Assembly (NCBI GenBank): GCA_025352795.1
Contig: JANXSF010000106.1
Coordinates: 1-64,000, forward strand
Length of the DNA: 64,000 nucleotides
Source: Acidobacteriota bacterium
GTDB taxonomy: Bacteria > Acidobacteriota > Terriglobia > Bryobacterales > Bryobacteraceae
Direction: 5' to 3'
The first letter of the stretch is position 1; every line of letters starts with the position of its first letter. A program made the position numbers and the translations under genes. The notes below the pieces were generated by a model. It saw only the letters and a list, made by a program, of their open reading frames with translations. It had not been told where the DNA came from and did no database searches. Below, in pieces: positions 1-64,000 of this stretch.

Positions 1-139
1 TCACCTGAGGATTGTTGAACTTGAAGCCAGAGCCTTCGGCCGAGCTCACGTAGTCCACTTCAATGCCCTCCAGGTACAGGAGGCTGGCCTGGTCGACGAA
101 GACTTTGAATCCGTCCGATGGATACGCCTTGTCCAACAT
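1..139 (-). pseudogene. IscA/ErpA-type Fe-S carrier, C-terminal part only
   Basis: The minus-strand frame reads as the second half of an A-type iron-sulfur carrier (IscA/ErpA/HesB family), with recognisable stretches like FKVFVDQASLLYLEGIEVDY and GSGFKFNNPQ, and it runs off the left edge. Family members have about 45 more residues before this point, including the first conserved Cys in a GGCSGF-type motif. Here the first Met (139) is preceded four codons upstream by an in-frame TAA, and none of the three frames over positions 140-200 resembles the missing half. I therefore read it as a 5'-truncated remnant rather than a working carrier. The C-terminal CGCG motif would lie outside the window, so completeness at that end cannot be judged. 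A short functional variant cannot be excluded. Confidence 0.5.
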
Positions 140-201
140 GCGACATTGTTATTTCGACGCTGATCGGTGATGATTGGCCATTTAATTAGTTGATACACTA
201 A

Positions 202-897
202 GTGTTTCCAATGCTCCAAATCTTTTCTTCTAGAAATTTCGTCATCGCTACCGTGCTGGCAATCACCCTCACGGGGGATAATGCGAAGTCACAAGATCAT
301 TCCGAACCTCACCGCGTTTACCCGCTGAGTAAGTTTGCGCCTGGGCAGTGGGTGGAGAAGGTGTCTGGCGATTTCACTAAACCTGGGGAGCCGTTTGTGT
401 TCAGGATTCATCAGGATGCCGGATACATCACCCTGCCTCATGTTCATCCGATAGACGAAAATATTACTGTCGTCAAAGGCACTTGGTCACTTGGTATGGG
501 TCGGCGCTTCAACCGCTCCTTGCTGGAACCAATGGATACGGGAACTTTTGGGATTGCGCCAAAAGATATGCCGCACTTCGCGTGGTCTAAGACAGAAACT
601 GTTTTACAGGTGCATGGAATCGGGCCGTTTTCGTCTACGGTGATCGAGCCGGTGTACGAGCTGAATGAGAAAGGCGTTTTCTCACTGACGTCGCTGCTAT
701 CGCCCGGTCGTCCTACCACGTCGAACCCACCGGACTGCTTCGCTCTCAAGATTAACGCGAAGGTGCGCGGCGATAGTGGCGAAGGCATCGTCATTGGCGC
801 GCGCTGTTCCCCTTCCAATCAGATCACTCAGTACTGGATTCAAAAATCGAACGGCGAACGATTCTGGGCTATTCTTCAGGAATTGAAACTGCTGTAA
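202..897 (+). CDS. Exported cupin-domain protein
   Basis: The GTG start at 202 gives 231 residues; an ATG three codons later (211) is an equally good start. A hydrophobic stretch (roughly residues 12-25, ending near NAKS) looks like a Sec signal peptide. The centre carries a cupin barrel: a PHVHPIDENITVVKGTW segment fits cupin motif 1, with two His and a Glu as likely metal ligands, and MPHFAWSKTETVLQVHG fits motif 2 with its single His. The C-terminal 70 residues are not recognised. Metal binding and a periplasmic location are inferred. The substrate is unknown, and the gene stands alone. Confidence 0.7.
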   Translation: MFPMLQIFSSRNFVIATVLAITLTGDNAKSQDHSEPHRVYPLSKFAPGQWVEKVSGDFTKPGEPFVFRIHQDAGYITLPHVHPIDENITVVKGTWSLGMGRRFNRSLLEPMDTGTFGIAPKDMPHFAWSKTETVLQVHGIGPFSSTVIEPVYELNEKGVFSLTSLLSPGRPTTSNPPDCFALKINAKVRGDSGEGIVIGARCSPSNQITQYWIQKSNGERFWAILQELKLL

Positions 898-935
898 CCG
901 GCTACTCGCCAGCGGGCCGCGATCAAATGCGCTGA

Positions 936-1121
936 GTGGGAAATTCAGCTCGACATGGCGTTTACGAAATTCTGGCACAGTGGGACGGAGGAGCTGGAGT
1001 CTGGTTGGCCGAAAGCGAGGATGTGCCCGGGCTTGTTGCTAAGGCCGATTCGCCAAATGTTCTGGCTCAGAAGCTGAGAATCCTTATCCCAGAATTGCTG
1101 GAGTTGAATGGCGACCTATGA
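936..1121 (+). CDS. DUF1902 / HicB-like small protein
   Basis: A 61-residue protein from a GTG start. The core pattern of a tryptophan-containing strand (VWLAESEDVPGLVAKAD) followed by a helix ending IPELLELNG is what I know as the DUF1902 family, which resembles the partial RNase-H-like fold of HicB antitoxins. No HicA-like toxin ORF lies next to it: the upstream gene is the cupin and the downstream ORF is on the opposite strand. It may be a solitary antitoxin or a regulator; it has no DNA-binding tail. Confidence 0.65.
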   Translation: MGNSARHGVYEILAQWDGGAGVWLAESEDVPGLVAKADSPNVLAQKLRILIPELLELNGDL

Positions 1122-1124
1122 CAG

Positions 1125-1280
1125 TCAGCCGCTGATTTCACTCCATACATCATCCGCCGGATTATTCCACTCTTGATCCACTTCCAGGTACAAGCTCGTC
1201 ATTTGCTCGCAACCCTCAATCACTTGGCATCGCAATTCAGCGGGTTCCCGATCTGCCAACCAATCTTCCATTTTCTCCAT
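1125..1280 (-). CDS. Small hypothetical protein (51 aa)
   Basis: An open frame from ATG 1280 to TGA 1125 encodes an acidic 51-residue protein rich in Glu, Asp and Trp, ending NNPADDVWSEISG. It ends three bases from the convergent DUF1902 gene and fills the space before the acyltransferase gene, on the same strand. I see no strong ribosome binding site. The amino-acid composition (amphipathic, ordered, no rare-residue clusters) looks protein-like, and a partner to a toxin-antitoxin-like gene is possible, but I do not recognise the family. Confidence 0.4.
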   Translation of the reverse strand: MEKMEDWLADREPAELRCQVIEGCEQMTSLYLEVDQEWNNPADDVWSEISG

Positions 1281-1336
1281 ATCAAAAGTATGGCAAAGTG
1301 GAATTCATCGTAGGTCGAACTCTACAGACTATCACT

Positions 1337-3433
1337 TCAATTGGCCGGATCCTTCACGCTGACTTCTGAACTTTTAACCGCGACTAATGCAGACTTGATG
1401 AGCTTTTCAAAGTCAGGCTCAAGAAGTCGAACTCCATTCGCAGAGAGATGCTGATTATCCATCATGTACAGTAACTTCCCATCCGCTTCAAGAATGCATC
1501 CTTGTGAATTACTGCAAAGATAATCATACGGTCGCAAAATCTGGATTTTGGACTTAAGTTGCGAAACCGCCCCATCCAATACTTGATTCACCAAATGTTC
1601 TACACTTGCATTTCTTTCTGATTTCCCGAAGGAACACATATTTTCATTCCGACCAATAAACCGCGCCCGATAAATACAGGCGACCAGTTCCGCCGATGGT
1701 ATGGGCGTCTGTCCAACCAGAATCACTTGACGACCGCTATCCACTAACGTTGTCACTAACTTTCCAACACTACTAACAAAGCGTTGTCGGGACTCATCTG
1801 GAGTGGGTCGCTGGCCGTCGAATGTAAGCAGCAGGCCGCCATCGGAGTGCGCGGCCCAATGGGCAGCAAGAACTACAACGCGAACTTTGTTATTCTCAAG
1901 CACGGCTTTCAGCGCGGCGTCATTAAAGGCTGGGCATCCCACCCGCATCTCTTCTAATGGCAAGTATTTTACACCGGGAATTGGACCGCACCCAGCCTTT
2001 GAGATCAATCGCGTTGTCACTCCCAGGTGCTGGCCGATATTGTTGATCCCAGGCGCAAGTTGTGTGGCATGGGAATCGCCCCAGAGGACCACTTCATATT
2101 GCGACGTCGCAGAAGGAGCACCAAGCAGACAGCCCTTGGCATCGGGAACTGTTTCCCCTCTAGCCAGACAAGACCAATTTTGAAACTTAGTTGTTTCTGC
2201 TGTCTGCTCTTTTATCCAGCTCGCGATATCTGGTCGACGACCCGGGAACCCTTCGCCAATAAATAGAACACTGCCGATTGCAGCGAATGATGCACTGGCC
2301 CAAAGCCCCCGTTTCACCCAGTTCCAGCTTTCAGATCGAACAACTTTGCTGTGGCGAAATGGAGTTTCAACGAATCGCCATGAAAGCCAGGCGACAAAAA
2401 ACGTTAGCACTACAAGGAAGCAGCGTTGTGGCAAGTCTAATTTGTGGTTAACAATTACGCCACCGAAGAACAAGATTGGCCAGTGCCACAAATATAGAGA
2501 GTAAGAGATCAGCCCTGTCCAAACAAAGGGCCGCAACGACAAAAGCTTTCCGCCGGTGGAAGGCCCGCCTACTCCCGCAGCGATGATCAGCGCCGCACCC
2601 AAGCAAGGGAGCAATGCCGCAAGTCCGGGGAAAGGCGTCAACTTGTTAAATGCAATTACCGCTACGCCCAGCATGAATATTCCTGTTAGCGATGCAACCG
2701 AAGCAACTGTTCGCGGAAGGCGAGCCAACCTTCCGGAGACGGGCGGCAGACAAAGCAGTGCGCCCAACGCGAGTTCCCACGCTCTGGATGGAAGCAAGTA
2801 GAAAGCGGCGTTCGGTGCTTCAGCCACCCAGTTTGTACTCAACCACAAACTACCAAAAAATATGGCGAGGGAAGCTGGCACCTTCAATTTCGATATTGTT
2901 GGCAGGTTAAGAATCATCAGCAGCAGCGGCCAACAAAAATAGAACTGCTCTTCAACGGCCAGTGTCCATGTATGCAAAAAAGGTTGAAGTTCAGCTTGTG
3001 GCGCAAAATATCCAGACTGTTGGTAGAACAAAATATTGGAATAAAAGGCCGCTGAGGCCTGTAGCGATTCTCCAAAATCCTGCAGTTCCTTGGGTGGCAA
3101 ACCAAAAAAGGCAATGGCAGTTGAGCCGGCGAACATAGCAAACAGCGCAGGGAAGATTCGACGCATCCTCCGCTGGTAAAAGACAAGAAGGGAGAAGGAA
3201 CCTTCCTTCAGTTCCCGCTCAATGATTTGAGTGATTAAATAGCCGGAGATCACGAAAAATACGTCTACGCCAATGAATCCGCCAGTGGAAAACAAGTTGG
3301 CATGAAACAAGATGACGGGCAAAACAGCAAGCGCTCTTAGGCCGTCAATGTCTGGCCGATATTCGTTCTTCGATGGCGAAGGTAGCTGTGCAGAAGAAGA
3401 AGTTGCTGGTGCCCGCTTACTCAAACGAAGCAC
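1337..3433 (-). CDS. Membrane acyltransferase 3 with C-terminal SGNH domain
   Basis: A 698-residue OafA/YrhL-type protein. Residues about 27-370 form the acyltransferase-3 membrane domain, with the typical opening RPDIDGLRALAV, the VDVFFVISGYLIT motif and the HTWTLAVEEQFY motif. The C-terminal region (about 410-680) is an SGNH hydrolase-like domain with the GDSH block (VVLWGDSHATQL) and a late DNQHLSANG block holding the His/Asp pair. Such proteins move acyl groups, usually acetyl, across the inner membrane and onto extracytoplasmic sugars. The chosen start is GTG at 3433; an AGGAG-like sequence lies about 25 bases upstream, too far for ideal pairing, so the start is uncertain. Substrate unknown. 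Confidence 0.88.
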   Translation of the reverse strand: MLRLSKRAPATSSSAQLPSPSKNEYRPDIDGLRALAVLPVILFHANLFSTGGFIGVDVFFVISGYLITQIIERELKEGSFSLLVFYQRRMRRIFPALFAMFAGSTAIAFFGLPPKELQDFGESLQASAAFYSNILFYQQSGYFAPQAELQPFLHTWTLAVEEQFYFCWPLLLMILNLPTISKLKVPASLAIFFGSLWLSTNWVAEAPNAAFYLLPSRAWELALGALLCLPPVSGRLARLPRTVASVASLTGIFMLGVAVIAFNKLTPFPGLAALLPCLGAALIIAAGVGGPSTGGKLLSLRPFVWTGLISYSLYLWHWPILFFGGVIVNHKLDLPQRCFLVVLTFFVAWLSWRFVETPFRHSKVVRSESWNWVKRGLWASASFAAIGSVLFIGEGFPGRRPDIASWIKEQTAETTKFQNWSCLARGETVPDAKGCLLGAPSATSQYEVVLWGDSHATQLAPGINNIGQHLGVTTRLISKAGCGPIPGVKYLPLEEMRVGCPAFNDAALKAVLENNKVRVVVLAAHWAAHSDGGLLLTFDGQRPTPDESRQRFVSSVGKLVTTLVDSGRQVILVGQTPIPSAELVACIYRARFIGRNENMCSFGKSERNASVEHLVNQVLDGAVSQLKSKIQILRPYDYLCSNSQGCILEADGKLLYMMDNQHLSANGVRLLEPDFEKLIKSALVAVKSSEVSVKDPAN

Positions 3434-3535
3434 CCCATGTCGATTTACTGTCCAACTAACCTCTCCTTTGACCTTTTCGAAGCTACCTGATTCGTAAGTT
3501 GTAACATGCCATTTGGCGAAACTACGGCATCGCTC

Positions 3536-3564
3536 ATATTGTCATGGGCGGTAATTATTGTCAA
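3536..3564 (-). promoter_or_regulatory. Sigma-70-like promoter for the acyltransferase gene
   Basis: On the minus strand a perfect -35 hexamer TTGACA (3559-3564) is followed after 17 bases by CAATAT (3536-3541). It sits about 100 bases before the acyltransferase start, in the 153-base space between that gene and the end of the pectinesterase gene. It suggests independent transcription of the acyltransferase. Confidence 0.5.
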
Positions 3565-3586
3565 GAATACTAGTGTTTCTCGGCAT

Positions 3587-6466
3587 TTACTGCACTCTGA
3601 TTCTATGTCCCACTGCTGCCTGTTTTTGTTCCAGATTCAGAAACATCCGCAGCTCATATTGGCCAGGTTGTAGAGGTGTATAAAACGATACTTCACCAAT
3701 GGCGCCTTCGCCAATAGTCTGCGCCGCCAGCACCGCCGAATCGGGCGAACCGGAATTAAAGAGTCCAACCCAGGCACTGCCCGAACGTTCCAAAGGCGCA
3801 GTCCATTGGACCTTTACCGCTTCCCCAGGTCTTGCCAAAGCAACGGAGCTACTTAAAGTTGACGGAACCCAGCCGCCGAGTACAAACGCAGGATTACTCC
3901 ATTGCAAAGCTTCTGCTGCTGTAAGTTGACGTGAAAATGGGGCTCGCTGACTTACATCCATTGTTGTTCCATTTAAGTTAGTGGTCTTGTATTCCCAAAA
4001 CTGGACATTCGGTGCTGTGGTCGCGTTATTCAACAACCACCCTGCCGGAATAATGTGCGGTCCCATGGCGCAGTTGATATAAGCCACCTGGCTGTAAGGG
4101 AACACCGTTGGATCAATGCGAGCCAGATACATTCCAGTTACACCTTCTGGTGATGTTAGTTTTGAATTCAGGAATACATTGCCGTTCTGTCCCTGCGTAT
4201 TGCGGATCTGTGTGTAGTAACCGCCAGAAGTGACACCGCGCAGTTCGCTGTTCTGGACGAACACAGTTCCCACCCCCCACATGAAATCAACGTCACCTTC
4301 AATGTAACTATCGTTCACCATGGCTTTGCCCTGCAGTAACAAGGTGTCCTGAAAGCTTTTCAGGTTGACCTTATTCAATAGGATTCGATTGTTGTTCCCC
4401 CGAAAGGCTTCAGCCTGCGAACCAAGTCTGGGCGTAGTGTTCCACAACGTGATGTTTTCCAGAACAAAGTCAGTTGCATCCACACCAAACATGGCTCGTG
4501 AATTGCCTTGATTCAAGTTGGCGTTATTCGCATATTGAATCACCGTCTTTTCGCGATCAGCGCCGCGCACTGTTATAAATGGCTTGGTTGAACCTACATA
4601 GTTCATCTCTGTATAGGTCCCTGGCTGGACCAGAATCACGAATGGTTGCGTTCCATTCGCCGGAGCAAAATCAATGGCGCTTTGTACGGTGCAAAAATCG
4701 CCGAAATCATCTGTTGCAACGGTTAATGATTTTGCGTTTGGTGAAGGCCCACTAACTCTCGTGCGAAAATTCCAAAGGCCGGGATCGGCAAAGCCTTCCC
4801 AAGGTGCACCGTTCTCATCCACAATTACACCCGGTTCAATTGTTACTGAATATCTGTCATTCAAAGGAAGGGATTGGTGTAAATAGATGTTCGCACGCTT
4901 GCCAGTAATAAGAATCGGATAATAGACATAAGACGTCCCTCCAATTATCTTATTCTGCGGATTCGCAGCCATGTCAATGGTATCGACCACCTTGCCTGCC
5001 GAATCAAAAATCCGAATTCGACCACTCTTGCCAACAACCGGAATTCGCTCAAAATCAATTGTCAAGGGTGTGTCTGTGCAGATATTCGGATAGCCGGGCC
5101 AGGGTGTAACTGACGTGGCATACATCGGTGAAAGGACAAATAACACAGCCGATGAACTGGCAATGCTCCCACTGGAATTACTAACTACCACGTAGTAAGT
5201 GGCCGCATCGCTTACTTTCAAGTTCTGAAGGGAAAGCACCGCACTGGTAGCTCCCGGTAACAGCACGCTGTTCTTGTACCACTGGTAAATCAGGCCATTC
5301 CCATTGGCTCCCACGGAAAGAGTTGCGAACTCGCCGACAACACCAGTCGCATTCGATGGCTGACGAGTAATGAGCGGAATCGGTGCAACTGGCGTGATGC
5401 TTACTTTCAACACCACCGGATCACTGACCACCTTGCCGCCGGAATTGGACATAACAGCGGTATAGTTACCTGCATCGACTAACTGAACGTTTTCCAAAGT
5501 CAAGACCGCTGTCTTGGCCGAATCATTCCCCGCAACGTCTTTGCCATCTTTCATCCATTGATAATTGATCGCATTGCCTGCCGCACCGACGGCCATGATT
5601 ACTGGACTGCCCACTTGCACTGTCAGTGCCGATGGTTGCGGCTGTGCTGTAATCACTGGCGCTCCTGGAGTGTAATGCACCAATACTCTTGTGAACGTCA
5701 ACTTAGACGCGAAATTGGTGCCTGCAATGCGGAACGCAAACGAATCGAAAGTTGTGTTGGGGGAGGAACTGGATTCCACACCGGAGTAACTCAACCCATG
5801 TAACTTGTCCCCACTCACATCCACAGTCAGGCGGGTGGCTGTAGCTGTTAGTCGTTCAATGGAGTAAGTCAAAGTGTATGGAGTACTGTCCATCAGGATC
5901 TGACGATCATTTGCACCCGAACCAGGAACTGTTGCGAAATCAGCAAAGTTGTTGAACATATTGGCATTACTCAACACCGCCCGACGACCCAAAACAAAGG
6001 GACTTCCTTGTCCACTGGGATAAAACTGCACGCCATACCCCGTATCGTTGATGAATGTCGCATCGTTATGACCGCCGCCCAAGTTGGCTGTATTCCTGGT
6101 TCCCTGCGAATCCAGCACACCCCAGCGAATGTCTTGCCCATTGGCCAGGAACCCTGAAAGAGAGAAGGTCAAAGCAATGGAAAGTTTGTCGCCAACTCCT
6201 AAAGTTACCGGGGAACCACCCTTGGTGAAGAAAGCCCAAACCGCCTCAGACGATGCCCCCGCAGAAGTCACGTCAAGGGTTACCGACCCTGGGACATCGG
6301 TACGAATATTGTTGGCTCGACCGTTGAAAAGCCAAATAGAGTTGTTGGCCAAGTCCTGATTCTGACTGTTCCCATCGGCGAATCTGTCATCCAATATGGT
6401 TGTGCCCACCTGCGCCGCCAAAGGCAGAGTTGAAAACAATAGCAGGGTGCTTAGAGTGTTCTTCAT
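3587..6466 (-). CDS. Secreted pectinesterase with Ig-like domains
   Basis: From ATG 6466, which has a GGGAG sequence just upstream, the protein has 959 residues; a longer frame to 6505 exists but would spoil the signal peptide (MKNTLSTLLLFSTLPLAAQ). Order: signal peptide; a lectin/LamG-like N-terminal domain (about 20-265); two Ig-like domains (about 271-355 and 367-445) with QWMKDG and QWYKN cores; a bacterial Ig-like linker (about 450-570); a pectin methylesterase beta-helix (about 580-860); and a C-terminal beta-sandwich. The esterase shows SFQDTLLLQG and the YIEGDVDFMWG block, carrying the two catalytic Asp residues (about 707 and 727). The usual late R-x-W motif is replaced by ARID. It would de-esterify plant pectin outside the cell. 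No other pectinolytic gene is nearby. Confidence 0.88.
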   Translation of the reverse strand: MKNTLSTLLLFSTLPLAAQVGTTILDDRFADGNSQNQDLANNSIWLFNGRANNIRTDVPGSVTLDVTSAGASSEAVWAFFTKGGSPVTLGVGDKLSIALTFSLSGFLANGQDIRWGVLDSQGTRNTANLGGGHNDATFINDTGYGVQFYPSGQGSPFVLGRRAVLSNANMFNNFADFATVPGSGANDRQILMDSTPYTLTYSIERLTATATRLTVDVSGDKLHGLSYSGVESSSSPNTTFDSFAFRIAGTNFASKLTFTRVLVHYTPGAPVITAQPQPSALTVQVGSPVIMAVGAAGNAINYQWMKDGKDVAGNDSAKTAVLTLENVQLVDAGNYTAVMSNSGGKVVSDPVVLKVSITPVAPIPLITRQPSNATGVVGEFATLSVGANGNGLIYQWYKNSVLLPGATSAVLSLQNLKVSDAATYYVVVSNSSGSIASSSAVLFVLSPMYATSVTPWPGYPNICTDTPLTIDFERIPVVGKSGRIRIFDSAGKVVDTIDMAANPQNKIIGGTSYVYYPILITGKRANIYLHQSLPLNDRYSVTIEPGVIVDENGAPWEGFADPGLWNFRTRVSGPSPNAKSLTVATDDFGDFCTVQSAIDFAPANGTQPFVILVQPGTYTEMNYVGSTKPFITVRGADREKTVIQYANNANLNQGNSRAMFGVDATDFVLENITLWNTTPRLGSQAEAFRGNNNRILLNKVNLKSFQDTLLLQGKAMVNDSYIEGDVDFMWGVGTVFVQNSELRGVTSGGYYTQIRNTQGQNGNVFLNSKLTSPEGVTGMYLARIDPTVFPYSQVAYINCAMGPHIIPAGWLLNNATTAPNVQFWEYKTTNLNGTTMDVSQRAPFSRQLTAAEALQWSNPAFVLGGWVPSTLSSSVALARPGEAVKVQWTAPLERSGSAWVGLFNSGSPDSAVLAAQTIGEGAIGEVSFYTPLQPGQYELRMFLNLEQKQAAVGHRIRVQ

Positions 6467-6509
6467 CAGTGTTATTCTCCCGCCTCGAGCGTGTGCAATG
6501 GCCACTCAG

Positions 6510-6537
6510 CGTATAGCAGTCAATGACCGAAACGCAA
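6510..6537 (-). promoter_or_regulatory. Possible promoter of the pectinesterase gene
   Basis: On the minus strand TTGCGT (6532-6537) and TATACG (6510-6515) are spaced by 16 bases, about 45 bases before the ATG at 6466. The divergent space to the operon starting at 6594 is only 127 bases, so both directions must be served from here. No convincing plus-strand hexamer pair was found. Confidence 0.3.
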
Positions 6538-6593
6538 TCACGCTGAACTGCATCATAATAGAAGTAACATCACCATGTAAGGAGAAGACTTTT

Positions 6594-7409
6594 TTGTCAA
6601 CGGCGGCCAGCGCTATGCGCCTCTTTTCCCTGTGTTGCTTTGCAGTCGCAGCTCAGGAAAATACCCTTTTGGATCAGGGCTATCGTCAAATGTACGATCT
6701 GGATTTTCCTGAGGCTCACAAAACATTTGCCCAATGGATGAAGCTGCACCCTGAAGATCCACTTGGCCCGGTGTCCGATGCAGCGGCCTACCTATTCACC
6801 GAGTTTGATCGCCTGCATATTCTGCAAGGCGAGTTCTTTCTTCACGATGAAAACTTTCGCACCAAAGAACGACTTAAGCCCGACCCTGTGCTTGCCGCCG
6901 CCTTTCAAAAACAATTAGCGCGCTGCGAACAATTAGCCGCGCAGGCCTTGGCCAAGAATCCACGCGATACCAACGCATTGTTCGCTGAAGTGCTCCGACT
7001 GGGCCTCAAATCCGATTACGATGGGCTTATCGACAAGCGGTACATCTATTCGCTCTCCACTACAAAATTAGGGCGCAACACCGCTGAAAAATTACTCGCC
7101 ATAGACGCCACCTTTTACGACGCCTGGATCGCCATTGGTGTTGAAAATTATTTGCTCAGTTTGAAACCAATGCCTGTCCGCTGGATCTTACAACTTGGTG
7201 GAAATAAAACAGATCACAATATTGGAGTGGAGAAGCTAAAACTTACCGCCGAAAAAGGTCGCTATCTTCGCCCGTTTGCACGCCTACTGATGGCTGTGGT
7301 TTCCCTGCGCGAAAGCGATTTTCCTCGTGCCAAACAATTACTAAAAGGGTTGCGCGATGAATTTCCGCACAATCCCCTGTACGCTTCAGAACTAGCCCGA
7401 ATCCCATAA
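6594..7409 (+). CDS. Exported helical-repeat (TPR-like) protein
   Basis: The best start is TTG at 6594, with AAGGAG nine bases upstream; an ATG at 6615 is in the same frame. The 271-residue product begins with a short signal peptide (core LFSLCCFAVAAQ). The rest is helical, with TPR-like spacing of small and aromatic residues (for example YDLDFPEAHKTFAQWMKLHP and ALAKNPRDTNALFAEVL). It ends 9 bases before the type III PKS gene and so is the first gene of that operon. Role unknown; a scaffold or carrier in the cell envelope for the pathway is an inference. Confidence 0.72.
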   Translation: MSTAASAMRLFSLCCFAVAAQENTLLDQGYRQMYDLDFPEAHKTFAQWMKLHPEDPLGPVSDAAAYLFTEFDRLHILQGEFFLHDENFRTKERLKPDPVLAAAFQKQLARCEQLAAQALAKNPRDTNALFAEVLRLGLKSDYDGLIDKRYIYSLSTTKLGRNTAEKLLAIDATFYDAWIAIGVENYLLSLKPMPVRWILQLGGNKTDHNIGVEKLKLTAEKGRYLRPFARLLMAVVSLRESDFPRAKQLLKGLRDEFPHNPLYASELARIP

Positions 7410-7418
7410 GACTTTTTC

Positions 7419-8468
7419 ATGATCATCGCCGGCGCAGCAAGCGCACTTCCCAAACATAAGTACGACCAACGAGTTCTGCTTGAAGCCCTGAAACAATTCT
7501 GGGGTGTCAAGCTGGAAAACCCCTTGTTCATTGAACGACTGCACAATCGAGTCGGCGTGGATACACGTCACTTGGCGCTTCCAATGGAGGCTTATTACTC
7601 CATTGATACTTGGGGCAAAGCCAATAACCATTGGATTGACGCCGCAGTGGATCTTGGTGAGCAGGCTCTTACCCTCGCGTTGGAACGTTCAGGCATCTCT
7701 AAAGACAAACTGGGTGCTATCTTTTTTGTTTCCGTTACTGGCGTGGCCAGCCCATCGATTGATGCCCGTCTGATCAACCGCATGGGTTTGCCTTTGAACA
7801 TCAAACGCGTTCCCATTTTCGGTTTGGGATGCGTCGCTGGTGCTGCAGGTGTGGCCCGTGCCGCTGATTACGTCCGCGCTTTTCCAGATCAGGTAGCCGC
7901 CGTGATTTCCGTTGAGCTGTGTTCCCTCACCTTACAGCATGACGATTTATCCATCGCCAATCTTATCTCCTGCGGACTCTTCGGAGACGGGGCCGGAGCT
8001 GCGCTCATTGCCGGGGATCAGGTAAATTGTTCAGGACCACGCATCTTTTCCACGCGATCGGTGTTCTATCCAGATACCGAGCAAGTGATGGGCTGGGACA
8101 TATCGGAAAAAGGGTTTAGAATTGTTCTTTCCCGTGAAGTCCCCATTGTGGTGGAAAAGAATTTGGCAAACGATGTGGACGCTTTTCTTGCGTCCCATGG
8201 CTTGACCAGAAACGATATAGGCAGTTGGATTTTACACACTGGCGGTCCACGTATTTTGGAAGCTACGGAAATTGCACTGCAGTTGCCAGAAGGTGCGCTG
8301 GACGCATCCTGGACCTGTTTGAAGCGTACGGGGAACCTTTCCTCTGCTTCAGTTTTGCTGGTGCTGGAAGAAGTGATGATGAATCGTCGGCCTGCCGCTG
8401 ATTCCTACAGTGTGATGGCAGCCATGGGACCAGGATTTTGTTCGGAACTTATATTGCTAAGGTGGTAA
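7419..8468 (+). CDS. Type III polyketide synthase (chalcone/stilbene-synthase family)
   Basis: 349 residues, the normal length for the family. The catalytic triad is visible: Cys138 in GLGCVAGAAG, His273 in ILHTGGPRIL and Asn306 in TGNLSSASVL. Thiolase-fold signatures (SPSIDARLINRMGL, GDGAGAALI, MGPGFCSELILLRW) are in place. Type III synthases extend an acyl-CoA starter with malonyl-CoA without an acyl carrier protein and cyclise the chain; bacterial relatives often make alkylpyrones or alkylresorcinols from fatty starters. The gene lies between the helical-repeat protein (9-base gap) and the FAD oxidoreductase (1-base gap). Its operon also contains an ACP and a ketosynthase, which suggests a fatty starter is built or delivered locally. 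The product cannot be read from sequence. Confidence 0.92.
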   Translation: MIIAGAASALPKHKYDQRVLLEALKQFWGVKLENPLFIERLHNRVGVDTRHLALPMEAYYSIDTWGKANNHWIDAAVDLGEQALTLALERSGISKDKLGAIFFVSVTGVASPSIDARLINRMGLPLNIKRVPIFGLGCVAGAAGVARAADYVRAFPDQVAAVISVELCSLTLQHDDLSIANLISCGLFGDGAGAALIAGDQVNCSGPRIFSTRSVFYPDTEQVMGWDISEKGFRIVLSREVPIVVEKNLANDVDAFLASHGLTRNDIGSWILHTGGPRILEATEIALQLPEGALDASWTCLKRTGNLSSASVLLVLEEVMMNRRPAADSYSVMAAMGPGFCSELILLRW

Positions 8469-8469
8469 T

Positions 8470-9567
8470 TTGTCAGAGATCCTCAGCATTGCCGATGTGT
8501 TTATAGTTGGCGGAGGACCAGCAGGGCTTGCCGCAGCTATCGCCGCCCGCCGTCAGGGACTCAGCGTTATTCTGGCCGATGGCGCAAAATCCAACATCGA
8601 CAAAGCTTGTGGGGAAGGTCTTATGCCCCAAGCCTTAAAAACTTTGGCTGGGCTCGGCGTATCTATCGGTCTTGAAGATGGGCACCCCTTCCGGGGCATC
8701 CAGTTCGTCGCAGCTGGTTATTCAGCAGCGGCCGAGTTTTCTGATGGCATGGGGCTGGGCGTTCGTCGCACGCGTCTTCATACCTTGTTGGCCGAGGCCG
8801 CTGGGGAAGCGGGCGCAACGCTGCTTTGGCAATCTCCGGTTACCTCCTTCAGTTCCAGTTCGGTTGTCTGCGGTGGACGTACCATTCAGTACAAATACCT
8901 GATTGGTGCCGATGGCCATTCCTCAGAAGTCAGAAAGAGTTTCGGACTGGGTGCCACCCGTCATGAAAGTTCGCGCTTCGGTTTCCGACGCCATTACAAT
9001 GCTGCCCCGTGGTCCGATTGTGTCGAGGTGCATTGGGGCAACAGATGTCAGATTTACATTACTCCGGTTGGTCGTAATGAAATTGGCGTTGCCGTACTTT
9101 CCGATGATTCTCATCTGCGCCTTGACCAGGCTTTGCGGCAATTTCCTCAGCTACAGCAACGCCTGCTCCATAGCAATTTGACCAGCTCTGAAAGGGGTGC
9201 CGTATCCGCATCTCGCCGCCTGCGTCGCGTTGCTACAGAGAGCGTCGCACTCATTGGCGATGCTTCTGGTTCGGTGGACGCCATCACCGGCGATGGCCTT
9301 TCCCAAGCGTTCCAACAAGCGGAAGCACTTGCCGCGGCCATGAGTGCCAATGATCTTGCGTCATATCAAACTGCTCATAACCAAATCCGCCGTCGTCCGG
9401 CATTGCTTGCTCAAATTCTACTCAGTTTGGGACGTAACGAACTGCTTCGTCGATTGTCCTTCCGATTCTTAGCGGAATACCCGTCCGTCTTCACCCAAAT
9501 ATTGTCGCTGCACACCACCGGCACACTCAACACAACTTACCTTTCCCCATTAAGGCAAACTCAATGA
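8470..9567 (+). CDS. FAD-dependent oxidoreductase (geranylgeranyl-reductase/monooxygenase type)
   Basis: 365 residues from a TTG start directly after the PKS stop; the ribosome binding site AAGGTGG overlaps the end of the PKS gene. The N-terminus has the dinucleotide-binding motif VGGGPAGLAAAIAARR, followed by CGEGLMP, and a later GDASGSVDAITGDGLSQA block typical of flavin monooxygenases and isoprenoid reductases. Such enzymes are frequent neighbours of bacterial type III PKS genes, where they probably oxidise or reduce the product. The last four bases overlap the YceI gene, so translation is coupled. Confidence 0.88.
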   Translation: MSEILSIADVFIVGGGPAGLAAAIAARRQGLSVILADGAKSNIDKACGEGLMPQALKTLAGLGVSIGLEDGHPFRGIQFVAAGYSAAAEFSDGMGLGVRRTRLHTLLAEAAGEAGATLLWQSPVTSFSSSSVVCGGRTIQYKYLIGADGHSSEVRKSFGLGATRHESSRFGFRRHYNAAPWSDCVEVHWGNRCQIYITPVGRNEIGVAVLSDDSHLRLDQALRQFPQLQQRLLHSNLTSSERGAVSASRRLRRVATESVALIGDASGSVDAITGDGLSQAFQQAEALAAAMSANDLASYQTAHNQIRRRPALLAQILLSLGRNELLRRLSFRFLAEYPSVFTQILSLHTTGTLNTTYLSPLRQTQ

Positions 9568-10115
9568 AATTGGCTATTCTTCTGATCTCCATCCCCTTCT
9601 TGCATGCCGCAGAAACGGTGATTGTTTTTGATGCACCGCAAACCAAAATCGGCTGGAGCCTGGGCGCTTCCCTCCACACAGTCCACGGGACTTTTCAGTT
9701 TAGGAGCGGCACTGTGAAATTTGATCGTGTTACTGGAAAAGCCAGTGGTTCTTTGATAGTGAATGCTCTGAGTGGGGAAAGTGGCAACAGTGGTCGCGAC
9801 GAAAAAATGCACAAAAATATACTGGAAAGCCCCAAATTTGCTGACATCGTTTTTACCCCCGACCGCTTTGAAGGAAAAGTTCCCACTGAAGGCAAGGGGA
9901 TTGTGAAAGTTCATGGTACCTTTCAATTGCATGGAGTCAGTCACGAAATCACATTGCCGTTTGAATTGGATGTGCAGCGCAACCAGATCAACGTCGCCTC
10001 CACCTTCAAGATTCCCTACGTCAGTTGGGGCCTAAAGAATCCCAGCACATTTATCCTCCGTGTGAACGACAATGTGGATGTGGACATCCGCGCCGTGGGC
10101 AATGTTCTGCCGTAA
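9564..10115 (+). CDS. YceI-family periplasmic lipid-binding protein
   Basis: 183 residues with a signal peptide (MKLAILLISIPFLHAAET). The YceI lipocalin-like fold is indicated by the start FDAPQTKIGWSLGASLHTVHG, the middle KMHKNILESPKFADIVF and the strand pattern VHGTFQLHGVSHEITLPFEL. Known YceI proteins bind long isoprenoid or amphiphilic molecules in the periplasm. Its position inside a polyketide/fatty-acid operon, overlapping the oxidoreductase gene by an ATGA, suggests that it binds or carries the hydrophobic product; this is inference. Confidence 0.9.
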   Translation: MKLAILLISIPFLHAAETVIVFDAPQTKIGWSLGASLHTVHGTFQFRSGTVKFDRVTGKASGSLIVNALSGESGNSGRDEKMHKNILESPKFADIVFTPDRFEGKVPTEGKGIVKVHGTFQLHGVSHEITLPFELDVQRNQINVASTFKIPYVSWGLKNPSTFILRVNDNVDVDIRAVGNVLP

Positions 10116-10141
10116 GACAGCCACAGAGGAGAGTGACGAAA

Positions 10142-10408
10142 TTGGCCAGTAATATTGCCGCAAGAGTTGTGGACGTTATCACCAAAACGCAACATTTGGA
10201 GTTGGGGAAAGTTACCGCAGAAAGCACGTTTATCGAGCTAAACATTGATTCACTGGACGGGTTGCAAATCATGTTCGCCCTGGAAGAAGAGTTTGGGCTG
10301 AACATTCCTGACGATGTCGCCAAGAAGTTCTCCACCGTGCAGCAAGCCATTGACGGAATAACCGCTTTAACCGCAGCGAAGGAAGTTTCCCCAGCGGAGA
10401 TAAAATGA
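10142..10408 (+). CDS. Acyl carrier protein
   Basis: An 88-residue acyl carrier protein. The start taken is TTG 10142, about ten bases after AGAGGAG; a GTG at 10133 lies too close to that site. The attachment Ser is residue 37 in ELNIDSLDGLQIMF, the expected DSL motif. The chain is acidic and four-helical, with the family's usual length. It ends in an ATGA overlap with the ketosynthase gene. It is clearly distinct from a housekeeping acpP context, where fabD/fabG would be neighbours, so it is probably dedicated to this pathway. Confidence 0.9.
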   Translation: MASNIAARVVDVITKTQHLELGKVTAESTFIELNIDSLDGLQIMFALEEEFGLNIPDDVAKKFSTVQQAIDGITALTAAKEVSPAEIK

Positions 10409-11595
10409 GGCGAGTGGCCGTAACAGGCATTGGAGTGGTCTCGGCCATTGGTCTGAACACTCACGAATTTTGGCAGTCTCTGGCAGTGGGGCACAGTGGA
10501 ATCGGTCCCATTCAATCACTCCCTGGGGTTACGTTCAAGTTCCCCAATGGTGCCGAAGCTTTAAGTTTTGACCCATTCCATCACCTGGATCCGAAGTCCG
10601 CAGGGATGCTGGATCGATCTACGCAATTTGCCAGCGCCGCCGCACAGGAAGCCATTGCAGCTTCTGGGGTCAGCATCATTTCTGAAAGAACAGCAGTGGT
10701 TACGGGTTGCTCCGTTGGTGGCAAAATCACTGAGGATCTTGCTTATCAGAAGTTGTATGGGATCAATCATCAGCGTTTTGAGCCCATGACCATACCGCGG
10801 GTTATGGGGAACGCATCGGCCAGTTGGATTTCCATGCGTCACGGCATTACCGGCCCTTGTTATACAGTTTCCACCGCTTGCGCTTCGGCAGCTCACGCTA
10901 TTGGACAGGCCTTTTGGATGGTTCGCAACGGAGTTGTCGATGCGGCCATTACCGGTGGTACCGAAGCTCCTTTCGCCCAAGGATTGCTTCGAGCCTGGGA
11001 GGCCATGCGTGTTGTTTCCCCAGATACGTGTCGACCATTTTCAAAGGATCGACAAGGCTTGATTCTAGGAGAAGGGGCGGCCATGTTCGTCCTGGAATCC
11101 TGGGAAGCAGCACAATCTCGCGGCGCAACAATCTACGCGGAAATTTGTGGATTCGGCATGTCCTCCGACGCAGCGCATCTCACCATGCCATCAGCCAAAG
11201 GAGCAGCAGCCGCCATGCGATCTGCACTCAAAGATGCTGGCCTCATGGCTGGTGAAATCGGCTATATCAATGCCCATGGCACGGGGACGGAAGCGAATGA
11301 CAGAACCGAATCGCAGGCGATTCATGCGGTATTTGACACACCGCCAGTGGTAAGTTCTACCAAATCGATGCACGGTCATGCGCTAGGAGCCTCACCGGCG
11401 CTGGAAGCAGCGGCCACCGTGCTTAGTCTGTTCCACCAGATACTACCGCCGACGGCCAATTTCACCTCGCCAGATGTAAAGTGCAACTTGGATGTTGTCC
11501 CCAACCATGCCCGATCCCACAAAATGACAGCGGCCATATCGAACTCCTTTGCATTCGGCGGGTTAAACGCCGTTTTAGCTTTTCGATCTGTTTAA
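10405..11595 (+). CDS. Beta-ketoacyl-ACP synthase (KAS II / FabF-like)
   Basis: 396 residues. The condensing-enzyme triad and helper Lys are present: Cys159 in STACASAAHA, His291 in NAHGTGTEAND, Lys320 and His325 in STKSMHGHALG. The end NSFAFGGLNAVLAF is the usual family ending. It condenses malonyl-ACP with an acyl chain. Being last in the operon and overlapping the ACP gene, it likely elongates a chain on that ACP, either to supply the starter of the type III PKS or to modify its product. An FabF duplicate for ordinary fatty acid synthesis is less likely given the neighbours. Confidence 0.92.
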   Translation: MRRVAVTGIGVVSAIGLNTHEFWQSLAVGHSGIGPIQSLPGVTFKFPNGAEALSFDPFHHLDPKSAGMLDRSTQFASAAAQEAIAASGVSIISERTAVVTGCSVGGKITEDLAYQKLYGINHQRFEPMTIPRVMGNASASWISMRHGITGPCYTVSTACASAAHAIGQAFWMVRNGVVDAAITGGTEAPFAQGLLRAWEAMRVVSPDTCRPFSKDRQGLILGEGAAMFVLESWEAAQSRGATIYAEICGFGMSSDAAHLTMPSAKGAAAAMRSALKDAGLMAGEIGYINAHGTGTEANDRTESQAIHAVFDTPPVVSSTKSMHGHALGASPALEAAATVLSLFHQILPPTANFTSPDVKCNLDVVPNHARSHKMTAAISNSFAFGGLNAVLAFRSV

Positions 11596-11748
11596 AACGT
11601 GGGACAAATGTGGAAGCCCATCCTGCTTTTTTCACTTTGTGTTGTAATAAGGATGTTTCCCGACTGAGAGAATAACCTTTTTGGTTAGATTAACGTCTGT
11701 ATAGTTTGATAAGCTAGCGTATCGTTTAGATAGAAGGCATCCAAAACC
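11596..11748. other. Intergenic space between the PKS operon and the export operon
   Basis: 153 AT-rich bases. A promoter for the export operon is expected here. TATAGT near 11699 and TTGATA-like sequence near 11707 are present, but no pair of hexamers with standard spacing convinces me. No terminator hairpin with a T run was found after the ketosynthase gene, so partial read-through is possible. Confidence 0.3.
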
Positions 11749-13488
11749 ATGAGCAGTGCACACCTACCTTCGCCGACTTCCCAATCCCCAGGGTCTACCA
11801 ATCCTGTGGCCGTTGCCCAGGGTCCAAACCATCCTCGTCGAAAATGGTGGATAGCGCTTCTTGCTCTTGTTTCTGCCGCCGGTTTGGGGCTTTATTGTTA
11901 CAACAATCGTGACGTTGGCAATGCCAGTAGTCCCCTTGTTCAAGTACGAACAGCTTCGGCTGTGGCAGGCACAATACAACGATCTTTACGACTCACCGGC
12001 ACCACCGCAGCCGAGCGGTATGTTTCCTTAGTGGCCCCTTCTTTACGAGGCTCCCGCAGCGTAGCAGGTGGGGGTGGCGGTGCTACTGGAGCTGGCATTG
12101 GATCCGTGCAAGCCGCTTCGGTTTCGAGCAACGCTAGCGGTGGATCTTCCAGCGGCGTCGGAGCTGGAACTTTGGCGTCTACGTCAAGTGCCAGTAGCGA
12201 TAGCGGTCTTAGCGCAGCCAGTGGACGTTCCACATCCCGAGTCTCATCTGCCCCTCGATCTCCAGCACCCAAAGTGTCCACTACTTCCCGTGACAATAGT
12301 GCTGTCACCAGTGACAACGTTGGGTCAACCGGCGCTGCCCTGGTTGGCGGAGGTGCAGGCGGAGGAGGCGGTGGTGGCGGCGGACGTATGGGCGGAGATT
12401 TTTCACTGCTTCTGCAAGAGGCCCCAAAACCTGGTACTCCTGTCAAAAAAGGGCAGAAGATTGCCGAATTCGATCGGCAGTACATGCTCACTCGTCTGGA
12501 CGATTATCGGTCCAGCGTTGTGCAGGCTGAAAATTCATTTATCAAGCAACTGGCGAATTTGAAAGTAACTCGCGAAGCGCATGTCCAGCAGGTTCTGGCT
12601 GCAAAAAATGCCATGGAAAAAGCCGACCTGGACATGAAGACTCTGCCCGTGCGCAGCGCCATTGAAAGTGAGCGGTTAAAGTTAGCTCTGGAAGAAACCC
12701 GCGCCAAACATAGCCAACTGCTAGCCGAAGTTCCCTATGTGGAAATCTCTGAAAAAGCGCAGATTCGTTCGTCTGAAATTGATTTGGAACAGTCCAGAAG
12801 TGAATTGAAACGAGCTGAAGCCAATGCCGATAAGATGATTGCCAAGGCACCCATGAATGGTGTTGCCGTCATGCAGAACACTTTTCGTGGCTCTGAATTT
12901 GGCTACATTCAACAGGGGGATCAAATTTACCCCGGCCAAATGTACATGCAGGTGGTGGACCCGTCCTCTATGGTGATCAACGCCACAGTAAATCAGACCG
13001 ATGTTGAGGCCCTCCGAATTGGGATGCGCGCGAAGGTCCGATTTGATGCCTATCCCGGCCTGGAACTGCCCGCCCGTCTGGTGATGATTGGAGCTCTGGC
13101 CAAAGCTGGCCTTTCCCGCTACGCCTATAAGAAGGACATTCCCGTGCGTTTGCGGCTTGAAACTGTAGATGTCCGGGTGATTCCCGATTTGAGTGTTAGC
13201 TGTGACGTGATTATTTCTGAAGAGGAATCCTCGGCTGTGGTTCCGCTGGAAGCAGTTTTCGATGGTGTCTCCGTGAAGGAAGCAAGCCCCACTGCGGTTG
13301 ATCGCGAAAAGCAGGTTATGAGTGCCTTCGTTTATGTGAAATCAGGCGAAATGTGGCAGCGTAGAGAAGTACAAGTAGGTGTGCGAAGCTATACGCACGC
13401 GGCCATTAGGTCTGGTTTGAAACCAGGCGAAATCATTGCCGCTGAAAGACCGCCAGACCCTTCCGCCAAACCGGCGAAGGAAACGTAG
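11749..13488 (+). CDS. HlyD/MacA-type membrane-fusion adaptor with Gly/Ser-rich insert
   Basis: 579 residues. A single N-terminal membrane segment (about 30-48) is followed by the adaptor strand QVRTASAVAGTIQRSLRLTG, a low-complexity Gly/Ser-rich stretch (about 100-218, including a run of nine Gly), the lipoyl half (GTPVKKGQKIAEFD), a coiled-coil hairpin (about 250-370) and beta-barrel and membrane-proximal domains. Normal adaptors have no such insert between the first strand and the lipoyl motif. It is the first of three adaptors encoded in a row before a MacB-type permease and a TolC-type protein, so it likely bridges the two membranes in an export machine. Confidence 0.85.
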   Translation: MSSAHLPSPTSQSPGSTNPVAVAQGPNHPRRKWWIALLALVSAAGLGLYCYNNRDVGNASSPLVQVRTASAVAGTIQRSLRLTGTTAAERYVSLVAPSLRGSRSVAGGGGGATGAGIGSVQAASVSSNASGGSSSGVGAGTLASTSSASSDSGLSAASGRSTSRVSSAPRSPAPKVSTTSRDNSAVTSDNVGSTGAALVGGGAGGGGGGGGGRMGGDFSLLLQEAPKPGTPVKKGQKIAEFDRQYMLTRLDDYRSSVVQAENSFIKQLANLKVTREAHVQQVLAAKNAMEKADLDMKTLPVRSAIESERLKLALEETRAKHSQLLAEVPYVEISEKAQIRSSEIDLEQSRSELKRAEANADKMIAKAPMNGVAVMQNTFRGSEFGYIQQGDQIYPGQMYMQVVDPSSMVINATVNQTDVEALRIGMRAKVRFDAYPGLELPARLVMIGALAKAGLSRYAYKKDIPVRLRLETVDVRVIPDLSVSCDVIISEEESSAVVPLEAVFDGVSVKEASPTAVDREKQVMSAFVYVKSGEMWQRREVQVGVRSYTHAAIRSGLKPGEIIAAERPPDPSAKPAKET

Positions 13489-13517
13489 TCAGCCCCGAAA
13501 AGATTAAGGAACAGGTT

Positions 13518-14819
13518 ATGTCCAAGGATTTAAAAAAGGGACGGCTGGGCCAAACGGCTGCCTCCAAAAAAAAGCGATTCCTCGTTTGGGGAATCATGGG
13601 TGCATTGCTCTCTGGTGGGGCTTATTCGGCCTACAAATATACTGGGACAACCAAGGTGGAAGTGCCTGTCACCAAGGTCCGCCAAGGCGATTTTGTGATT
13701 AGTGTCAAATCACGTGGGGAAGTCCGCAGCGTGAATTCCGTGATTCTTCTGACCCCCCAAATTCCTGACCCGCGCATCGTGAAATTAGCTGAGACAGGTA
13801 AGCCAGTGCGGAAAGGGGAAGTGATTGTTGAGTTTGACGCAATGGCTCAGGAACAGTATTGGCTAGACCGTGCCACCAGCGTCCGCACCGTCGATAGTGA
13901 AATGGTACAACTGAAAGCTTCGCAACGCATCACCAATGAAATGGATGGCATGAATAAGATGACCGCCACCTATAACGTGGATCGGGCCAAGCTGGAGGCC
14001 AGTAAGGCTGAGATACTCTCAGACATTGATGGGAAAAAGAACCGCATTGACGTCACTACAGCGGAAGGCGATTTGAAGAAAATGAATGTCGCCATTTCAT
14101 CGCACAAGACAGCCCAGGATGCCGACGTCGAGCGACTCGTCCAAAAGAAAGACAAAACTGTGCGCGATGCGGATCGGGCCAAAAGCTATCTGGGGAAGAT
14201 GAAAATTTATGCCCCCATTGATGGCATTGTGAATATTCTGCCCAATACCCGCACCAACGGATCCTTTGGTAGTTCTCTTCCGCCATTCAAGGAAGGGGAC
14301 CGTGCCTGGACCGGTGCGGCGATTGCCGAAATTCCCGACCTTACCTCAATGCGCATTGAATTGAAGTTGGATGAAGTGGACCGTGGAAGGCTGCAGGTTG
14401 GTCAATTTCTGGACGTCAAGGTAGACGCCATTCCGGAAGCGCAATTCGAAGCCGAACTGGATTGGATCAGCCCCATTGCGGCGATCAATTTCAAAGGAAT
14501 GGGTCTCACCGAAAAAACCTTTCCAGCCCGCGCCACTCTGAAAAAAGTAGACCCGCGCCTACGTCCCGGCATGAGTGCCTCTGTGGATATCATCATTGAG
14601 AAGGAACCTCGTCAGGTGCTGATTCCCATTCGTGCCAGTTTCATGCAGAAAGGGAAGCCATCTGTATGGGTTCAAAAGGGAGAAGGGTTTGAGGTGCGGC
14701 CAATCCAGGTGGGCAAGCGCAACGATGGGGATATGGTGGTTCTCAAAGGTCTGAAAGCGGGCGAAACCATTGCGATGGAAGATCCTGCGGAAGTGGCCAA
14801 GCGCGCTCGAAAAATGTAG
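13518..14819 (+). CDS. HlyD/MacA-type membrane-fusion adaptor
   Basis: 433 residues with an N-terminal transmembrane segment (about 23-41) preceded by a Lys-rich cytoplasmic tail. The order is usual for the family: TKVRQGDFVISVKSRGEV strand, lipoyl motif GKPVRKGEVIVEFD, coiled-coil hairpin (about 115-220), a second lipoyl half (MKIYAPIDGIVNI), beta-barrel and C-terminal domain ending KAGETIAMEDP. It shares the KVRQGD...SRGE opening with the third adaptor, so the two look like paralogues. It starts 29 bases after the first adaptor gene. Confidence 0.87.
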   Translation: MSKDLKKGRLGQTAASKKKRFLVWGIMGALLSGGAYSAYKYTGTTKVEVPVTKVRQGDFVISVKSRGEVRSVNSVILLTPQIPDPRIVKLAETGKPVRKGEVIVEFDAMAQEQYWLDRATSVRTVDSEMVQLKASQRITNEMDGMNKMTATYNVDRAKLEASKAEILSDIDGKKNRIDVTTAEGDLKKMNVAISSHKTAQDADVERLVQKKDKTVRDADRAKSYLGKMKIYAPIDGIVNILPNTRTNGSFGSSLPPFKEGDRAWTGAAIAEIPDLTSMRIELKLDEVDRGRLQVGQFLDVKVDAIPEAQFEAELDWISPIAAINFKGMGLTEKTFPARATLKKVDPRLRPGMSASVDIIIEKEPRQVLIPIRASFMQKGKPSVWVQKGEGFEVRPIQVGKRNDGDMVVLKGLKAGETIAMEDPAEVAKRARKM

Positions 14820-14834
14820 TGAATCGCTGACAAC

Positions 14835-16616
14835 ATGAAAAAGTTTATTTACAGACTTGTATTTCTCGCTCTCATTTTGGGTGCCGCATGGTGGGGGTAC
14901 GGCTACTTTAAGCAGATGCCGCAACGCCAGTCCACCGTTGCCACGGCCAAGGTCCGCCAAGGGGATGTGGTGGTGCGCAGTTACGCTCGCGGTGAACTGC
15001 GCGCTGTTCGATCCTCTACGCTTACTGCGCCGAATCTGTTCGGTACCGTGCAGGTGACTAAAATGGCTGAAATGGGTACTTTGGCCCATGAAAAAGATCT
15101 GATTGTGGAATTTGACGATGCCGAACTGATCAGCCGTCTGGAAGAAAAGCAATTAGAAATTGATCAAATCGACGAACAGTTTAAGAAGGCCGAAGCGGAC
15201 TTGGCGATTCGTAGTAATCAGGACCAAGTGGAACTGCTCAGTAGCCGTTATGGCGTCCGCCGCGCGGAACTGGAAGCCAAGCGCAACGAACTGCTTTCCC
15301 CGATTGATGCCAAGCGCAATGACCTGAACCTGGAAGAATCCAAACGTCGACTGCAGCAGTTGGAAAGCGACATTAAATCCCGTCGCGAACAAGCCCAGGC
15401 GGAACTGGCCGTTTTGCGTGAGCGCAAACAAAAAGCGTTACTGGAACTGTCTCGTGAAAAGGGTCGGCTGAATCAAGTGAAAGTCCTGGCCCCGATGAGC
15501 GGCTTGGTTGCGGTAAAACAAAATAATTCCAGCCGCATGGGCTTTGGCTTCGACGTTCCCGATATCCGCGAAGGCGATCAAGTCCAACCGGGCATGCCCA
15601 TTGCCGACGTGCTGGATCTGAGTGAGCTGGAAGTGATGGCTCGCATTGGGGAACTGGATCGGGCCAACTTGAATGAGAATCAGGAAGTGTTCATTGAACT
15701 GGATGCCATTGCCAATAAGCGATTCAAGGGCAAGATCAAAACCATGAGCAACACTGCCAATTCCAGCGTGTTCAGCAATGATCCGGCCAAAAAATTTGAC
15801 GTAACGTTCAGTATTGAAATGAAGGATCTGCTTGCAGCCCTGGGTGCCAAACCGGAAGTGATCGCTGCTGTGCTGGCACAGGCTGAATCCAACCGTCGCA
15901 AAGCTCCGCCCACCATGGTTTCCTTGTTGTCCGGCGCTATGGCTCAGGGCATGGGCGCAGGTGGTCCGCAGGGGATGCCTGGTGGTGCCAGCGGTGGTGA
16001 AATGATGATTCCTGGCGCGCCTCCGCAAGCTAACAACATGCTGACCTCTCCCGGTGCTTCCGCCGAACGGAAAGGTGGCACCAAGAAAGGTGGTGAGCGC
16101 AAAGCCGAACAGAAAAAGGGTGGTGAAACCGATGGGGCTAAGCCTTCAATAGGTGCCCCTGCCGCCGGTGCCGACCCTACCGCGCCGCGTCGTCGTCCGC
16201 GCAATGGTGGCGAAGGAGCCGCTCCATCGGGCAACGGACAGTTCTCCCAAAAAGACATTGAAACGGCGAAATTGCCCCCAGCTCCTGATCAGGATTCCAA
16301 CCTGGATGTATTGCTTCGCCCTGGCCTGCTGGCCGACGTGGAAATCATCATCGAAAAAATTTCCAACGCCATTCACGTTCCTTCCCAAGCTGTTTTTGAA
16401 AAGGAAGGCAAGTTGGTGGTCTACGTTCAAAACACTTCTGGCAAGTTTGAGGCTCGTGAAATCAAGCTGTCCAAACGCAGTGAATCCACTATGGTCATCG
16501 CCAGTGGTTTGAAGGCAGATGAGATCATCGCCTTAGCCGATCCTTTCGCCAAGCCGGGCAAGAAAGGCGAAGAAAAGAAGGGTGGCGCGATGAGTGCTCT
16601 TCCAGGAGGCAAATAA
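14835..16616 (+). CDS. HlyD/MacA-type adaptor with long Gly/Met/Lys-rich insert
   Basis: 593 residues. The N-terminal membrane segment (about 5-22) and the opening AKVRQGDVVVRSYARGEL match the second adaptor. The lipoyl motif (GTLAHEKDLIVEFDDAEL), an alpha-hairpin (about 95-205), the returning half (VKVLAPMSGLVAV) and the beta-barrel follow. About 110 residues of low complexity (roughly 365-472; Gly-Met-rich, then Lys-Gly-Glu, then Pro-Arg-Arg) interrupt the segment before the final domain, which ends with a Lys/Gly tail. The stop is directly followed by the ATG of the permease gene, so the two are certainly co-expressed. Confidence 0.86.
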   Translation: MKKFIYRLVFLALILGAAWWGYGYFKQMPQRQSTVATAKVRQGDVVVRSYARGELRAVRSSTLTAPNLFGTVQVTKMAEMGTLAHEKDLIVEFDDAELISRLEEKQLEIDQIDEQFKKAEADLAIRSNQDQVELLSSRYGVRRAELEAKRNELLSPIDAKRNDLNLEESKRRLQQLESDIKSRREQAQAELAVLRERKQKALLELSREKGRLNQVKVLAPMSGLVAVKQNNSSRMGFGFDVPDIREGDQVQPGMPIADVLDLSELEVMARIGELDRANLNENQEVFIELDAIANKRFKGKIKTMSNTANSSVFSNDPAKKFDVTFSIEMKDLLAALGAKPEVIAAVLAQAESNRRKAPPTMVSLLSGAMAQGMGAGGPQGMPGGASGGEMMIPGAPPQANNMLTSPGASAERKGGTKKGGERKAEQKKGGETDGAKPSIGAPAAGADPTAPRRRPRNGGEGAAPSGNGQFSQKDIETAKLPPAPDQDSNLDVLLRPGLLADVEIIIEKISNAIHVPSQAVFEKEGKLVVYVQNTSGKFEAREIKLSKRSESTMVIASGLKADEIIALADPFAKPGKKGEEKKGGAMSALPGGK

Positions 16617-17873
16617 ATGTCAGGCTTTTCCAATATTCTTCCTGAACTGTGGATGGGGCTTTCCAGCCTGCTGGTCCATAAACTTCGTAGCGGACTCACC
16701 ATGCTGGGTATGATTTTCGGAGTAGGTGCAGTGGTAGCCATGCTTTCTATCACCGCCGGCGCACAAAAAGAGATGATGAGTTACATTGACCTTCTGGGAG
16801 TCAACAACATCATTATTGAAGCGAAGGAAGCGGTGGATCGGAATGAACTGCAGGCCCGCCGCGTGATATCGCCAGGACTCACATTTCGCGATTTCCGTGC
16901 TGTTTCCGAAAACGTGCAAGGTCTGGAAGCGATGACACCCCGTAAACGGTTTAAGCCTCAAAAGCTGCTTCCGAAGACCGTGGCTGAACCGCCGACGTTG
17001 ATCGGAGTACAGTCGAACTATCTGGTGATCAACAGCCTGAAAATTGTCGAGGGTCGCTGGTTTAATGACGACGATGACGAGCGTTCCGCACCGGTGTGCG
17101 TGCTGGGAGAAAGCGCCAAAGTGGGTTTGTTAGGCTACGATCATGCCGTCGGGAAATCGGTGAAAGTGAATGAACAGTGGTTGCAGGTAATCGGAGTGCT
17201 GTCCCAACAGGCAACTGCCGATAGCGACGTGGAAGGTCTTGAAGTAGCGAATCGAAACAACCTGATCATCGCCCCGTTAAACACCGTTATGCGTCGTTTC
17301 GAGGACAATAACAGCTATCTTAAGGACGAAATTGACGGCATGTACATTAAGGTGAAGCCGGAAACGGATTCCATTGAGACTGCCAGTATCGTAACCGCCA
17401 TTTTGGGTGCTACGCACAAAGATGCTGGCGATTTCACCGTTACCGTTCCCGCAGGCCTTCTGGAACAGCGCCGCCGCACAGGCTTGATCTTTAATGTGGT
17501 CATGATCTGCATTGCCGGTATTTCGCTGCTGGTTGGTGGCATCGGCATCATGAACATCATGCTGGCCACGGTGTTGGAACGAACGCGGGAAATCGGCATT
17601 CGTCGTGCCATTGGCGCAAAGCAAGCGGATATTGTTCGCCAGTTTCTTACCGAAGCAGTATTGATCTCTACGTTGGGTGGACTGATCGGCATTCTATTTG
17701 GTTTTACGTTGTCACAAATCATTGCGAAGGCGGCCGGCTGGTCCACCGTCGTTACTACTTCGTCGATCGTTGTCGCGTTCGGCGTGTCTTGCGGAATTGG
17801 CTTGGCATTCGGAATCTACCCAGCAGTTCAAGCCGCCAAGCTCGATCCAATTGAAGCAATCCGTTACGAATAA
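16617..17873 (+). CDS. MacB-type ABC transporter permease
   Basis: 418 residues in the MacB/FtsX topology: one N-terminal transmembrane helix (about 27-47, core LTMLGMIFGVGAVVAMLSI), a large periplasmic domain (about 50-290), then three helices (about 295-318, 345-370, 380-402). The motif VLERTREIGIRRAIGAKQADI is the cytoplasmic coupling loop typical of the family, and the end is PAVQAAKLDPIEAIRYE. Known MacB homologues use an ATPase, either fused or separate, for mechanotransmission; this protein has no fused ATPase and none is encoded in the operon. The nearest ATPase gene, at 26679-27359, pairs with a different permease. Confidence 0.9.
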   Translation: MSGFSNILPELWMGLSSLLVHKLRSGLTMLGMIFGVGAVVAMLSITAGAQKEMMSYIDLLGVNNIIIEAKEAVDRNELQARRVISPGLTFRDFRAVSENVQGLEAMTPRKRFKPQKLLPKTVAEPPTLIGVQSNYLVINSLKIVEGRWFNDDDDERSAPVCVLGESAKVGLLGYDHAVGKSVKVNEQWLQVIGVLSQQATADSDVEGLEVANRNNLIIAPLNTVMRRFEDNNSYLKDEIDGMYIKVKPETDSIETASIVTAILGATHKDAGDFTVTVPAGLLEQRRRTGLIFNVVMICIAGISLLVGGIGIMNIMLATVLERTREIGIRRAIGAKQADIVRQFLTEAVLISTLGGLIGILFGFTLSQIIAKAAGWSTVVTTSSIVVAFGVSCGIGLAFGIYPAVQAAKLDPIEAIRYE

Positions 17874-17900
17874 TAGGCCCCAAGGAATCTTTCTAAGGAC

Positions 17901-19598
17901 ATGAAGCGAATTTTGTATTGTGTGTTGAGCATGGCCATGGTGGCCATGGCCCAGGAGCCCATGGCTCCGCAAAAAGTTGTGGAAACCAAAACCGGTAGCG
18001 ATTCGGTGAATCCCCTGAAGTGGAATCAGGATCCATTGGATACCCCACAGTTTCCGCGTAAAGCCTATTTCCGCAAACGGTTCGAGGTCCCTTCCAATCA
18101 GATTGAATTGCGTCCACCGGCCAAGATTGAAGATTCCGTGCAAGGTGGCAAGTTGGAATTGTCCCTGAAGAATTTTCTGGATCTGGTGATGGGCAACAAT
18201 ACCGATATCGAAATTCAACGGTTGGTTGTGGAGACGCAAAAAAACGCTATCACCCGCGCGTTTGCACCCTTTGATCCTAACTTTTTCGGCTCGTTCAACA
18301 GCCAGCGCACCAAGACGCCAACCACCAACTCTCTGCAAGGTGCAAGCACGCTCAATCAACTGTCCCAGCCTTCTCAGTTCACATTTACGCATCTTCTGGA
18401 CACTGGTCTGCAATACACCGCCGGGGTCACCACCAGCAAGCTTTCCACCAACGATAGCTTCCAGTTATTCAACCCGGCGTACACAACGCAATTTGTGAGC
18501 AGTTTCACCCAGCCACTACTGCGCAATCGTGGTCGTGAAGTGAACCGGTTACCCATTACGATTGCACGCGGCAATTTGAAATCTGGCTTGCTCAATTCGG
18601 AAGCTTCTATTCAACGGTTACTGGTCACGGCTGAAAATGCTTACTGGGATGTAATTGCTGCTCGGGAAACTTTGTTGGTTCAAGAAAAAGCTTTAGAATT
18701 AGCTGCGGAAGCACTGAAGCGCTCCCGTCGCGAACTGGAACTTGGTGCCATCAGCCCGCTGGATATTTATCAACCCGAAGCGCAATATGCGGCTGCGGAA
18801 ATCCAGGTATCGCAATCCCGCTTCCGTCTTCAGCAAACTGAAGACGCGCTGCGCCGACAGATCAGTGTTGACCTGAATCCTCAATTGCGAACTCTGCCCA
18901 TCATACTTACGGAAACCGTTTTGCCTCCCTCTGACAGCACGGAAATGGATCGCGAAAAATTGGTGGATACTGCGCTACGCACTCGTCCCGATTTGAAGAA
19001 AATCCAAAACGATATTGTTGTTGACGATCTGGAAATTCGCCAGGCAACCAACCTGCTACGTCCTGATTTCAGTTTGCGTGGCGGCTATATTTCCACTGGT
19101 CGGGGAGGCACGCAGAATCTTCGCAGCGGCGGCATCATCCCCGGCGGCTTCACCGATTCCATCAGCCAACTGTTCGGTTTCGGATTCCCCATTTGGAACT
19201 TCGGTGTTCAGCTTCGTCTTCCGTTGCGAGATCGTGCTGCTCAAGCGGGCCTGGCGGATACGCTAGTGGGGAAGAAACTGGACGCCCTTTCTGCCCGTAC
19301 GCAAGAACAGACGATTCGGCAGGAAGTGTTGCAAGCTGTCAGCCAGGTTGAATCTTCTAAGGCATCGGTCAAGCTGGCCATCGTCAATCGCGATCTGGCA
19401 CAAAAGCAGTTGGACGCAGAACAGAAGAAGTTTGATTTGGGCATTCAGCAAATCTTCTTTGTGTTAGATGCGCAAGGCAAACTGGTCACTGCGGAATCGC
19501 AGTTGGTGAATCAATCGGTACAGTATCGCCGAAACATTCTTAACCTGTTACGTTCTACCGGGGAATTGTTGAACGAGCGCGGCGTTCGAGTGCAGTAG
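17901..19598 (+). CDS. TolC-family outer-membrane efflux protein
   Basis: 565 residues with a signal peptide (MKRILYCVLSMAMVAMAQ). Two outer-membrane-efflux repeats follow a roughly 90-residue N-terminal extension: LSLKNFLDLVMGNNTDIEIQRL opens the first, and the NRLPITIARGNLKSGLLNSE region leads into the long helices; AQKQLDAEQKKFDLGI is the typical second-repeat helix. It provides the outer-membrane channel for the adaptor-permease machine encoded immediately upstream (27-base gap) and closes the operon. Confidence 0.9.
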   Translation: MKRILYCVLSMAMVAMAQEPMAPQKVVETKTGSDSVNPLKWNQDPLDTPQFPRKAYFRKRFEVPSNQIELRPPAKIEDSVQGGKLELSLKNFLDLVMGNNTDIEIQRLVVETQKNAITRAFAPFDPNFFGSFNSQRTKTPTTNSLQGASTLNQLSQPSQFTFTHLLDTGLQYTAGVTTSKLSTNDSFQLFNPAYTTQFVSSFTQPLLRNRGREVNRLPITIARGNLKSGLLNSEASIQRLLVTAENAYWDVIAARETLLVQEKALELAAEALKRSRRELELGAISPLDIYQPEAQYAAAEIQVSQSRFRLQQTEDALRRQISVDLNPQLRTLPIILTETVLPPSDSTEMDREKLVDTALRTRPDLKKIQNDIVVDDLEIRQATNLLRPDFSLRGGYISTGRGGTQNLRSGGIIPGGFTDSISQLFGFGFPIWNFGVQLRLPLRDRAAQAGLADTLVGKKLDALSARTQEQTIRQEVLQAVSQVESSKASVKLAIVNRDLAQKQLDAEQKKFDLGIQQIFFVLDAQGKLVTAESQLVNQSVQYRRNILNLLRSTGELLNERGVRVQ

Positions 19599-19617
19599 TG
19601 ACAAATTCAGGGTCTTG

Positions 19618-19842
19618 TCAGTCTTTTCGACCATAAACAATTTCATCAATCGACTGACTGGAATTCGAATTACCAGACTCGACAAATCCGGCATACTTCA
19701 TCCATGGCTCCTGCCCAGCCAGAGACAGAGCATTCCGAATTGCACCTCGTACAAATTCGGCAACTGAAATTCCTAACTCTTTAGCTACTTTTGTGGCAAG
19801 TTCATAAGTACGGATCATGGCATCACTCTCTGCTGTGATCAT
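19618..19842 (-). CDS. VapB-like ribbon-helix-helix antitoxin, no toxin partner
   Basis: 74 residues from ATG 19842; an internal ATG at 19818 is an alternative start. The first half fits a ribbon-helix-helix DNA-binding domain (MIRTYELATKVAKELGISVAE). The tail PWMKYAGFVES...SIDEIVYGRKD is the toxin-clasping end that I associate with VapB antitoxins. A VapC gene is normally directly downstream and overlapping. Here downstream lies the convergent end of the TolC gene, so the antitoxin is an orphan. It may act in trans on a VapC encoded elsewhere. Confidence 0.65.
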   Translation of the reverse strand: MITAESDAMIRTYELATKVAKELGISVAEFVRGAIRNALSLAGQEPWMKYAGFVESGNSNSSQSIDEIVYGRKD

Positions 19843-19942
19843 ATCACCTGGATGCTTTTTTGACCCCGCGAACTAGCCGGAGAAAGTAGAATTCCTAAAG
19901 AATTACCCTCAAAACGACGATGGGACGTCCAGGCCCCATTTT

Positions 19943-21031
19943 ATGACGACAAATCCAAAGCGCAATATTCCTACCCTGGATGGCTGGCGCGCATTGGCTA
20001 TTTTGCTGGTTACGTTTTGTCATGCGGCGATGAGTATTTGGAGCGACAATCCCGAAATTGTGGCGATGACTCAATTTGGGGCGCTTGGTGTGGATGTATT
20101 TTTCGCACTGAGCGGGTTGCTGATCACAAAACTACTTCTTGAAGAACACAAACGAACTGGTGGCATCAACTTAAAAGGGTTTTACATTCGGCGCTGCTTT
20201 CGAGTCCTGATTCCCTGCTACTGCTACGTCGCCTTCGTCTTTCTCTTCTCTCTCTATCGAAATCGTTTGGAATTGCTGAGCAGTGTGCTTTTCTTCCGTA
20301 ATTACTTGAGTGCAGCGTATGAAGGCCCTTACACCAGGCATCTGTGGTCGCTTGCCGTAGAGGAGCACTTTTATCTTTTATGGCCGCCCATTCTGGTGTT
20401 GGTCACTGTGAAGTATGGTCGGGAAGTGGCCATGTGGATGAGCGTAGTCTGCGCTCTGTGGCGGATTGTGGTGGATCAGTACTTTGCCGGATTTGCAGCC
20501 TATGGATTTCCACAATATCGAACAGATTATCGGTTGGATACGTTGTTTTGGGGTTGTGTAGCAGCGTTTCTGCTGCATGAATCTTACGAAAAAATGAAGA
20601 CCAAGATTACGCCGCTGGTTTGGACGGGCATCCTAGTGGGCTACTTTTTATGTCTGGCGTTCTATTCGCCAATGACGCGGTTGTGGATGCCGATGTTGAT
20701 TCCGCTGCTGATTGTTGGAACGCTTACCCACCCAGATTGGCTGCTGAGTCGAATTCTGGAATGGGGTCCAATTCAGTGGATTGGGCGGTTGTCCTACAGC
20801 CTTTATTTGTGGCAAATGTTATTTTTGACTGAGACCAGCCATAGCCCCTATTGGTGGCAGCACTTTCCGGTGAACGTGGTTTTGGCGATAGGTGCGGCAG
20901 TGGTTAGCTACTACTTTATAGAAACGCCACTCCTGCAAGTGGGCAAACGATTATCGGCGGCTGTGGCGAATCGAAATAACACAGCAGGCGATTCTTTCAA
21001 AGCACCTGCTGTGGTTGGAGAAGTTTCCTAA
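19943..21031 (+). CDS. Membrane acyltransferase 3 (OafA-like)
   Basis: 362 residues, almost wholly membrane-embedded. The family signatures are present: IPTLDGWRALAILLV, the VDVFFALSGLLIT block and HLWSLAVEEHFYLLWP. The end SYYFIETPLLQ is the usual last helix motif. Unlike the first acyltransferase of this window it has no SGNH domain. It likely acylates a surface glycan or lipid-linked sugar. The gene ends 15 bases from the convergent TonB-like gene. Confidence 0.9.
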   Translation: MTTNPKRNIPTLDGWRALAILLVTFCHAAMSIWSDNPEIVAMTQFGALGVDVFFALSGLLITKLLLEEHKRTGGINLKGFYIRRCFRVLIPCYCYVAFVFLFSLYRNRLELLSSVLFFRNYLSAAYEGPYTRHLWSLAVEEHFYLLWPPILVLVTVKYGREVAMWMSVVCALWRIVVDQYFAGFAAYGFPQYRTDYRLDTLFWGCVAAFLLHESYEKMKTKITPLVWTGILVGYFLCLAFYSPMTRLWMPMLIPLLIVGTLTHPDWLLSRILEWGPIQWIGRLSYSLYLWQMLFLTETSHSPYWWQHFPVNVVLAIGAAVVSYYFIETPLLQVGKRLSAAVANRNNTAGDSFKAPAVVGEVS

Positions 21032-21045
21032 CTTAAGCGTTGGAA

Positions 21046-21798
21046 TCAATTATTCAACACAAAGTTGACATCAATTGGAGCGATAACTTCCACCGACTGG
21101 CCGTTGAGCTGGGTTGGTGAATAGACCCATTGGCGCACCGCATCCAAGGCGGCGGGAATCAGTAACGCATGTCCGCTGATGACTCGTAAATGTTGAATCC
21201 TGCCATCTTTGGCGATGATGCCTTCCAATCGCACTGAGCCTGAAATCCTGGCCTGCTTCGCCAGAATCGGGTAGATCGGCATCACTCGTTTGATCATTTT
21301 TGCTTCCAGCACTTTTCCGCCGATGGTGAGGGGGCCCGATTTGACCGGTTTTGCGATCTGTTGCGGGGGAGTGGCTGGAGGTGGAGGCGTGCTGATATCC
21401 AACCCTCCCATAGTTTGCAGAGCGCCGGGCACGAATTGGTTCCCGGAAGGTCCCGTCTGCCCAACTGAAAACGGTGCGGGATCAATGAATGTTGCAACAG
21501 GATTGATGGGTCCCCGGGGAGCCTGCAATACACGGGTAACTACTTCGGTGATAACAGCAAACGTAGAAGGCGATGCCGAAGAGCTGGAAGCTGACCGTTG
21601 CTGGGGAACTGGCGCTGCTGGCAATGGATTTGGCTGAAACGTGATGGTTGCCTGCTTGACGATCAGTTGCATGGTGGATGGCGCAAGCAAGGGAACCAGT
21701 ACTATGCACCCAACTACCACCAACTGCATGCCTGCGGCTGCCATGGTCCAGGTGCGGCTCTTGGTTGTGCGGTCGTCTAAAATCGCGGTTTCAAACAT
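21046..21798 (-). CDS. TonB-family energy-transducer protein
   Basis: Starting at ATG 21798, about ten bases after AAGGAG, the product has 250 residues; a longer frame to 22026 lacks support and would run through the divergent promoter. A single transmembrane helix (about 22-42) is followed by a Pro/Ser-rich periplasmic span and a C-terminal TonB domain: VMPIYPILAKQARISGSVRLEGIIAKDG and RQWVYSPTQLNGQSVEVIAPIDVNF. This is the common acidobacterial form. It may energise an outer-membrane receptor encoded elsewhere; no ExbB/ExbD gene is nearby. Confidence 0.85.
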   Translation of the reverse strand: MFETAILDDRTTKSRTWTMAAAGMQLVVVGCIVLVPLLAPSTMQLIVKQATITFQPNPLPAAPVPQQRSASSSSASPSTFAVITEVVTRVLQAPRGPINPVATFIDPAPFSVGQTGPSGNQFVPGALQTMGGLDISTPPPPATPPQQIAKPVKSGPLTIGGKVLEAKMIKRVMPIYPILAKQARISGSVRLEGIIAKDGRIQHLRVISGHALLIPAALDAVRQWVYSPTQLNGQSVEVIAPIDVNFVLNN

Positions 21799-21898
21799 TG
21801 TCTCGTCTCTCCTTGCCAGAATAGACTCCACTACATTGCTACTTGTTCCCGCGCTAATGCAAAGCTGAAACCTTACCGATAGATGGTTGTGGAGATAG

Positions 21899-22930
21899 AT
21901 GGGTGTGGAGGAGTGCGTGGTTCGATCTGGTACCAATTCGGTAGCTATTCTGATTCCCATCTTTAACGATTGGGCCTCCGCGCGCCTGCTGTTGCCGCAA
22001 ATCAGCTCCTGCTTAGCTGGAACCAATTGGAAAGCGCAAGTGTGTCTGGTGGATGACGGGTCAACCGTGCCACTGCCAGAACAATGGAATGTCGACCCCG
22101 GCCAATCGTTCGACGCGGTTGAAATCTTACATTTACGGCGTAATATGGGCCATCAGCGGGCTATTGCCGTGGGGTTGTTTCACATTCACGAATCCTTAAC
22201 AGCCGATGCGGTGTTGGTGATGGATGGAGACGGCGAAGATCGGGCGGAAGATGTGCCTCGGCTCTTAGCTGAATTTGATCGGTTGCGTCGCGCTGATATC
22301 GTTTTTGCGGAACGCACCAAACGAATGGAAAGTGCCCTGTTTAAGGCATTTTACATGCTGTACCGATGGTCGCACCATTTGCTGACCGGGATCACTGTGC
22401 GTGTGGGAAACTTCAGCGTGATTCCACCCTTCGCGTTGAACCGGCTGATGGTGGTCAGCGAGTTGTGGAACCACTATGCAGCGGCCATTTTCCGGGCTCG
22501 TATTTCATATCGTACAATTCCGTTGCCCAGAGGAAAGCGCCTTACTGGGGAATCCCGCATGAGCTTTGTCAGCCTGCTGGTGCATGGGTTGAGTGCTATG
22601 TCCGTTTTCAGCGACCAAGTGAGCGCCAGAGTATTGATTGGTGCTCTGGGAATTGCTGTGGCTTTGGGGGTGGAAATGCTCATCGCTCAAAGCATTTGGC
22701 CAATGTTGCTGTTGATGGTGGAAGTGTTGATGATTTCTGTGCTGTTTGTGTTTACTATCATCAGCGGCAGGAATCAACTGGGCTTTCTACCTATCCGGGA
22801 CGCGAAGTTTTTCATCATGGCCAGGACTCTGGTTCTGCAACGAAGTAGCTCATTAGAAGCGTTAAATGCCGCGTTGGGCACGATTGCGGAAACAAAAAAG
22901 GAAGGGCAACTGTTACATGTCCAGCAATGA
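21899..22930 (+). CDS. Glycosyltransferase family 2 with C-terminal membrane helices
   Basis: 343 residues. The GT-A fold is shown by SVAILIPIFNDW, VCLVDDGST and the metal-binding MDGDGED. After about residue 230 two hydrophobic helices (about 245-265 and 270-295) occur, as in polyprenyl-phosphate glycosyltransferases of the DPM/GtrB type. It would load a sugar onto undecaprenyl phosphate at the inner membrane. It overlaps the following methyltransferase gene by 14 bases and heads a four-gene operon that includes two membrane glycosyltransferase-like proteins, which could use the lipid-linked sugar. Confidence 0.88.
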   Translation: MGVEECVVRSGTNSVAILIPIFNDWASARLLLPQISSCLAGTNWKAQVCLVDDGSTVPLPEQWNVDPGQSFDAVEILHLRRNMGHQRAIAVGLFHIHESLTADAVLVMDGDGEDRAEDVPRLLAEFDRLRRADIVFAERTKRMESALFKAFYMLYRWSHHLLTGITVRVGNFSVIPPFALNRLMVVSELWNHYAAAIFRARISYRTIPLPRGKRLTGESRMSFVSLLVHGLSAMSVFSDQVSARVLIGALGIAVALGVEMLIAQSIWPMLLLMVEVLMISVLFVFTIISGRNQLGFLPIRDAKFFIMARTLVLQRSSSLEALNAALGTIAETKKEGQLLHVQQ

Positions 22931-23630
22931 AGCGGCAGTATTTCAATACGAAGGATCGGAACTGGACCTCTTCCGCAAAGCGGAGAATTGGAAAAAATAT
23001 TGGTCGGGAATTGTTGTCCCTTATCTGTCTGGAGACGTGCTAGAAGTGGGTGCTGGATCTGGGTCCAACACAACTTTTTTCGAGAAAGCGAAAGTACGAT
23101 CCTGGACCGCCTTGGAACCCGATGAAATGCTGGCCAGGCGAATCCAATTTCCGACGGCACTCAATGGGCGGAGTCTGGTGGGGACAATCGCCACTCTACC
23201 TTCTGACAGCATGTTCGATTCCATTGTTTATATTGACGTTTTGGAACATATTGAAGATGACGCGGCAGAGTTGCAGCGGGCTCTGGCCCGGCTAAGAGTT
23301 GGCGGAGTGCTGGTTGTCCTGTCCCCTGCGCATCCATTCCTTTTCACACCCTTCGATTCCAGCATCGGGCACTATCGCCGCTATACGCGGACCACGCTTC
23401 AGCAAGCAGCGCCGTTGGGAATGTCCACGGAGAAGTTGGTCTATCTCGATTCGGTGGGCATGGCCGCCTCGCTCGCCAATCGACTTGTGCTGAATCAGTC
23501 CATGCCGACGGAAGGGCAGATTCTGGTTTGGGATCGACTGATGGTGCCGATTTCGCGAATTACGGATCGGATCACGTTTGGCGCAATGGGCAAAACTGTA
23601 TTGGGGATTTGGAGAAAAGGCAATTCATGA
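22917..23630 (+). CDS. Class I SAM-dependent methyltransferase
   Basis: 237 residues from ATG 22917, preceded by GGAAGG. The SAM motif VLEVGAGSGSNT, the acidic LEPDE loop and the YIDVLEHIEDD motif make this a typical Rossmann methyltransferase of the type acting on small molecules or lipid-linked substrates. Its ATGA end overlaps the next gene. Its place between a polyprenyl-phosphate glycosyltransferase and two membrane glycosyltransferases suggests methylation of a glycan or lipid precursor. Confidence 0.88.
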   Translation: MSSNEAAVFQYEGSELDLFRKAENWKKYWSGIVVPYLSGDVLEVGAGSGSNTTFFEKAKVRSWTALEPDEMLARRIQFPTALNGRSLVGTIATLPSDSMFDSIVYIDVLEHIEDDAAELQRALARLRVGGVLVVLSPAHPFLFTPFDSSIGHYRRYTRTTLQQAAPLGMSTEKLVYLDSVGMAASLANRLVLNQSMPTEGQILVWDRLMVPISRITDRITFGAMGKTVLGIWRKGNS

Positions 23631-25156
23631 ATTCAACCAGCGGGTCGCTAAGAATTCAAGGTTTGCTGTTTGCAATGGTGGCAATGACGTTGCTTGTGCT
23701 GCATGGCAATAAAGTTGTTTTCACGCAGGACGAAGGCATCATACTGGACACTGCTCAACGGGTGATGGCGGGGCAGCGGCCCTATCTGGATTTCTTCGGA
23801 TATATGAGTCCGGGTAGCTACTGGTTGCAGGTGCTGATTTTCAAAGCTTTCGGAGTCTCCTTAGTGGCGGGGCGGTTGCTTCCCATTCTGGATTGGAGCG
23901 TCCAATGTGCGCTGGTGTTCCGATTGGTCGATCAATTGGGTACGCGCAAAAGCGCCTTTGTCACAACGGGTCTGTTTTTTGCCTCCAAGCTGTGTAATGC
24001 GGGAACTTTGACAGCGCAGCATCGATTAGATAGCGGTGCATTGGCGTTGGGAGCCATTTGTCTGGCGATAGATGCCCGACGTAGTGGGTCAAAGTGGCGT
24101 TGGGTGGTGAGTGGAGTTCTGGCCGGAGCGGCGGCGCTGTGTACGCCTTCGGTTGCTCTAGTGGTGATGGCCACGTTTCTATGGCTTGTCTGGGATGATG
24201 GCCGTGGTAGCGGGTGGAAACTGTATCTTTGCGGAGTGGCGGGTATTGGCCTGGCGGCTGCGGCATGGCTGCTTCACGACGGTATTTTAGTGGCATTCGT
24301 GAACCAATTGATGTGGTTGCAGAAGAACTATACTGCTGTCAATTTGATGCCCTATGGTTCGGTGATTGGGGGTTACCAAGTGATTATCCGGCAAGGTCTG
24401 GTTCCCAGCACCTTTGCACTCTTTCTGGCGGTTCCGGCAATTCTTCCCTTTATAGTGTGCATTGGGTTGGGCATTCCATTGTGGAAAAGCAAGGATGAAA
24501 ATCGGTCAATTTTGCTGTTTCTGATCGTCGCAATGGTGGCCATGGTATTAACCGCATTTCCGCGTCCCGATGTGGAGCACCTTGGATACGTCACTGCGCT
24601 GCCCTATGCTTTGATGGGCATCTGGCTTGCTCGAACTTGGAGCAGGCGGCTGGCGGCTTATTTTGTAACTGCATTTGCAGTGATTCCCGCAGCCTTCTTA
24701 ATGAACTTCAGCCTGGGAGCAATGGATGTAATGAAGGTGGGAACTCCAGTAGGCGAACTGAGGGTGGGTTCGGAAGACGGGGCAGGGATGGAGGCGCTGA
24801 TGCACAAGGTGAAGCCCGGTCAATCGCTTTTTGTGCATCCGTACATGCCTGTACTTTACTTCCTGACGCAGACAGAAAATCCGACAAGGTTTTCTTACCT
24901 TGCGCCTGGAATGATGACCTCAAACGAAGAACAAATTGCCATGGCTGAATTGGAACGTCGCCCCCCCATGCAGTTGATGTATTTGAAATGGTCCAGGGAA
25001 GAGTTTCTGCGGCTGTGTCCTGGTGCCGGTAATTTAAGCGAGAAGTTTCCGCGAATTGAACAGTGGATTGACCAAAACTACACTCCCGTGGAACCTGAAA
25101 TCGTTGTCTCTGGCTACAAGCTACTACGCCGCAAGGAAGCCCCGTCGGGAATGTAA
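23627..25156 (+). CDS. Multi-pass membrane protein, PMT/ArnT-like glycosyltransferase (copy 1)
   Basis: 509 residues from the ATG overlapping the methyltransferase stop. It has a first helix (about 11-28), then DEGIILDTAQRVMAGQRPYLDFFGYMSPGS, where the early acidic residue and the luminal loop resemble GT-C (GT39/GT83) enzymes; about ten further helices follow and then a short soluble end. The C-terminal block from FVHPYMPVLYFLTQ to SREEFLRL is nearly repeated in the next gene. It likely transfers a sugar from a polyprenyl phosphate donor outside the inner membrane. Acceptor unknown. Confidence 0.75.
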   Translation: MNSTSGSLRIQGLLFAMVAMTLLVLHGNKVVFTQDEGIILDTAQRVMAGQRPYLDFFGYMSPGSYWLQVLIFKAFGVSLVAGRLLPILDWSVQCALVFRLVDQLGTRKSAFVTTGLFFASKLCNAGTLTAQHRLDSGALALGAICLAIDARRSGSKWRWVVSGVLAGAAALCTPSVALVVMATFLWLVWDDGRGSGWKLYLCGVAGIGLAAAAWLLHDGILVAFVNQLMWLQKNYTAVNLMPYGSVIGGYQVIIRQGLVPSTFALFLAVPAILPFIVCIGLGIPLWKSKDENRSILLFLIVAMVAMVLTAFPRPDVEHLGYVTALPYALMGIWLARTWSRRLAAYFVTAFAVIPAAFLMNFSLGAMDVMKVGTPVGELRVGSEDGAGMEALMHKVKPGQSLFVHPYMPVLYFLTQTENPTRFSYLAPGMMTSNEEQIAMAELERRPPMQLMYLKWSREEFLRLCPGAGNLSEKFPRIEQWIDQNYTPVEPEIVVSGYKLLRRKEAPSGM

Positions 25157-26716
25157 ATGGAGCGAGGGCGACGGTTCGGCATCAGCCTTGTTATTTTTTG
25201 CACTTTGGCAACGGCGTTGCTGGCCATTCATGGGTCTCGGCTGGTGTTTACTGGTGACGAAGGCATCCTATTGGAGCCGGCGCAGAGAGTGGCCATGGGG
25301 CAACGGCCTTACGTCGATTTCTTCGCCTACATGAGTCCTGGCAGTTATTGGATTCAGGCCGCTATTTTCCGGATTTTTGGCTTCACCATGCTGGCAGGTC
25401 GGTTGATGACGATTCTGGATTTTTCCCTGGAATGTGCTCTTCTCTTTTGGTTGGTTGCGCGCTTTGCCACTGTCCAGGCGGCGTCCATCGCCACCACTCT
25501 CTTCTTTGTTTTCCAGTTTGCCGATCCTACTTTTTTAACAGCTCAACACCGTTGGGATAGCGGGGCATTGGCCATGCTCTCCATCGTCATGGCACTGATT
25601 GCGTATGAAGGTCAGGGTAGGTGGCGTTGGTTAGTTAGCGGCGCATTGCTGGCCATGGCCACACTTTGCACTCCCACCATGGCGGTGATTGGTTTGATTA
25701 CTACAGGTTGGCTACTGGCTGGCAGGCGGGTCATCAATGTGGGTATGTATGTGTGCGGAGGGGCCGCTGTGGGAATTTCCGCCTTGCTGTACATGTGGCA
25801 ATTGGGAAATCTTCAGGCATTTGTGGATCAAATGATTTGGCTGCGAGCAAACTACTCGGAAGTGAACATTGTTCCTTATGGGGCGGTTCTGGGCGGCTAC
25901 CAAAACTTATTTCAGGATTCAACAGGCTTCGCACTGGCGCTTCAACTGGGATTGGTGTTTTGCATAGCGCTGCCTGCCACCTTGCCGCCATTTGCAGTGT
26001 CGGCTAATCTGATTCAAATTGTACGGGGAAAAGTGATTGGCGAAGAGCGATCCATGCTGTTGTTCCTACTTGCTTGCACACTGGGATTTGTCTTCACAGC
26101 CTATCCCAGGCCCGATGTAATGCACTTAGCTTTTATCGCAACTCTGCCGTATGCACTGACGGCGATCTGGCTGTCGCGCTGGTGTTCACTACGCTTGGCC
26201 GGGCCCGCTGTGGCTGGGGTTTCCGTCTTTGCCGCCTTTTACATAATGAGCGCGGTGGCTGGGTTGTGGGGAACGACGACGCTGCCTTTTGCCGTTGGCA
26301 CGTTGCGCGTTCCGAAGTATATGGAACCGGAATTAACGCAACTGGTGAGTAAGGTGGGCAGGCAGCAATCCTTATTTGTTCATCCTTACATGCCGCTGTT
26401 CTATTTTCTGACACAGGCATCTAACCCTACTCGATTTGCCTACCTAGCACCGGGCTTGATGAAGACGCGGGAAGAACGGATGGTGCTGGAAGATCTGAAA
26501 AAGAAGCCGCCAGAGTATGTGATGTTTCTCCACTTGAGCAGAGAAGAATTCCTGCGTGTCTTTCCAAATGGTGGTGGCATGAACGTGAAGTTCACTCAGT
26601 TGGAAGATTGGCTGGAACTGAACTATAAGCCGCTTGATCCGGCAGTGACTGTTCAAGGATATCAGTTACTACGACGAGTTAGTGACTCACCACTCGCCCG
26701 TCTTTCATCTCAATAA
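25157..26716 (+). CDS. Multi-pass membrane protein, PMT/ArnT-like glycosyltransferase (copy 2)
   Basis: 519 residues, with its start codon immediately after the stop of copy 1. The two proteins align along their whole length: DEGILLEPAQRVAMGQRPYV here against DEGIILDTAQRVMAGQRPYL in copy 1, and FVHPYMPLFYFLTQ against FVHPYMPVLYFLTQ, with LSREEFLRV near the end. They are a tandem duplication that has diverged moderately. The final 38 bases overlap the convergent ABC ATPase gene. No terminator is visible. Confidence 0.75.
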   Translation: MERGRRFGISLVIFCTLATALLAIHGSRLVFTGDEGILLEPAQRVAMGQRPYVDFFAYMSPGSYWIQAAIFRIFGFTMLAGRLMTILDFSLECALLFWLVARFATVQAASIATTLFFVFQFADPTFLTAQHRWDSGALAMLSIVMALIAYEGQGRWRWLVSGALLAMATLCTPTMAVIGLITTGWLLAGRRVINVGMYVCGGAAVGISALLYMWQLGNLQAFVDQMIWLRANYSEVNIVPYGAVLGGYQNLFQDSTGFALALQLGLVFCIALPATLPPFAVSANLIQIVRGKVIGEERSMLLFLLACTLGFVFTAYPRPDVMHLAFIATLPYALTAIWLSRWCSLRLAGPAVAGVSVFAAFYIMSAVAGLWGTTTLPFAVGTLRVPKYMEPELTQLVSKVGRQQSLFVHPYMPLFYFLTQASNPTRFAYLAPGLMKTREERMVLEDLKKKPPEYVMFLHLSREEFLRVFPNGGGMNVKFTQLEDWLELNYKPLDPAVTVQGYQLLRRVSDSPLARLSSQ

Positions 26717-27359
26717 CCCTGTCGGCGAACGCTGCTGCTTCGGGGTTGTGCGTGATCATCAAAATAGTCTGGCCAATAGAGTGGTTCAGGTCGCGTAAGA
26801 TGCCCAATACATTTGCCGAGTTTTCACTGTCCAAATTGCCTGTTGGTTCATCGGCCAACAGTATGGCTGGCTGATTGACAATGGCTCGGGCAATGGCTAC
26901 TCGTTGCTGTTCACCGCCGGAAAGAGCGCGGGGCTTGTGATCCATACGGTGATCGATGCCCAACATTTGGAGCACTTTGGTGAAACTGGGATCCACTGGT
27001 CCGGTCTTGTGGGCAATGTAGCGGGCAATTTCAATGTTGTCGCGTACACTGAGAGTCGGCAATAAATTGTACTTTTGAAATACGAAACTCACTGTGGTGC
27101 GTCGCAAAGTGGTGCGTTCGGATTCGGACATCTTGCCCAGTTCCTTACCGTCCATCAACACTTCGCCATCCGTAGCTGGGGTTAAGCCGCCAAGAATGTG
27201 GAATAGAGTTGATTTCCCAGAACCAGATGGTCCGACGATGGCCAGAAATTCCCCACTCTTCACCTGCACATCCACTCCGCGCAGAGCAGCAACATCCACA
27301 TCGCCCTGGCGATAGACTTTGCGCAGACCCCTGGTTTCAATGATCAGGCCGTTAGTCAT
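26679..27359 (-). CDS. ABC transporter ATPase (LolD/MacB-type)
   Basis: 226 residues. Walker A is VGPSGSGKST (about 42-51), the signature LSGGEQQRVAIARA, Walker B ILLADEPTGNLD, and the switch His is in MITHNP. Length and the ADEPTGNLD form place it in the LolD/MacB/FtsE group. It starts inside the last 8 bases of the permease gene, so the two are translated together. It is the only ABC ATPase in the window and might also power the ATPase-less MacB operon at 11749-19598. Confidence 0.93.
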   Translation of the reverse strand: MTNGLIIETRGLRKVYRQGDVDVAALRGVDVQVKSGEFLAIVGPSGSGKSTLFHILGGLTPATDGEVLMDGKELGKMSESERTTLRRTTVSFVFQKYNLLPTLSVRDNIEIARYIAHKTGPVDPSFTKVLQMLGIDHRMDHKPRALSGGEQQRVAIARAIVNQPAILLADEPTGNLDSENSANVLGILRDLNHSIGQTILMITHNPEAAAFADRVIEMKDGRVVSH

Positions 27360-28446
27360 AAGACAGGGACTCCAAGGTATCCTGGGTGGCTGCTTTCCAG
27401 GCCGGGTAAATGACGCCTAACAGCGCTCCAACCATGGTGACCAGACCGGCAATGGGCCACCAGTCGTAAACAATTTCCTGAGTAAATGTTGCGGGGATAA
27501 GTTGGATCATTACCCAGCGTGTGACGTAGCTTAGGGCGATGCCGAAAATCGCACCAAGAACGGACATGATGAGAGTTTCCCGCAGCAGGATGCCAAGGAC
27601 GAAAGCTGGTGTCGCACCCAAGGATTTCAGAATGCCAATTTCGCGAGTTCGTTCCAGCACAGCGGTATACATGGCCAGGAAAACCATCAGTGCTCCAAAG
27701 AATACGCTCAGTCCGATGACAACTTTGGTGAATACGCCCAGTTCGGGTACGGCGGCAGTAGTGTACTGGCTGATCAGTTCTTCCATGGAAAAGATTTTAT
27801 AGTCTTTCAATTGACTTTTCAGACTGGCGATGACGGCATCGGTGTTCGCGGTATCGTCCAGTTTGGTGTAAATCATGGTGAGCTTGCCATTCGTGCTGGT
27901 CAGGTCCTGCACTACTTTGATGGGCAGCAAAACGCGAGCGGCATTGCCTGATTGATAGATGCCAGCCACGCGCCAGTCTCTATTCAACAAGGTCAGTTTA
28001 TCGCCCACCTTTTTCTTTTCCTGGCGGGAGTAGAATTCATCAATTAGGATGTCACCATCTTCAGAGAACGGGCCGCCAGAGAGAAACTTCAAGCCCCCGT
28101 TCATGCGGTTGAACTTTTCAAAGTCGGCACCGGTTACGGTTTTGAAGGTACCCAAGGAATGGACAACGGTACCGGTGGCGAGTTTAATATGGGGTTGCTC
28201 TTCCAGGAATTTGAGAAGTCCTTCGTTCATGGAAGCGGTTCCGGTTCCAATAACGGAACTGGTGGATCCCATAATAAAAACGTCCGCCCCAATACCTTTG
28301 GCTCGCTTCCTCTGTTCGTTCAGCGTGCCTTCACTGATACCAACCAGAGTGAGGATCATGGTAACGCCCACGCCGATCACCAGGGTGCTGAGCAAAGTGC
28401 GCAATGGGCGATGTTTTAGATTTTCAAAGACTAACTTGTATACCAA
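27352..28446 (-). CDS. ABC transporter permease (FtsX/DevC type)
   Basis: 364 residues from TTG 28446, nine bases after AAGGA. Topology: an N-terminal helix (about 17-40), a periplasmic domain to about 250, then three helices with the coupling loop VLERTREIGILKSLGATPAFV between helices two and three; the end reads PAWKAATQDTLESLSYD. It forms a transporter with the ATPase encoded downstream. Unlike the export operon at 11749, no adaptor or TolC gene accompanies it, so it resembles lipoprotein-release or peptide-resistance pumps. Confidence 0.9.
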   Translation of the reverse strand: MVYKLVFENLKHRPLRTLLSTLVIGVGVTMILTLVGISEGTLNEQRKRAKGIGADVFIMGSTSSVIGTGTASMNEGLLKFLEEQPHIKLATGTVVHSLGTFKTVTGADFEKFNRMNGGLKFLSGGPFSEDGDILIDEFYSRQEKKKVGDKLTLLNRDWRVAGIYQSGNAARVLLPIKVVQDLTSTNGKLTMIYTKLDDTANTDAVIASLKSQLKDYKIFSMEELISQYTTAAVPELGVFTKVVIGLSVFFGALMVFLAMYTAVLERTREIGILKSLGATPAFVLGILLRETLIMSVLGAIFGIALSYVTRWVMIQLIPATFTQEIVYDWWPIAGLVTMVGALLGVIYPAWKAATQDTLESLSYD

Positions 28447-28763
28447 AGTGATTGATCCTTAACCGCAAAAAACCTTGACGGTGAAGTAGCTCCTATTCTA
28501 ACTTGTCTGGTGAAGGTTTCTGAAAACATAACGAATGAATTATGGACAGCGGGGCTCGGTGGACCTTGCTTAAAAACACTGTTTATGGACGTTGCTGGAA
28601 CCAGTTCGGTTGTAAGGCAGCACTTGGAGCCGAATTAGGAACTCCGGGATTCCGATGCGACTCGGCCTCTGCGATTGCGCTAAAATAACAGTACGTCCTG
28701 TCCGCAGGCCAGCAGTTTCCGGCCAGCCTCTAGCTTGAACATCACTCTTAGTAATTAGCGAAT
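28447..28763. other. 317-base divergent intergenic region
   Basis: Lies between the ABC permease gene (minus) and the glucan phosphorylase gene (plus), so it must hold promoters for both. TAAAAT at 28681-28686 could be a -10 element for the phosphorylase gene, but the sequence 17 bases upstream is a poor -35. No repeat, RNA gene or convincing ORF was seen. Confidence 0.4.
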
Positions 28764-31310
28764 ATGCCATTTTCTATCCGTCCACATAAAGAATTTTTGG
28801 TTCGTCCCTCCTTGCCGCCGGAACTCAGTCGGCTAGCCGAAATGGCTCATAATTTGCTTTGGGTTTGGGATTACAACGTGCGAGGCATTTTTCGCCGATT
28901 GGACCCCGTAGGGTGGCGACTGGCTCATCATAATCCCGTTCTGATGCTGGGACGTTTGCCGCAGGCCACTTTGGAAAAAGCTTCCAAGGATCCTCGTTTT
29001 CTGGCTTTGTATCGCCGTGCTTGCGAGAAGTTAGATCACTACATGCAATCTTCCACATCCAGCGGAGAAAAGTTGATCGCCTATTTTTCCATGGAATATG
29101 GACTGGCCGAATGCTTGCCGATTTATTCTGGCGGCTTAGGAGTGCTCTCCGGCGATCACATGAAGGGTGCCAGCGATTTAGATCTGCCTTTGGTCGGCGT
29201 CGGATTGCTGTATCAGAAGGGATATTTTTCGCAATCAGTAAATCCCGATGGCTGGCAGATTGAACGGGTCCTCTCCAACGATTTTTATACGTTGCCTGTT
29301 TCCCCGGTGGTGCGGCCCGATGGCAGTGAAATGCTGGTTAGTGTTCACATGCCCTGGGGGGAAGTGTTCGCCAAAGTTTGGGTTATTGAAGTGGGTCGAG
29401 TTAAGTTGTACATGCTCGATACCAATATTCCAGTGAACGCCCGGGCAGAGGATCGGGCCATCACCGAACAGCTTTACGGTGGCGATTCCCGCACCCGAAT
29501 TCAACAGGAAATTATTTTGGGATTGGGCGGCATGCGCGCCTTGAAAGAGCTGGGGCTGAATCCTACCGTGTTTCATATGAACGAAGGGCATTCGGCGTTT
29601 CTGGCACTGGAGCGCATGAAAACCCTGATGCGCGAACAATCCATGAGCTTCGAAGAAGCGCTGGAAGCCACCCGCAATAACAATGTCTTTACCACGCACA
29701 CTTCAGTTCCAGCGGGAATTGACCTGTTTGACGCCGGTCTGGTTTCGGAATTTTTTCTGGAATATTGCAATCAGAACGGCATTCCGTTTGACGCCTTTCT
29801 GGCACTGGGCAGGTGGAGCAATAGCGGCCAATCGCAGGAATCTTTTTCGATGGCGATTTTTGCTATCAAAAGCTCATATTGGCGTAATGCAGTGAGTGCC
29901 CTGCATGGTGTGATTTCCAGAGAAATGTGGCAGGAGTTGTGGCCCCAATTACCGGCAGCGGAAGTTCCCATCACCCACGTCACCAACGGAGTGCATCTCA
30001 ATAGTTGGCTCAATGGCGATCTGGCAGCGCTTTTCGAACAGTACCTGCAACCAGATTGGCGCGAAAGAATTGATGATCCCGCTACCTGGGCTCTGGTCGA
30101 TGATATTCCAGATAACGAATTGTGGGAGACTCACAAGCGGCGTCGCCGTCAGCTGATCACTTTTGTTCGTGGACGGTTGGTGGACGCCGCGTCACAGCGC
30201 AAAGCTTCTCCAGCGGAAATCAAACGTTTGAGTGAAGCGTTGGATCCGGAAGTACTCACCATTGGTTTTGCCCGCCGTTTTGCGACTTATAAAAGAGCAA
30301 CTTTGTTTCTTCAGGATATTGCCAGGCTCAAGCGGTTGCTAAACAATAACCGCATGCCAGTGCAAATTGTAATCTCTGGTAAGGCGCATCCCAAAGACAA
30401 TCCAGGCAAAGCCTTCATCCGCGAAATTGTGCAGTTAACCCGTGATCCGGAATTGGCCAAACGCATTGTGTTTGTGGAGGACTACAGCATTGGTGTGGCC
30501 CGCGAATTAGTGCATGGAGTGGATGTCTGGTTGAATACTCCTAAGCGCGGAGAAGAAGCTTGCGGCACCAGTGGCATGAAGGCTGGCATCAACGGCGTTT
30601 TGAATCTAAGCATTCTGGATGGCTGGTACGACGAAGTCTACGAAGTTTCTGGCGGTTGGGCTTTGGGTGACCGTGACGATTACCGCGAGGAACAAGATGA
30701 GATGCATTCCAGCGCCATTTATTCGCGTTTGGAAAATGAGATTGTGCCGCTGTTTTATGAAGCCCGCGAAGACGGTGTCCCGCACGAATGGGTGAAGCGC
30801 GTAAAGCAATCTTTGAAAAATCTGAACCCGGCGTTCGATATGAGTCGGATGCTGAAAGACTATGGTCGGCTGTTGTATGACCCGGCTCATGAAGCCTTCA
30901 CTGCTGCTGCAAAAAGCAACTTTGAAGCACCGCGGGCTAGGGTACGTTGGAATCAACAAGTACGATCCAGTTGGGACCATGTGCGCTTCCTGGAAATGGA
31001 AGGCGGCCCCGCCACACCGGTTTATAACGGTCGGGCCTTGCCGTTGAGGGCGGCGGTTGATTTGGCCGGCTTAACAGCCAACGACGTGCGCGTGGAAGCC
31101 GTCGTAGGAAGGGTAGGACCTTCTGGAAATTTGGAACAAGTGGAGATCTTCCCGCTGCCGCCAGTTGATCAACGCGGAACGGTATACGTTTTTTCCACCG
31201 AGTTCATGCCACATCAGACCGGAAGATTGGGTTACTCACTGCGAATTAGTTCTAACCATTTCACAAATCCACTGATGAGACCGTGTGAAGCGCTCTTAAA
31301 ATGGGGATGA
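28764..31310 (+). CDS. glgP: Alpha-glucan (glycogen/maltodextrin) phosphorylase
   Basis: 848 residues. The N-terminal roughly 100 residues (RLAEMAHNLLWVWDYNVRGIF) are the extra domain of the actinobacterial/bacterial alpha-glucan phosphorylase type. The GT35 core shows YFSMEYGLAECLPIYSGGLG, FHMNEGHSAF, HTSVPAGIDLF and the pyridoxal-phosphate Lys606 in GTSGMKAGINGV. It releases glucose 1-phosphate from alpha-1,4-glucans in the cytoplasm. The gene is monocistronic as far as can be seen. A stretch of about 130 residues after the catalytic core forms an extra C-terminal beta region seen in this subgroup. Confidence 0.93.
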   Translation: MPFSIRPHKEFLVRPSLPPELSRLAEMAHNLLWVWDYNVRGIFRRLDPVGWRLAHHNPVLMLGRLPQATLEKASKDPRFLALYRRACEKLDHYMQSSTSSGEKLIAYFSMEYGLAECLPIYSGGLGVLSGDHMKGASDLDLPLVGVGLLYQKGYFSQSVNPDGWQIERVLSNDFYTLPVSPVVRPDGSEMLVSVHMPWGEVFAKVWVIEVGRVKLYMLDTNIPVNARAEDRAITEQLYGGDSRTRIQQEIILGLGGMRALKELGLNPTVFHMNEGHSAFLALERMKTLMREQSMSFEEALEATRNNNVFTTHTSVPAGIDLFDAGLVSEFFLEYCNQNGIPFDAFLALGRWSNSGQSQESFSMAIFAIKSSYWRNAVSALHGVISREMWQELWPQLPAAEVPITHVTNGVHLNSWLNGDLAALFEQYLQPDWRERIDDPATWALVDDIPDNELWETHKRRRRQLITFVRGRLVDAASQRKASPAEIKRLSEALDPEVLTIGFARRFATYKRATLFLQDIARLKRLLNNNRMPVQIVISGKAHPKDNPGKAFIREIVQLTRDPELAKRIVFVEDYSIGVARELVHGVDVWLNTPKRGEEACGTSGMKAGINGVLNLSILDGWYDEVYEVSGGWALGDRDDYREEQDEMHSSAIYSRLENEIVPLFYEAREDGVPHEWVKRVKQSLKNLNPAFDMSRMLKDYGRLLYDPAHEAFTAAAKSNFEAPRARVRWNQQVRSSWDHVRFLEMEGGPATPVYNGRALPLRAAVDLAGLTANDVRVEAVVGRVGPSGNLEQVEIFPLPPVDQRGTVYVFSTEFMPHQTGRLGYSLRISSNHFTNPLMRPCEALLKWG

Positions 31311-31316
31311 ACGAAA

Positions 31317-31517
31317 CTAAGAAAAGATTTTCCTTCTCTTGAGAGAATTTCCGTGGTATCTAAGAAGTGTAATCGGTGTTTGATTGGCAACCAGCCACCG
31401 ATTCCCCTGAACTTCAAACTCCTCCCAATGGTCTCTAGCTTCGACTGCGATACCCTCAAAGCGTCGCGATTTTTGTCTGGAAATAATGCGGGAAAATGAA
31501 GCGATTTCGTAAGTCAA
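31317..31517 (-). CDS. Small hypothetical protein (66 aa)
   Basis: A minus-strand frame from TTG 31517, with GGAG seven bases upstream, fills the 228-base space between the phosphorylase and zinc-ribbon genes exactly. The product is basic and has a well-formed beta-hairpin-like core (DHWEEFEVQGNRWLVANQTP). Its leader would overlap the start of the plus-strand zinc-ribbon gene. I do not recognise the family. An overlapping frame (31232-31459) looks less protein-like and lacks a binding site. Confidence 0.4.
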   Translation of the reverse strand: MTYEIASFSRIISRQKSRRFEGIAVEARDHWEEFEVQGNRWLVANQTPITLLRYHGNSLKRRKIFS

Positions 31518-31538
31518 AAGGAGTCTCCGTAATCACTT

Positions 31539-32051
31539 ATGGACGGCGACCGCAAATATAAACAAAACGGCTATCAACAGTCGGATCGGGATCGGAACGG
31601 TGACTCTCGCAGTGATCCTAGAGGTACTGAACGTCCTCGCCCGCAGGGTCCTAAACCACCGATTGACATCACCGGCCCACGACTTCCTCGCCTAGTGCAG
31701 GCTACCGCGGCTTCGCGCTGCTTTGCTTGCGCCACACCCTTGCCAGCAGGTACAGATTTCAAGGGAAGTTGTCCCAAGTGCAAGGCGGAGTTGCATAGCT
31801 GCAAGCAGTGCGCGCATTTTGAATCGTCCACAAGGTTCCAATGTTTGAAGCCCATTCCGGAACGCATTGCGGTGAAAGACAAAACTAACGAATGCCTGTT
31901 GTTCAGTCCTCGCGTGACCGTTGCCCGTGATTCAGCACCCTCCGGTGGACCATCGCAATATTCTTCGGCTGCGCATACAGGGGACGCCAACGGCAATCCG
32001 CGCAACCCTACCGATGCACGGGCCATGTTCGATAACCTTTTCAAAAAATGA
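31539..32051 (+). CDS. Zinc-ribbon hypothetical protein
   Basis: 170 residues. The first 45 residues are polar, disordered and rich in Asp/Arg/Pro. The centre carries a set of Cys pairs (CFAC, CPKC, CKQC), then single Cys residues in FQCLKP and ECLLF, fitting one or two zinc ribbons. The tail is again disordered, ending ARAMFDNLFKK. The family appears specific to acidobacteria-like genomes in my reading, with no known function. It overlaps the dehydrogenase gene by an ATGA, so the two are translated together. Confidence 0.7.
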   Translation: MDGDRKYKQNGYQQSDRDRNGDSRSDPRGTERPRPQGPKPPIDITGPRLPRLVQATAASRCFACATPLPAGTDFKGSCPKCKAELHSCKQCAHFESSTRFQCLKPIPERIAVKDKTNECLLFSPRVTVARDSAPSGGPSQYSSAAHTGDANGNPRNPTDARAMFDNLFKK

Positions 32052-33103
32052 ACGAAAAACGAATGCGAGTTGCACCCTTGGTGGGGCAGCATCGCTTTGA
32101 ACTAACCGACGCTCCAGTGCCCGATCCCGCACCTGGACAAGTGCAAGTACGAGTCGCCTACGTGGGCGTTTGCGGTTCCGATTTGCATAACTTTGCCGAA
32201 GGTGCGGTGGGCGATACGCCTGCGCTTTATCCCATGGTCTTGGGACATGAACCATCAGGGGTTGTGGTGAAGACCGGTGCCGGAGTCAGCGGTTGGTCGG
32301 CTGGGGACGAGGCGGCGCTGGAACCGGCCATCTACTGTTACCATTGCGAGTTCTGTATGCGAGGCCGACACAATCTTTGTACGCATATTCGCTTCTTGAG
32401 CCAGCCCACAGATCCAGGATTCTTTCGAGACTACGTCAATCTTCCAGCTCGCAATTTACTGCCAAAGCCCTCGGGCGTCAGCTTGAAGGAGCTCACTTTG
32501 TTTGAGCCTTTAGCCGTAGTATTGCATTCCATGGAATTCGTTCAACTGCGCACTGGTGAAGATGCTGTGGTGTTTGGTGCTGGTGCCATTGGGGCCATGA
32601 CCGTGGCCGCGCTTAAGATGAGTGGGGCCCGACGCGTGTACGTAGTTGACCCGGTACCGCATCGTCGTGACCTGGCGTTGGCGATGGGGGCCGATGTGGT
32701 GATTGACCCGCTTCAAGTTTCCGCTGGTAAAGAAATTCTGAGGGAAACCAATGGCCGTGGTGTGGATGTTGCCATTGATTGCGCCACCAAAAATGGTTCA
32801 ATGAACGAAGCTCTTATTTCGGTGCGCAATGCTGGCCGTATGGTGATTACGGGCATCCCTTCTGAGCCAGAGCCATCGTTGAAGTTCCACGTTGCCCGAC
32901 GCAAGGAACTGGCCATCTACAACGTACGTCGTTCCAATCATGAATCGGATTTAGCGCTGCGAGTGTTGGCTACGGAAGCACGCAGATTCGCGCCATTGCT
33001 AACGCATACACTTCCGCTGGAAAAAATTCAGGATGCGTTCACCATGCTGGAGCACTATGCCGATGGTGTGGGTAAAGTCTGCATTGAAGTGGCCAGTTCA
33101 TAG
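32048..33103 (+). CDS. Zinc-dependent medium-chain dehydrogenase
   Basis: 351 residues, the family length. Catalytic zinc ligands are in VCGSDLHNF and GHEPSG; the structural zinc loop is YHCEFCMRGRHNLC; the NAD(P) motif is FGAGAIGAMTVAA. It resembles sorbitol, threonine or L-idonate dehydrogenases that oxidise a secondary alcohol of a polyol or sugar acid. Substrate cannot be assigned. Its last 49 bases overlap the convergent ROK kinase gene. Confidence 0.9.
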   Translation: MNEKRMRVAPLVGQHRFELTDAPVPDPAPGQVQVRVAYVGVCGSDLHNFAEGAVGDTPALYPMVLGHEPSGVVVKTGAGVSGWSAGDEAALEPAIYCYHCEFCMRGRHNLCTHIRFLSQPTDPGFFRDYVNLPARNLLPKPSGVSLKELTLFEPLAVVLHSMEFVQLRTGEDAVVFGAGAIGAMTVAALKMSGARRVYVVDPVPHRRDLALAMGADVVIDPLQVSAGKEILRETNGRGVDVAIDCATKNGSMNEALISVRNAGRMVITGIPSEPEPSLKFHVARRKELAIYNVRRSNHESDLALRVLATEARRFAPLLTHTLPLEKIQDAFTMLEHYADGVGKVCIEVASS

Positions 33104-33924
33104 GCACCGTACAGCACGCTATCGTCCCCTAACTTTGCCGGAAGCACATTGATTCGGGCCTTCGACCATGGCGTGATTTGCCGCCTCAGTTCCTGTCGCA
33201 ACGGGATGAACAGCTTGTCTGCGGCCTTGCTAATGCCTCCGCCAATCACAATACATGCAGGGTTCAAAATCATGATGGCTGACTTCAGTCCCATCGCCAA
33301 ATCCACCACATACTTCGCAGTGAATTCCGCATCTTCCAGTAATTCCCTGGCTGTCTTGCCGTAATCTTTTTCCAACCACAGGCCGCAGCACATCCGCTCA
33401 AAGCATCCTTTGGAACCGCATAAACATTGCGGCCCGTTTGGATGAATAGTCATGTGACCCAGTTCGCCGGCATAGGAATCCGCCCCGCGATAGATGCCAT
33501 GTTCCGTCAAAATGCCACCGCCGATGCCCGTGGAAAGGGTCATGTAGAGTAGCGGTCTGTAGCCCACGCCTGCACCGTGAACTCCTTCCCCCAGCGCGCC
33601 CACGTTGGCATCGTTATCCATCAGCGCGGGTAAGCCCAATTCACTTTGGATGAACCCAGGCAAATTGAAATTGCTCCAACCGCTGACGTGGGTTGACAGA
33701 GTCACAACCTGCGTTGGGAAGTCCACAGGACCACCAAAGCCAATGCTACAGCCGGTTAAAGGTAGTTCCTGCATCCATTGCATCCCGACCATGCGGATCT
33801 GATCCAGCATCCAATCTTTGCCGCCTTGGCGATCTGTAGATCGGGATTCGCGCCGAATCATGCGGCCTTCATCGAACACCGCCATGGAAAACTTTGTACC
33901 CCCAATATCAATGCACAGAATCAT
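33055..33924 (-). CDS. ROK-family sugar kinase
   Basis: 289 residues from ATG 33924, with GGTGG about six bases upstream; a TTG at 33930 is in frame. The ATP motif DIGGTKFSM opens the protein, and the ROK zinc site is HMTIHPNGPQCLCGSKGCFE, with the catalytic Asp in MDNDANVGALGE. Such kinases phosphorylate glucose, N-acetylmannosamine, N-acetylglucosamine or allose. It is the last gene of a four-gene run and overlaps the sugar kinase gene by 17 bases. Confidence 0.88.
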   Translation of the reverse strand: MILCIDIGGTKFSMAVFDEGRMIRRESRSTDRQGGKDWMLDQIRMVGMQWMQELPLTGCSIGFGGPVDFPTQVVTLSTHVSGWSNFNLPGFIQSELGLPALMDNDANVGALGEGVHGAGVGYRPLLYMTLSTGIGGGILTEHGIYRGADSYAGELGHMTIHPNGPQCLCGSKGCFERMCCGLWLEKDYGKTARELLEDAEFTAKYVVDLAMGLKSAIMILNPACIVIGGGISKAADKLFIPLRQELRRQITPWSKARINVLPAKLGDDSVLYGAYELATSMQTLPTPSA

Positions 33925-34894
33925 TTTCAACCACCAACAGTTCCAACCAGGATGCTGTGCCCGTGCCAGGTTTCATGATGGTCACTGCAGCAACGGCATT
34001 GCCGAACTTTACAGCGGGCTCAGCGGAACCTGTCACGCAGAATGCCATGGCCGCGCCGGCTGAAAAGCTATCGCCTGCGCCGCAAATGTCCACAGGGTTG
34101 TCCACTTTGGTGGTTTCGATCAACAACTCGCCGTAGCAATCAACCAGTGTTACGCCATCGCCCCCATGAGTCACCAGTAGCACGGGTGCTTCTGTTAAAT
34201 CCCTCAGTTGGTCAAAGTCCACTTCTCCAAAAGCCCGCATGCAAGCTGCGTTGGCTTCATCTTCGTTGACCTTCACAATCACTTTACGAAATAGTTCCGC
34301 ACGCATACGGGAATCCACCCAAATGATCTTTTCCGGATTTTCTGCGGCATGGCGCTCCAATTCCAAACGCAGTGCAACTCCCACCACTCCGCCGCGCTCA
34401 GTTTCGGCCTGGTCAGAAACCAGGATCACATCAAATTCCGAAGCAACACGACGAAAAGTGTTCAGTAATTCTTCTTCGGCTTCTTTGGGAAGGTCGCCAT
34501 CGGTAATAAAGTCCAGTCGTGGACGATCTTCAATACGGGTCCTTTCATTAATGATTTTGGTGTAGGTGAACGTGGTCCAGTGTGGGTGTTTCAATAAAAG
34601 ATTGTGCTCAATATTCCTGGCTTCCAGAGCTTGGCGAAGTTCATAACCAGACCCATCATCGCCGGTCACTCCCAGAACGGAAATCCTTCCAACACAAAGT
34701 GCGGCAAGATTGTTGGCCACCGTACCACCAGCCCCCGGCGTAATTTCAGTCCCGGTTACAGCAACACGTGGGATGCCGGTTTCCCGCGAAGGCTGCGCCA
34801 AATTAGGATCATAGTGGCACCAACGATCCAAACAAATATCGCCCACTACGAGTGCCGACAGCTTTGGAAACCGGGAACGCAATTGGAAGATCAT
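33908..34894 (-). CDS. PfkB-family carbohydrate kinase, RfaE1/HldE-N-like
   Basis: 328 residues. The glycine-rich start VVGDICLDRW and the TPGAGGTVANNLAAL pair match the N-terminal kinase domain of HldE/RfaE, which phosphorylates heptose 7-phosphate at O-1. The PfkB signature CGAGDSFSAGAAMA carries the catalytic Asp275. The usual RfaE signature DPK is VDSR here, so the substrate may differ. It overlaps its upstream neighbour by 4 bases. A ribokinase-like activity on another sugar phosphate is an alternative. Confidence 0.82.
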   Translation of the reverse strand: MIFQLRSRFPKLSALVVGDICLDRWCHYDPNLAQPSRETGIPRVAVTGTEITPGAGGTVANNLAALCVGRISVLGVTGDDGSGYELRQALEARNIEHNLLLKHPHWTTFTYTKIINERTRIEDRPRLDFITDGDLPKEAEEELLNTFRRVASEFDVILVSDQAETERGGVVGVALRLELERHAAENPEKIIWVDSRMRAELFRKVIVKVNEDEANAACMRAFGEVDFDQLRDLTEAPVLLVTHGGDGVTLVDCYGELLIETTKVDNPVDICGAGDSFSAGAAMAFCVTGSAEPAVKFGNAVAAVTIMKPGTGTASWLELLVVENDSVH

Positions 34895-35862
34895 ACAAGG
34901 CCAACATAAGCGCGCCGCAGGGCAGGGAAGGTGGCGCGGTGATCGCCACAGAAATAAAAGCTTGATCCGCCATCAGCTACAGTGCGCACAAGAATGGTCT
35001 TGTGGGGTCGGAAATAATAGCCAGGATCTGCCTTGGTTAACTCATGGTGAATATCGCCCTGAATTGGAACCAGGTCGAACACAGCGGTTGTGAAATCGCG
35101 GACGTGCTTGCCATGTTGATGGGCCACGTTGCGCGACATAGCCAGTGCCTTCAAATAAACTTCTGGTGCCATAATAGCTGAACCAAAGCTTAACATCACA
35201 CCAGATTCCAAGTTTTCCACGGCGGCGGCGAAGATCAAAAAATCGCGATAACTGGCTTCACCCAAGCCCGCCCCGTCACAATTGGGATGCTCATGAAGAA
35301 TGTCGTAGCCAATTCCCACGTGCACCGTAATCGGCACGGATAGTCGATATGCTGCTGCAATTACGCTGAGGTCCTTGTGTGGGTAATTACTTTCTTCAAT
35401 GCGTCGACCAACGTTTTCACCCAAGCCCAGTTGCAGTTTGGCAGCTTCCACAATCCAATCATTGAGTTCACCAGTTTCCTTCCACAGGCCAAACTCACCG
35501 GAACGGATATAGCGGGCCACGCTTTCCGTTGTGGCACCAATGCGGGCCACTTCATAGTCATGAATGGCCCCCGCACCATTCATTGCGATATGAGTAATGG
35601 CACCGCGTTCCATCATGTCGATGATGTGGCGGTTTGTACCAGCACGCAACAGGTGTGCGCCCATCATTAGAATGCGCGAAGCCTTCTTCTGTTTTGCTGC
35701 TGCCAATCGTTGTGCAATTGTGGCAAGGTCGGGATGGGTGAACTCAGCCGTCGGTTCGTCAAGGGACATCCAACGGGTCAACGGCAGATCATGAACGCGC
35801 TCGGCAAGAGGCTTGATAATCAACCGGGAGCGATCGAATTGAGGGTACTTTGATCCGGCCAT
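34891..35862 (-). CDS. Deoxyhypusine-synthase-like protein
   Basis: 323 residues. The region LMMGAHLLRAGTNRHIIDMMERG...NGAGAIHDYEVARIGATTESVARYI follows the pattern of deoxyhypusine synthase, with its NAD-binding Gly-rich loop and IHD(Y/F)E motif. Bacterial members of this family sit in odd contexts, and bacteria lack eIF5A, so the reaction is probably a different NAD-linked amine or sugar transfer. It sits between a HAD phosphatase (3-base gap) and a sugar kinase (4-base overlap), which points to sugar-phosphate or polyol chemistry. No function should be transferred from eukaryotic enzymes. Confidence 0.72.
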   Translation of the reverse strand: MAGSKYPQFDRSRLIIKPLAERVHDLPLTRWMSLDEPTAEFTHPDLATIAQRLAAAKQKKASRILMMGAHLLRAGTNRHIIDMMERGAITHIAMNGAGAIHDYEVARIGATTESVARYIRSGEFGLWKETGELNDWIVEAAKLQLGLGENVGRRIEESNYPHKDLSVIAAAYRLSVPITVHVGIGYDILHEHPNCDGAGLGEASYRDFLIFAAAVENLESGVMLSFGSAIMAPEVYLKALAMSRNVAHQHGKHVRDFTTAVFDLVPIQGDIHHELTKADPGYYFRPHKTILVRTVADGGSSFYFCGDHRATFPALRRAYVGLV

Positions 35863-35865
35863 GAT

Positions 35866-36666
35866 TTAGAAAATGGTGCGGAACAACTCATCGCGATCAG
35901 AAAAATGCGGCACAATCCAATCGGCCCCAACGCCCACCAGACGGTCTCGCTTCCATTGGTCCACCTGCGCGCAATGGGGTTCATCGCTAGCCACACCCAC
36001 GGCAACTCCACCCACGGCTTTCACGTTCTCAATTTCTACGTAACCGTCACCGAAGCCCAGAAATTGGTCCCCTTTGAACTCTGCGGAAGAAATCAGACGC
36101 TGGATCAGAATCGCTTTAGAGAAAACTTTGTAATCGTCCAACGCGCCGTAAACGCCGCCGTCAAAGTACTTGTCCACTTGTAAAAGTCGGGCTTCGTTTT
36201 TCACGTAAGCATCGTCAGTGCCACTGGCCAGATACATTTTCATGCCCCGTTCTTTCAATCCGTCAAGCAGTGCGAAGGACCCTGGAACCAGCCATTTTTC
36301 AGGCGATGTATGGCCGCTTTCCAGCTCTTCAATCCGACCCTTAATGCGCTCCCATAAGCGGTCCAAATACATTTTCTTATAGACCAGTGGATCTTCTGCG
36401 GTGCCACCACGGGCGGTAATGTTATCGGCCAGTTCAATCATCTGATACATGGTTTGCTTACCAGTCAGACGACCGACAAACTCTTTCACCAGGGTGGTGA
36501 GGTCTTCTTCTTTTTCACCGGTTTTAAGATCGGCAAGAATCTCAACCATCATCGGGACCATCACTTCAACCCAGCCAGAGCGGATGACGGACAACGTGCC
36601 GTCGAAGTCGAACAGGGCCACACACGCATTCTTTGCGGACGCGCCGGGCCGTAGGTTTTCAATCAT
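35866..36666 (-). CDS. HAD-family phosphatase
   Basis: 266 residues. Motif I is LFDFDGTLS (nucleophile Asp20, acid-base Asp22), motif II YLASGTDD, motif III Lys in DDYKVFSKAIL, and motif IV FGDGYVEIENVKAVGG. The helical cap between motifs I and II (about 35-125) makes it a C1-cap enzyme of the phosphoglycolate/sugar-phosphate phosphatase kind. It is the first gene of the four-gene operon and may remove a phosphate from the compound handled by the two kinases. Confidence 0.88.
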   Translation of the reverse strand: MIENLRPGASAKNACVALFDFDGTLSVIRSGWVEVMVPMMVEILADLKTGEKEEDLTTLVKEFVGRLTGKQTMYQMIELADNITARGGTAEDPLVYKKMYLDRLWERIKGRIEELESGHTSPEKWLVPGSFALLDGLKERGMKMYLASGTDDAYVKNEARLLQVDKYFDGGVYGALDDYKVFSKAILIQRLISSAEFKGDQFLGFGDGYVEIENVKAVGGVAVGVASDEPHCAQVDQWKRDRLVGVGADWIVPHFSDRDELFRTIF

Positions 36667-36703
36667 TGCTTTCTATTTTCGCATGGTATGCAAGGCGTCG
36701 CCG

Positions 36704-37996
36704 CTACTTCAACTTTGGTAATCCCCATGGCTTGCGTTCCACACGTGCCAGCAATTGATTTGCATCGCGATCTCCAATGAACTCCTCTTTATCCGCATCC
36801 CATCGCAACTTGCGACCGGTCTTGTAAGCGATGCTGCCCATCAGTGCGATGGAAGTGGAACGATGACCTTGTTCGATGTCCGCAAACTGTTTCCGTTCGC
36901 CTCGCAGTACCGCAATAAACGCCTGACCATGGGCGTTGGTGGCGTCGGCCGATTGCTTGTTGACGCGCTCCATACGATCAGCCTCCGGATAAATTTCATA
37001 TCCTACGCGATCAGCAAATAATACGCCGTTGGTGCCATAGAATGCCATTCCGTTGGGACGGTCAATGTCCCCTTTGGTGTTGTAATACTTCATGCCTGGA
37101 GTGCGTCCGCCCAGGCCATGACCGGCAATGTTGGAAGCTTCGTAACTCATGATGAACCCAGGATATTCGTAGGTCACCTGCAGGGTATCTGGAACATCGC
37201 CAATATGGGTCAAGGCAAATTTGCCGCCGCTGGCTGAAACGGCGGTGGGCCTTTCCACACCCATAATTTGATGTATCGTATCAAAGCGATGGGTGCCGTA
37301 ATCAGTAATGTAGCCGTGCGAATAATCGGAGAACCAACGATAGGTTCCAAGGTGACGCAGCTTGTTATAGGGAACCAGCGGAGCGGGTCCGCAGTACATG
37401 TCCCAATCCAAACCATCGGGGGTCGGCGAATCAGGGGCACTGCCAATTCCCTTGGGGAACATGTTGATGAAGTTCCAAACGCGAACGTAATGGACCTTGC
37501 CCAACTTACCGCTTTGGATAATATCGGCGATCTCAGCAAAGTGAGGTGCGGAGCGCTGCTGTGTCCCGGCATAGACGGTGCGCTTATAGCGACGGGCGGC
37601 GTTCACCATGGCCCGTCCTTCATGAATGGAAAATGAAATTGGCTTTTCCACAAACACGTGCTTACCTGCCTGGCAAGCCTGAATGGCAGCAGAAGCGTGC
37701 CAATGGTCGGGCGTTGCCACATGCACTGCGTCCACATCTTTCATTTCCAATAACTTTCTAAAATCACTGAAAGATTTGGCGTCGCCACCGGCCCAGATTC
37801 GCGCGGCGTCGGCATTATTGCGCCAAACGTCGGCCACGGCAATGTAAGAAGTATTTGGCGCTTGCCGAATAAATCCTGCAACATACCGGCCACGTCCGCC
37901 GCAGCCAATCAATCCGACATTGATCCGATCATTGGCCCCAAGAATACGTTGTGCTGAAGCCGCAGTCAAAAGAAAAGTTCGACGTTTCATCAGCAT
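36704..37996 (-). CDS. Gfo/Idh/MocA-family exported oxidoreductase
   Basis: 430 residues from ATG 37996; a GTG three bases earlier and an ATG two codons later are alternatives. The N-terminus MKRRTFLLTAASAQ is a twin-arginine-like export signal, followed by the NAD(P) motif VGLIGCGGRGRYVAGF and the EKP motif HVFVEKPISFSIHEG. Planctomycetes and Acidobacteria have large numbers of such exported sugar or inositol dehydrogenase-like proteins, with unknown substrates. The gene lies 38 bases upstream of the HAD phosphatase gene in the same direction and may belong to its operon. Confidence 0.85.
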   Translation of the reverse strand: MLMKRRTFLLTAASAQRILGANDRINVGLIGCGGRGRYVAGFIRQAPNTSYIAVADVWRNNADAARIWAGGDAKSFSDFRKLLEMKDVDAVHVATPDHWHASAAIQACQAGKHVFVEKPISFSIHEGRAMVNAARRYKRTVYAGTQQRSAPHFAEIADIIQSGKLGKVHYVRVWNFINMFPKGIGSAPDSPTPDGLDWDMYCGPAPLVPYNKLRHLGTYRWFSDYSHGYITDYGTHRFDTIHQIMGVERPTAVSASGGKFALTHIGDVPDTLQVTYEYPGFIMSYEASNIAGHGLGGRTPGMKYYNTKGDIDRPNGMAFYGTNGVLFADRVGYEIYPEADRMERVNKQSADATNAHGQAFIAVLRGERKQFADIEQGHRSTSIALMGSIAYKTGRKLRWDADKEEFIGDRDANQLLARVERKPWGLPKLK

Positions 37997-38100
37997 CACT
38001 GTATCGCAAATTGAACCGATTTTGGATTTAACACCGGGTTACTTGACGAAATGGACTGGGTCAGAGACCATGAAGCAAGTCTATTTGAGGGTTTGCCCGG

Positions 38101-38814
38101 TTGAACGAAAAACCTACAGTGAGTGTGTTCTTTCCAGCTTTTAATGATGCGCCCTCCGTTGGTCCTTTGGTGGATGCGGCTTTTGAAGTGCTTGCTCTGC
38201 GCGCCAGCGATTATGAAGTGATCGTGGTGAACGACGGCAGTTTTGATGGCACAGGTGAAGTCCTGGCCAGTTTGGAGCAGCAGTATAGCCCGCGTATGAA
38301 AGTTGTAACTCATGCACAGAATCGTGGATATGGCGGCGCGCTGCGCAGCGGGTTTGCAGCAGCGTCGAAAGATTTAGTCTTTTACACCGATGGCGATGGC
38401 CAATACGACGTTCGTGAACTTAATAAGCTGCTTGATCTAATGACGCCCAGCACGGGCTTGGTCAATGGCTACAAGCTGGAACGCAACGACCCCCAACATC
38501 GCATTTTGATCGGCAGCATCTACAACGCCTTTGCCAGAATACTTTTCCGCATTAAGATTCGCGATGTGGATTGTGATTTTCGCCTGGTCCGCCGTGAACT
38601 GCTGGAAAAGTTTCATCTTACTTCTACCAGCGGAACTATTTGTGTGGAACTGGTTCGGAAGTTGGAATTAAGCGGTTGCCGGGTAGTGGAAACAGGCGTC
38701 CATCATTACCCGCGCCTGCATGGTCGCAGCCAGTTCTTCCGCGTCCGTTCCTTACTGAAAACCTTGGCACAACTGATACGGCTCTACTTCCAATTGGTCA
38801 TACTTAAACAATAA
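38101..38814 (+). CDS. Glycosyltransferase family 2 (dolichyl-phosphate-mannose-synthase-like)
   Basis: 237 residues from a TTG start. The GT-A motifs are SVFFPAFND, VIVVNDGSFDGT, and the metal-binding YTDGDGQYD; the acceptor-side QNRGYGGALRSG follows. No C-terminal membrane helices are present, so it resembles soluble DPM1-type transferases acting on a polyprenyl phosphate. Its stop is two bases before the DegT-type gene, so the pair likely make and use an amino sugar. Confidence 0.88.
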   Translation: MNEKPTVSVFFPAFNDAPSVGPLVDAAFEVLALRASDYEVIVVNDGSFDGTGEVLASLEQQYSPRMKVVTHAQNRGYGGALRSGFAAASKDLVFYTDGDGQYDVRELNKLLDLMTPSTGLVNGYKLERNDPQHRILIGSIYNAFARILFRIKIRDVDCDFRLVRRELLEKFHLTSTSGTICVELVRKLELSGCRVVETGVHHYPRLHGRSQFFRVRSLLKTLAQLIRLYFQLVILKQ

Positions 38815-38816
38815 AT

Positions 38817-39917
38817 ATGCGCATTCCCATGGTGAATCTTCGCATTCCGCTAGCCAGAACTCAAGACGCATGGCGTCACAATCTGAATCAAATGGACCAG
38901 CGTTCCCAATATCTTTTGGGATCGCAAGTGGTGGAGTTTGAGCGGGAGTTGGCCTTGGCATTTAGAGCGAAGCACGCAGTAGGAGTTTCCAATGGCACCA
39001 CTGCAATTGAGCTGTGTCTGCGCGATGCGGGCATTACGAATCAAGTAGTAACCACTGCGCTGACCGCTCCGTTTACAGGCGTGGCCATACAAGCTGCCGG
39101 GGCCACTCCCGTATTTGCTGATGTTGATCCAGACACGCTGCTCATCGATTTTGAAAATGCAGCGAATCGTGTCAACCGGCGGATTGGTGCGGTGGTTCCA
39201 GTTCATCTTTATGGGCGGCCTTGTGACATGGCCAAGTGGCGCCCTGTTGTACGATCTCACGGTTTAGTAATTGTGCAGGACGCCTGCCAGGCTCACGGTG
39301 CGCTTTCCGCGGGAAAGCCGTTCACCGCCTTTTCTCCATATGTCGCTTATAGTTTTTACCCCACCAAGAACCTTGGCTGCCTGGGCGATGGCGGTGCCAT
39401 TGTCACCTCAAGAAGCAGGATCGCTTCCAGGCTGGCCTGTCTGCGTGACGGTGGCCGTAAGAATGGGGAACAAGTGAGCCGCATGCGCGGTGGCATCAAT
39501 GCCCGGCTGGACGAAATCCATGCATGTTATCTGAGAGCTTTTCTGCCGCACTTGAACACCTGGAATGAGGAGCGAGCGAAATTGGCGGCGCTGTACGACG
39601 CACTTCTTGAAGGTGTCCCAGCGGTGCGACGTTTGCAAAGTGTCCCAGGCTCAGTGAACCATTTATATGTTGTCCGTGTGAAGCGTCGGAATCGGTTGCG
39701 TAAATATTTGGCTCAACTGGGCATTGGTTCAGCAGTGCACTACCCGGTGCCTTTGCATCTGCATCCGGCCTTTTCTGATTGCAAGCAAAAGCGCGGAGAT
39801 TTACCCGTTGCTGAAAAGGCGGCCAAGGAAATTGTGTCGTTGCCACTGTGGCCGGGCATGACCGATTCGCAGGTTCAGGAAGTGGCTGAAAAAGTTCGTC
39901 AATTTTTTAGGTCCTAG
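38817..39917 (+). CDS. DegT/DnrJ/EryC1 sugar aminotransferase
   Basis: 366 residues. The cofactor Lys184 is in SFYPTKNLGCLGDGGA; VSNGTTAIELCL and VHLYGRPCDM are the pyridoxal-phosphate contact motifs of the family, and the Asp that bonds the ring nitrogen is in VIVQDACQAHGA. These enzymes transaminate NDP-4-keto or 3-keto sugars. An NDP-sugar dehydratase is not found in the window, so the substrate must come from elsewhere. Confidence 0.92.
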   Translation: MRIPMVNLRIPLARTQDAWRHNLNQMDQRSQYLLGSQVVEFERELALAFRAKHAVGVSNGTTAIELCLRDAGITNQVVTTALTAPFTGVAIQAAGATPVFADVDPDTLLIDFENAANRVNRRIGAVVPVHLYGRPCDMAKWRPVVRSHGLVIVQDACQAHGALSAGKPFTAFSPYVAYSFYPTKNLGCLGDGGAIVTSRSRIASRLACLRDGGRKNGEQVSRMRGGINARLDEIHACYLRAFLPHLNTWNEERAKLAALYDALLEGVPAVRRLQSVPGSVNHLYVVRVKRRNRLRKYLAQLGIGSAVHYPVPLHLHPAFSDCKQKRGDLPVAEKAAKEIVSLPLWPGMTDSQVQEVAEKVRQFFRS

Positions 39918-39946
39918 CACGTGCTACTCTAAGGGACTTCTGGCAC

Positions 39947-41449
39947 ATGCCTTCTCGATCGCCACTCCCCAAAGTTTGTATCGCTCTCGGGTTCGCTGAT
40001 CCTACACAACTCCTCGCCCACGCGCGCGCCGAGTCTGCAGCGGGTGAGCGATTTCTGGAATTCCGATTGGATTATCTTCCTCATCCTGAAGACGGGGTGA
40101 AAGTGATTCGCGAGTTTTTAGACAAAGCCCCCGATTGCAATGTGTTGGCAACCTGCCGTCGACATCAGAATCATGGAAAATTTAATGGCAGTATCGACGA
40201 ACAAATTAGAATTCTAGAATCCGCCGTCGAAGCTGGTGCCCGCGCCGTAGACGTGGAAGTGGAAACAGCGGAGGCAGCTTACGCTCGTTTAGAACATCTT
40301 CGTACTGAGTGCCATCTGATCATCAGTTACCACAACTTTGATGGAACCCCGCCAATGGAGCCTGTTCTGCGTCGCCTGATGAAGTTTCCCGCCTACGCTT
40401 ACAAGTTAGTTACTACGGCCAAGAAACCATCGGACAGTCAGAAAATATTGTCGCTGGCCAAAGGCAGGCAGCGCGATCCGCTAGTTCTGCTGGCCATGGG
40501 CGAAATGGGTTTTCCTACGCGAGTGCTATCCCCGGCGATGGGTGCTCTTTACACATACGCCGCTCCCAATGCATCAGAAGGCACGGCCCCGGGGCAAGTT
40601 AGCGCTGGTCATCTTCGCAATTTGTATCGCATTGATAAATTCACCAAGGCCGCCAAAATTTATGGAGTGATCGCCAATCCTGTGCGACATTCTATTTCGC
40701 CTGCCGTGCACAATCGCGCCTTTCAATCGCGCCGGATCGATGCTGTATATTTACCCTTTTTGGTGCAACCAACACATCTGAAGGACTTCATGCTGTTGGC
40801 CGATCAAATGCCCATCACAGGTTTTTCGGTCACCATTCCGCACAAGCAAAAGATCATCCGTTATTTGGATGTTGTTGATTCGCTGGCTCGTCGTATTGGG
40901 GCAGTCAACACCGTATGGAAGAAGTCTGGTAAATGGCGAGGAACCAATACCGATGTGGTTGGTGTCACAGGTCCGTTAAGCAAGAAAATCCGCCTGGCAA
41001 AATCGTCCATTCTGATTGTGGGTAATGGTGGCGCAGCCCGTGGTGCGGCCTTCTCACTGGCCGATGCCGGTGCGCAGGTCTCTATTGCCGGGCGCAATCC
41101 TGACCGTGTGCGAGCCTTGTGCAAGGTATGCGGGGCCACTCCTTTGATGAAAGAGCAATTGAAGTCACAGCACTTCGACGCCGTTGTGCATGCTACACCC
41201 ATTGGAATGTTTCCCAATCCCGATGATTGTTTTTTCCCCGATTTGATTCCAGCCGACCTGGTAATGGACATGGTCTACAATCCAATGGAAACGCTTCTTA
41301 TCAAACGTGCAAAAGAGCAGGGCAGGGAAGTGATTGCGGGCATAGAAATGTTTCTGGAACAAGCCGGGCAGCAGTTCAGTATCTGGACTGGGGAATCGGC
41401 ACCAAAGCCAGTCATGGAACGTGCGGCGCTAGAAGCGTTGGCGGGATAG
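39947..41449 (+). CDS. aroDE: Bifunctional 3-dehydroquinate dehydratase / shikimate dehydrogenase
   Basis: 500 residues. The N-terminal domain (about 1-230) is a type I dehydroquinase with catalytic His129 in ISYHNFDGT and Schiff-base Lys153 in YAYKLVTTAKK. The C-terminal domain (about 234-500) is shikimate dehydrogenase: NPVRHSISPAVHN, FSVTIPHK with Lys300, GAVNTV, and Asp336 in NTDVVGV, with the nucleotide loop VGNGGAARGAAF. It converts 3-dehydroquinate to shikimate in two steps. The fusion resembles the plant enzyme and is seen in a few bacterial groups. It lies in the operon between the aminotransferase and the 66-residue protein. Confidence 0.93.
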   Translation: MPSRSPLPKVCIALGFADPTQLLAHARAESAAGERFLEFRLDYLPHPEDGVKVIREFLDKAPDCNVLATCRRHQNHGKFNGSIDEQIRILESAVEAGARAVDVEVETAEAAYARLEHLRTECHLIISYHNFDGTPPMEPVLRRLMKFPAYAYKLVTTAKKPSDSQKILSLAKGRQRDPLVLLAMGEMGFPTRVLSPAMGALYTYAAPNASEGTAPGQVSAGHLRNLYRIDKFTKAAKIYGVIANPVRHSISPAVHNRAFQSRRIDAVYLPFLVQPTHLKDFMLLADQMPITGFSVTIPHKQKIIRYLDVVDSLARRIGAVNTVWKKSGKWRGTNTDVVGVTGPLSKKIRLAKSSILIVGNGGAARGAAFSLADAGAQVSIAGRNPDRVRALCKVCGATPLMKEQLKSQHFDAVVHATPIGMFPNPDDCFFPDLIPADLVMDMVYNPMETLLIKRAKEQGREVIAGIEMFLEQAGQQFSIWTGESAPKPVMERAALEALAG

Positions 41450-41483
41450 TTCCCACAGCTCCGATTTCAAGGATAATAGCCAA

Positions 41484-41684
41484 ATGACCTCGCAATTCAC
41501 ACGTCGCCAATGGGCGGCTCAATTTGCAGCGCTCCCTTTGCTTGCGCAACAGCCGCAAACTTTGCCAGCTACAGTCGTCGAAGATACCGATCAAGCGCGT
41601 GCACGGACAAAATTATTGTCAGCGGAACTTGCCGCTTTTTCTATTCCTATGCACACCGAACCAGCTTTCCAATTCAAGGCATAA
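41484..41684 (+). CDS. Small exported protein upstream of amidase (66 aa)
   Basis: 66 residues. The N-terminus TRRQWAAQFAALPLLAQQ has a twin-arginine-like signal. The remainder is short, acidic and ends IPMHTEPAFQFKA. The stop is two bases before the amidase start, so the two genes are translated as a pair. I know of no function. It could be a small exported partner or a leader whose translation sets amidase expression. Confidence 0.6.
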   Translation: MTSQFTRRQWAAQFAALPLLAQQPQTLPATVVEDTDQARARTKLLSAELAAFSIPMHTEPAFQFKA

Positions 41685-41686
41685 GC

Positions 41687-43120
41687 ATGGCAAAATCTCC
41701 TGGAAACGACGTTTTCTTCATGCCATTGACGGAACTCAACCAGCGGTTGCATTCCAAAGAGTTCTCCGCAGTGGAACTGACCAAGGCCTATTGTGACCGT
41801 CTGGAAAAGCTTGGTCCCGCTTACAATGCGCTGGCCCATTCCTTGCGTAAATCTGCCTTGAGCCACGCCAAAGATGTGGATAGGGAAATCAAGCGAGGGC
41901 GTTTGCGAGGCCCTCTGCAAGGCGTTCCATGTGGTGTTAAGGATCTGCTGGACGTCGCTGTTGCTCCTTGCACTTGGGGTGCAAAGCCTTTCGCAACCCA
42001 GAAGCCCGATGAAGATGCCACGGTGATCAAGAAGCTGAAGAACGCTGGCGCTATCTTGACCGGTAAGCTTTCCATGGTGGAACTGGCAGGGGGCGGCGGA
42101 TACCGTTACGCCGCCGCTTCCTTGCAGGGGCCGGGTCTCAATCCCTGGGATAAATCCCGTTGGTCTGGCGGATCATCAAGCGGTCCGGGAAGCGCGGTTG
42201 CTGCTGGATTAGTGGGCTTTGCGATTGGTTCGGAAACTTGGGGCTCCATTCTTACTCCGTCGGCGTTTTGTGGTGTCACAGGGCTGCGTCCCACCTATGG
42301 TTACGTCAGCCGTAACGGGGCAATGGCGCTTTCCTGGACGATGGATAAAATTGGTCCCATGGCCCGCAGCGCTGCTGATTGCGGTCATATCCTGCAAGCG
42401 ATTTCTGGTGGCGATGTAGATGATCCCGGATCTGCAGGCAAATCTTTTTTCTACGGGCCGCAGTATCAGAAACCAATTTCGGAAATGCGTTTTGGATTCG
42501 CCCCCTCCGATCTGGATCGCGTCGCCGATGAGGAAAGTCGAAAAGTGTTTGCCTCAGCGCTGGAAGTGCTTCGTTCTTTAGGTGCAAAAATGGTGGAAAC
42601 GGAACTGCCTGATTTCCCATATAACGCAGTGGCCAGCACCATTATTGGGGCCGAAGGATCATCCGTTTTTGAACCTTTGATTGCCGATGGCAGAATTGAC
42701 CAGCTCGCCGATCAACGTCAAATTGCTGGCTTGAAAGCTGGTCTGGAAATTCCCGCCAAAGATTATTTGAAAGCTATGCGTATCCGCTCTTTGGTGCAAC
42801 AGTCTTTAGCCAAGCTGTTTAGCGATGTGGATGTTCTTATTTCCCCTAGTCGATTCAGCGTTGCCAGTGGATTGAATGAGCCGCTAGACCGTTCGTCCTT
42901 AACTTCCCTCAAGACCCATCAACGCGGTTTACGTGATCTTGGGGCAGCGGGGAATCTGGCCGGGTTGCCTGCGCTTTCTCTGCCCTGCGGATTTGCGGGG
43001 GGTCTGCCTTTAGGCATGCAACTGGTGAGCCGACCCTGGACGGAAAACTCCATTCTTTTAATCGGCACGGAATTTCAAAATCGAACCGATTGGCACAAGC
43101 GGAAGCCAGCAATTGACTAG
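41687..43120 (+). CDS. Amidase-signature-family amidase
   Basis: 477 residues from ATG 41687, two bases after the small upstream gene. The Ser-Ser-Lys triad is visible: Lys85 in VPCGVKDLLD, cis-Ser163 in GGSSSGPG and nucleophile Ser187 in SETWGSILTPSAFCG. The 78 and 24 residue gaps fit the known enzymes. It resembles GatA-like amidases, but no gatB or gatC gene is nearby, so it is more likely a metabolic amidase. The stop codon overlaps the GTG of the next gene (TAGTG). Confidence 0.9.
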   Translation: MAKSPGNDVFFMPLTELNQRLHSKEFSAVELTKAYCDRLEKLGPAYNALAHSLRKSALSHAKDVDREIKRGRLRGPLQGVPCGVKDLLDVAVAPCTWGAKPFATQKPDEDATVIKKLKNAGAILTGKLSMVELAGGGGYRYAAASLQGPGLNPWDKSRWSGGSSSGPGSAVAAGLVGFAIGSETWGSILTPSAFCGVTGLRPTYGYVSRNGAMALSWTMDKIGPMARSAADCGHILQAISGGDVDDPGSAGKSFFYGPQYQKPISEMRFGFAPSDLDRVADEESRKVFASALEVLRSLGAKMVETELPDFPYNAVASTIIGAEGSSVFEPLIADGRIDQLADQRQIAGLKAGLEIPAKDYLKAMRIRSLVQQSLAKLFSDVDVLISPSRFSVASGLNEPLDRSSLTSLKTHQRGLRDLGAAGNLAGLPALSLPCGFAGGLPLGMQLVSRPWTENSILLIGTEFQNRTDWHKRKPAID

Positions 43121-43674
43121 TGCGCATGACCCCACTGGCCCCCATCCTTGAAGTCAGTTTGATCTTGTTATGCATGGTTACTGCGTTCACCGATATTCGT
43201 AGTCGTCGCATTCCGAACTGGGCGGTGGTTGCTGGTTTAACGGTTGGATTGCTGGCAAACAGTTACCTGTTCGGCTGGGCTGGCATGCTATCAGCCGCAC
43301 TTGGATTCCTTTGCGCCATCGCTCTTTATCTGCCGTTGTACTTGCTTCAGGGACGCGGTGCAGGCGATTTGAAATTGATGGCAGCCATTGGAGCAATCAG
43401 CGGATTTCCCAACTGGATCTTCATTTTTATAATCACTTCCATTCTGGGTGGCGTGATCGTCATTGGCTATTTGTTGTTCAAAGGTGGCCTGTGGAGGGCC
43501 TTGGAAAATTCAGTATTCATTGTGAAGGAACTATTGCTGCTGCGTTCTCCGAGCTTAAGTCGTCCGGAACTTTCCATTGAAAATGCCCGATCCCTGACCA
43601 TCCCTCACGCCGTTGTTGCAGCCATTGGCACTTTTGTATTTCTCGGTCTAACGCACCTTCCACCACCCAGGTGA
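43120..43674 (+). CDS. A24-family prepilin peptidase (TadV/CpaA-like)
   Basis: 184 residues with six predicted membrane helices. The two catalytic aspartates of A24 peptidases are in TAFTDIRSRRIPN and GAGDLKLMAAIG. The short form, lacking the N-methylase domain, matches TadV/CpaA, which processes Flp-type prepilins. The start is a GTG overlapping the amidase stop; an ATG two codons on is an alternative. No pilin or Tad gene is in the window. Confidence 0.9.
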   Translation: MRMTPLAPILEVSLILLCMVTAFTDIRSRRIPNWAVVAGLTVGLLANSYLFGWAGMLSAALGFLCAIALYLPLYLLQGRGAGDLKLMAAIGAISGFPNWIFIFIITSILGGVIVIGYLLFKGGLWRALENSVFIVKELLLLRSPSLSRPELSIENARSLTIPHAVVAAIGTFVFLGLTHLPPPR

Positions 43675-43677
43675 ACT

Positions 43678-43752
43678 GTTAACCTATGTGGCTAATCCTC
43701 CGGTTAACCAGTTCGGCTAGCCCTCATACAGATGGGTGAACCTATCGGGCTA
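43678..43752 (+). repeat. Three 17-bp direct repeats
   Basis: Three related units start at 43678, 43703 and 43736, of consensus GT(T/G)AACC-N3-(T/C/G)... ending GGCTA. The units are GTTAACCTATGTGGCTA, GTTAACCAGTTCGGCTA and GTGAACCTATCGGGCTA. They lie between the peptidase stop and the GGDEF-EAL gene, 120 bases before its ATG, with gaps of 8 and 16 bases. This layout fits operator sites for a regulator. No function is known. Confidence 0.6.
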
Positions 43753-43872
43753 AACTAGTAAAATTCCAATCGATTGCCGTTGAAGTACTAGCTTATTTTT
43801 CGCAAAAGATGGCGGTGAGCTATTGGTAGTGATCGCAGATAGTGCGATTCTAGAGCTGTTGGCTAATTACTC

Positions 43873-46422
43873 ATGTTTCTGGGAAAAGAAAGACGCAATG
43901 CCGCAAGCGAACTTCGCCGAAGTGAGCAAAAGTTCCGCCACCTTCTTGAGGATGCGGTGGGCTACCTTTGCATTCTCAATGGCCAAGGTTATTTGCAATA
44001 TACAAGCCCTTCCCTGCAGCGCGATCTAAGCATTCTTCCAGATCAATGGAAGCAAAACTTTCTTTCCAATTACATTCATCCTGAGGACCGGTCCATTTAT
44101 GAGGCCGCCTTTCTTCAATGGTCCACAAGTAGTGAGACCTGGCCGGCAATCGAACTTCGTATGCAGGCCCCCAACGGTTCCGCTCTGGATTTGGAAGTAA
44201 CCGCCAACAATCTGCTGCACGATCCTGATATTCAGGGCATTGTGATCCAGGCCCGAAGCATCACCAAAGATCGTGCAGTGGAAGAAAAATTGCGAATTCT
44301 GGAATCGGCGATTTCCGAAGCTCATGATGCTGTGCTGGTGGCGAACTCCGGTTTTTCAGAAAGCTCTGAGCCCATCATTGAATACGCAAATTCAGCCATG
44401 CAAACTTTACTGGAGGATCACGATTCACCGCTTGCAGGCAAACCCGTCGGATATTTGATCGACAAACTATCTCCACAAAATCGTGATTTAGCGGTGAAGA
44501 TAGCCGGTAGTCTAACTGCTGGGAAATCGGCCCAGGCAGTGTTTGAATCGCATACGGCAGCCGGGCGCGTGCGCTGGTTGGATGTTCGCTGTGAGCCAAT
44601 TATGGATCAGTTCGGGAAGCTGCGCCATTGGGTCAGCGTAGTGCGTGATGTCACCACGCCGCGTCTGGCAATCCTCCTTGAAAAGGATCGCCGCCGCATT
44701 CTTGAGTTGATCGGGCGCAATGCCCCCGTGGCAGAAATTCTTACCCTGGTGGCACACACGCTTGAAAGACAAATCCCCCACGCCTACGTTGCCATTTTTC
44801 GTGTCCAAGGCGATATGTTTTCCTGTGAGGCTGCCCCCTCTTTTCCCATTGAATATCAACATCAGTTATTGACCCAACCAACGGTGTTCGCACTTAGTCA
44901 AATTCATCACACCAAAAAAGATGTCCAGCCCAGCCTGAAATCAATGAACCTTTTCTTGAAGGTTCCCATCTTGGCTGCGAATGAATCTGTGCTTGGCATG
45001 TTGGCTATTTATCATTTTGAAGGGACTACGCTGGATCAGCATCCCGATTGGATTAAGTCTGCCGTGAATCTTGCAGCCATTGCTCTGGAGCGTCGCCAGA
45101 TGACTGAAACCCTGGCGTATCAGGCTAAGTATGATTCCCTCACCGACTTGCCCAATCGCAACCAATTGGAAGCGCTGATGCCCAAATTCATTGAGCAGGC
45201 AAAAGCTTCCAACGATTCCATAGCGCTTGGTTTCCTTGATCTTGATCGGTTCAAACAGATCAACGATTCGCTCGGTCATTTTGTGGGTGACCTTCTTCTA
45301 AAGCAAATTGGGATGCGATTGCGCCACGCCCTTTGCCCTAACGATTTTCTTGTGCGCTTTGGTGGCGATGAATTTGTGGTGGTGATGAAGGATTGCAATC
45401 CACAGGAGGAGGTGAAAGATAGGGCGCGCCGATTCCTCAATGCTTTCCAAGCCCCATTCCAAGTGGATGGCTATGAGCTTCACCTTACAGCCAGCATGGG
45501 CGTGAGCGTTCATCCACAGGATGGCGTTGACATGGATTCACTGCTGCGCAATGCCGATCATGCCATGTACCGCGCCAAGAATCTTGGCAAGAACGAACTG
45601 GTGATCTACACACCAACTTCCGGATCAACTCCCGTGCAGCGTTTAGAAATGGAGTTCCATTTGCGAAGGGCCATTGAAAATCGGGAACTGCGCCTGAACT
45701 ACCATCCGGTTCTGCATCTCAATGGAAAGTTGCACGGGTTTGAAGTGCTTCTTTCCTGGCAGCATCCCAACCTGGGGCGAATCGCGCCCATGGAATTTAT
45801 CCCCATTGCCGAAGAGTCCGGCCTGATCCTTTCCATTGGTACTTGGGTGTTGGAACAGGCCTGCTTGCAAGCCGCCGCGTGGCAAAGGTCTGGTTACGAC
45901 CCTGTTCGGATGTGCGTGAATGTTTCTCCGTTGCAATTCGACCGACCAGGTTTTGTCGATATTGTAGCTTCAGCACTGGCCATCAGTTCGCTGGATCCGC
46001 GCTATCTGACTTTAGAAATCACGGAAAGTCTGATCATGAGGAACATGCAGGAAGCATCGGCAAAAATGTTATTGCTACGGGCCATTGGGGTGGGCATTGC
46101 GATTGATGATTTCGGCACGGGCTACTCATCGCTGAACTACTTGCGTCAACTGCCAGCAGACCAGTTAAAAATCGACCAGTCCTTTTTGAAGGAGATGACG
46201 TCGGAAACCAGCACCAGTTATTCCGTGATTCAAACCATCACTTCCCTGGCCCATTCCCTTCGACTCAAAGTGATTGTAGAAGGTGTGGAACGGCAAGAGC
46301 AATTAGACATGCTCAGCAAAGCTGGTTGTGATTTGGTGCAGGGCCATCTGTTCGCCGAACCAATTCCGGCTGCGGAAGCCGAAAAGTGGTTGAACAAAGG
46401 ATTCAAAACAGCCACCGCTTAA
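43873..46422 (+). CDS. PAS-PAS-GAF-GGDEF-EAL cyclic-di-GMP protein
   Basis: 849 residues. A short N-terminal helix is followed by two PAS domains (about 17-135 and 138-265), a GAF-like domain (about 275-410), a GGDEF domain with intact GGDEF at 497-501, and an EAL domain (about 595-840). In the EAL domain the motif is EVL (624-626), but other catalytic residues are visible: CVNVSPLQF, LEITES, IDDFGTGYSS, LKIDQSF and EGVE. The RxxD product-inhibition site just before GGDEF reads CPND, so that feedback site is missing. It likely makes and breaks c-di-GMP under control of an unknown signal. No membrane segment is seen. Confidence 0.9.
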   Translation: MFLGKERRNAASELRRSEQKFRHLLEDAVGYLCILNGQGYLQYTSPSLQRDLSILPDQWKQNFLSNYIHPEDRSIYEAAFLQWSTSSETWPAIELRMQAPNGSALDLEVTANNLLHDPDIQGIVIQARSITKDRAVEEKLRILESAISEAHDAVLVANSGFSESSEPIIEYANSAMQTLLEDHDSPLAGKPVGYLIDKLSPQNRDLAVKIAGSLTAGKSAQAVFESHTAAGRVRWLDVRCEPIMDQFGKLRHWVSVVRDVTTPRLAILLEKDRRRILELIGRNAPVAEILTLVAHTLERQIPHAYVAIFRVQGDMFSCEAAPSFPIEYQHQLLTQPTVFALSQIHHTKKDVQPSLKSMNLFLKVPILAANESVLGMLAIYHFEGTTLDQHPDWIKSAVNLAAIALERRQMTETLAYQAKYDSLTDLPNRNQLEALMPKFIEQAKASNDSIALGFLDLDRFKQINDSLGHFVGDLLLKQIGMRLRHALCPNDFLVRFGGDEFVVVMKDCNPQEEVKDRARRFLNAFQAPFQVDGYELHLTASMGVSVHPQDGVDMDSLLRNADHAMYRAKNLGKNELVIYTPTSGSTPVQRLEMEFHLRRAIENRELRLNYHPVLHLNGKLHGFEVLLSWQHPNLGRIAPMEFIPIAEESGLILSIGTWVLEQACLQAAAWQRSGYDPVRMCVNVSPLQFDRPGFVDIVASALAISSLDPRYLTLEITESLIMRNMQEASAKMLLLRAIGVGIAIDDFGTGYSSLNYLRQLPADQLKIDQSFLKEMTSETSTSYSVIQTITSLAHSLRLKVIVEGVERQEQLDMLSKAGCDLVQGHLFAEPIPAAEAEKWLNKGFKTATA

Positions 46423-46445
46423 TCCGAGTCTATATCGACGATCTA

Positions 46446-46991
46446 TTAGTAGGTCAAAGTTTCCAGACGACGCAAATGAACCGGATTCAGTAAAAAATCT
46501 AAATCCAGCACCCATACTGTTTCGTCCTCTAGATGAACTTTTCCTCGAAGAAATTGTAGTGGAATTTGCGGGTGCGGTTCGTTGATCACCGCAGTTGGGC
46601 CGAACTCCACGGTGGCCTCCAGTTGCTCCACTATAATCCCCGCCCTGATTTGAGGATCAGATGGAAGGCTCACCAGAATGATGGTTCCTTTGGTCGATAC
46701 TTCTCCTGGATGAAGGTTCAACTTCGGTCGCAGATCCAAGACCGCAAGCGCTTTGTTTTGGCTAAAAATAAACCCAACCATGTCGAAGCCTGAATTCAAT
46801 GCTGGGATCAGACTTTGCGCTCCCATCACGCCTCGCACAGTTTCCGCTCGCAGGCAAAACGCTTGCTTGCTCAATCGAAAACGAACATACTTTTCCGGTG
46901 GCGGTTGCGGCTTTGCCAAGCCACCAAGATTTCGCTGCGGACCAACGTGGGCCGCCACATGTGCGTCTGAAGTTTCCAAAATGTCATTCAT
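46446..46991 (-). CDS. cheW: CheW-like chemotaxis coupling protein
   Basis: 181 residues from ATG 46991, preceded by AGGAA seven bases upstream; a longer frame to 47045 overlaps the previous gene more. Residues about 35-150 match the CheW SH3-like double barrel: YVRFRLSKQAFCLRAETVRGVMG, LAVLDLRPKLNL, ILVSLPSDPQIRAGIIVEQLEATVEF. It would couple a receptor to a CheA kinase, which is not in the window. It overlaps the CheX gene by 8 bases. Confidence 0.85.
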   Translation of the reverse strand: MNDILETSDAHVAAHVGPQRNLGGLAKPQPPPEKYVRFRLSKQAFCLRAETVRGVMGAQSLIPALNSGFDMVGFIFSQNKALAVLDLRPKLNLHPGEVSTKGTIILVSLPSDPQIRAGIIVEQLEATVEFGPTAVINEPHPQIPLQFLRGKVHLEDETVWVLDLDFLLNPVHLRRLETLTY

Positions 46992-47538
46992 GATCTGTTC
47001 CTGATCTGTGTAGTCTGCCCACAGTTCCTTGTTTACCCGCGTCATTCTGAATCAGGCAAACTTGCACCAGCAACGTTTCAGAATCAAACTGAAATGGCAC
47101 CACGGTCCAACCATTGCTGCCACCACATTTTGTCAAAAAGTTCCGTCCGAAAATTACCGTCGGAATGCTTAAACCCATGCTGCCCACTTTTTCTTCCAGC
47201 ATTGTTTTGACGTTGCCGATCACCATGTTTGTAATTTCGCCAATGGCATCCAGCACCTCTTCATCCACTGCGCCAAATTCAGTCAGCAGCAACGCGCTGG
47301 ATATCTTGCAGGCTATCTGCGGGCTGCAACTGATGCTCCCAGTCCCCATCCAAGGACCGGTTAAACCAATCAGGCTGAGCACTCCATCCGTCGGCCCCTG
47401 AGACCCACTGTTGGTGATGGCAATGCCTGCCTCAACATCTAAGCCCAACATGGTACTAAACACGTTGGCGGTGCTTTTCTTTACTGAGTGGATCAGCAGC
47501 TCCTGCATTTCCTGGATGGTTATTGTTGACGACGTCAT
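46984..47538 (-). CDS. cheX: CheX/CheC-type chemotaxis phosphatase
   Basis: 184 residues. The CheC/CheX phosphatase motif is DAIGEITNMVIGNVKTMLEE, with the paired Glu and Asn that attack phospho-CheY. The N-terminal half is the usual alpha-beta scaffold, and the C-terminal 20 residues are a non-conserved extension. It probably dephosphorylates the CheY product encoded directly upstream, whose gene it overlaps by 4 bases. Confidence 0.85.
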   Translation of the reverse strand: MTSSTITIQEMQELLIHSVKKSTANVFSTMLGLDVEAGIAITNSGSQGPTDGVLSLIGLTGPWMGTGSISCSPQIACKISSALLLTEFGAVDEEVLDAIGEITNMVIGNVKTMLEEKVGSMGLSIPTVIFGRNFLTKCGGSNGWTVVPFQFDSETLLVQVCLIQNDAGKQGTVGRLHRSGTDHE

Positions 47539-47909
47539 TGGATGATTCCAGCCAGCTTCTCTTTAATCTGATCTGCAGTAAATGGCTTGCGCACATAGCC
47601 GTTGGCACCCAAACTCACTGCCTCCATCACTTTGGCCTGACTTCCCTCGGTGGATATCATCACCACTGGAATGGATTTCCAAAGGTCATTTGCTTTTATT
47701 TCTCGAAGCATCTGAATGCCATCCATATTGGGCATGTTGATATCTGAAAAAATCAAACCAACGCTGTTGTTTTTCAAGCACTCCAAAGCCTCAATGCCAT
47801 CCCCTGCTTCATATACATCGCCCAATGGCACCTCTGCTTGAATCAATACGCGGCGCAGGATTTTTCGAATCGCAGCAGAATCGTCAACTATCAAAACATC
47901 CAGAGCCAT
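47535..47909 (-). CDS. cheY: CheY-like response regulator
   Basis: 124 residues, a receiver domain only. Phospho-acceptor Asp56 is in LIFSDINMPNMDG; the acidic pair is VDDSAAIRK near the start, Thr/Ser is in VVMISTEG, and the conserved Lys is in YVRKPFTAD. It is the first of a CheY-CheX-CheW run, apparently a small signalling module of unknown target, next to the c-di-GMP protein gene and convergent with it. Confidence 0.93.
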   Translation of the reverse strand: MALDVLIVDDSAAIRKILRRVLIQAEVPLGDVYEAGDGIEALECLKNNSVGLIFSDINMPNMDGIQMLREIKANDLWKSIPVVMISTEGSQAKVMEAVSLGANGYVRKPFTADQIKEKLAGIIQ

Positions 47910-47922
47910 AGCATCTCCAACG

Positions 47923-47940
47923 GGTTATTGTTAAATAACC
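47923..47940. promoter_or_regulatory. Palindromic stem-loop between exporter and cheY
   Basis: GGTTATT, four bases, AATAACC form a perfect 7-base-pair dyad in the 55 bases between the DMT exporter stop and the cheY start. It has no T run, so it is more likely an operator or an RNA structure than a classical terminator. Its GGTTA/TAACC half-sites resemble the GTTAACC core of the repeats at 43678-43752. Confidence 0.35.
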
Positions 47941-47964
47941 TCATCGGGTTCAAATGGTTTGGCT

Positions 47965-48828
47965 TTAGGGAATTTTAGAAGTCTCGGGAGCCTGCCAGGC
48001 AGTGTGCACTAAAACACCCAACAGAATAATGGCTCCCCCGGCCATCGCCTGTGGACTTGGTGATTCATGGTGCGCAACCCAGGTCCATACTGGATTCAAC
48101 GCTGGTTCCACCAACAGAATGAGTGATGCTGCAAGTGCCTCCACATGGCGCACGGCCCGGCTCATCAAGACGTAGGACAGCCCAATTTGGATAATGCCAA
48201 GATACAAAATAACCAGCGTGTCAGACATACTCAAACGGTCTACCGGCAACGCCATTGGCAGTGTGATCAAAAATGTGATCGCATTGCCCAGCACCACCGG
48301 TGCCAAATTACCGCCTTGCACTTTGGATAGCCAACGGACGCCCAACAAGGTACCCGCCCAGGTAAGCCCGCTGAGTGCTGCCAACGCATTTCCAAAGGCT
48401 GGATGCGGGGCTAAGCTACTCACTTTCGTGGAATCGAAATAGAACAGGCTCATCCCGAATACCAGCCATCCAGCCATCAGAAAATCGCCTCCACGGGCAG
48501 GTTCCCGCAACAGGATGGGTGCGGCGAACAATAGGTATAACGGTCCAGTGGCCTGTAGAAAAATAGCGTTTGCGGATGTCGTATTCTTGGTCGCAAACAC
48601 AAAGAGAATCAAGGTGGCCGCATACGTGAAGGACACCGGAACCATACGCCAGGTCCAACTTTTTCGAGCCTCTGGAAGTAGCAGCCATAACGCCAATGCC
48701 GCCACGCCCGATCGGAATCCAGCCACCTGCCAGGAATTCAATTGGCAAGCCTTGATTGCTGCACCGCCAGTTGAAAACAAAAAAGCAGTGGCCAGCAGCA
48801 GGTAGCGGCCCTGTGTATTCTGATTCAT
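47965..48828 (-). CDS. DMT-family (EamA) transporter
   Basis: 287 residues with ten predicted membrane helices in two EamA repeats: first repeat LLLATAFLFSTGGAAIKA, second repeat NALAALSGLTWAGTLLGVRW. It probably exports an amino acid or a related metabolite. The stop of the upstream 914-residue gene is immediately before its start, so it may be the second gene of a unit that begins at 51573. Confidence 0.88.
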   Translation of the reverse strand: MNQNTQGRYLLLATAFLFSTGGAAIKACQLNSWQVAGFRSGVAALALWLLLPEARKSWTWRMVPVSFTYAATLILFVFATKNTTSANAIFLQATGPLYLLFAAPILLREPARGGDFLMAGWLVFGMSLFYFDSTKVSSLAPHPAFGNALAALSGLTWAGTLLGVRWLSKVQGGNLAPVVLGNAITFLITLPMALPVDRLSMSDTLVILYLGIIQIGLSYVLMSRAVRHVEALAASLILLVEPALNPVWTWVAHHESPSPQAMAGGAIILLGVLVHTAWQAPETSKIP

Positions 48829-51573
48829 CTATGCCGATTGCGACGCCATACGATTGGCGCAGACGCTACGCACGGCAAGCCCCAATAACCGCGCATCATC
48901 GGAGAGCCCCAGCGCCCTTGGACTCCGTGCATCGGGACACTCAATGGTCAACAGCAATTCCCCTCCCACCAGTAGCAATTCCTGGGGGATACGAACGGCC
49001 AGCCTGGGCATTGGCGCACCAAACGTGAACAGCCATTCCGCCACCCGATGGCCGTTAGCCAGCATTCTAATCCGTTGACTGCGATGGTTCTCCGTAACAA
49101 AGCCGTAGCCATCGAAGGTCAATTGGCAGGAGAAGTTTCCAGCAAGGCGCATCAACAAAAGGGCTTGTTTACCGCACGTCCAAGACCCCCAATCCTCAGC
49201 AATAGACCATCCGGCTACGCAGAGATTGTTTCCTTGTCCGCCGACGCGAAACGACCATGGGTCACCCCATTCTGGAGTTGGAATTGCCCCACGGCCAGCT
49301 TGTTCACCAGCGCAACTGATCTCAAAAAAGTAACGTTGCCCAATGGTCCTGGCATCGGTCAAGTGCTGCGGATCGGCAATATAAGTATCGGCTAGCAAGC
49401 CTGCCCGCTGCATTTTATCCAGATACGAACGTTTGTGCTTGCGGTAGTTGGAAAGAACACCCAACAATTCCGTTACCCGCTGAGATTCAATCCAGGGAGC
49501 CGAACTGGCATCGCTCAAATAGGAACAGATAACGTCCAATATGCCTGATAACCCCACTGATCCGAAATCCCTGGATTCTTTTGCTGCGGTTATTCTAGCA
49601 GCGATTTCAGCCGTGCTTGAAACCGGCAGCACCTCGTGCAACCAGGGAATGCGGCGCAACCAATATTGCTCCAGTTCAAACAGCAATCCGGCGCTGGCAT
49701 CCAACATCAGCCTCATTGCCGGACCCAGTTCGCCGCTCAATAAATTTCCTTCAATCAGGAACTCCTTGCGCAGTTCCTGATCCCTTGCGATGCACAGTTC
49801 AACCGACGCCGGAACGCGGCAGCCTAGTAGCAAAAGCGCCTGTCGAACATGGGTGAAACTGTGCAGGAAAGCAAGAATGGTTCGGAAGTCCGTCTGCTGA
49901 CAATCGGCCAGCGTAAACAAGTCGCCAGGGTATTTTCGACAGTTATAAGCGGTGATGGCCACGGCTACGGTGTTCTTTGGCATGGACATTGCATCGCGCA
50001 GCGGCAACTCCCGCCCAACTAAACGACGCACGGCCATCATCGGATAGATCGTGGAAAAATCTTCAACCGCATCCAGCGGCAGAATTTGTGGATCGTGGCC
50101 CATCAGGTACTGTTGCCGTTCAGACAATCGCAGATTGGAAAAAAATTCTTTGCCAATGCCATCACGCAGCACAAACAATAAGTCCAAATCGGAAAGCCCA
50201 GGGCATTCCACGGAACCATACTCGTAGATCGCTTCTACTTTCCCACTGGCCATGGCCCGCTCTTTCCATTCGTCGCGCAACTGGTCATACTCTTTCAAAC
50301 CCATTGTTTTGGGGCGATCCACCACTTCATAAGGCCAGCCACCAACCATCACCGGCTCCGCTTCAAACAGTTGCCGATGGTTCAATTCGAACAATTCCGC
50401 CGAAGCCAGGCACATGTACCTGCGACCCTCTTCCAGCAGCCCTTCATTCAGACCCATCGATTCCCGTTCTGCAGCAGTCAATCGCATGGTCTGCTTGTGT
50501 TGCCTCAAACAAAGGCCAGGGTTCAGCACACCCCTCACTGGCCAGTTGTCATCAGCCAGACGGGAATTCATCCAATGACCCAAAGCCAACCGCGCCTGCG
50601 TAGTTTTGTTTAGAAAGGGATGATCAATGTTGGTCAACAAATCGCGCTTCCAAACGGAGACGCGCTCCTGTAATTGATACTCCAGGCAAGGAACCAAACT
50701 GGTGCAGGAGATCCACCAAAGCGCATCAAATGCAGTTTTCAACTGCGCCGCACGCAAGAAATTACGTTCAAAGAATCGTTCAAAAACCCGGATGGCATGG
50801 CCCGCTTCCAAATCGCCATTGACGTATTCCACTTCTGGTGCCCGGCCAACCAGCAGCACAGAGTTCGCCAATATCGCCGATGGCAAGGTGGATTCCGTGG
50901 CCCAGCCCAATGCCTCCTGAAAATAAATCATCGGGCCGTGGTGCATCAAAGGTTGATACGCCAACAGGAAATCATTGATCTGAAAAACAGAGCTAATCTG
51001 CTTCAGGAAAGATTCCTTCGATTGTGGCAAGCGCAAAATAGCGATCACATCGCAATCGCTATAACCTTCCACCACCCCGCCATCGGCCAAGCTGCCTTGC
51101 AATAGCAGACTTGCCAAGCCGGTAAAATCGTTGCTGGCGAACTGCACCATCTGTTCAATCAGATTCTTGCGTTGAAATTGGACGCTGGTTTGCCAGTGTG
51201 CCAGTGGTCGCAAATTGGGTGCATAGCGGCGGTCTGGACGCGCAGTCTTACTTCGTTCCTCAGCACAGGCCCAAAAAGCTTCATGCAGGCATTCTGCCAA
51301 TCGTTCCCCGGTTAATTCCTGCCCCGCCATCCGACCCAATTGCATTTGTGGAAACAGGACATCTAATTCCGGCATCACCGGGCAATAGAAGCGCGCCCTC
51401 CGCCAACCTTCCAAGCGCAAAGGTTCCCCAGTCCATATAGGGGCATAGGTGAGTGACCCGTATAACCCCATCAAGCGGCTCCACAAAATGCGGGACAAAT
51501 GATCTCTGTTGGAATTGGCTAATGCGCGGTGAAAAAATTGGTCGGATAGAAAATCGAATCGGGTTTGCGCCAT
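48829..51573 (-). CDS. Protein with two nucleotidyltransferase domains and C-terminal beta-sandwich
   Basis: 914 residues. Two Pol-beta-type nucleotidyltransferase motifs are visible: LLLQGSLADG...GYSDCDVIAIL (Ser161, Asp173, Asp175) and YEYGSVECPGLSDLDLLFVL (Ser454, Asp462, Asp464). Each is followed by a long helical stretch, so the protein looks like an internal duplication. Residues about 775-905 form a beta-sandwich with AGWSIAEDWGSWTCGKQALLL and a late SPRALGLSDDARLLGLA, a pattern I associate with the C-terminal domain of surface-glycan glycosyltransferases (DUF7024-like). The acceptor is unknown. It could nucleotidylate a sugar, an RNA or a protein. It has no membrane segment and precedes the DMT exporter gene. 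Confidence 0.7.
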   Translation of the reverse strand: MAQTRFDFLSDQFFHRALANSNRDHLSRILWSRLMGLYGSLTYAPIWTGEPLRLEGWRRARFYCPVMPELDVLFPQMQLGRMAGQELTGERLAECLHEAFWACAEERSKTARPDRRYAPNLRPLAHWQTSVQFQRKNLIEQMVQFASNDFTGLASLLLQGSLADGGVVEGYSDCDVIAILRLPQSKESFLKQISSVFQINDFLLAYQPLMHHGPMIYFQEALGWATESTLPSAILANSVLLVGRAPEVEYVNGDLEAGHAIRVFERFFERNFLRAAQLKTAFDALWWISCTSLVPCLEYQLQERVSVWKRDLLTNIDHPFLNKTTQARLALGHWMNSRLADDNWPVRGVLNPGLCLRQHKQTMRLTAAERESMGLNEGLLEEGRRYMCLASAELFELNHRQLFEAEPVMVGGWPYEVVDRPKTMGLKEYDQLRDEWKERAMASGKVEAIYEYGSVECPGLSDLDLLFVLRDGIGKEFFSNLRLSERQQYLMGHDPQILPLDAVEDFSTIYPMMAVRRLVGRELPLRDAMSMPKNTVAVAITAYNCRKYPGDLFTLADCQQTDFRTILAFLHSFTHVRQALLLLGCRVPASVELCIARDQELRKEFLIEGNLLSGELGPAMRLMLDASAGLLFELEQYWLRRIPWLHEVLPVSSTAEIAARITAAKESRDFGSVGLSGILDVICSYLSDASSAPWIESQRVTELLGVLSNYRKHKRSYLDKMQRAGLLADTYIADPQHLTDARTIGQRYFFEISCAGEQAGRGAIPTPEWGDPWSFRVGGQGNNLCVAGWSIAEDWGSWTCGKQALLLMRLAGNFSCQLTFDGYGFVTENHRSQRIRMLANGHRVAEWLFTFGAPMPRLAVRIPQELLLVGGELLLTIECPDARSPRALGLSDDARLLGLAVRSVCANRMASQSA

Positions 51574-51620
51574 TTACGCCACACTGTCAACCCGATGGTC
51601 AATAACCAAAGGCATAATAT

Positions 51621-51707
51621 TGGTGCCGGAGGTGGGACTTGAACCCACACAAGGATAGACCTTGGCAGATTTTGAGTCTGCTGCGTCTGCCATTCCGCCA
51701 CTCCGGC
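51621..51707 (-). tRNA. tRNA-Leu (anticodon CAA)
   Basis: On the minus strand the sequence folds as a class II tRNA. The acceptor stem GCCGGAG pairs with CTCCGGC; the anticodon stem GCAGA/TCTGC encloses loop CTCAAAA, giving anticodon CAA (reads UUG); a variable arm follows; the T-arm is GTGGG-TTCAAGT-CCCAC. The discriminator base is A, and CCA is encoded (51621-51623). It is flanked by the NTase gene and a rhodanese gene; no integration features are seen. Confidence 0.95.
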
Positions 51708-51838
51708 ACGATACGGCTGTTCTTAGGCTATCAAGAATCGCACCAGTTTGCCATATGTCGAATCAGATTTGTTTTCCCCTTCGCCGATTCTTGCGCCATC
51801 GCTCCTGGAATGACTACAATTCGAGCGAGGGGAAAATC

Positions 51839-52180
51839 GTGTCCGAATCAATCCAAATGGAGCTGTCACCGCAGCAAATACAACAGCGCATTGCCGCCGG
51901 AGAAAAATTCTGCATCATCGACGTTCGTGAACAATGGGAATTTCAAGCCGCTGCCATTACCGGATCGAATCTGGTTCCCATGGGCTCTGTTCCAACCCGC
52001 ATTCAGGAACTGGAAGCACAAGCAGACATTTCGCCCCTTCTAGTCATCTGCCATCACGGGGTGCGCAGCCTCAATGTGGTTCAATGGCTTCGGCAACAAG
52101 GCCTTGAAAACTGCACCAGCCTTATCGGCGGAATTGATCAATGGAGCCGTGACGTTGACACTACAGTTCCGCGATACTGA
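51839..52180 (+). CDS. Rhodanese-domain sulfurtransferase
   Basis: 113 residues from GTG 51839, which has GAGGGG upstream; the open frame extends further to 51662 but through the tRNA gene. The rhodanese fold shows FCIIDVREQWEF and the active loop ICHHGVRS with nucleophile Cys71, and ends with GGIDQWS. A six-residue loop suggests sulfur transfer to a small acceptor. It sits three codons before the sulfatase gene and may be coexpressed. Confidence 0.9.
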   Translation: MSESIQMELSPQQIQQRIAAGEKFCIIDVREQWEFQAAAITGSNLVPMGSVPTRIQELEAQADISPLLVICHHGVRSLNVVQWLRQQGLENCTSLIGGIDQWSRDVDTTVPRY

Positions 52181-52186
52181 ATATTG

Positions 52187-53593
52187 ATGAATCGCCGTCA
52201 ATTTCTTCTTACCACCATCGCCGCTGCTACATTACCAGCGCAAACCCGTCGCAAGCCCAATATTGTTTGGATCATGGCTGACGACCTGGGCTACGGCGAT
52301 TTAGGCTGCTACGGTCAAACGCATATTCAAACCCCCAATATTGATCGGCTAGCCAAGGAAGGCATCCGCTTCACCAACGCTTATGCCGGTTGCACCGTGT
52401 GCGCCCCTTCAAGATCTGTTTTGATGACCGGTTTGCATATGGGGCACACCAGCATCCGGTCCAATCCCGGTGGAGTTCCGTTGCTGGCTTCTGATTACAC
52501 AGTGGCGCAAACGCTGAAGCAAGCTGGCTACACTTGCGGCTGCTTTGGCAAATGGGGACTCGGTGATCTGAAAACTGATGGTGTTCCTTCCAAGCACGGG
52601 TTCGATAGATTCTACGGATACCTGCACCAGGTCCACGCGCATTCGCAATATCCAGGTTTTCTGATTGAGGACAACGAAATTGTGCCTGTCTATGAGAACA
52701 ACAGGCTGGAACGCGGAGCTTATGCCAATGATTTGTGCGCTGCCGCCGCCCTTCAATTCATCAATGAAAACGCCAAAAAACCTTTCTTTCTGTATGCTCC
52801 ATTCACCATTCCACACCTTGAGCTATTGGCCCCCAAGGATTCCGTAGATCCCTACTCAGAAAAAATCAAGGAACCAAAGACCTATGTGGATCGTACTGGG
52901 CACTATGCCAATCAAGCCTTGCCCCTAGCAACCTACGCCGGCATGATATCGCGGCTGGATAGCTACGTCGGACGCATTATGGATGCATTGAAACTACAAA
53001 ATCTGGATCAGGACACAATCGTCTTCTTCACTTCCGACAACGGTTCGGCCACTCCACTTTGGGATGACGGCGGATTCTTCAACAGCACCGGGGGATTGCG
53101 CGGACACAAGCAAAATTTTTATGAAGGCGGCATTCGCGTCCCCATGATCGCCCGCTGGCCCGGTAAAATCACCCCCGATAAAACCAGTGACTTTCCCTGG
53201 ATGTTTGCCGATTTCGCACCCACTGCCGCCGAACTTGCCAGAACCCAATCACCTTTAGGAATTGATGGCCGATCCGTATTGCCAACGTTGTTGGGTGGCA
53301 AGCAGGATCAAGCTGAATTCCTTTATTGGGAGCTGCCCCGTTACGACGCAAAAACCGGCACATTTCCTGATGAAATTCCTATGCAGGCCGTCCGTATGGG
53401 CAATTGGAAGGCCGTGCGTCCCAAGCCCGGCACCACGTTGGAGCTTTACAATCTGAAATCGGATCCCACCGAATCGAAAGATGTCGCCAAACAGGAACCG
53501 GCGATAATGGCGGCAATCGAAAAGTATTTGAAAACTGCTCGCACCAAACCTCGGATGCAGAAAAATCCGCCCAATATTCTTGTTCCTGGGTAA
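52187..53593 (+). CDS. Exported arylsulfatase-family sulfatase
   Basis: 468 residues from ATG 52187; an in-frame TTG precedes it. The N-terminus MNRRQFLLTTIAAATLPAQ is a twin-arginine-like signal peptide. The formylglycine site is CAPSR with Cys72 modified, the metal site starts with IMADDLGYGDLG, and TSDNGSATPLWDDG carries later metal ligands. It belongs to the arylsulfatase A-like group with GH-associated relatives. It would cleave sulfate esters on glycans or aryl compounds in the periplasm; a maturase gene is not nearby. Confidence 0.9.
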   Translation: MNRRQFLLTTIAAATLPAQTRRKPNIVWIMADDLGYGDLGCYGQTHIQTPNIDRLAKEGIRFTNAYAGCTVCAPSRSVLMTGLHMGHTSIRSNPGGVPLLASDYTVAQTLKQAGYTCGCFGKWGLGDLKTDGVPSKHGFDRFYGYLHQVHAHSQYPGFLIEDNEIVPVYENNRLERGAYANDLCAAAALQFINENAKKPFFLYAPFTIPHLELLAPKDSVDPYSEKIKEPKTYVDRTGHYANQALPLATYAGMISRLDSYVGRIMDALKLQNLDQDTIVFFTSDNGSATPLWDDGGFFNSTGGLRGHKQNFYEGGIRVPMIARWPGKITPDKTSDFPWMFADFAPTAAELARTQSPLGIDGRSVLPTLLGGKQDQAEFLYWELPRYDAKTGTFPDEIPMQAVRMGNWKAVRPKPGTTLELYNLKSDPTESKDVAKQEPAIMAAIEKYLKTARTKPRMQKNPPNILVPG

Positions 53594-53654
53594 ATCTTTT
53601 CAGCATCCGGGAACAAATACCAAAGCGCACACGTAGGGGATTCAGGAGGATTGT

Positions 53655-54944
53655 TTGTCTTTTTCCACCTTATCCAATTCGTCTGCTTCTGCTAGTCTAT
53701 CTGGAGCCAGTCGTTCCATTGTCAGCGGACTTTTCGTTGCCAGTTGCCTGCTCTCTATCGTTTCCTGGTACACCACCATGGCTGGTATGGAACTGTACCT
53801 ATCCCAATGGTTTGCATTGCTGGCTTCTTTAGGCGTGCAGGCCACCCTAATTCTAGTTGCCTGGTTGATCGGTTTTTCACGAACAGGGCGCGGATTGTTA
53901 ATCGTTGTTTATGCAATCACAGCAACGGTCTCCATCGGATTTTCCTACGTCAGCCTCTATACGTGGTTCGCCGCCAAAGTGCGGCCAGCATTGGTGCAGC
54001 GGCAGCTATATGACACATTGGACGCCGCTTCACAAAAGACAGAAGAGCAGCTTGCCGCAGCCGTGGGCGAAGCTCGACGCCATGCTTTAGCTTTGGATGA
54101 GATGACCATTGCCGAAAAATCTCACGGTCACATATCCGCATCGCAAGATGCTGATCCCTACCTTTCAGAGATCCGTGAAGAAGTAGCCAAAGAGGCCCGC
54201 GGAGTTGGCGGTGCATACAAAGAAGGCACTGGCGAAGGCGTCCGCTACACGGCATTTGAACGCTACACCAAGTTGGCCAATGAGACGGTGAAGCAACTGG
54301 AATCCAGCTTGGTTCGGTTGCGCGGATTTCGAAATCAAACTAAGCCGCTAGACCCCACTGAAAAGCAGCTACGAGCTTTTCATGAAGTCTTTGACAGCGT
54401 CCCTTGGGCGGAAATGAGCCAGACGCTGCATCAGGTTAAATCGGAAAAGCCAGAGGTCCCATCCTATGCAACTTCGGTGGACAAAACAGTGTCAGGACAA
54501 GAGGACTTATTATTGGCCGTCACCGAACTAGTAACCGCACCCACACCGCGACATGTATTTTCAATCGTATTGGCAGCCTTCATAGATATCATTGTGTTTC
54601 TGTTGGCCTACGCTTCGGGTCCGCACTTCTTTGGATCAAGAGAAGAACAATGGCTACGGGCAGGAGCTCGCTTAGAAGGCGTGGACGACCCGGCATTTCT
54701 GCGTGGCTTATTACGCAAGGTAACCGCAGGCCCAGAAGGGACAGCCAGATTAGACGCATCGCAACTCACTCCCGGGGAATTGCAGCTCTGCCTCATGTTG
54801 ACGGGCCAAGGCCAAGCATCGGCAGTTGAGAATCAGGGCAGCAGGTGTTATTTAATTGAGCCAAGGGCCTTTGAATCTTTAGTGGAAACCATGGCAGGGG
54901 AAGGCATCTCCTGGAAAGCAAACCGCGCCGCCGCTGGCGGTTAG
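53655..54944 (+). CDS. Hypothetical membrane protein
   Basis: 429 residues from TTG 53655, five bases after AGGAGG. Three membrane helices (about 22-45, 52-73, 77-100) open the protein; a soluble helical, partly coiled-coil domain follows (about 105-295); a fourth helix (about 300-322) and a cytoplasmic tail close it. I do not recognise the family. It resembles in outline membrane proteins with long central coiled-coils that act as scaffolds. It lies between the sulfatase and the PSCyt1 genes with 61 and 110 bases around it. Confidence 0.55.
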   Translation: MSFSTLSNSSASASLSGASRSIVSGLFVASCLLSIVSWYTTMAGMELYLSQWFALLASLGVQATLILVAWLIGFSRTGRGLLIVVYAITATVSIGFSYVSLYTWFAAKVRPALVQRQLYDTLDAASQKTEEQLAAAVGEARRHALALDEMTIAEKSHGHISASQDADPYLSEIREEVAKEARGVGGAYKEGTGEGVRYTAFERYTKLANETVKQLESSLVRLRGFRNQTKPLDPTEKQLRAFHEVFDSVPWAEMSQTLHQVKSEKPEVPSYATSVDKTVSGQEDLLLAVTELVTAPTPRHVFSIVLAAFIDIIVFLLAYASGPHFFGSREEQWLRAGARLEGVDDPAFLRGLLRKVTAGPEGTARLDASQLTPGELQLCLMLTGQGQASAVENQGSRCYLIEPRAFESLVETMAGEGISWKANRAAAGG

Positions 54945-55002
54945 GCTCTCCGTTGCCATATTTTCTGCATCCTACCTCCCCGCCTTAAACGTTAAAGTCG
55001 GC

Positions 55003-55031
55003 TTGACAACCGCTTCCAGATTCGATAAATT
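55003..55031 (+). promoter_or_regulatory. Sigma-70-like promoter before the PSCyt1 gene
   Basis: A perfect -35 TTGACA (55003-55008) and a -10 TAAATT (55026-55031) are spaced by exactly 17 bases and placed about 24 bases before the ATG at 55055. This is the best promoter match in the window and should drive the two-gene unit that follows. Confidence 0.65.
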
Positions 55032-55054
55032 AAAAAATCGTGAAAGGTGTGTTT

Positions 55055-57889
55055 ATGCTTCTTCGCTCCATTGGGTTTACCGTCATCCTAGCCGCGTCCT
55101 GTTGCGCGCAAACTGCATTGCAGATTGAATTTTTTGAGAAATCTGTCCGCCCGGTAATCGTCGAACGATGCCAGATGTGCCATAACGCCAAGATGAAGCA
55201 GGCAGGTTTGGATCTTTCTTCCGCCCAGGGTTTCGTCAATGGTGGCGCCAGTGGTCCGCTGGTGGACAAGCAATCTCCCGATAAAAGTAAGCTGCTGAAA
55301 CTCATCAGTTACGACGAAACTTTGAAAATGCCTCCCACCGGCAAGTTGAAGGATGAAGTGTTAGCCAACTTGGCCGCCTGGGTAAAAATGGGAGCGCCCT
55401 GGCCCGGTGCTGAAAATCTGGTAGCCGCAGGCGCCGCAGCAACCCCTGCTCCTTCAAAGAGTGGCGTACGCACCGGCGGCAAGAATTTCTCCAAAGATGA
55501 AAAAGAGTATTGGGCCTTTCAACCTGTGAAGAAACCCGCCCTTCCCACCGTAAAGAATGCCGCCTGGGCTAGTAGCGACGTGGACCGTTTCCTTCTGGCC
55601 AAGCTCGAAGCCAAAGGCATTCAGCCCGCTGCCGCAGCCAGCAAGTTGACCCTCCTTCGCCGCGTCACTTTCGACCTTACCGGACTTCCTCCATCGCTGG
55701 AAGAAATCGACGCCTATCTTTCCGACGCCGCGCCCAATGCCTACGAAAAAGTTGTCGACAAGCTGCTGGCTTCTCCCCGCTATGGTGAACGCTGGGGTCG
55801 CCACTGGCTGGACGTCGCCCGTTATGCAGATTCCACCGGCAACGATGAGGATCACCGCTATCCCTACGCCTATCGCTATCGTGATTACGTCATTGATTCC
55901 TTCAATAACGACCTTCCTTACAATCAATTCGTCAAGGAACAGATTGCTGGCGATTTAATGCCTTCGCCCGATGGCAAAAGCACTAACACTCGCGGCGTAG
56001 TGGCCACCGGGTTTCTTGCTCTAGGGGCCAAAGCCATTGCCCAGCAAGACAAAATGAAGATGCTCTACGACGTCTACGATGAACAGGTAGATACCGTCAG
56101 TCGAGGCATTCTGGGAATCACGCTAGCTTGCGCCCGTTGTCACGATCATAAGTTCGATCCGCTGCTCACCAAGGATTATTACTCCATGGTGAATTACTTC
56201 GCCAACACGCGCAGCTTCAAGGATTCCGAAACGCACGTATCCAAGCTACTCTTCACACCGCTTGTTTCCAAAGAAGAGAACGAAAAATATCAAGCCTACC
56301 AATCGAAAATCCGCGATAAGGCCATGCTGGTGGAAGACATTGTTGATGCCGAAGATTCCACTTATGCCAAGAAGCAACTGGAACTGCTGCCACGCTACAT
56401 GATGGCCGCTCGCCGCGTCTATGAAGGCAAGGAAGCAATTGCCAAAGTGGCTGAGGAAACACAGCTCAAGGAAAACATAATTTCCAGCTTCGTTCGGTTT
56501 TTGAAACCGGCCCCAGGTTCGGTAACTCCTCATCTGGATGAGTGGCACAACGCCCCCGTCGAACAATTGGAAGAAGTGGCCAAAGGGTACCAGACACGCC
56601 TTGCCAAGAGTATGACCGATTGGCAGCGGACACTTACCCGCTGGCGTAATCAATATCGCAAGATGAGCAAAGAAATGAATATGCCTCCTCCAGACAAGCC
56701 CAAACTGGATGAACAGAAAGATGCTTTCATGAAGGATGCTTTTGGCGGACGGGGGCCTTTTGTGGTGCGCTCAGGAGATCGAAAATCGATCTACGCCAAG
56801 GAATCCCTCGAAAAAATAGAAGTCCTTAACAACGAATTGGCAGAATTGAAAAAAGGTGCGCCCACTGAACCCGAACTGGCCTGCGCGGTGGATGAAGCAA
56901 TGCCCAAACCCGTGGATCAAACTATCCTCATTCGTGGCGATTACAACAGCCACGGTGAACTGGCTCCCAAAAATGTCCCAACCCTTCTTGGCGGTGCAAA
57001 AATGGAGCCCTATACAGGGCAGGGAAGTGGGCGCCTTCATTTAGCCAATTGGCTTGCCAGCGATGAAAATCCGCTGACTGCCCGAGTGATGGTGAATCGT
57101 GTTTGGTATTGGACTTTTGGCGAAGGCCTGGTTCGTACTCCTGACAATTTCGGAAAGATGGGCGAGCGTCCCACGCATCCCGAGCTACTCGATTACCTCA
57201 CCGCCGATTTCGTCAAGAACGGCTGGTCTGTGAAGAAATTGCAAAAGACCATCCTGCTATCCAGCGCCTATCGCATGTCTAGTGAAATCACGCCTGCCGC
57301 GTTCAAAGCTGATCCTGAAAATAAAATGTGGAGCCGCTTTGGCCGTCGTCGTCTGGAAGTGGAAGAGATGCGCGATGGCCTGTTGAAGTTAGATAACAAG
57401 CTGGATTACACCATGGGCGGCACCATGCAAAAAGGCTTCGGCACCGATGGCGAAAACTCGAATGGTCGCTTGTCGATTAACCCCGAAAAGGAAACTCGTC
57501 GCACTGTGTATCTGCCGCTGCGTCGCGCCAATCTTCCTTCCCTGTTGAACCTGTTTGATTTCGGCGATGCCACCACCATCAGCGGTAAGCGCAACATCAC
57601 CAACATCGCTCCCCAGGCCCTGTTCATGATGAACAGTACCTTTGTTGCCGACCGCGCCGGATCAATCGCCAAAGAACTGGTGGACGATAAAACGCTCTCC
57701 GCTTCCAATCGCATGGAGCGTGCTTATCTTCGTGTGTTGAATCGTAAACCGGGGGCCAATGAAGTGGATTCAGCCCTCAGTTACATTGATTCCTACAAGA
57801 GCAAATACGCCCAGGCCGATGACCAGAAGGCTTGGCAGAGTTTGTGCCACATTCTGCTCTCTTCCAATGAATTTATTTTTGTCGATTGA
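55055..57889 (+). CDS. PSCyt1 / DUF1549 / DUF1553 protein
   Basis: 944 residues from ATG 55055, with AAAGGTG seven bases upstream; a GTG at 55040 lacks a site. A signal peptide precedes a cytochrome-c-like heme site (ERCQMCHNAKMKQAGLDLSS). Two large domains follow: DUF1549 (about 125-340, with ARYADSTGNDEDHRYPYAYRYRDYVI) and DUF1553 (about 640-940, ending RVLNRKPGANEVDSALSYI). A HEPN-like middle segment is Lys/Glu-rich. The family occurs in Planctomycetes, Verrucomicrobia and Acidobacteria and is paired with DUF1501 proteins; function unknown, possibly glycan breakdown with electron transfer. Confidence 0.9.
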   Translation: MLLRSIGFTVILAASCCAQTALQIEFFEKSVRPVIVERCQMCHNAKMKQAGLDLSSAQGFVNGGASGPLVDKQSPDKSKLLKLISYDETLKMPPTGKLKDEVLANLAAWVKMGAPWPGAENLVAAGAAATPAPSKSGVRTGGKNFSKDEKEYWAFQPVKKPALPTVKNAAWASSDVDRFLLAKLEAKGIQPAAAASKLTLLRRVTFDLTGLPPSLEEIDAYLSDAAPNAYEKVVDKLLASPRYGERWGRHWLDVARYADSTGNDEDHRYPYAYRYRDYVIDSFNNDLPYNQFVKEQIAGDLMPSPDGKSTNTRGVVATGFLALGAKAIAQQDKMKMLYDVYDEQVDTVSRGILGITLACARCHDHKFDPLLTKDYYSMVNYFANTRSFKDSETHVSKLLFTPLVSKEENEKYQAYQSKIRDKAMLVEDIVDAEDSTYAKKQLELLPRYMMAARRVYEGKEAIAKVAEETQLKENIISSFVRFLKPAPGSVTPHLDEWHNAPVEQLEEVAKGYQTRLAKSMTDWQRTLTRWRNQYRKMSKEMNMPPPDKPKLDEQKDAFMKDAFGGRGPFVVRSGDRKSIYAKESLEKIEVLNNELAELKKGAPTEPELACAVDEAMPKPVDQTILIRGDYNSHGELAPKNVPTLLGGAKMEPYTGQGSGRLHLANWLASDENPLTARVMVNRVWYWTFGEGLVRTPDNFGKMGERPTHPELLDYLTADFVKNGWSVKKLQKTILLSSAYRMSSEITPAAFKADPENKMWSRFGRRRLEVEEMRDGLLKLDNKLDYTMGGTMQKGFGTDGENSNGRLSINPEKETRRTVYLPLRRANLPSLLNLFDFGDATTISGKRNITNIAPQALFMMNSTFVADRAGSIAKELVDDKTLSASNRMERAYLRVLNRKPGANEVDSALSYIDSYKSKYAQADDQKAWQSLCHILLSSNEFIFVD

Positions 57890-57907
57890 AGTCCAAGGAT
57901 TATAAAA

Positions 57908-59362
57908 ATGTTTCATCCTGTTGACCCCATTCAAGAGATCTTCCGACGTCGTGAAAAGCCCCTTAGCCGTCGAGCCGCGTTACGCGCCGCCGGTTGCGGC
58001 TTCGGCTTTCTGGGTCTGGCATCGCTGTTGGCCGATGCCGCCACTGCATCGACGAGCCCCGGCGGTCCACTGGCCCCCAAAAAGCCTCATTTCCCCGCCA
58101 CCGCCAAGCGCGTTATTTTCTTGTTCATGCACGGTGGACCTTCGGCTGTCGATACCTTCGATCCCAAGCCTCGGCTCACTTTAGATCATGGCAAGCCGCT
58201 GCCCTTCAAACGTCCGCTAGCCTTTGCCGATGGCGATGCTGGCCCGCTCATGAAATCCCCCTGGGCCTTCAAGCCCGGTGGCCAAAGCGGCATCCCTGTC
58301 AGCGATCTGTTCCCTCACGTGCGCGAATGTGTCGACGATCTTTGTGTAGTGCGTTCGCTTGTCGGTGAAGGTGTCGATCACGGTGCGGCGCTGCTGCAAA
58401 CCTTTACTGGCTCCAGCACCTTTGTCCGTCCCAGCATGGGTTCGTGGGCGCTATACGGGCTGGGCACAGAAAATCAGGATCTGCCCGGCTACATCACAAT
58501 CAAGCCCACGTTGTCACACGGTGGTGCCAAGAATTACAGCTCGGCGTTTCTGCCCGGCGCGTTTCAAGCCACACCTATCGGCCATTCCGGCTTGAAAGTC
58601 GCCGACATTGAAAAAGAGCCCATTGAGTTCCTGATGAACAAGAAAATGGGACCCGATGAACAGCGCTTTGAATTGGACATGCTGCAGAACATCAACCGCA
58701 AACACTCTGAGATGCGCCAGTATGATCCCAACCTGGAAGCACGTATTCAGGCTTTTGAACTGGCCTTCCGTATGCAATCGCAAGCCCCGGAAGTGTTCAA
58801 AGTGGAGAACGAATCAGAAGCCACCAAGAAGCTTTACGGTCTGGACGATCCTAAGACCGCCGACTTCGGTTGGCAGTGTCTGCTCGCCCGTCGCCTGGCT
58901 GAAAAAGATGTGCGGTTCGTCCAATGCACCCACAGTTACAAGTGGGATCAACACGGCCAGTTGTTCAACAAGCACACAGAAAATGCCCTGGAAGTGGATA
59001 AGCCAATTGCTGGATTGCTGAAAGACTTGAAGGCTCGTGGCATGTTGAAGGACACCTTGGTAATTTGGGCCGGCGAGTTTGGCCGAACCCCGGTATCACA
59101 AGGCGGCGACGGTCGCGATCACAACCCCTACGGCTATACAATCTGGATGGCTGGCGGCGGCGTTAAACCCGGTTTCATTTACGGCGCAACGGACGAACTG
59201 GGCTATCATGCAGTGGAAGACCGCATGCACATCCACGATTTCCACGCCACGGTTCTGCACCTGATGGGCATGGATCACGAACGGTTGACCTATAACTATT
59301 CAGGTCGCGATTTCCGCCTTACCGATGTTGCCGGAGTTGTCGCCAAAGGCATCATCGCTTAA
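57908..59362 (+). CDS. DUF1501 protein (sulfatase-like fold), exported
   Basis: 484 residues. The twin-arginine signal is LSRRAALRAAGCGF, and FMHGGPSAVDTFDPK, EFGRTP and GRDHNPYG are the family blocks of DUF1501, which has an alkaline-phosphatase-like fold. It follows the PSCyt1 gene by 18 bases and always seems to pair with that family. The substrate of the pair is not known. The large number of His and Asp residues in these blocks fits metal binding. Confidence 0.9.
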   Translation: MFHPVDPIQEIFRRREKPLSRRAALRAAGCGFGFLGLASLLADAATASTSPGGPLAPKKPHFPATAKRVIFLFMHGGPSAVDTFDPKPRLTLDHGKPLPFKRPLAFADGDAGPLMKSPWAFKPGGQSGIPVSDLFPHVRECVDDLCVVRSLVGEGVDHGAALLQTFTGSSTFVRPSMGSWALYGLGTENQDLPGYITIKPTLSHGGAKNYSSAFLPGAFQATPIGHSGLKVADIEKEPIEFLMNKKMGPDEQRFELDMLQNINRKHSEMRQYDPNLEARIQAFELAFRMQSQAPEVFKVENESEATKKLYGLDDPKTADFGWQCLLARRLAEKDVRFVQCTHSYKWDQHGQLFNKHTENALEVDKPIAGLLKDLKARGMLKDTLVIWAGEFGRTPVSQGGDGRDHNPYGYTIWMAGGGVKPGFIYGATDELGYHAVEDRMHIHDFHATVLHLMGMDHERLTYNYSGRDFRLTDVAGVVAKGIIA

Positions 59363-59404
59363 AAAACGTTCGATACTCGCGCTAATCGTTAGAAACCAGG
59401 AAGT

Positions 59405-59430
59405 TGCATTTGGTGTAACCTTGAAATGCA
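59405..59430. repeat. Small inverted repeat before the glycosyltransferase gene
   Basis: TGCATTT and AAATGCA form a 7-base-pair dyad around a 12-base spacer in the 102-base gap after the DUF1501 gene. It lacks a T run, so a terminator role is weak. A weak ribosome binding site and the GTG start at 59465 follow. Confidence 0.25.
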
Positions 59431-59464
59431 GAATCCGTCTATGAAATAAGAGCGAGCAACTAAC

Positions 59465-60652
59465 GTGAGCAACAGCGCCCCCAGAGTAGCCTTCTTTGCC
59501 GATTCGTTCCACGAGGTTAACGGAGTTGCGTTAACCAGCCGTCAACTGGATTGTTATGCCCACCGTAATCAATTGCCATTTTTGAGTGTCCACGCTGGTC
59601 CCCAAAATAAATTATCCACCGACGGCAGCGTCACCACTTTAGAAATCCGCCGAAGTCGGGCCAAGTTCCCCGTCGAAGTGGACCTTTACTTCGACCCTCT
59701 TTTTTGGCGTAATTACTTTGTAATTGAACAAGCCCTGGAATCCTTTCAGCCCGATGTGATTCACCTTACCGGACCCAGCGACGTCGGCATGTTGGCCGCC
59801 TATTTCGCCCATTCCCGCGGCATCCCTTTGGTAGCCAGTTGGCATACCAATTTGCATGAATTTGCCGCCCGTCGGCTGCATTCCGTGCTCAGCTTTATCC
59901 CCAATAAGTTTCGCGATTTCGCAGCCGCTTTAACCGAACGTAGCACGCTCGATGGAGTGGCACTGTTCTACCGCATCGCCCGTGTCCTGCTAGCCCCCAA
60001 TCCCGATCTGATCCGCCTGCTGGAAGCCAAAACCGGCAAGAAGACTTTCCTCATGCGCCGAGGCGTAGACACCACCATTTTTAATCCCGCGAAACGCTAC
60101 CGTCAGGATGGCGATTTTGTCCTCGGTTTTGTTGGCCGCCTGCAGCCTGAAAAAAATGTCCGCCTGTTCGTAGAAGTGGAAAAACTTCTCGCCGAAGAAA
60201 ATCATCGCTTTCTGATCATCGGCGAAGGGCCAGAACGTGAGTATCTAAAGAAGCACTTGCGTCGCGCTGAATTTACAGGAATTTTGCAAGGCGAAGCCCT
60301 TTCCAATGCCTACGCCAACATGGACCTTTTTCTGTTCCCATCACGTACCGATACATTGGGCAACGTAGTGCAGGAAGCGCTTGCCAGTGGGGTTCCCGCT
60401 ATTGTCACCAATCAAGGGGGACCGCAATATATTGTGAATAACGGGGTCACCGGAATCGTCACACGCAGCGATGAACATTATGTCCATTGCGTTCGGGATC
60501 TGGTTACAGATCTTGCCCGTCATCAGCAAATGCGCAATGCCGCCCGCGCCGCCGCCCTGGAAGCAAGTTGGGACAAGGTGTTTGACAACGTCTACTGCGC
60601 CTATAGATTCGCCCTGGAAGCCCCCGCCAGCGAATGGCGTGCCGCTAGCTGA
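59465..60652 (+). CDS. Glycosyltransferase family 4
   Basis: 395 residues from GTG 59465. The N-terminal half begins RVAFFADSFHEVNGVALTS with HxGH-like segments, and the C-terminal half is GT-B with VGRLQPEKNVRLFVEV, IIGEGPEREYLKKHL and the acidic EX7E-like FPSRTDTLGNVVQEALASG. It resembles alpha-mannosyl- or glucosyl-diacylglycerol transferases of the GDP- or UDP-sugar type that act on membrane lipids. A 67-base gap separates it from the reductase gene. Confidence 0.88.
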   Translation: MSNSAPRVAFFADSFHEVNGVALTSRQLDCYAHRNQLPFLSVHAGPQNKLSTDGSVTTLEIRRSRAKFPVEVDLYFDPLFWRNYFVIEQALESFQPDVIHLTGPSDVGMLAAYFAHSRGIPLVASWHTNLHEFAARRLHSVLSFIPNKFRDFAAALTERSTLDGVALFYRIARVLLAPNPDLIRLLEAKTGKKTFLMRRGVDTTIFNPAKRYRQDGDFVLGFVGRLQPEKNVRLFVEVEKLLAEENHRFLIIGEGPEREYLKKHLRRAEFTGILQGEALSNAYANMDLFLFPSRTDTLGNVVQEALASGVPAIVTNQGGPQYIVNNGVTGIVTRSDEHYVHCVRDLVTDLARHQQMRNAARAAALEASWDKVFDNVYCAYRFALEAPASEWRAAS

Positions 60653-60719
60653 ACCCCAGTTTCATCCGCTGCAAATCTCCCTTCACCCAGCAGCTTCGTG
60701 CTATCCTGCCACTACTACC

Positions 60720-61508
60720 ATGGCAGGAATTTTTCGTGATAATTTGCTGGCTGGCAAGACGGCCTACGTTACTGGCGGATCCAGTGGAATTGGCCAACGG
60801 ATGGCGGAACGTTTAGCCTCGCAAGGTGCCACAGTGATGATTCAAGGTCGCGATCAAGAGAAGCTGGATGCCGCCGTCAAACTAATCGTCGATGCTGGTG
60901 GCAAAGCCGATGGCATTTCCGCTGATGTTCGCGATTATGCTGCTACCGAAGCTGCCTTGGCCAAGTGCCAGGAACTGTTCGGCCCCATTGATATTCTTAT
61001 CGCCGGTGCTGCCGGAAATTTCCCCGCTCCCGCATTGGGCATGTCCTCCAATGGCTTCAAAGCCGTGATGGATATTGATCTGCTTGGCTCCTTCAATTTA
61101 TGTCGCGCCGCTCATCAGTTTCTACGAAAACCCGGTGCCAGCGTGATTGCCATTTCAGCCGGACAAGCCCAAGCTCCCACCGCCTTTCAATCGCACGTCT
61201 GCGCAGCCAAAGCAGGCGTTGAAATGCTGATGCAGTGCCTGGCTTTGGAATGGGGCAAAGACGGTATCCGCTTGAACTGCATCACTCCCGGTCCTACCGA
61301 CGACACAGAAGGCATGCGTCGACTTGCGCCTTCTGAAGAGCATCGGGCCAAAGTGCTGCGTGGCGTCCCGCTGGGTCGGCTGGGCAATCGCGATGAATTG
61401 GCTGATCTGGCGCTATTCCTAAGCACTGAAGCTGCCAGCTACATTACTGGCTCTATTTTTAATTGCGATGGCGGTTCGTCCATCGCTGGCAGAGGACTCA
61501 CACTTTAA
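60720..61508 (+). CDS. SDR-family oxidoreductase, dienoyl-CoA-reductase-like
   Basis: 262 residues from ATG 60720. NAD(P) motif TGGSSGIGQRM opens it. The catalytic Ser is in ISAGQAQ, and the Lys in HVCAAKAGVE; where other SDRs have a Tyr four residues before the Lys, this has a His. This is the pattern of 2,4-dienoyl-CoA reductases and peroxisomal trans-enoyl reductases, whose catalysis differs. The product likely reduces an unsaturated fatty acyl-CoA. The stop lies two bases before the permease start. Confidence 0.85.
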   Translation: MAGIFRDNLLAGKTAYVTGGSSGIGQRMAERLASQGATVMIQGRDQEKLDAAVKLIVDAGGKADGISADVRDYAATEAALAKCQELFGPIDILIAGAAGNFPAPALGMSSNGFKAVMDIDLLGSFNLCRAAHQFLRKPGASVIAISAGQAQAPTAFQSHVCAAKAGVEMLMQCLALEWGKDGIRLNCITPGPTDDTEGMRRLAPSEEHRAKVLRGVPLGRLGNRDELADLALFLSTEAASYITGSIFNCDGGSSIAGRGLTL

Positions 61509-61510
61509 AC

Positions 61511-62872
61511 ATGGCTGAAAAACCTTCACTTCTCCGCCACCTTGGCTTAACCAGCGCCACCGCACTCGTTATCTCCAATATGGTCGGTACAGGAATTTTC
61601 ACCACCACTGGATTTCTTGCTGGTGACCTGGGCGATGTATCCACGGTGCTCGCCATCTGGGTTGTCGGCGCGATATGCGCACTGGCCGGAGCCTTCTGTT
61701 ATTCCGAACTCGGCATCAACTTCCCCAGTTCTGGTGGAGAGTACGTTTACCTCACTGAAGCCTTCGGACCCGCCGCTGGCTTCATGGTCGGTTGGATTTC
61801 CTTCGTCGCCGGATTCTCCGGACCCATCGCCCTGGCCGCGCTAGCCTTCTCCGAATACGTCGGCTACTTCTTTCCTGCCGTGAAGGTTGAGAATGCACAT
61901 TGGTTGTTAGCTGGCATCAAAGTAGGCCCGGGACATTTGCTGGCCTGTGCCCTGGTCACGCTGTTCACAGTCTTAAACCTGTTCGGCATTGGACGCATCG
62001 CTAAACTTCAAAATGTACTGACCGGTGTAAAACTGGCAGTGATCATCGGCTTCATTGTTTTCGGCTTCACCATGGGCAACGGCAACTGGGCCAACTTTTC
62101 GCAAAGTGCAGTTCGCACCAGCACCAGCAGCGTCCCTTCGCAATTTTCCATCAGTCTGATCTTCATCTATTTGGCTTACAGCGGCTGGAACGCCGCCACC
62201 TATGTTGCTGAAGAAGTGCAGAATCCCGAACGTACCTTGCCGCTGGCCCTCACCATTGGCACTTTGATCGTCACGGTCCTGTTCGTCGGCTTGAATCTGG
62301 TGTTCATTTACGCCCAACCCTTGGAGCAAATGAAAGGTGTGGTGGCCATTGGAACCTTATCGGCATCGCATTTATTCGGCCCGCAAATATCCGGCGTATT
62401 CGGATTCCTCATGGCCCTGTCGCTCATGGCAACGGTCAATGCTATGGTCACCATCGGCCCTCGCGTCTACTACGCTATGGCCAAGAACAAAGCCTTCTTT
62501 CCCGCTGCGGCAATTGTTCATTCCAAATGGCGCACACCCATCTACGCCATCGTGATGCAGGGTGTCTTCACCATTTTTATGACTCTCACGCCCTTCAAGG
62601 ATTTGATTTTCTTCATCGGCTTTTTGCTGAACGCCTTCAGCGTAATCGCCGTAGCCAGCCTGTTCATTTTCAGGCAGCGAGCCGGTTGGCAGAAGCTGGC
62701 AGTGGTCAACTTCGCCTGGCCGCTGATTCCGCTGTTCTACATCCTGGTTGGCTCCTGGATCGCTTTCCAGGGCATCCGTATGAATCCCACCGTCTCGCTG
62801 GTGTGCCTTGGCACGGCGGCAGTGGGCGGCATTGGGTACCAAATGTTTCTCGCCCCTAAAACCGTTACGTAG
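61511..62872 (+). CDS. APC-family amino acid permease
   Basis: 453 residues from ATG 61511 with twelve predicted membrane helices. The first helix has the unwound substrate site IVGTGIF-like (SNMVGTGIFTTTG), and a later segment GWNAATYVAEEVQNPERTLP is the typical APC loop. It imports or exchanges an amino acid or polyamine. It shares the operon with the SDR gene; no regulatory link is visible. Confidence 0.9.
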   Translation: MAEKPSLLRHLGLTSATALVISNMVGTGIFTTTGFLAGDLGDVSTVLAIWVVGAICALAGAFCYSELGINFPSSGGEYVYLTEAFGPAAGFMVGWISFVAGFSGPIALAALAFSEYVGYFFPAVKVENAHWLLAGIKVGPGHLLACALVTLFTVLNLFGIGRIAKLQNVLTGVKLAVIIGFIVFGFTMGNGNWANFSQSAVRTSTSSVPSQFSISLIFIYLAYSGWNAATYVAEEVQNPERTLPLALTIGTLIVTVLFVGLNLVFIYAQPLEQMKGVVAIGTLSASHLFGPQISGVFGFLMALSLMATVNAMVTIGPRVYYAMAKNKAFFPAAAIVHSKWRTPIYAIVMQGVFTIFMTLTPFKDLIFFIGFLLNAFSVIAVASLFIFRQRAGWQKLAVVNFAWPLIPLFYILVGSWIAFQGIRMNPTVSLVCLGTAAVGGIGYQMFLAPKTVT

Positions 62873-62895
62873 AAAGACGCGATATCATAGCGTGC

Positions 62896-63861
62896 ATGTC
62901 CACCTCACGCCGTGAATTTCTTCAAGCCGCCGCCGCCTTGACCCTGGCATCCACTACAGTTGATGCCGCCACCGGAATGCCCATGCGTCCGCTTGGTCGC
63001 ACCGCGAAAAAGGTTTCCATCCTGGCCTTCGGTTGCGGATCGCGATTCCTGTCTTATAAAGAAGAAGACCAGGCTCTTGATGCGCTGAATCACGCGCTGG
63101 ATCTTGGTATCACGTATGTGGACACAGCATTCGGCTATGGCGATGGCCTCAGTGAAACACGCGTCGGCAAGGTGATGGCCACTCGTCGCAATGAAGTCTG
63201 GCTGGCCACAAAAATCAACAAGCGTAAAAGCGATGAGGCCATGCGCATCATTGAAGACAGTCTGAAGCGTTTGCAAACAGATCATGTCGATGTCCTGCAC
63301 GTCCACTCGCTGATGGACGAAGAAGATCTGAAAGCCATTGAAGCTCCAGATGGCGTGTTGAAGCGTTTGTACCAACTGCGCGATCAGAAGGTGGCCACCA
63401 ACATTGGCATCACCTGCCATCACAACCCAGACGTATTGAAGATGGCCATTGAGAGGAACGATTTCGATTGCACGCAGATGGCCTTGAACGGAGCACTAGT
63501 GGGCATGAAGAGCATCCCCGGCGGCATGGATGTGAATCTGGACATGACCCATAGCTTTGAAGCCGTGGCTCTGCCCGTGGCGTTAAAAAAGAAGATGGGT
63601 GTAATTGCGATGAAGGTGTTCGGTCAGGAACGATTGGTGGACAAAGCCCCTCTGGCAAAGTTGGTGCAATATTCCATGTCGTTGCCAGTGTCTGTCGCTG
63701 TAATCGGCATGCCCAAGCGCGAATTCATCGCCCAAAATGTAAACATCGCCAAAGCATTTCGACCCATGCCAAAGAGCGAGATGAAGCAGTTCTCCGGTCA
63801 CCTGGCAGAGAAACATAAGATGGCGTTAGATCTGTTTTTTGCCGATCACGTGGATGCGTAA
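62896..63861 (+). CDS. Exported aldo/keto reductase
   Basis: 321 residues with an N-terminal twin-arginine signal (STSRREFLQAAAALTLA). The (beta/alpha)8 core shows YVDTAFGYGDG with catalytic Asp and Tyr, the Lys in WLATKINKR, and the His in VDVLHVHS. The usual NADPH-binding end is short. Members like this in Acidobacteria are thought to act in the periplasm, but the electron donor there is unclear. Confidence 0.87.
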   Translation: MSTSRREFLQAAAALTLASTTVDAATGMPMRPLGRTAKKVSILAFGCGSRFLSYKEEDQALDALNHALDLGITYVDTAFGYGDGLSETRVGKVMATRRNEVWLATKINKRKSDEAMRIIEDSLKRLQTDHVDVLHVHSLMDEEDLKAIEAPDGVLKRLYQLRDQKVATNIGITCHHNPDVLKMAIERNDFDCTQMALNGALVGMKSIPGGMDVNLDMTHSFEAVALPVALKKKMGVIAMKVFGQERLVDKAPLAKLVQYSMSLPVSVAVIGMPKREFIAQNVNIAKAFRPMPKSEMKQFSGHLAEKHKMALDLFFADHVDA

Positions 63862-63875
63862 TAAGGACGCGTAAC

Positions 63876-64000
63876 ATGCCCAGCTCAGGGATTCCGATTC
63901 CAGAATTGCCACGCAAAAAGTGGAGTAGGGAAGAAGTGTGTGTGCTGGAATGGGCCTTGCTTCTGACCCCTTGCTTCTCCCCGCGCGCGGACTTGCGAAT
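63876..64000 (+). CDS. Partial gene at the right edge, possibly Uma2-like
   Basis: ATG 63876, with AAGGA about ten bases upstream, opens a frame with no stop before the window end (41 residues). The beginning IPELPRKKWSREEVCVLEW recalls the N-terminus of Uma2/DUF820 nuclease-like proteins (a basic PR-x-W-x-RE/EE start), but the visible part is too short to decide. Confidence 0.35.
   Translation, partial: MPSSGIPIPELPRKKWSREEVCVLEWALLLTPCFSPRADLR

Follow-up and report, generated by a model that had tools for sequence, protein, structure and literature searches.

The window, which is the whole stretch of 64,000 nucleotides analysed here, shows an ORF with an ATG start that encodes a protein of 914 residues, with two nucleotidyltransferase (NTase) sites in tandem and a C-terminal beta-sandwich (Table 1). 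The ORF of the original prediction is real, and its strand (minus), absent from that prediction, is supplied here. The start of an EamA/DMT transporter gene is the base right after the NTase stop codon. The 13 neighbouring genes scanned with Pfam, all above 34.8 kb, encode CheW, the EamA transporter, an amidase, a DegT-type aminotransferase and other proteins. In these neighbours one GT4 gene is about 8 kb away on the opposite strand, and the DegT-type aminotransferase gene is about 9 kb away.

No Pfam or NCBIfam family spans the whole tandem NTase. NCBIfam shows no match to the protein up to E 10, and the Pfam scan shows NTP_transf_2 alone (E 0.084, under the cut-off). PF03710 (GlnE) and PF04991 (LicD) show none up to E 10, in searches whose filters drop most matches above 0.1. 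PADLOC gives a weak match to an oligonucleotide cyclase (E 0.0046). The whole protein has one match in its own genome, its best E in a sequence search of solved structures is only 0.41, and none of the titles listed in literature searches points to a tandem NTase like it. The homology search turned up no characterised family with full-length matches, and the original prediction had likewise not recognised the combination.

Table 1. Features of the tandem NTase locus in the window.
Feature	Position	Strand	Basis
Tandem NTase gene, stop codon included	48829..51573	-	ORF listing, translation
First half, residues 126-397, NTase + helical domain, AadA-like (predicted)	50383..51198	-	VIA Z 9.5 to 4cs6, 206 residues, rmsd 3.9
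Site 1, G160-S161	51091..51096	-	Kept in 10/10 loci
Site 1, S172-D173-C-D175	51049..51060	-	S172, D173, D175 kept in 10/10 loci
Site 1, H211-H212-G213, just ahead of the strand bearing the third acid in other NTases	50935..50943	-	10/10 loci; strand 215-218 in model
Second half, residues 422-693, NTase + helical domain, ANT-like (predicted)	49495..50310	-	VIA matches 6un8_B, 7uy4_A
Site 2, G453-S454	50212..50217	-	G453 in 10/10 loci; serine varies among relatives
Site 2, S461-D462-L-D464	50182..50193	-	S461, D462, D464 in 10/10 loci
Site 2, H493, aligned with H212	50095..50097	-	10/10 loci; profile alignment of both sites
Beta-sandwich at the C-terminus (residues about 770-908), related to DUF7024, with a fold like that of carbohydrate-binding domains	48850..49266	-	Alignment, Pfam, VIA, partner domains
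EamA/DMT transporter gene, directly downstream	47965..48828	-	Pfam EamA 1.7e-23; zero spacing

Conserved sites, predicted folds and the C-terminal domain

Motif conservation was read from an alignment of ten tandem loci, the window and nine relatives. Site 1 shows G160, S161, A163, S172, D173, D175, H211, H212, G213, P231, P295, K309 and R328 invariant over 211 ungapped columns, and site 2 shows G453, G459, S461, D462, D464 and H493 invariant over 168. The NTase motifs hG[GS] and [DE]h[DE] are found in site 1 of all ten loci; in site 2 the glycine and the DxD are present in 10/10 and the serine position is occupied by S, N, T, L or E. The GS...SDxD sites, placed about 290 residues apart by the original prediction, are separated by 293 residues, and their conservation in 10/10 loci argues against chance. 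PMC6965139 and PMC11646218 describe other NTases as having one more catalytic acid, the third, on a later strand. In the ten loci this acid is invariant in neither site, and the only non-DxD columns acidic in at least 8/10 loci are D311 and D551 (8/10 each), both away from the third-acid strand. In the models of both halves, each viewed by itself, the histidines are just before that strand, near where the third acid usually lies, and a histidine may take over from this acid. The NTase fold also includes Tam41, described in PMC11646218 as retaining only one of the three acids. Since neither site has an invariant third acid, it is uncertain that NMP is transferred through the usual two-metal mechanism. 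D173, D175 and H212, with D462, D464 and H493, form the residue set that bears on a replacement of the third acid by histidine in the NTase fold.

Overall confidence in the full-length model is low (pLDDT 61, pTM 0.42). Its residues 126-397 match AadA over 206/260 residues. The second half matches 6un8_B within the full-length model (VIA Z 8.1, 197 residues, rmsd 7.1); folded alone (pLDDT 82, pTM 0.84), its best match is 7uy4_A, an ANT(3'')(9), over 190/258 residues (rmsd 3.9), the best 14 VIA matches are all NTases, and the highest-ranking protein of another kind, which is helical, comes at Z 6.2. The best values for the two halves, Z 9.5 and 7.8, are modest, and a Z below 8 can reflect a common arrangement. 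Foldseek shows two matches to the full-length model at E<=0.001, both long and chance-like (rmsd >30), followed by AadA (E 0.012, probability 1.00), and shows nothing at E<=0.001 for the second half alone. The top four matches of the site-1 profile among PDB sequences are NTases (E 0.0024-0.09), and the site-2 profile matches solved NTases weakly (E 0.19 at best). Site 1 exceeds the Pfam NTP_transf_2 cut-off of 21 bits in the relatives from genomes G312 (28.2 bits) and G557 (24.7 bits) and lies under it in the window and in G704; site 2 stays under every Pfam cut-off in the proteins scanned. Both GS/DxD stretches are thus predicted, with moderate scores, to have the Pol-beta-type fold that had been proposed for them, and the helical stretch noted behind each site corresponds in both predicted halves to a helical domain, as in AadA/ANT. 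A signalling or defence NTase making a nucleotide messenger is highly improbable: the PADLOC match and that of the second half to Hailong HalB (VIA Z 5.5), which would speak for such an enzyme, are at the level expected for any NTase fold, and the neighbourhood names, obtained with Pfam alone, are unlike those of defence genes.

The profiles of site 1 and site 2 built from the ten loci align with each other at E 2e-5 (2.1e-5), with a score of 46.3, a probability of 77% and H212 opposite H493. The best of 100 column shuffles scores 21.4, the 20 top-scoring shuffles, sorted by score, having been set against the real score, and the reversed profile scores 16.8. Smaller profile alignments give E 5.6e-4 (30%) with five sequences and E 1.6e-5 (79%) with six. 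The tree of the cores is unrooted, is built on short sequences and has several weakly supported branches; in it, one branch (support 0.99) parts the 10 site-2 from the 10 site-1 sequences, and within the site-1 part the window's group joins the flagellin-linked group (support 0.93). The original prediction had offered a duplication with one retired copy. The duplication finds support in a profile score far above the shuffles and in the 0.99 branch, and these results fit one old event, before the spread of the family, with both copies kept. The retired copy is unsupported because the DxD and the histidine are kept at both sites in 10/10 loci, and by these residues neither site looks retired.

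Residues 781-913 match by VIA the carbohydrate-binding domains of BcsB (Z 8.3) and CBM22/CBM35 modules (about 7). Matches to non-glycan beta-sandwiches occur too, for example to a phage tail-tip protein (Z 8.0) and reelin (Z 7.5). In a good alignment of 21 copies of the domain, two tryptophans, one aspartate and one arginine are invariant. Pfam DUF7024 (PF22895) is found at E<=1 in 7/21 aligned copies, with a best value of 1.1e-5; the window copy shows no match at E<=1, the G090 copy has E 0.0024 and 18.2 bits, and the L014 host protein has 19.5 bits, against a cut-off of 24.4. The domain is present in 24/257 genomes of the order, the window's own included, which shows one copy at the sensitivity used. 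Six of the 25 loci had their host protein, cut at the locus ends, scanned with Pfam: three proteins carry GT2, one is a sulfatase and two are without a clear enzyme domain. The GT2 hosts support the earlier claim that this C-terminal domain also occurs on glycosyltransferases.

Relatives and their gene neighbourhoods

Nine relatives have both sites: two belong to the same bacterial family as the window, two belong to other acidobacterial families and five belong to the class of Bacterium BMS3Abin03 (G650). The searches covered 257 genomes of the order, 396 sampled across the phylum, the family of G312 (1/2), 41 from the class to which G557 belongs and 391 sampled from the class around G650. 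In the order, most of the 24 matching genomes match over the C-terminal domain alone, and the NTase part is found in the window, G090 and G088; G089 matches through a C-terminal fragment that lies where a contig ends, and it was left out of the ten loci. The phylum sample contains five genomes with a match, the window's own included; its true relatives are G312 and G557, and the matches in G569 and G631 are weak and cover a single site. The class sample around G650 gives five matches (G650, G769, G993, G959 and G704), and the class of G557 gives one, G557 itself. The family is rare and scattered among the genomes sampled. Weak single-site matches in G569, G631, G149, G153, G154 and the window's own genome (C115) were dropped, and the three inspected (G569, C115 and G154) were taken as generic small NTases. 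No match was found in 72,556 plasmid records, with window residues 1-760 and the BMS3Abin03 module as queries, or in 50,697 phage records. Viral contigs yielded 28 candidate stretches, of which none qualified, and a first pattern scan of genome contigs yielded five, again with none that qualified. A mobile-element or phage origin is unsupported, given that the plasmid, phage and viral-contig searches were empty.

Outside the bacterial family of the window, each of the seven loci is surrounded by glycan genes. In G650, G769 and G993 a flagellin gene is one or two genes away, with two ORFs between it and the NTase ORF in G650 and G769 and one in G993, and a GT2-TPR gene adjoins flagellin. The other four loci show glycosyltransferase or polysaccharide genes. 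G650 has the tandem module inside one very long ORF together with TPR (N-terminal), methyltransferase, GT9, GT2 and GT4 domains; G993 has the tandem NTase fused to GT9, Glyco_trans_1_2 and GT2 domains, and in G769 the glycosyltransferase domains are on the next ORF, not fused. In G959 the NTase is fused to TPR (C-terminal) and radical-SAM domains, and its neighbours are NTP_transferase, RmlC-type epimerase, two further epimerases and GT2/GT4 genes. G704 shows a polysaccharide flippase, an NTP_transferase, a methyltransferase and a GT4 as neighbours, and G557 shows a methyltransferase gene followed by a GT2-GT4 gene. In G312 the locus is between a polymerase-like membrane gene, without a Pfam match, and a GT4 gene, with a glutamine amidotransferase gene next. 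A methyltransferase is adjacent or fused in four of these seven loci (G650, G557, G704 and G959). At the three loci from inside the window's own bacterial family, the stretches read showed no glycan locus; six ORFs scanned in G088 include two outer-membrane beta-barrel genes, and the 7.6 kb contig of G090, read by eye, shows no glycan gene. The polymerase-like gene of G312 and the CheX-like and LemA/TPM-like genes were named by eye.

These neighbourhoods bear on what the two halves do. A two-way enzyme like GlnE, in which one half would nucleotidylate a protein target and the other half would remove the nucleotide, is suggested by the two homologous NTase-plus-helical halves in a single chain and by the VIA matches of the first half to the GlnE N-terminal domain (Z 6.8) and to the protein AMPylator DrrA (Z 8.7); GlnE is described in PMC11646218 as carrying out opposite reactions in its two halves. 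We consider it distinctly unlikely, since G312 and G704 encode the halves in two neighbouring genes and all seven relatives from outside the family have glycan genes around them. Identity with GlnE was rejected, there being no GlnE Pfam match and the genome carrying its own true GlnE of 959 aa. Direct nucleotidylation of flagellin or of a glycosyltransferase, which would make it a protein modification belonging to the flagellar or the polysaccharide pathway, would agree with the three relatives close to flagellin, with the TPR fusions of G650 and G959 and with the protein AMPylators DrrA and MntA among the fold matches. It is nevertheless unlikely, as no flagellin was seen in the stretches read around G312, G557, G704 and G959, of whose ORFs a part was scanned, and the window's copy bears a carbohydrate-binding-like domain.

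The original prediction also held that the DMT protein could export a small molecule modified by the NTase. The closest folds, which are those of aminoglycoside nucleotidyltransferases, and the DMT start codon abutting the NTase stop would favour modification and export of a small molecule or an antibiotic. However, G149, of the same genus and without the tandem NTase, shows the DMT gene in the same CheW / CheX-like / response-regulator block, with another gene of 295 aa occupying the place of the NTase; in G088 and G090 the sole DMT homologue found is on a different contig from the NTase, and the seven relatives lie among glycan genes. Such a role is therefore improbable and this part of the original prediction is not supported. 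The pairing of the two genes is local and not conserved, and the DMT gene is probably functionally unlinked to the NTase.

Proposed function and comparison with known systems

With about an even chance of being right, the protein is a tandem Pol-beta-type NTase, probably soluble, that modifies glycans by adding a nucleotide or another phosphate-linked group onto a sugar. This reading builds on the sequence, its conservation and the gene context of the relatives as observed here, and on the duplication, both folds and the carbohydrate-binding-like domain as computed; we infer the solubility, the donor, the acceptor, the reaction and the role of the histidine. The window's copy would act as its relatives do. 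Against the glycan reading stand the three loci of the window's own family, where the stretches read show no glycan locus, the lack of an invariant third acid, the low Pfam and profile scores of site 2, the weak full-length model with its modest fold scores, and the non-glycan matches of the beta-sandwich. Each half would be built like an aminoglycoside nucleotidyltransferase, with an NTase domain, whose G(S) and SDxD would bind metal and nucleotide, and behind it a helical domain to close over the acceptor, and the C-terminal beta-sandwich may hold the glycan or its lipid-linked precursor. In the most likely reaction, a sugar hydroxyl would attack a nucleotide-activated phosphate, and the product would be a nucleotide, or a phospho-linked small group as with LicD/FKRP, on a surface polysaccharide or a flagellin glycan. 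The two sites probably serve two steps or two acceptors, and the flagellin-associated and the polysaccharide-associated members may have different targets.

FKRP is described as having the NTase fold and transferring ribitol-phosphate to a glycan (PMC6965139), and the capsule enzyme CpsC as a member of LicD (PMC11666461). Since LicD/FKRP enzymes put phospho-linked groups on glycans, the NTase fold is capable of such a transfer. Flagellin glycans with phosphodiester-linked methylthreonine exist, and PMC11833859 proposes that a methyltransferase and a CDP-linked intermediate take part in making them; by analogy, the methyltransferase that adjoins the NTase or is fused to it in 4/7 loci would fit a route akin to that of these glycans. 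A more specific version of the glycan reading is speculative and rather unlikely to hold in full: an undescribed family of tandem NTases, with histidine for the third acid, would build phosphodiester-linked decorations, perhaps nucleotide-containing and perhaps then methylated, on surface polysaccharides and flagellin glycans, with the sites working in succession, one activating a small group with a nucleotide and the other transferring it to the sugar.

The tandem NTase resembles AadA / ANT(3'')(9), AAD(9) and ANT(4') in having an NTase and a helical domain in one chain and a GS...DxD motif. The acceptor of aminoglycoside nucleotidyltransferases is a sugar hydroxyl. Unlike AadA/ANT, it shows tandem copies, no invariant third acid, an added carbohydrate-binding-like domain, a glycan gene context in its relatives and no curated family match. 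It is like GlnE in its two homologous NTase halves and similar length, and differs from it in the absence of a GlnE Pfam match, the separate GlnE in the genome, the other context and the C-terminal beta-sandwich. This last domain is like DUF7024, which ends glycosyltransferases, and differs in that the window copy is under detection and attached to a nucleotidyltransferase. In the papers cited, the NTase-fold enzymes acting on glycans are LicD and the fukutins (PMC6965139, PMC11666461). The tandem NTase shares with LicD/FKRP the NTase fold, predicted here, and, in its relatives, the glycan context; unlike them, it shows no LicD Pfam match, and FKRP is described as retaining the three acids (PMC6965139). 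LicD is absent among the fold matches listed, which leaves room for a likeness to it. Novel features would be the tandem arrangement, the lack of an invariant third acid together with a histidine that is invariant, and the association with loci for flagellin and polysaccharides. If the glycan reading is true, it would point to modifications of glycans that may escape routine sugar analysis, and the tandem NTases would form a second glycan-acting NTase group beside LicD and the fukutins, duplicated, with an altered active site and unmatched by the LicD model.

Genes beside the tandem nucleotidyltransferase

In the window, genes encoding CheW, a CheX-like protein (named by eye) and a response regulator, followed by the EamA transporter gene, form one block, and its synteny is kept in the same-genus genome G149 (L060). 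The tandem nucleotidyltransferase gene of G088, from the same bacterial family, shows a frameshift between the second nucleotidyltransferase half and the C-terminal domain (L003, L038).

Related domains on other proteins

The same DUF7024-like C-terminal domain is present on a sulfatase of genome G140. The window's own genome and one relative contain a generic single-site nucleotidyltransferase of about 240 aa, flanked by a TPM-domain-like and a LemA-like protein (names by eye).

Fused forms in G650 and G959

In G650 (Bacterium BMS3Abin03), the tandem nucleotidyltransferase is inside a very long ORF (also L072), a 3940-aa open frame containing TPR, methyltransferase, GT9, several GT2 and GT4 domains. 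Flagellin and FliD genes are near this ORF, as are FlgB/FlgC/FliF-like genes, named by eye. G959 shows TPR and radical-SAM domains fused to the tandem nucleotidyltransferase, an unusual combination.

Coordinates of the features described
Feature	Locus	Position
CheW to EamA block	window	46446-48828
Sulfatase, G140	L024	1492-3426
Single-site nucleotidyltransferase	L046	1492-2202
Single-site nucleotidyltransferase	L051	1516-2277
Very long ORF, G650	L036	7602-18152
Fused tandem nucleotidyltransferase, G959	L075	6155-10963
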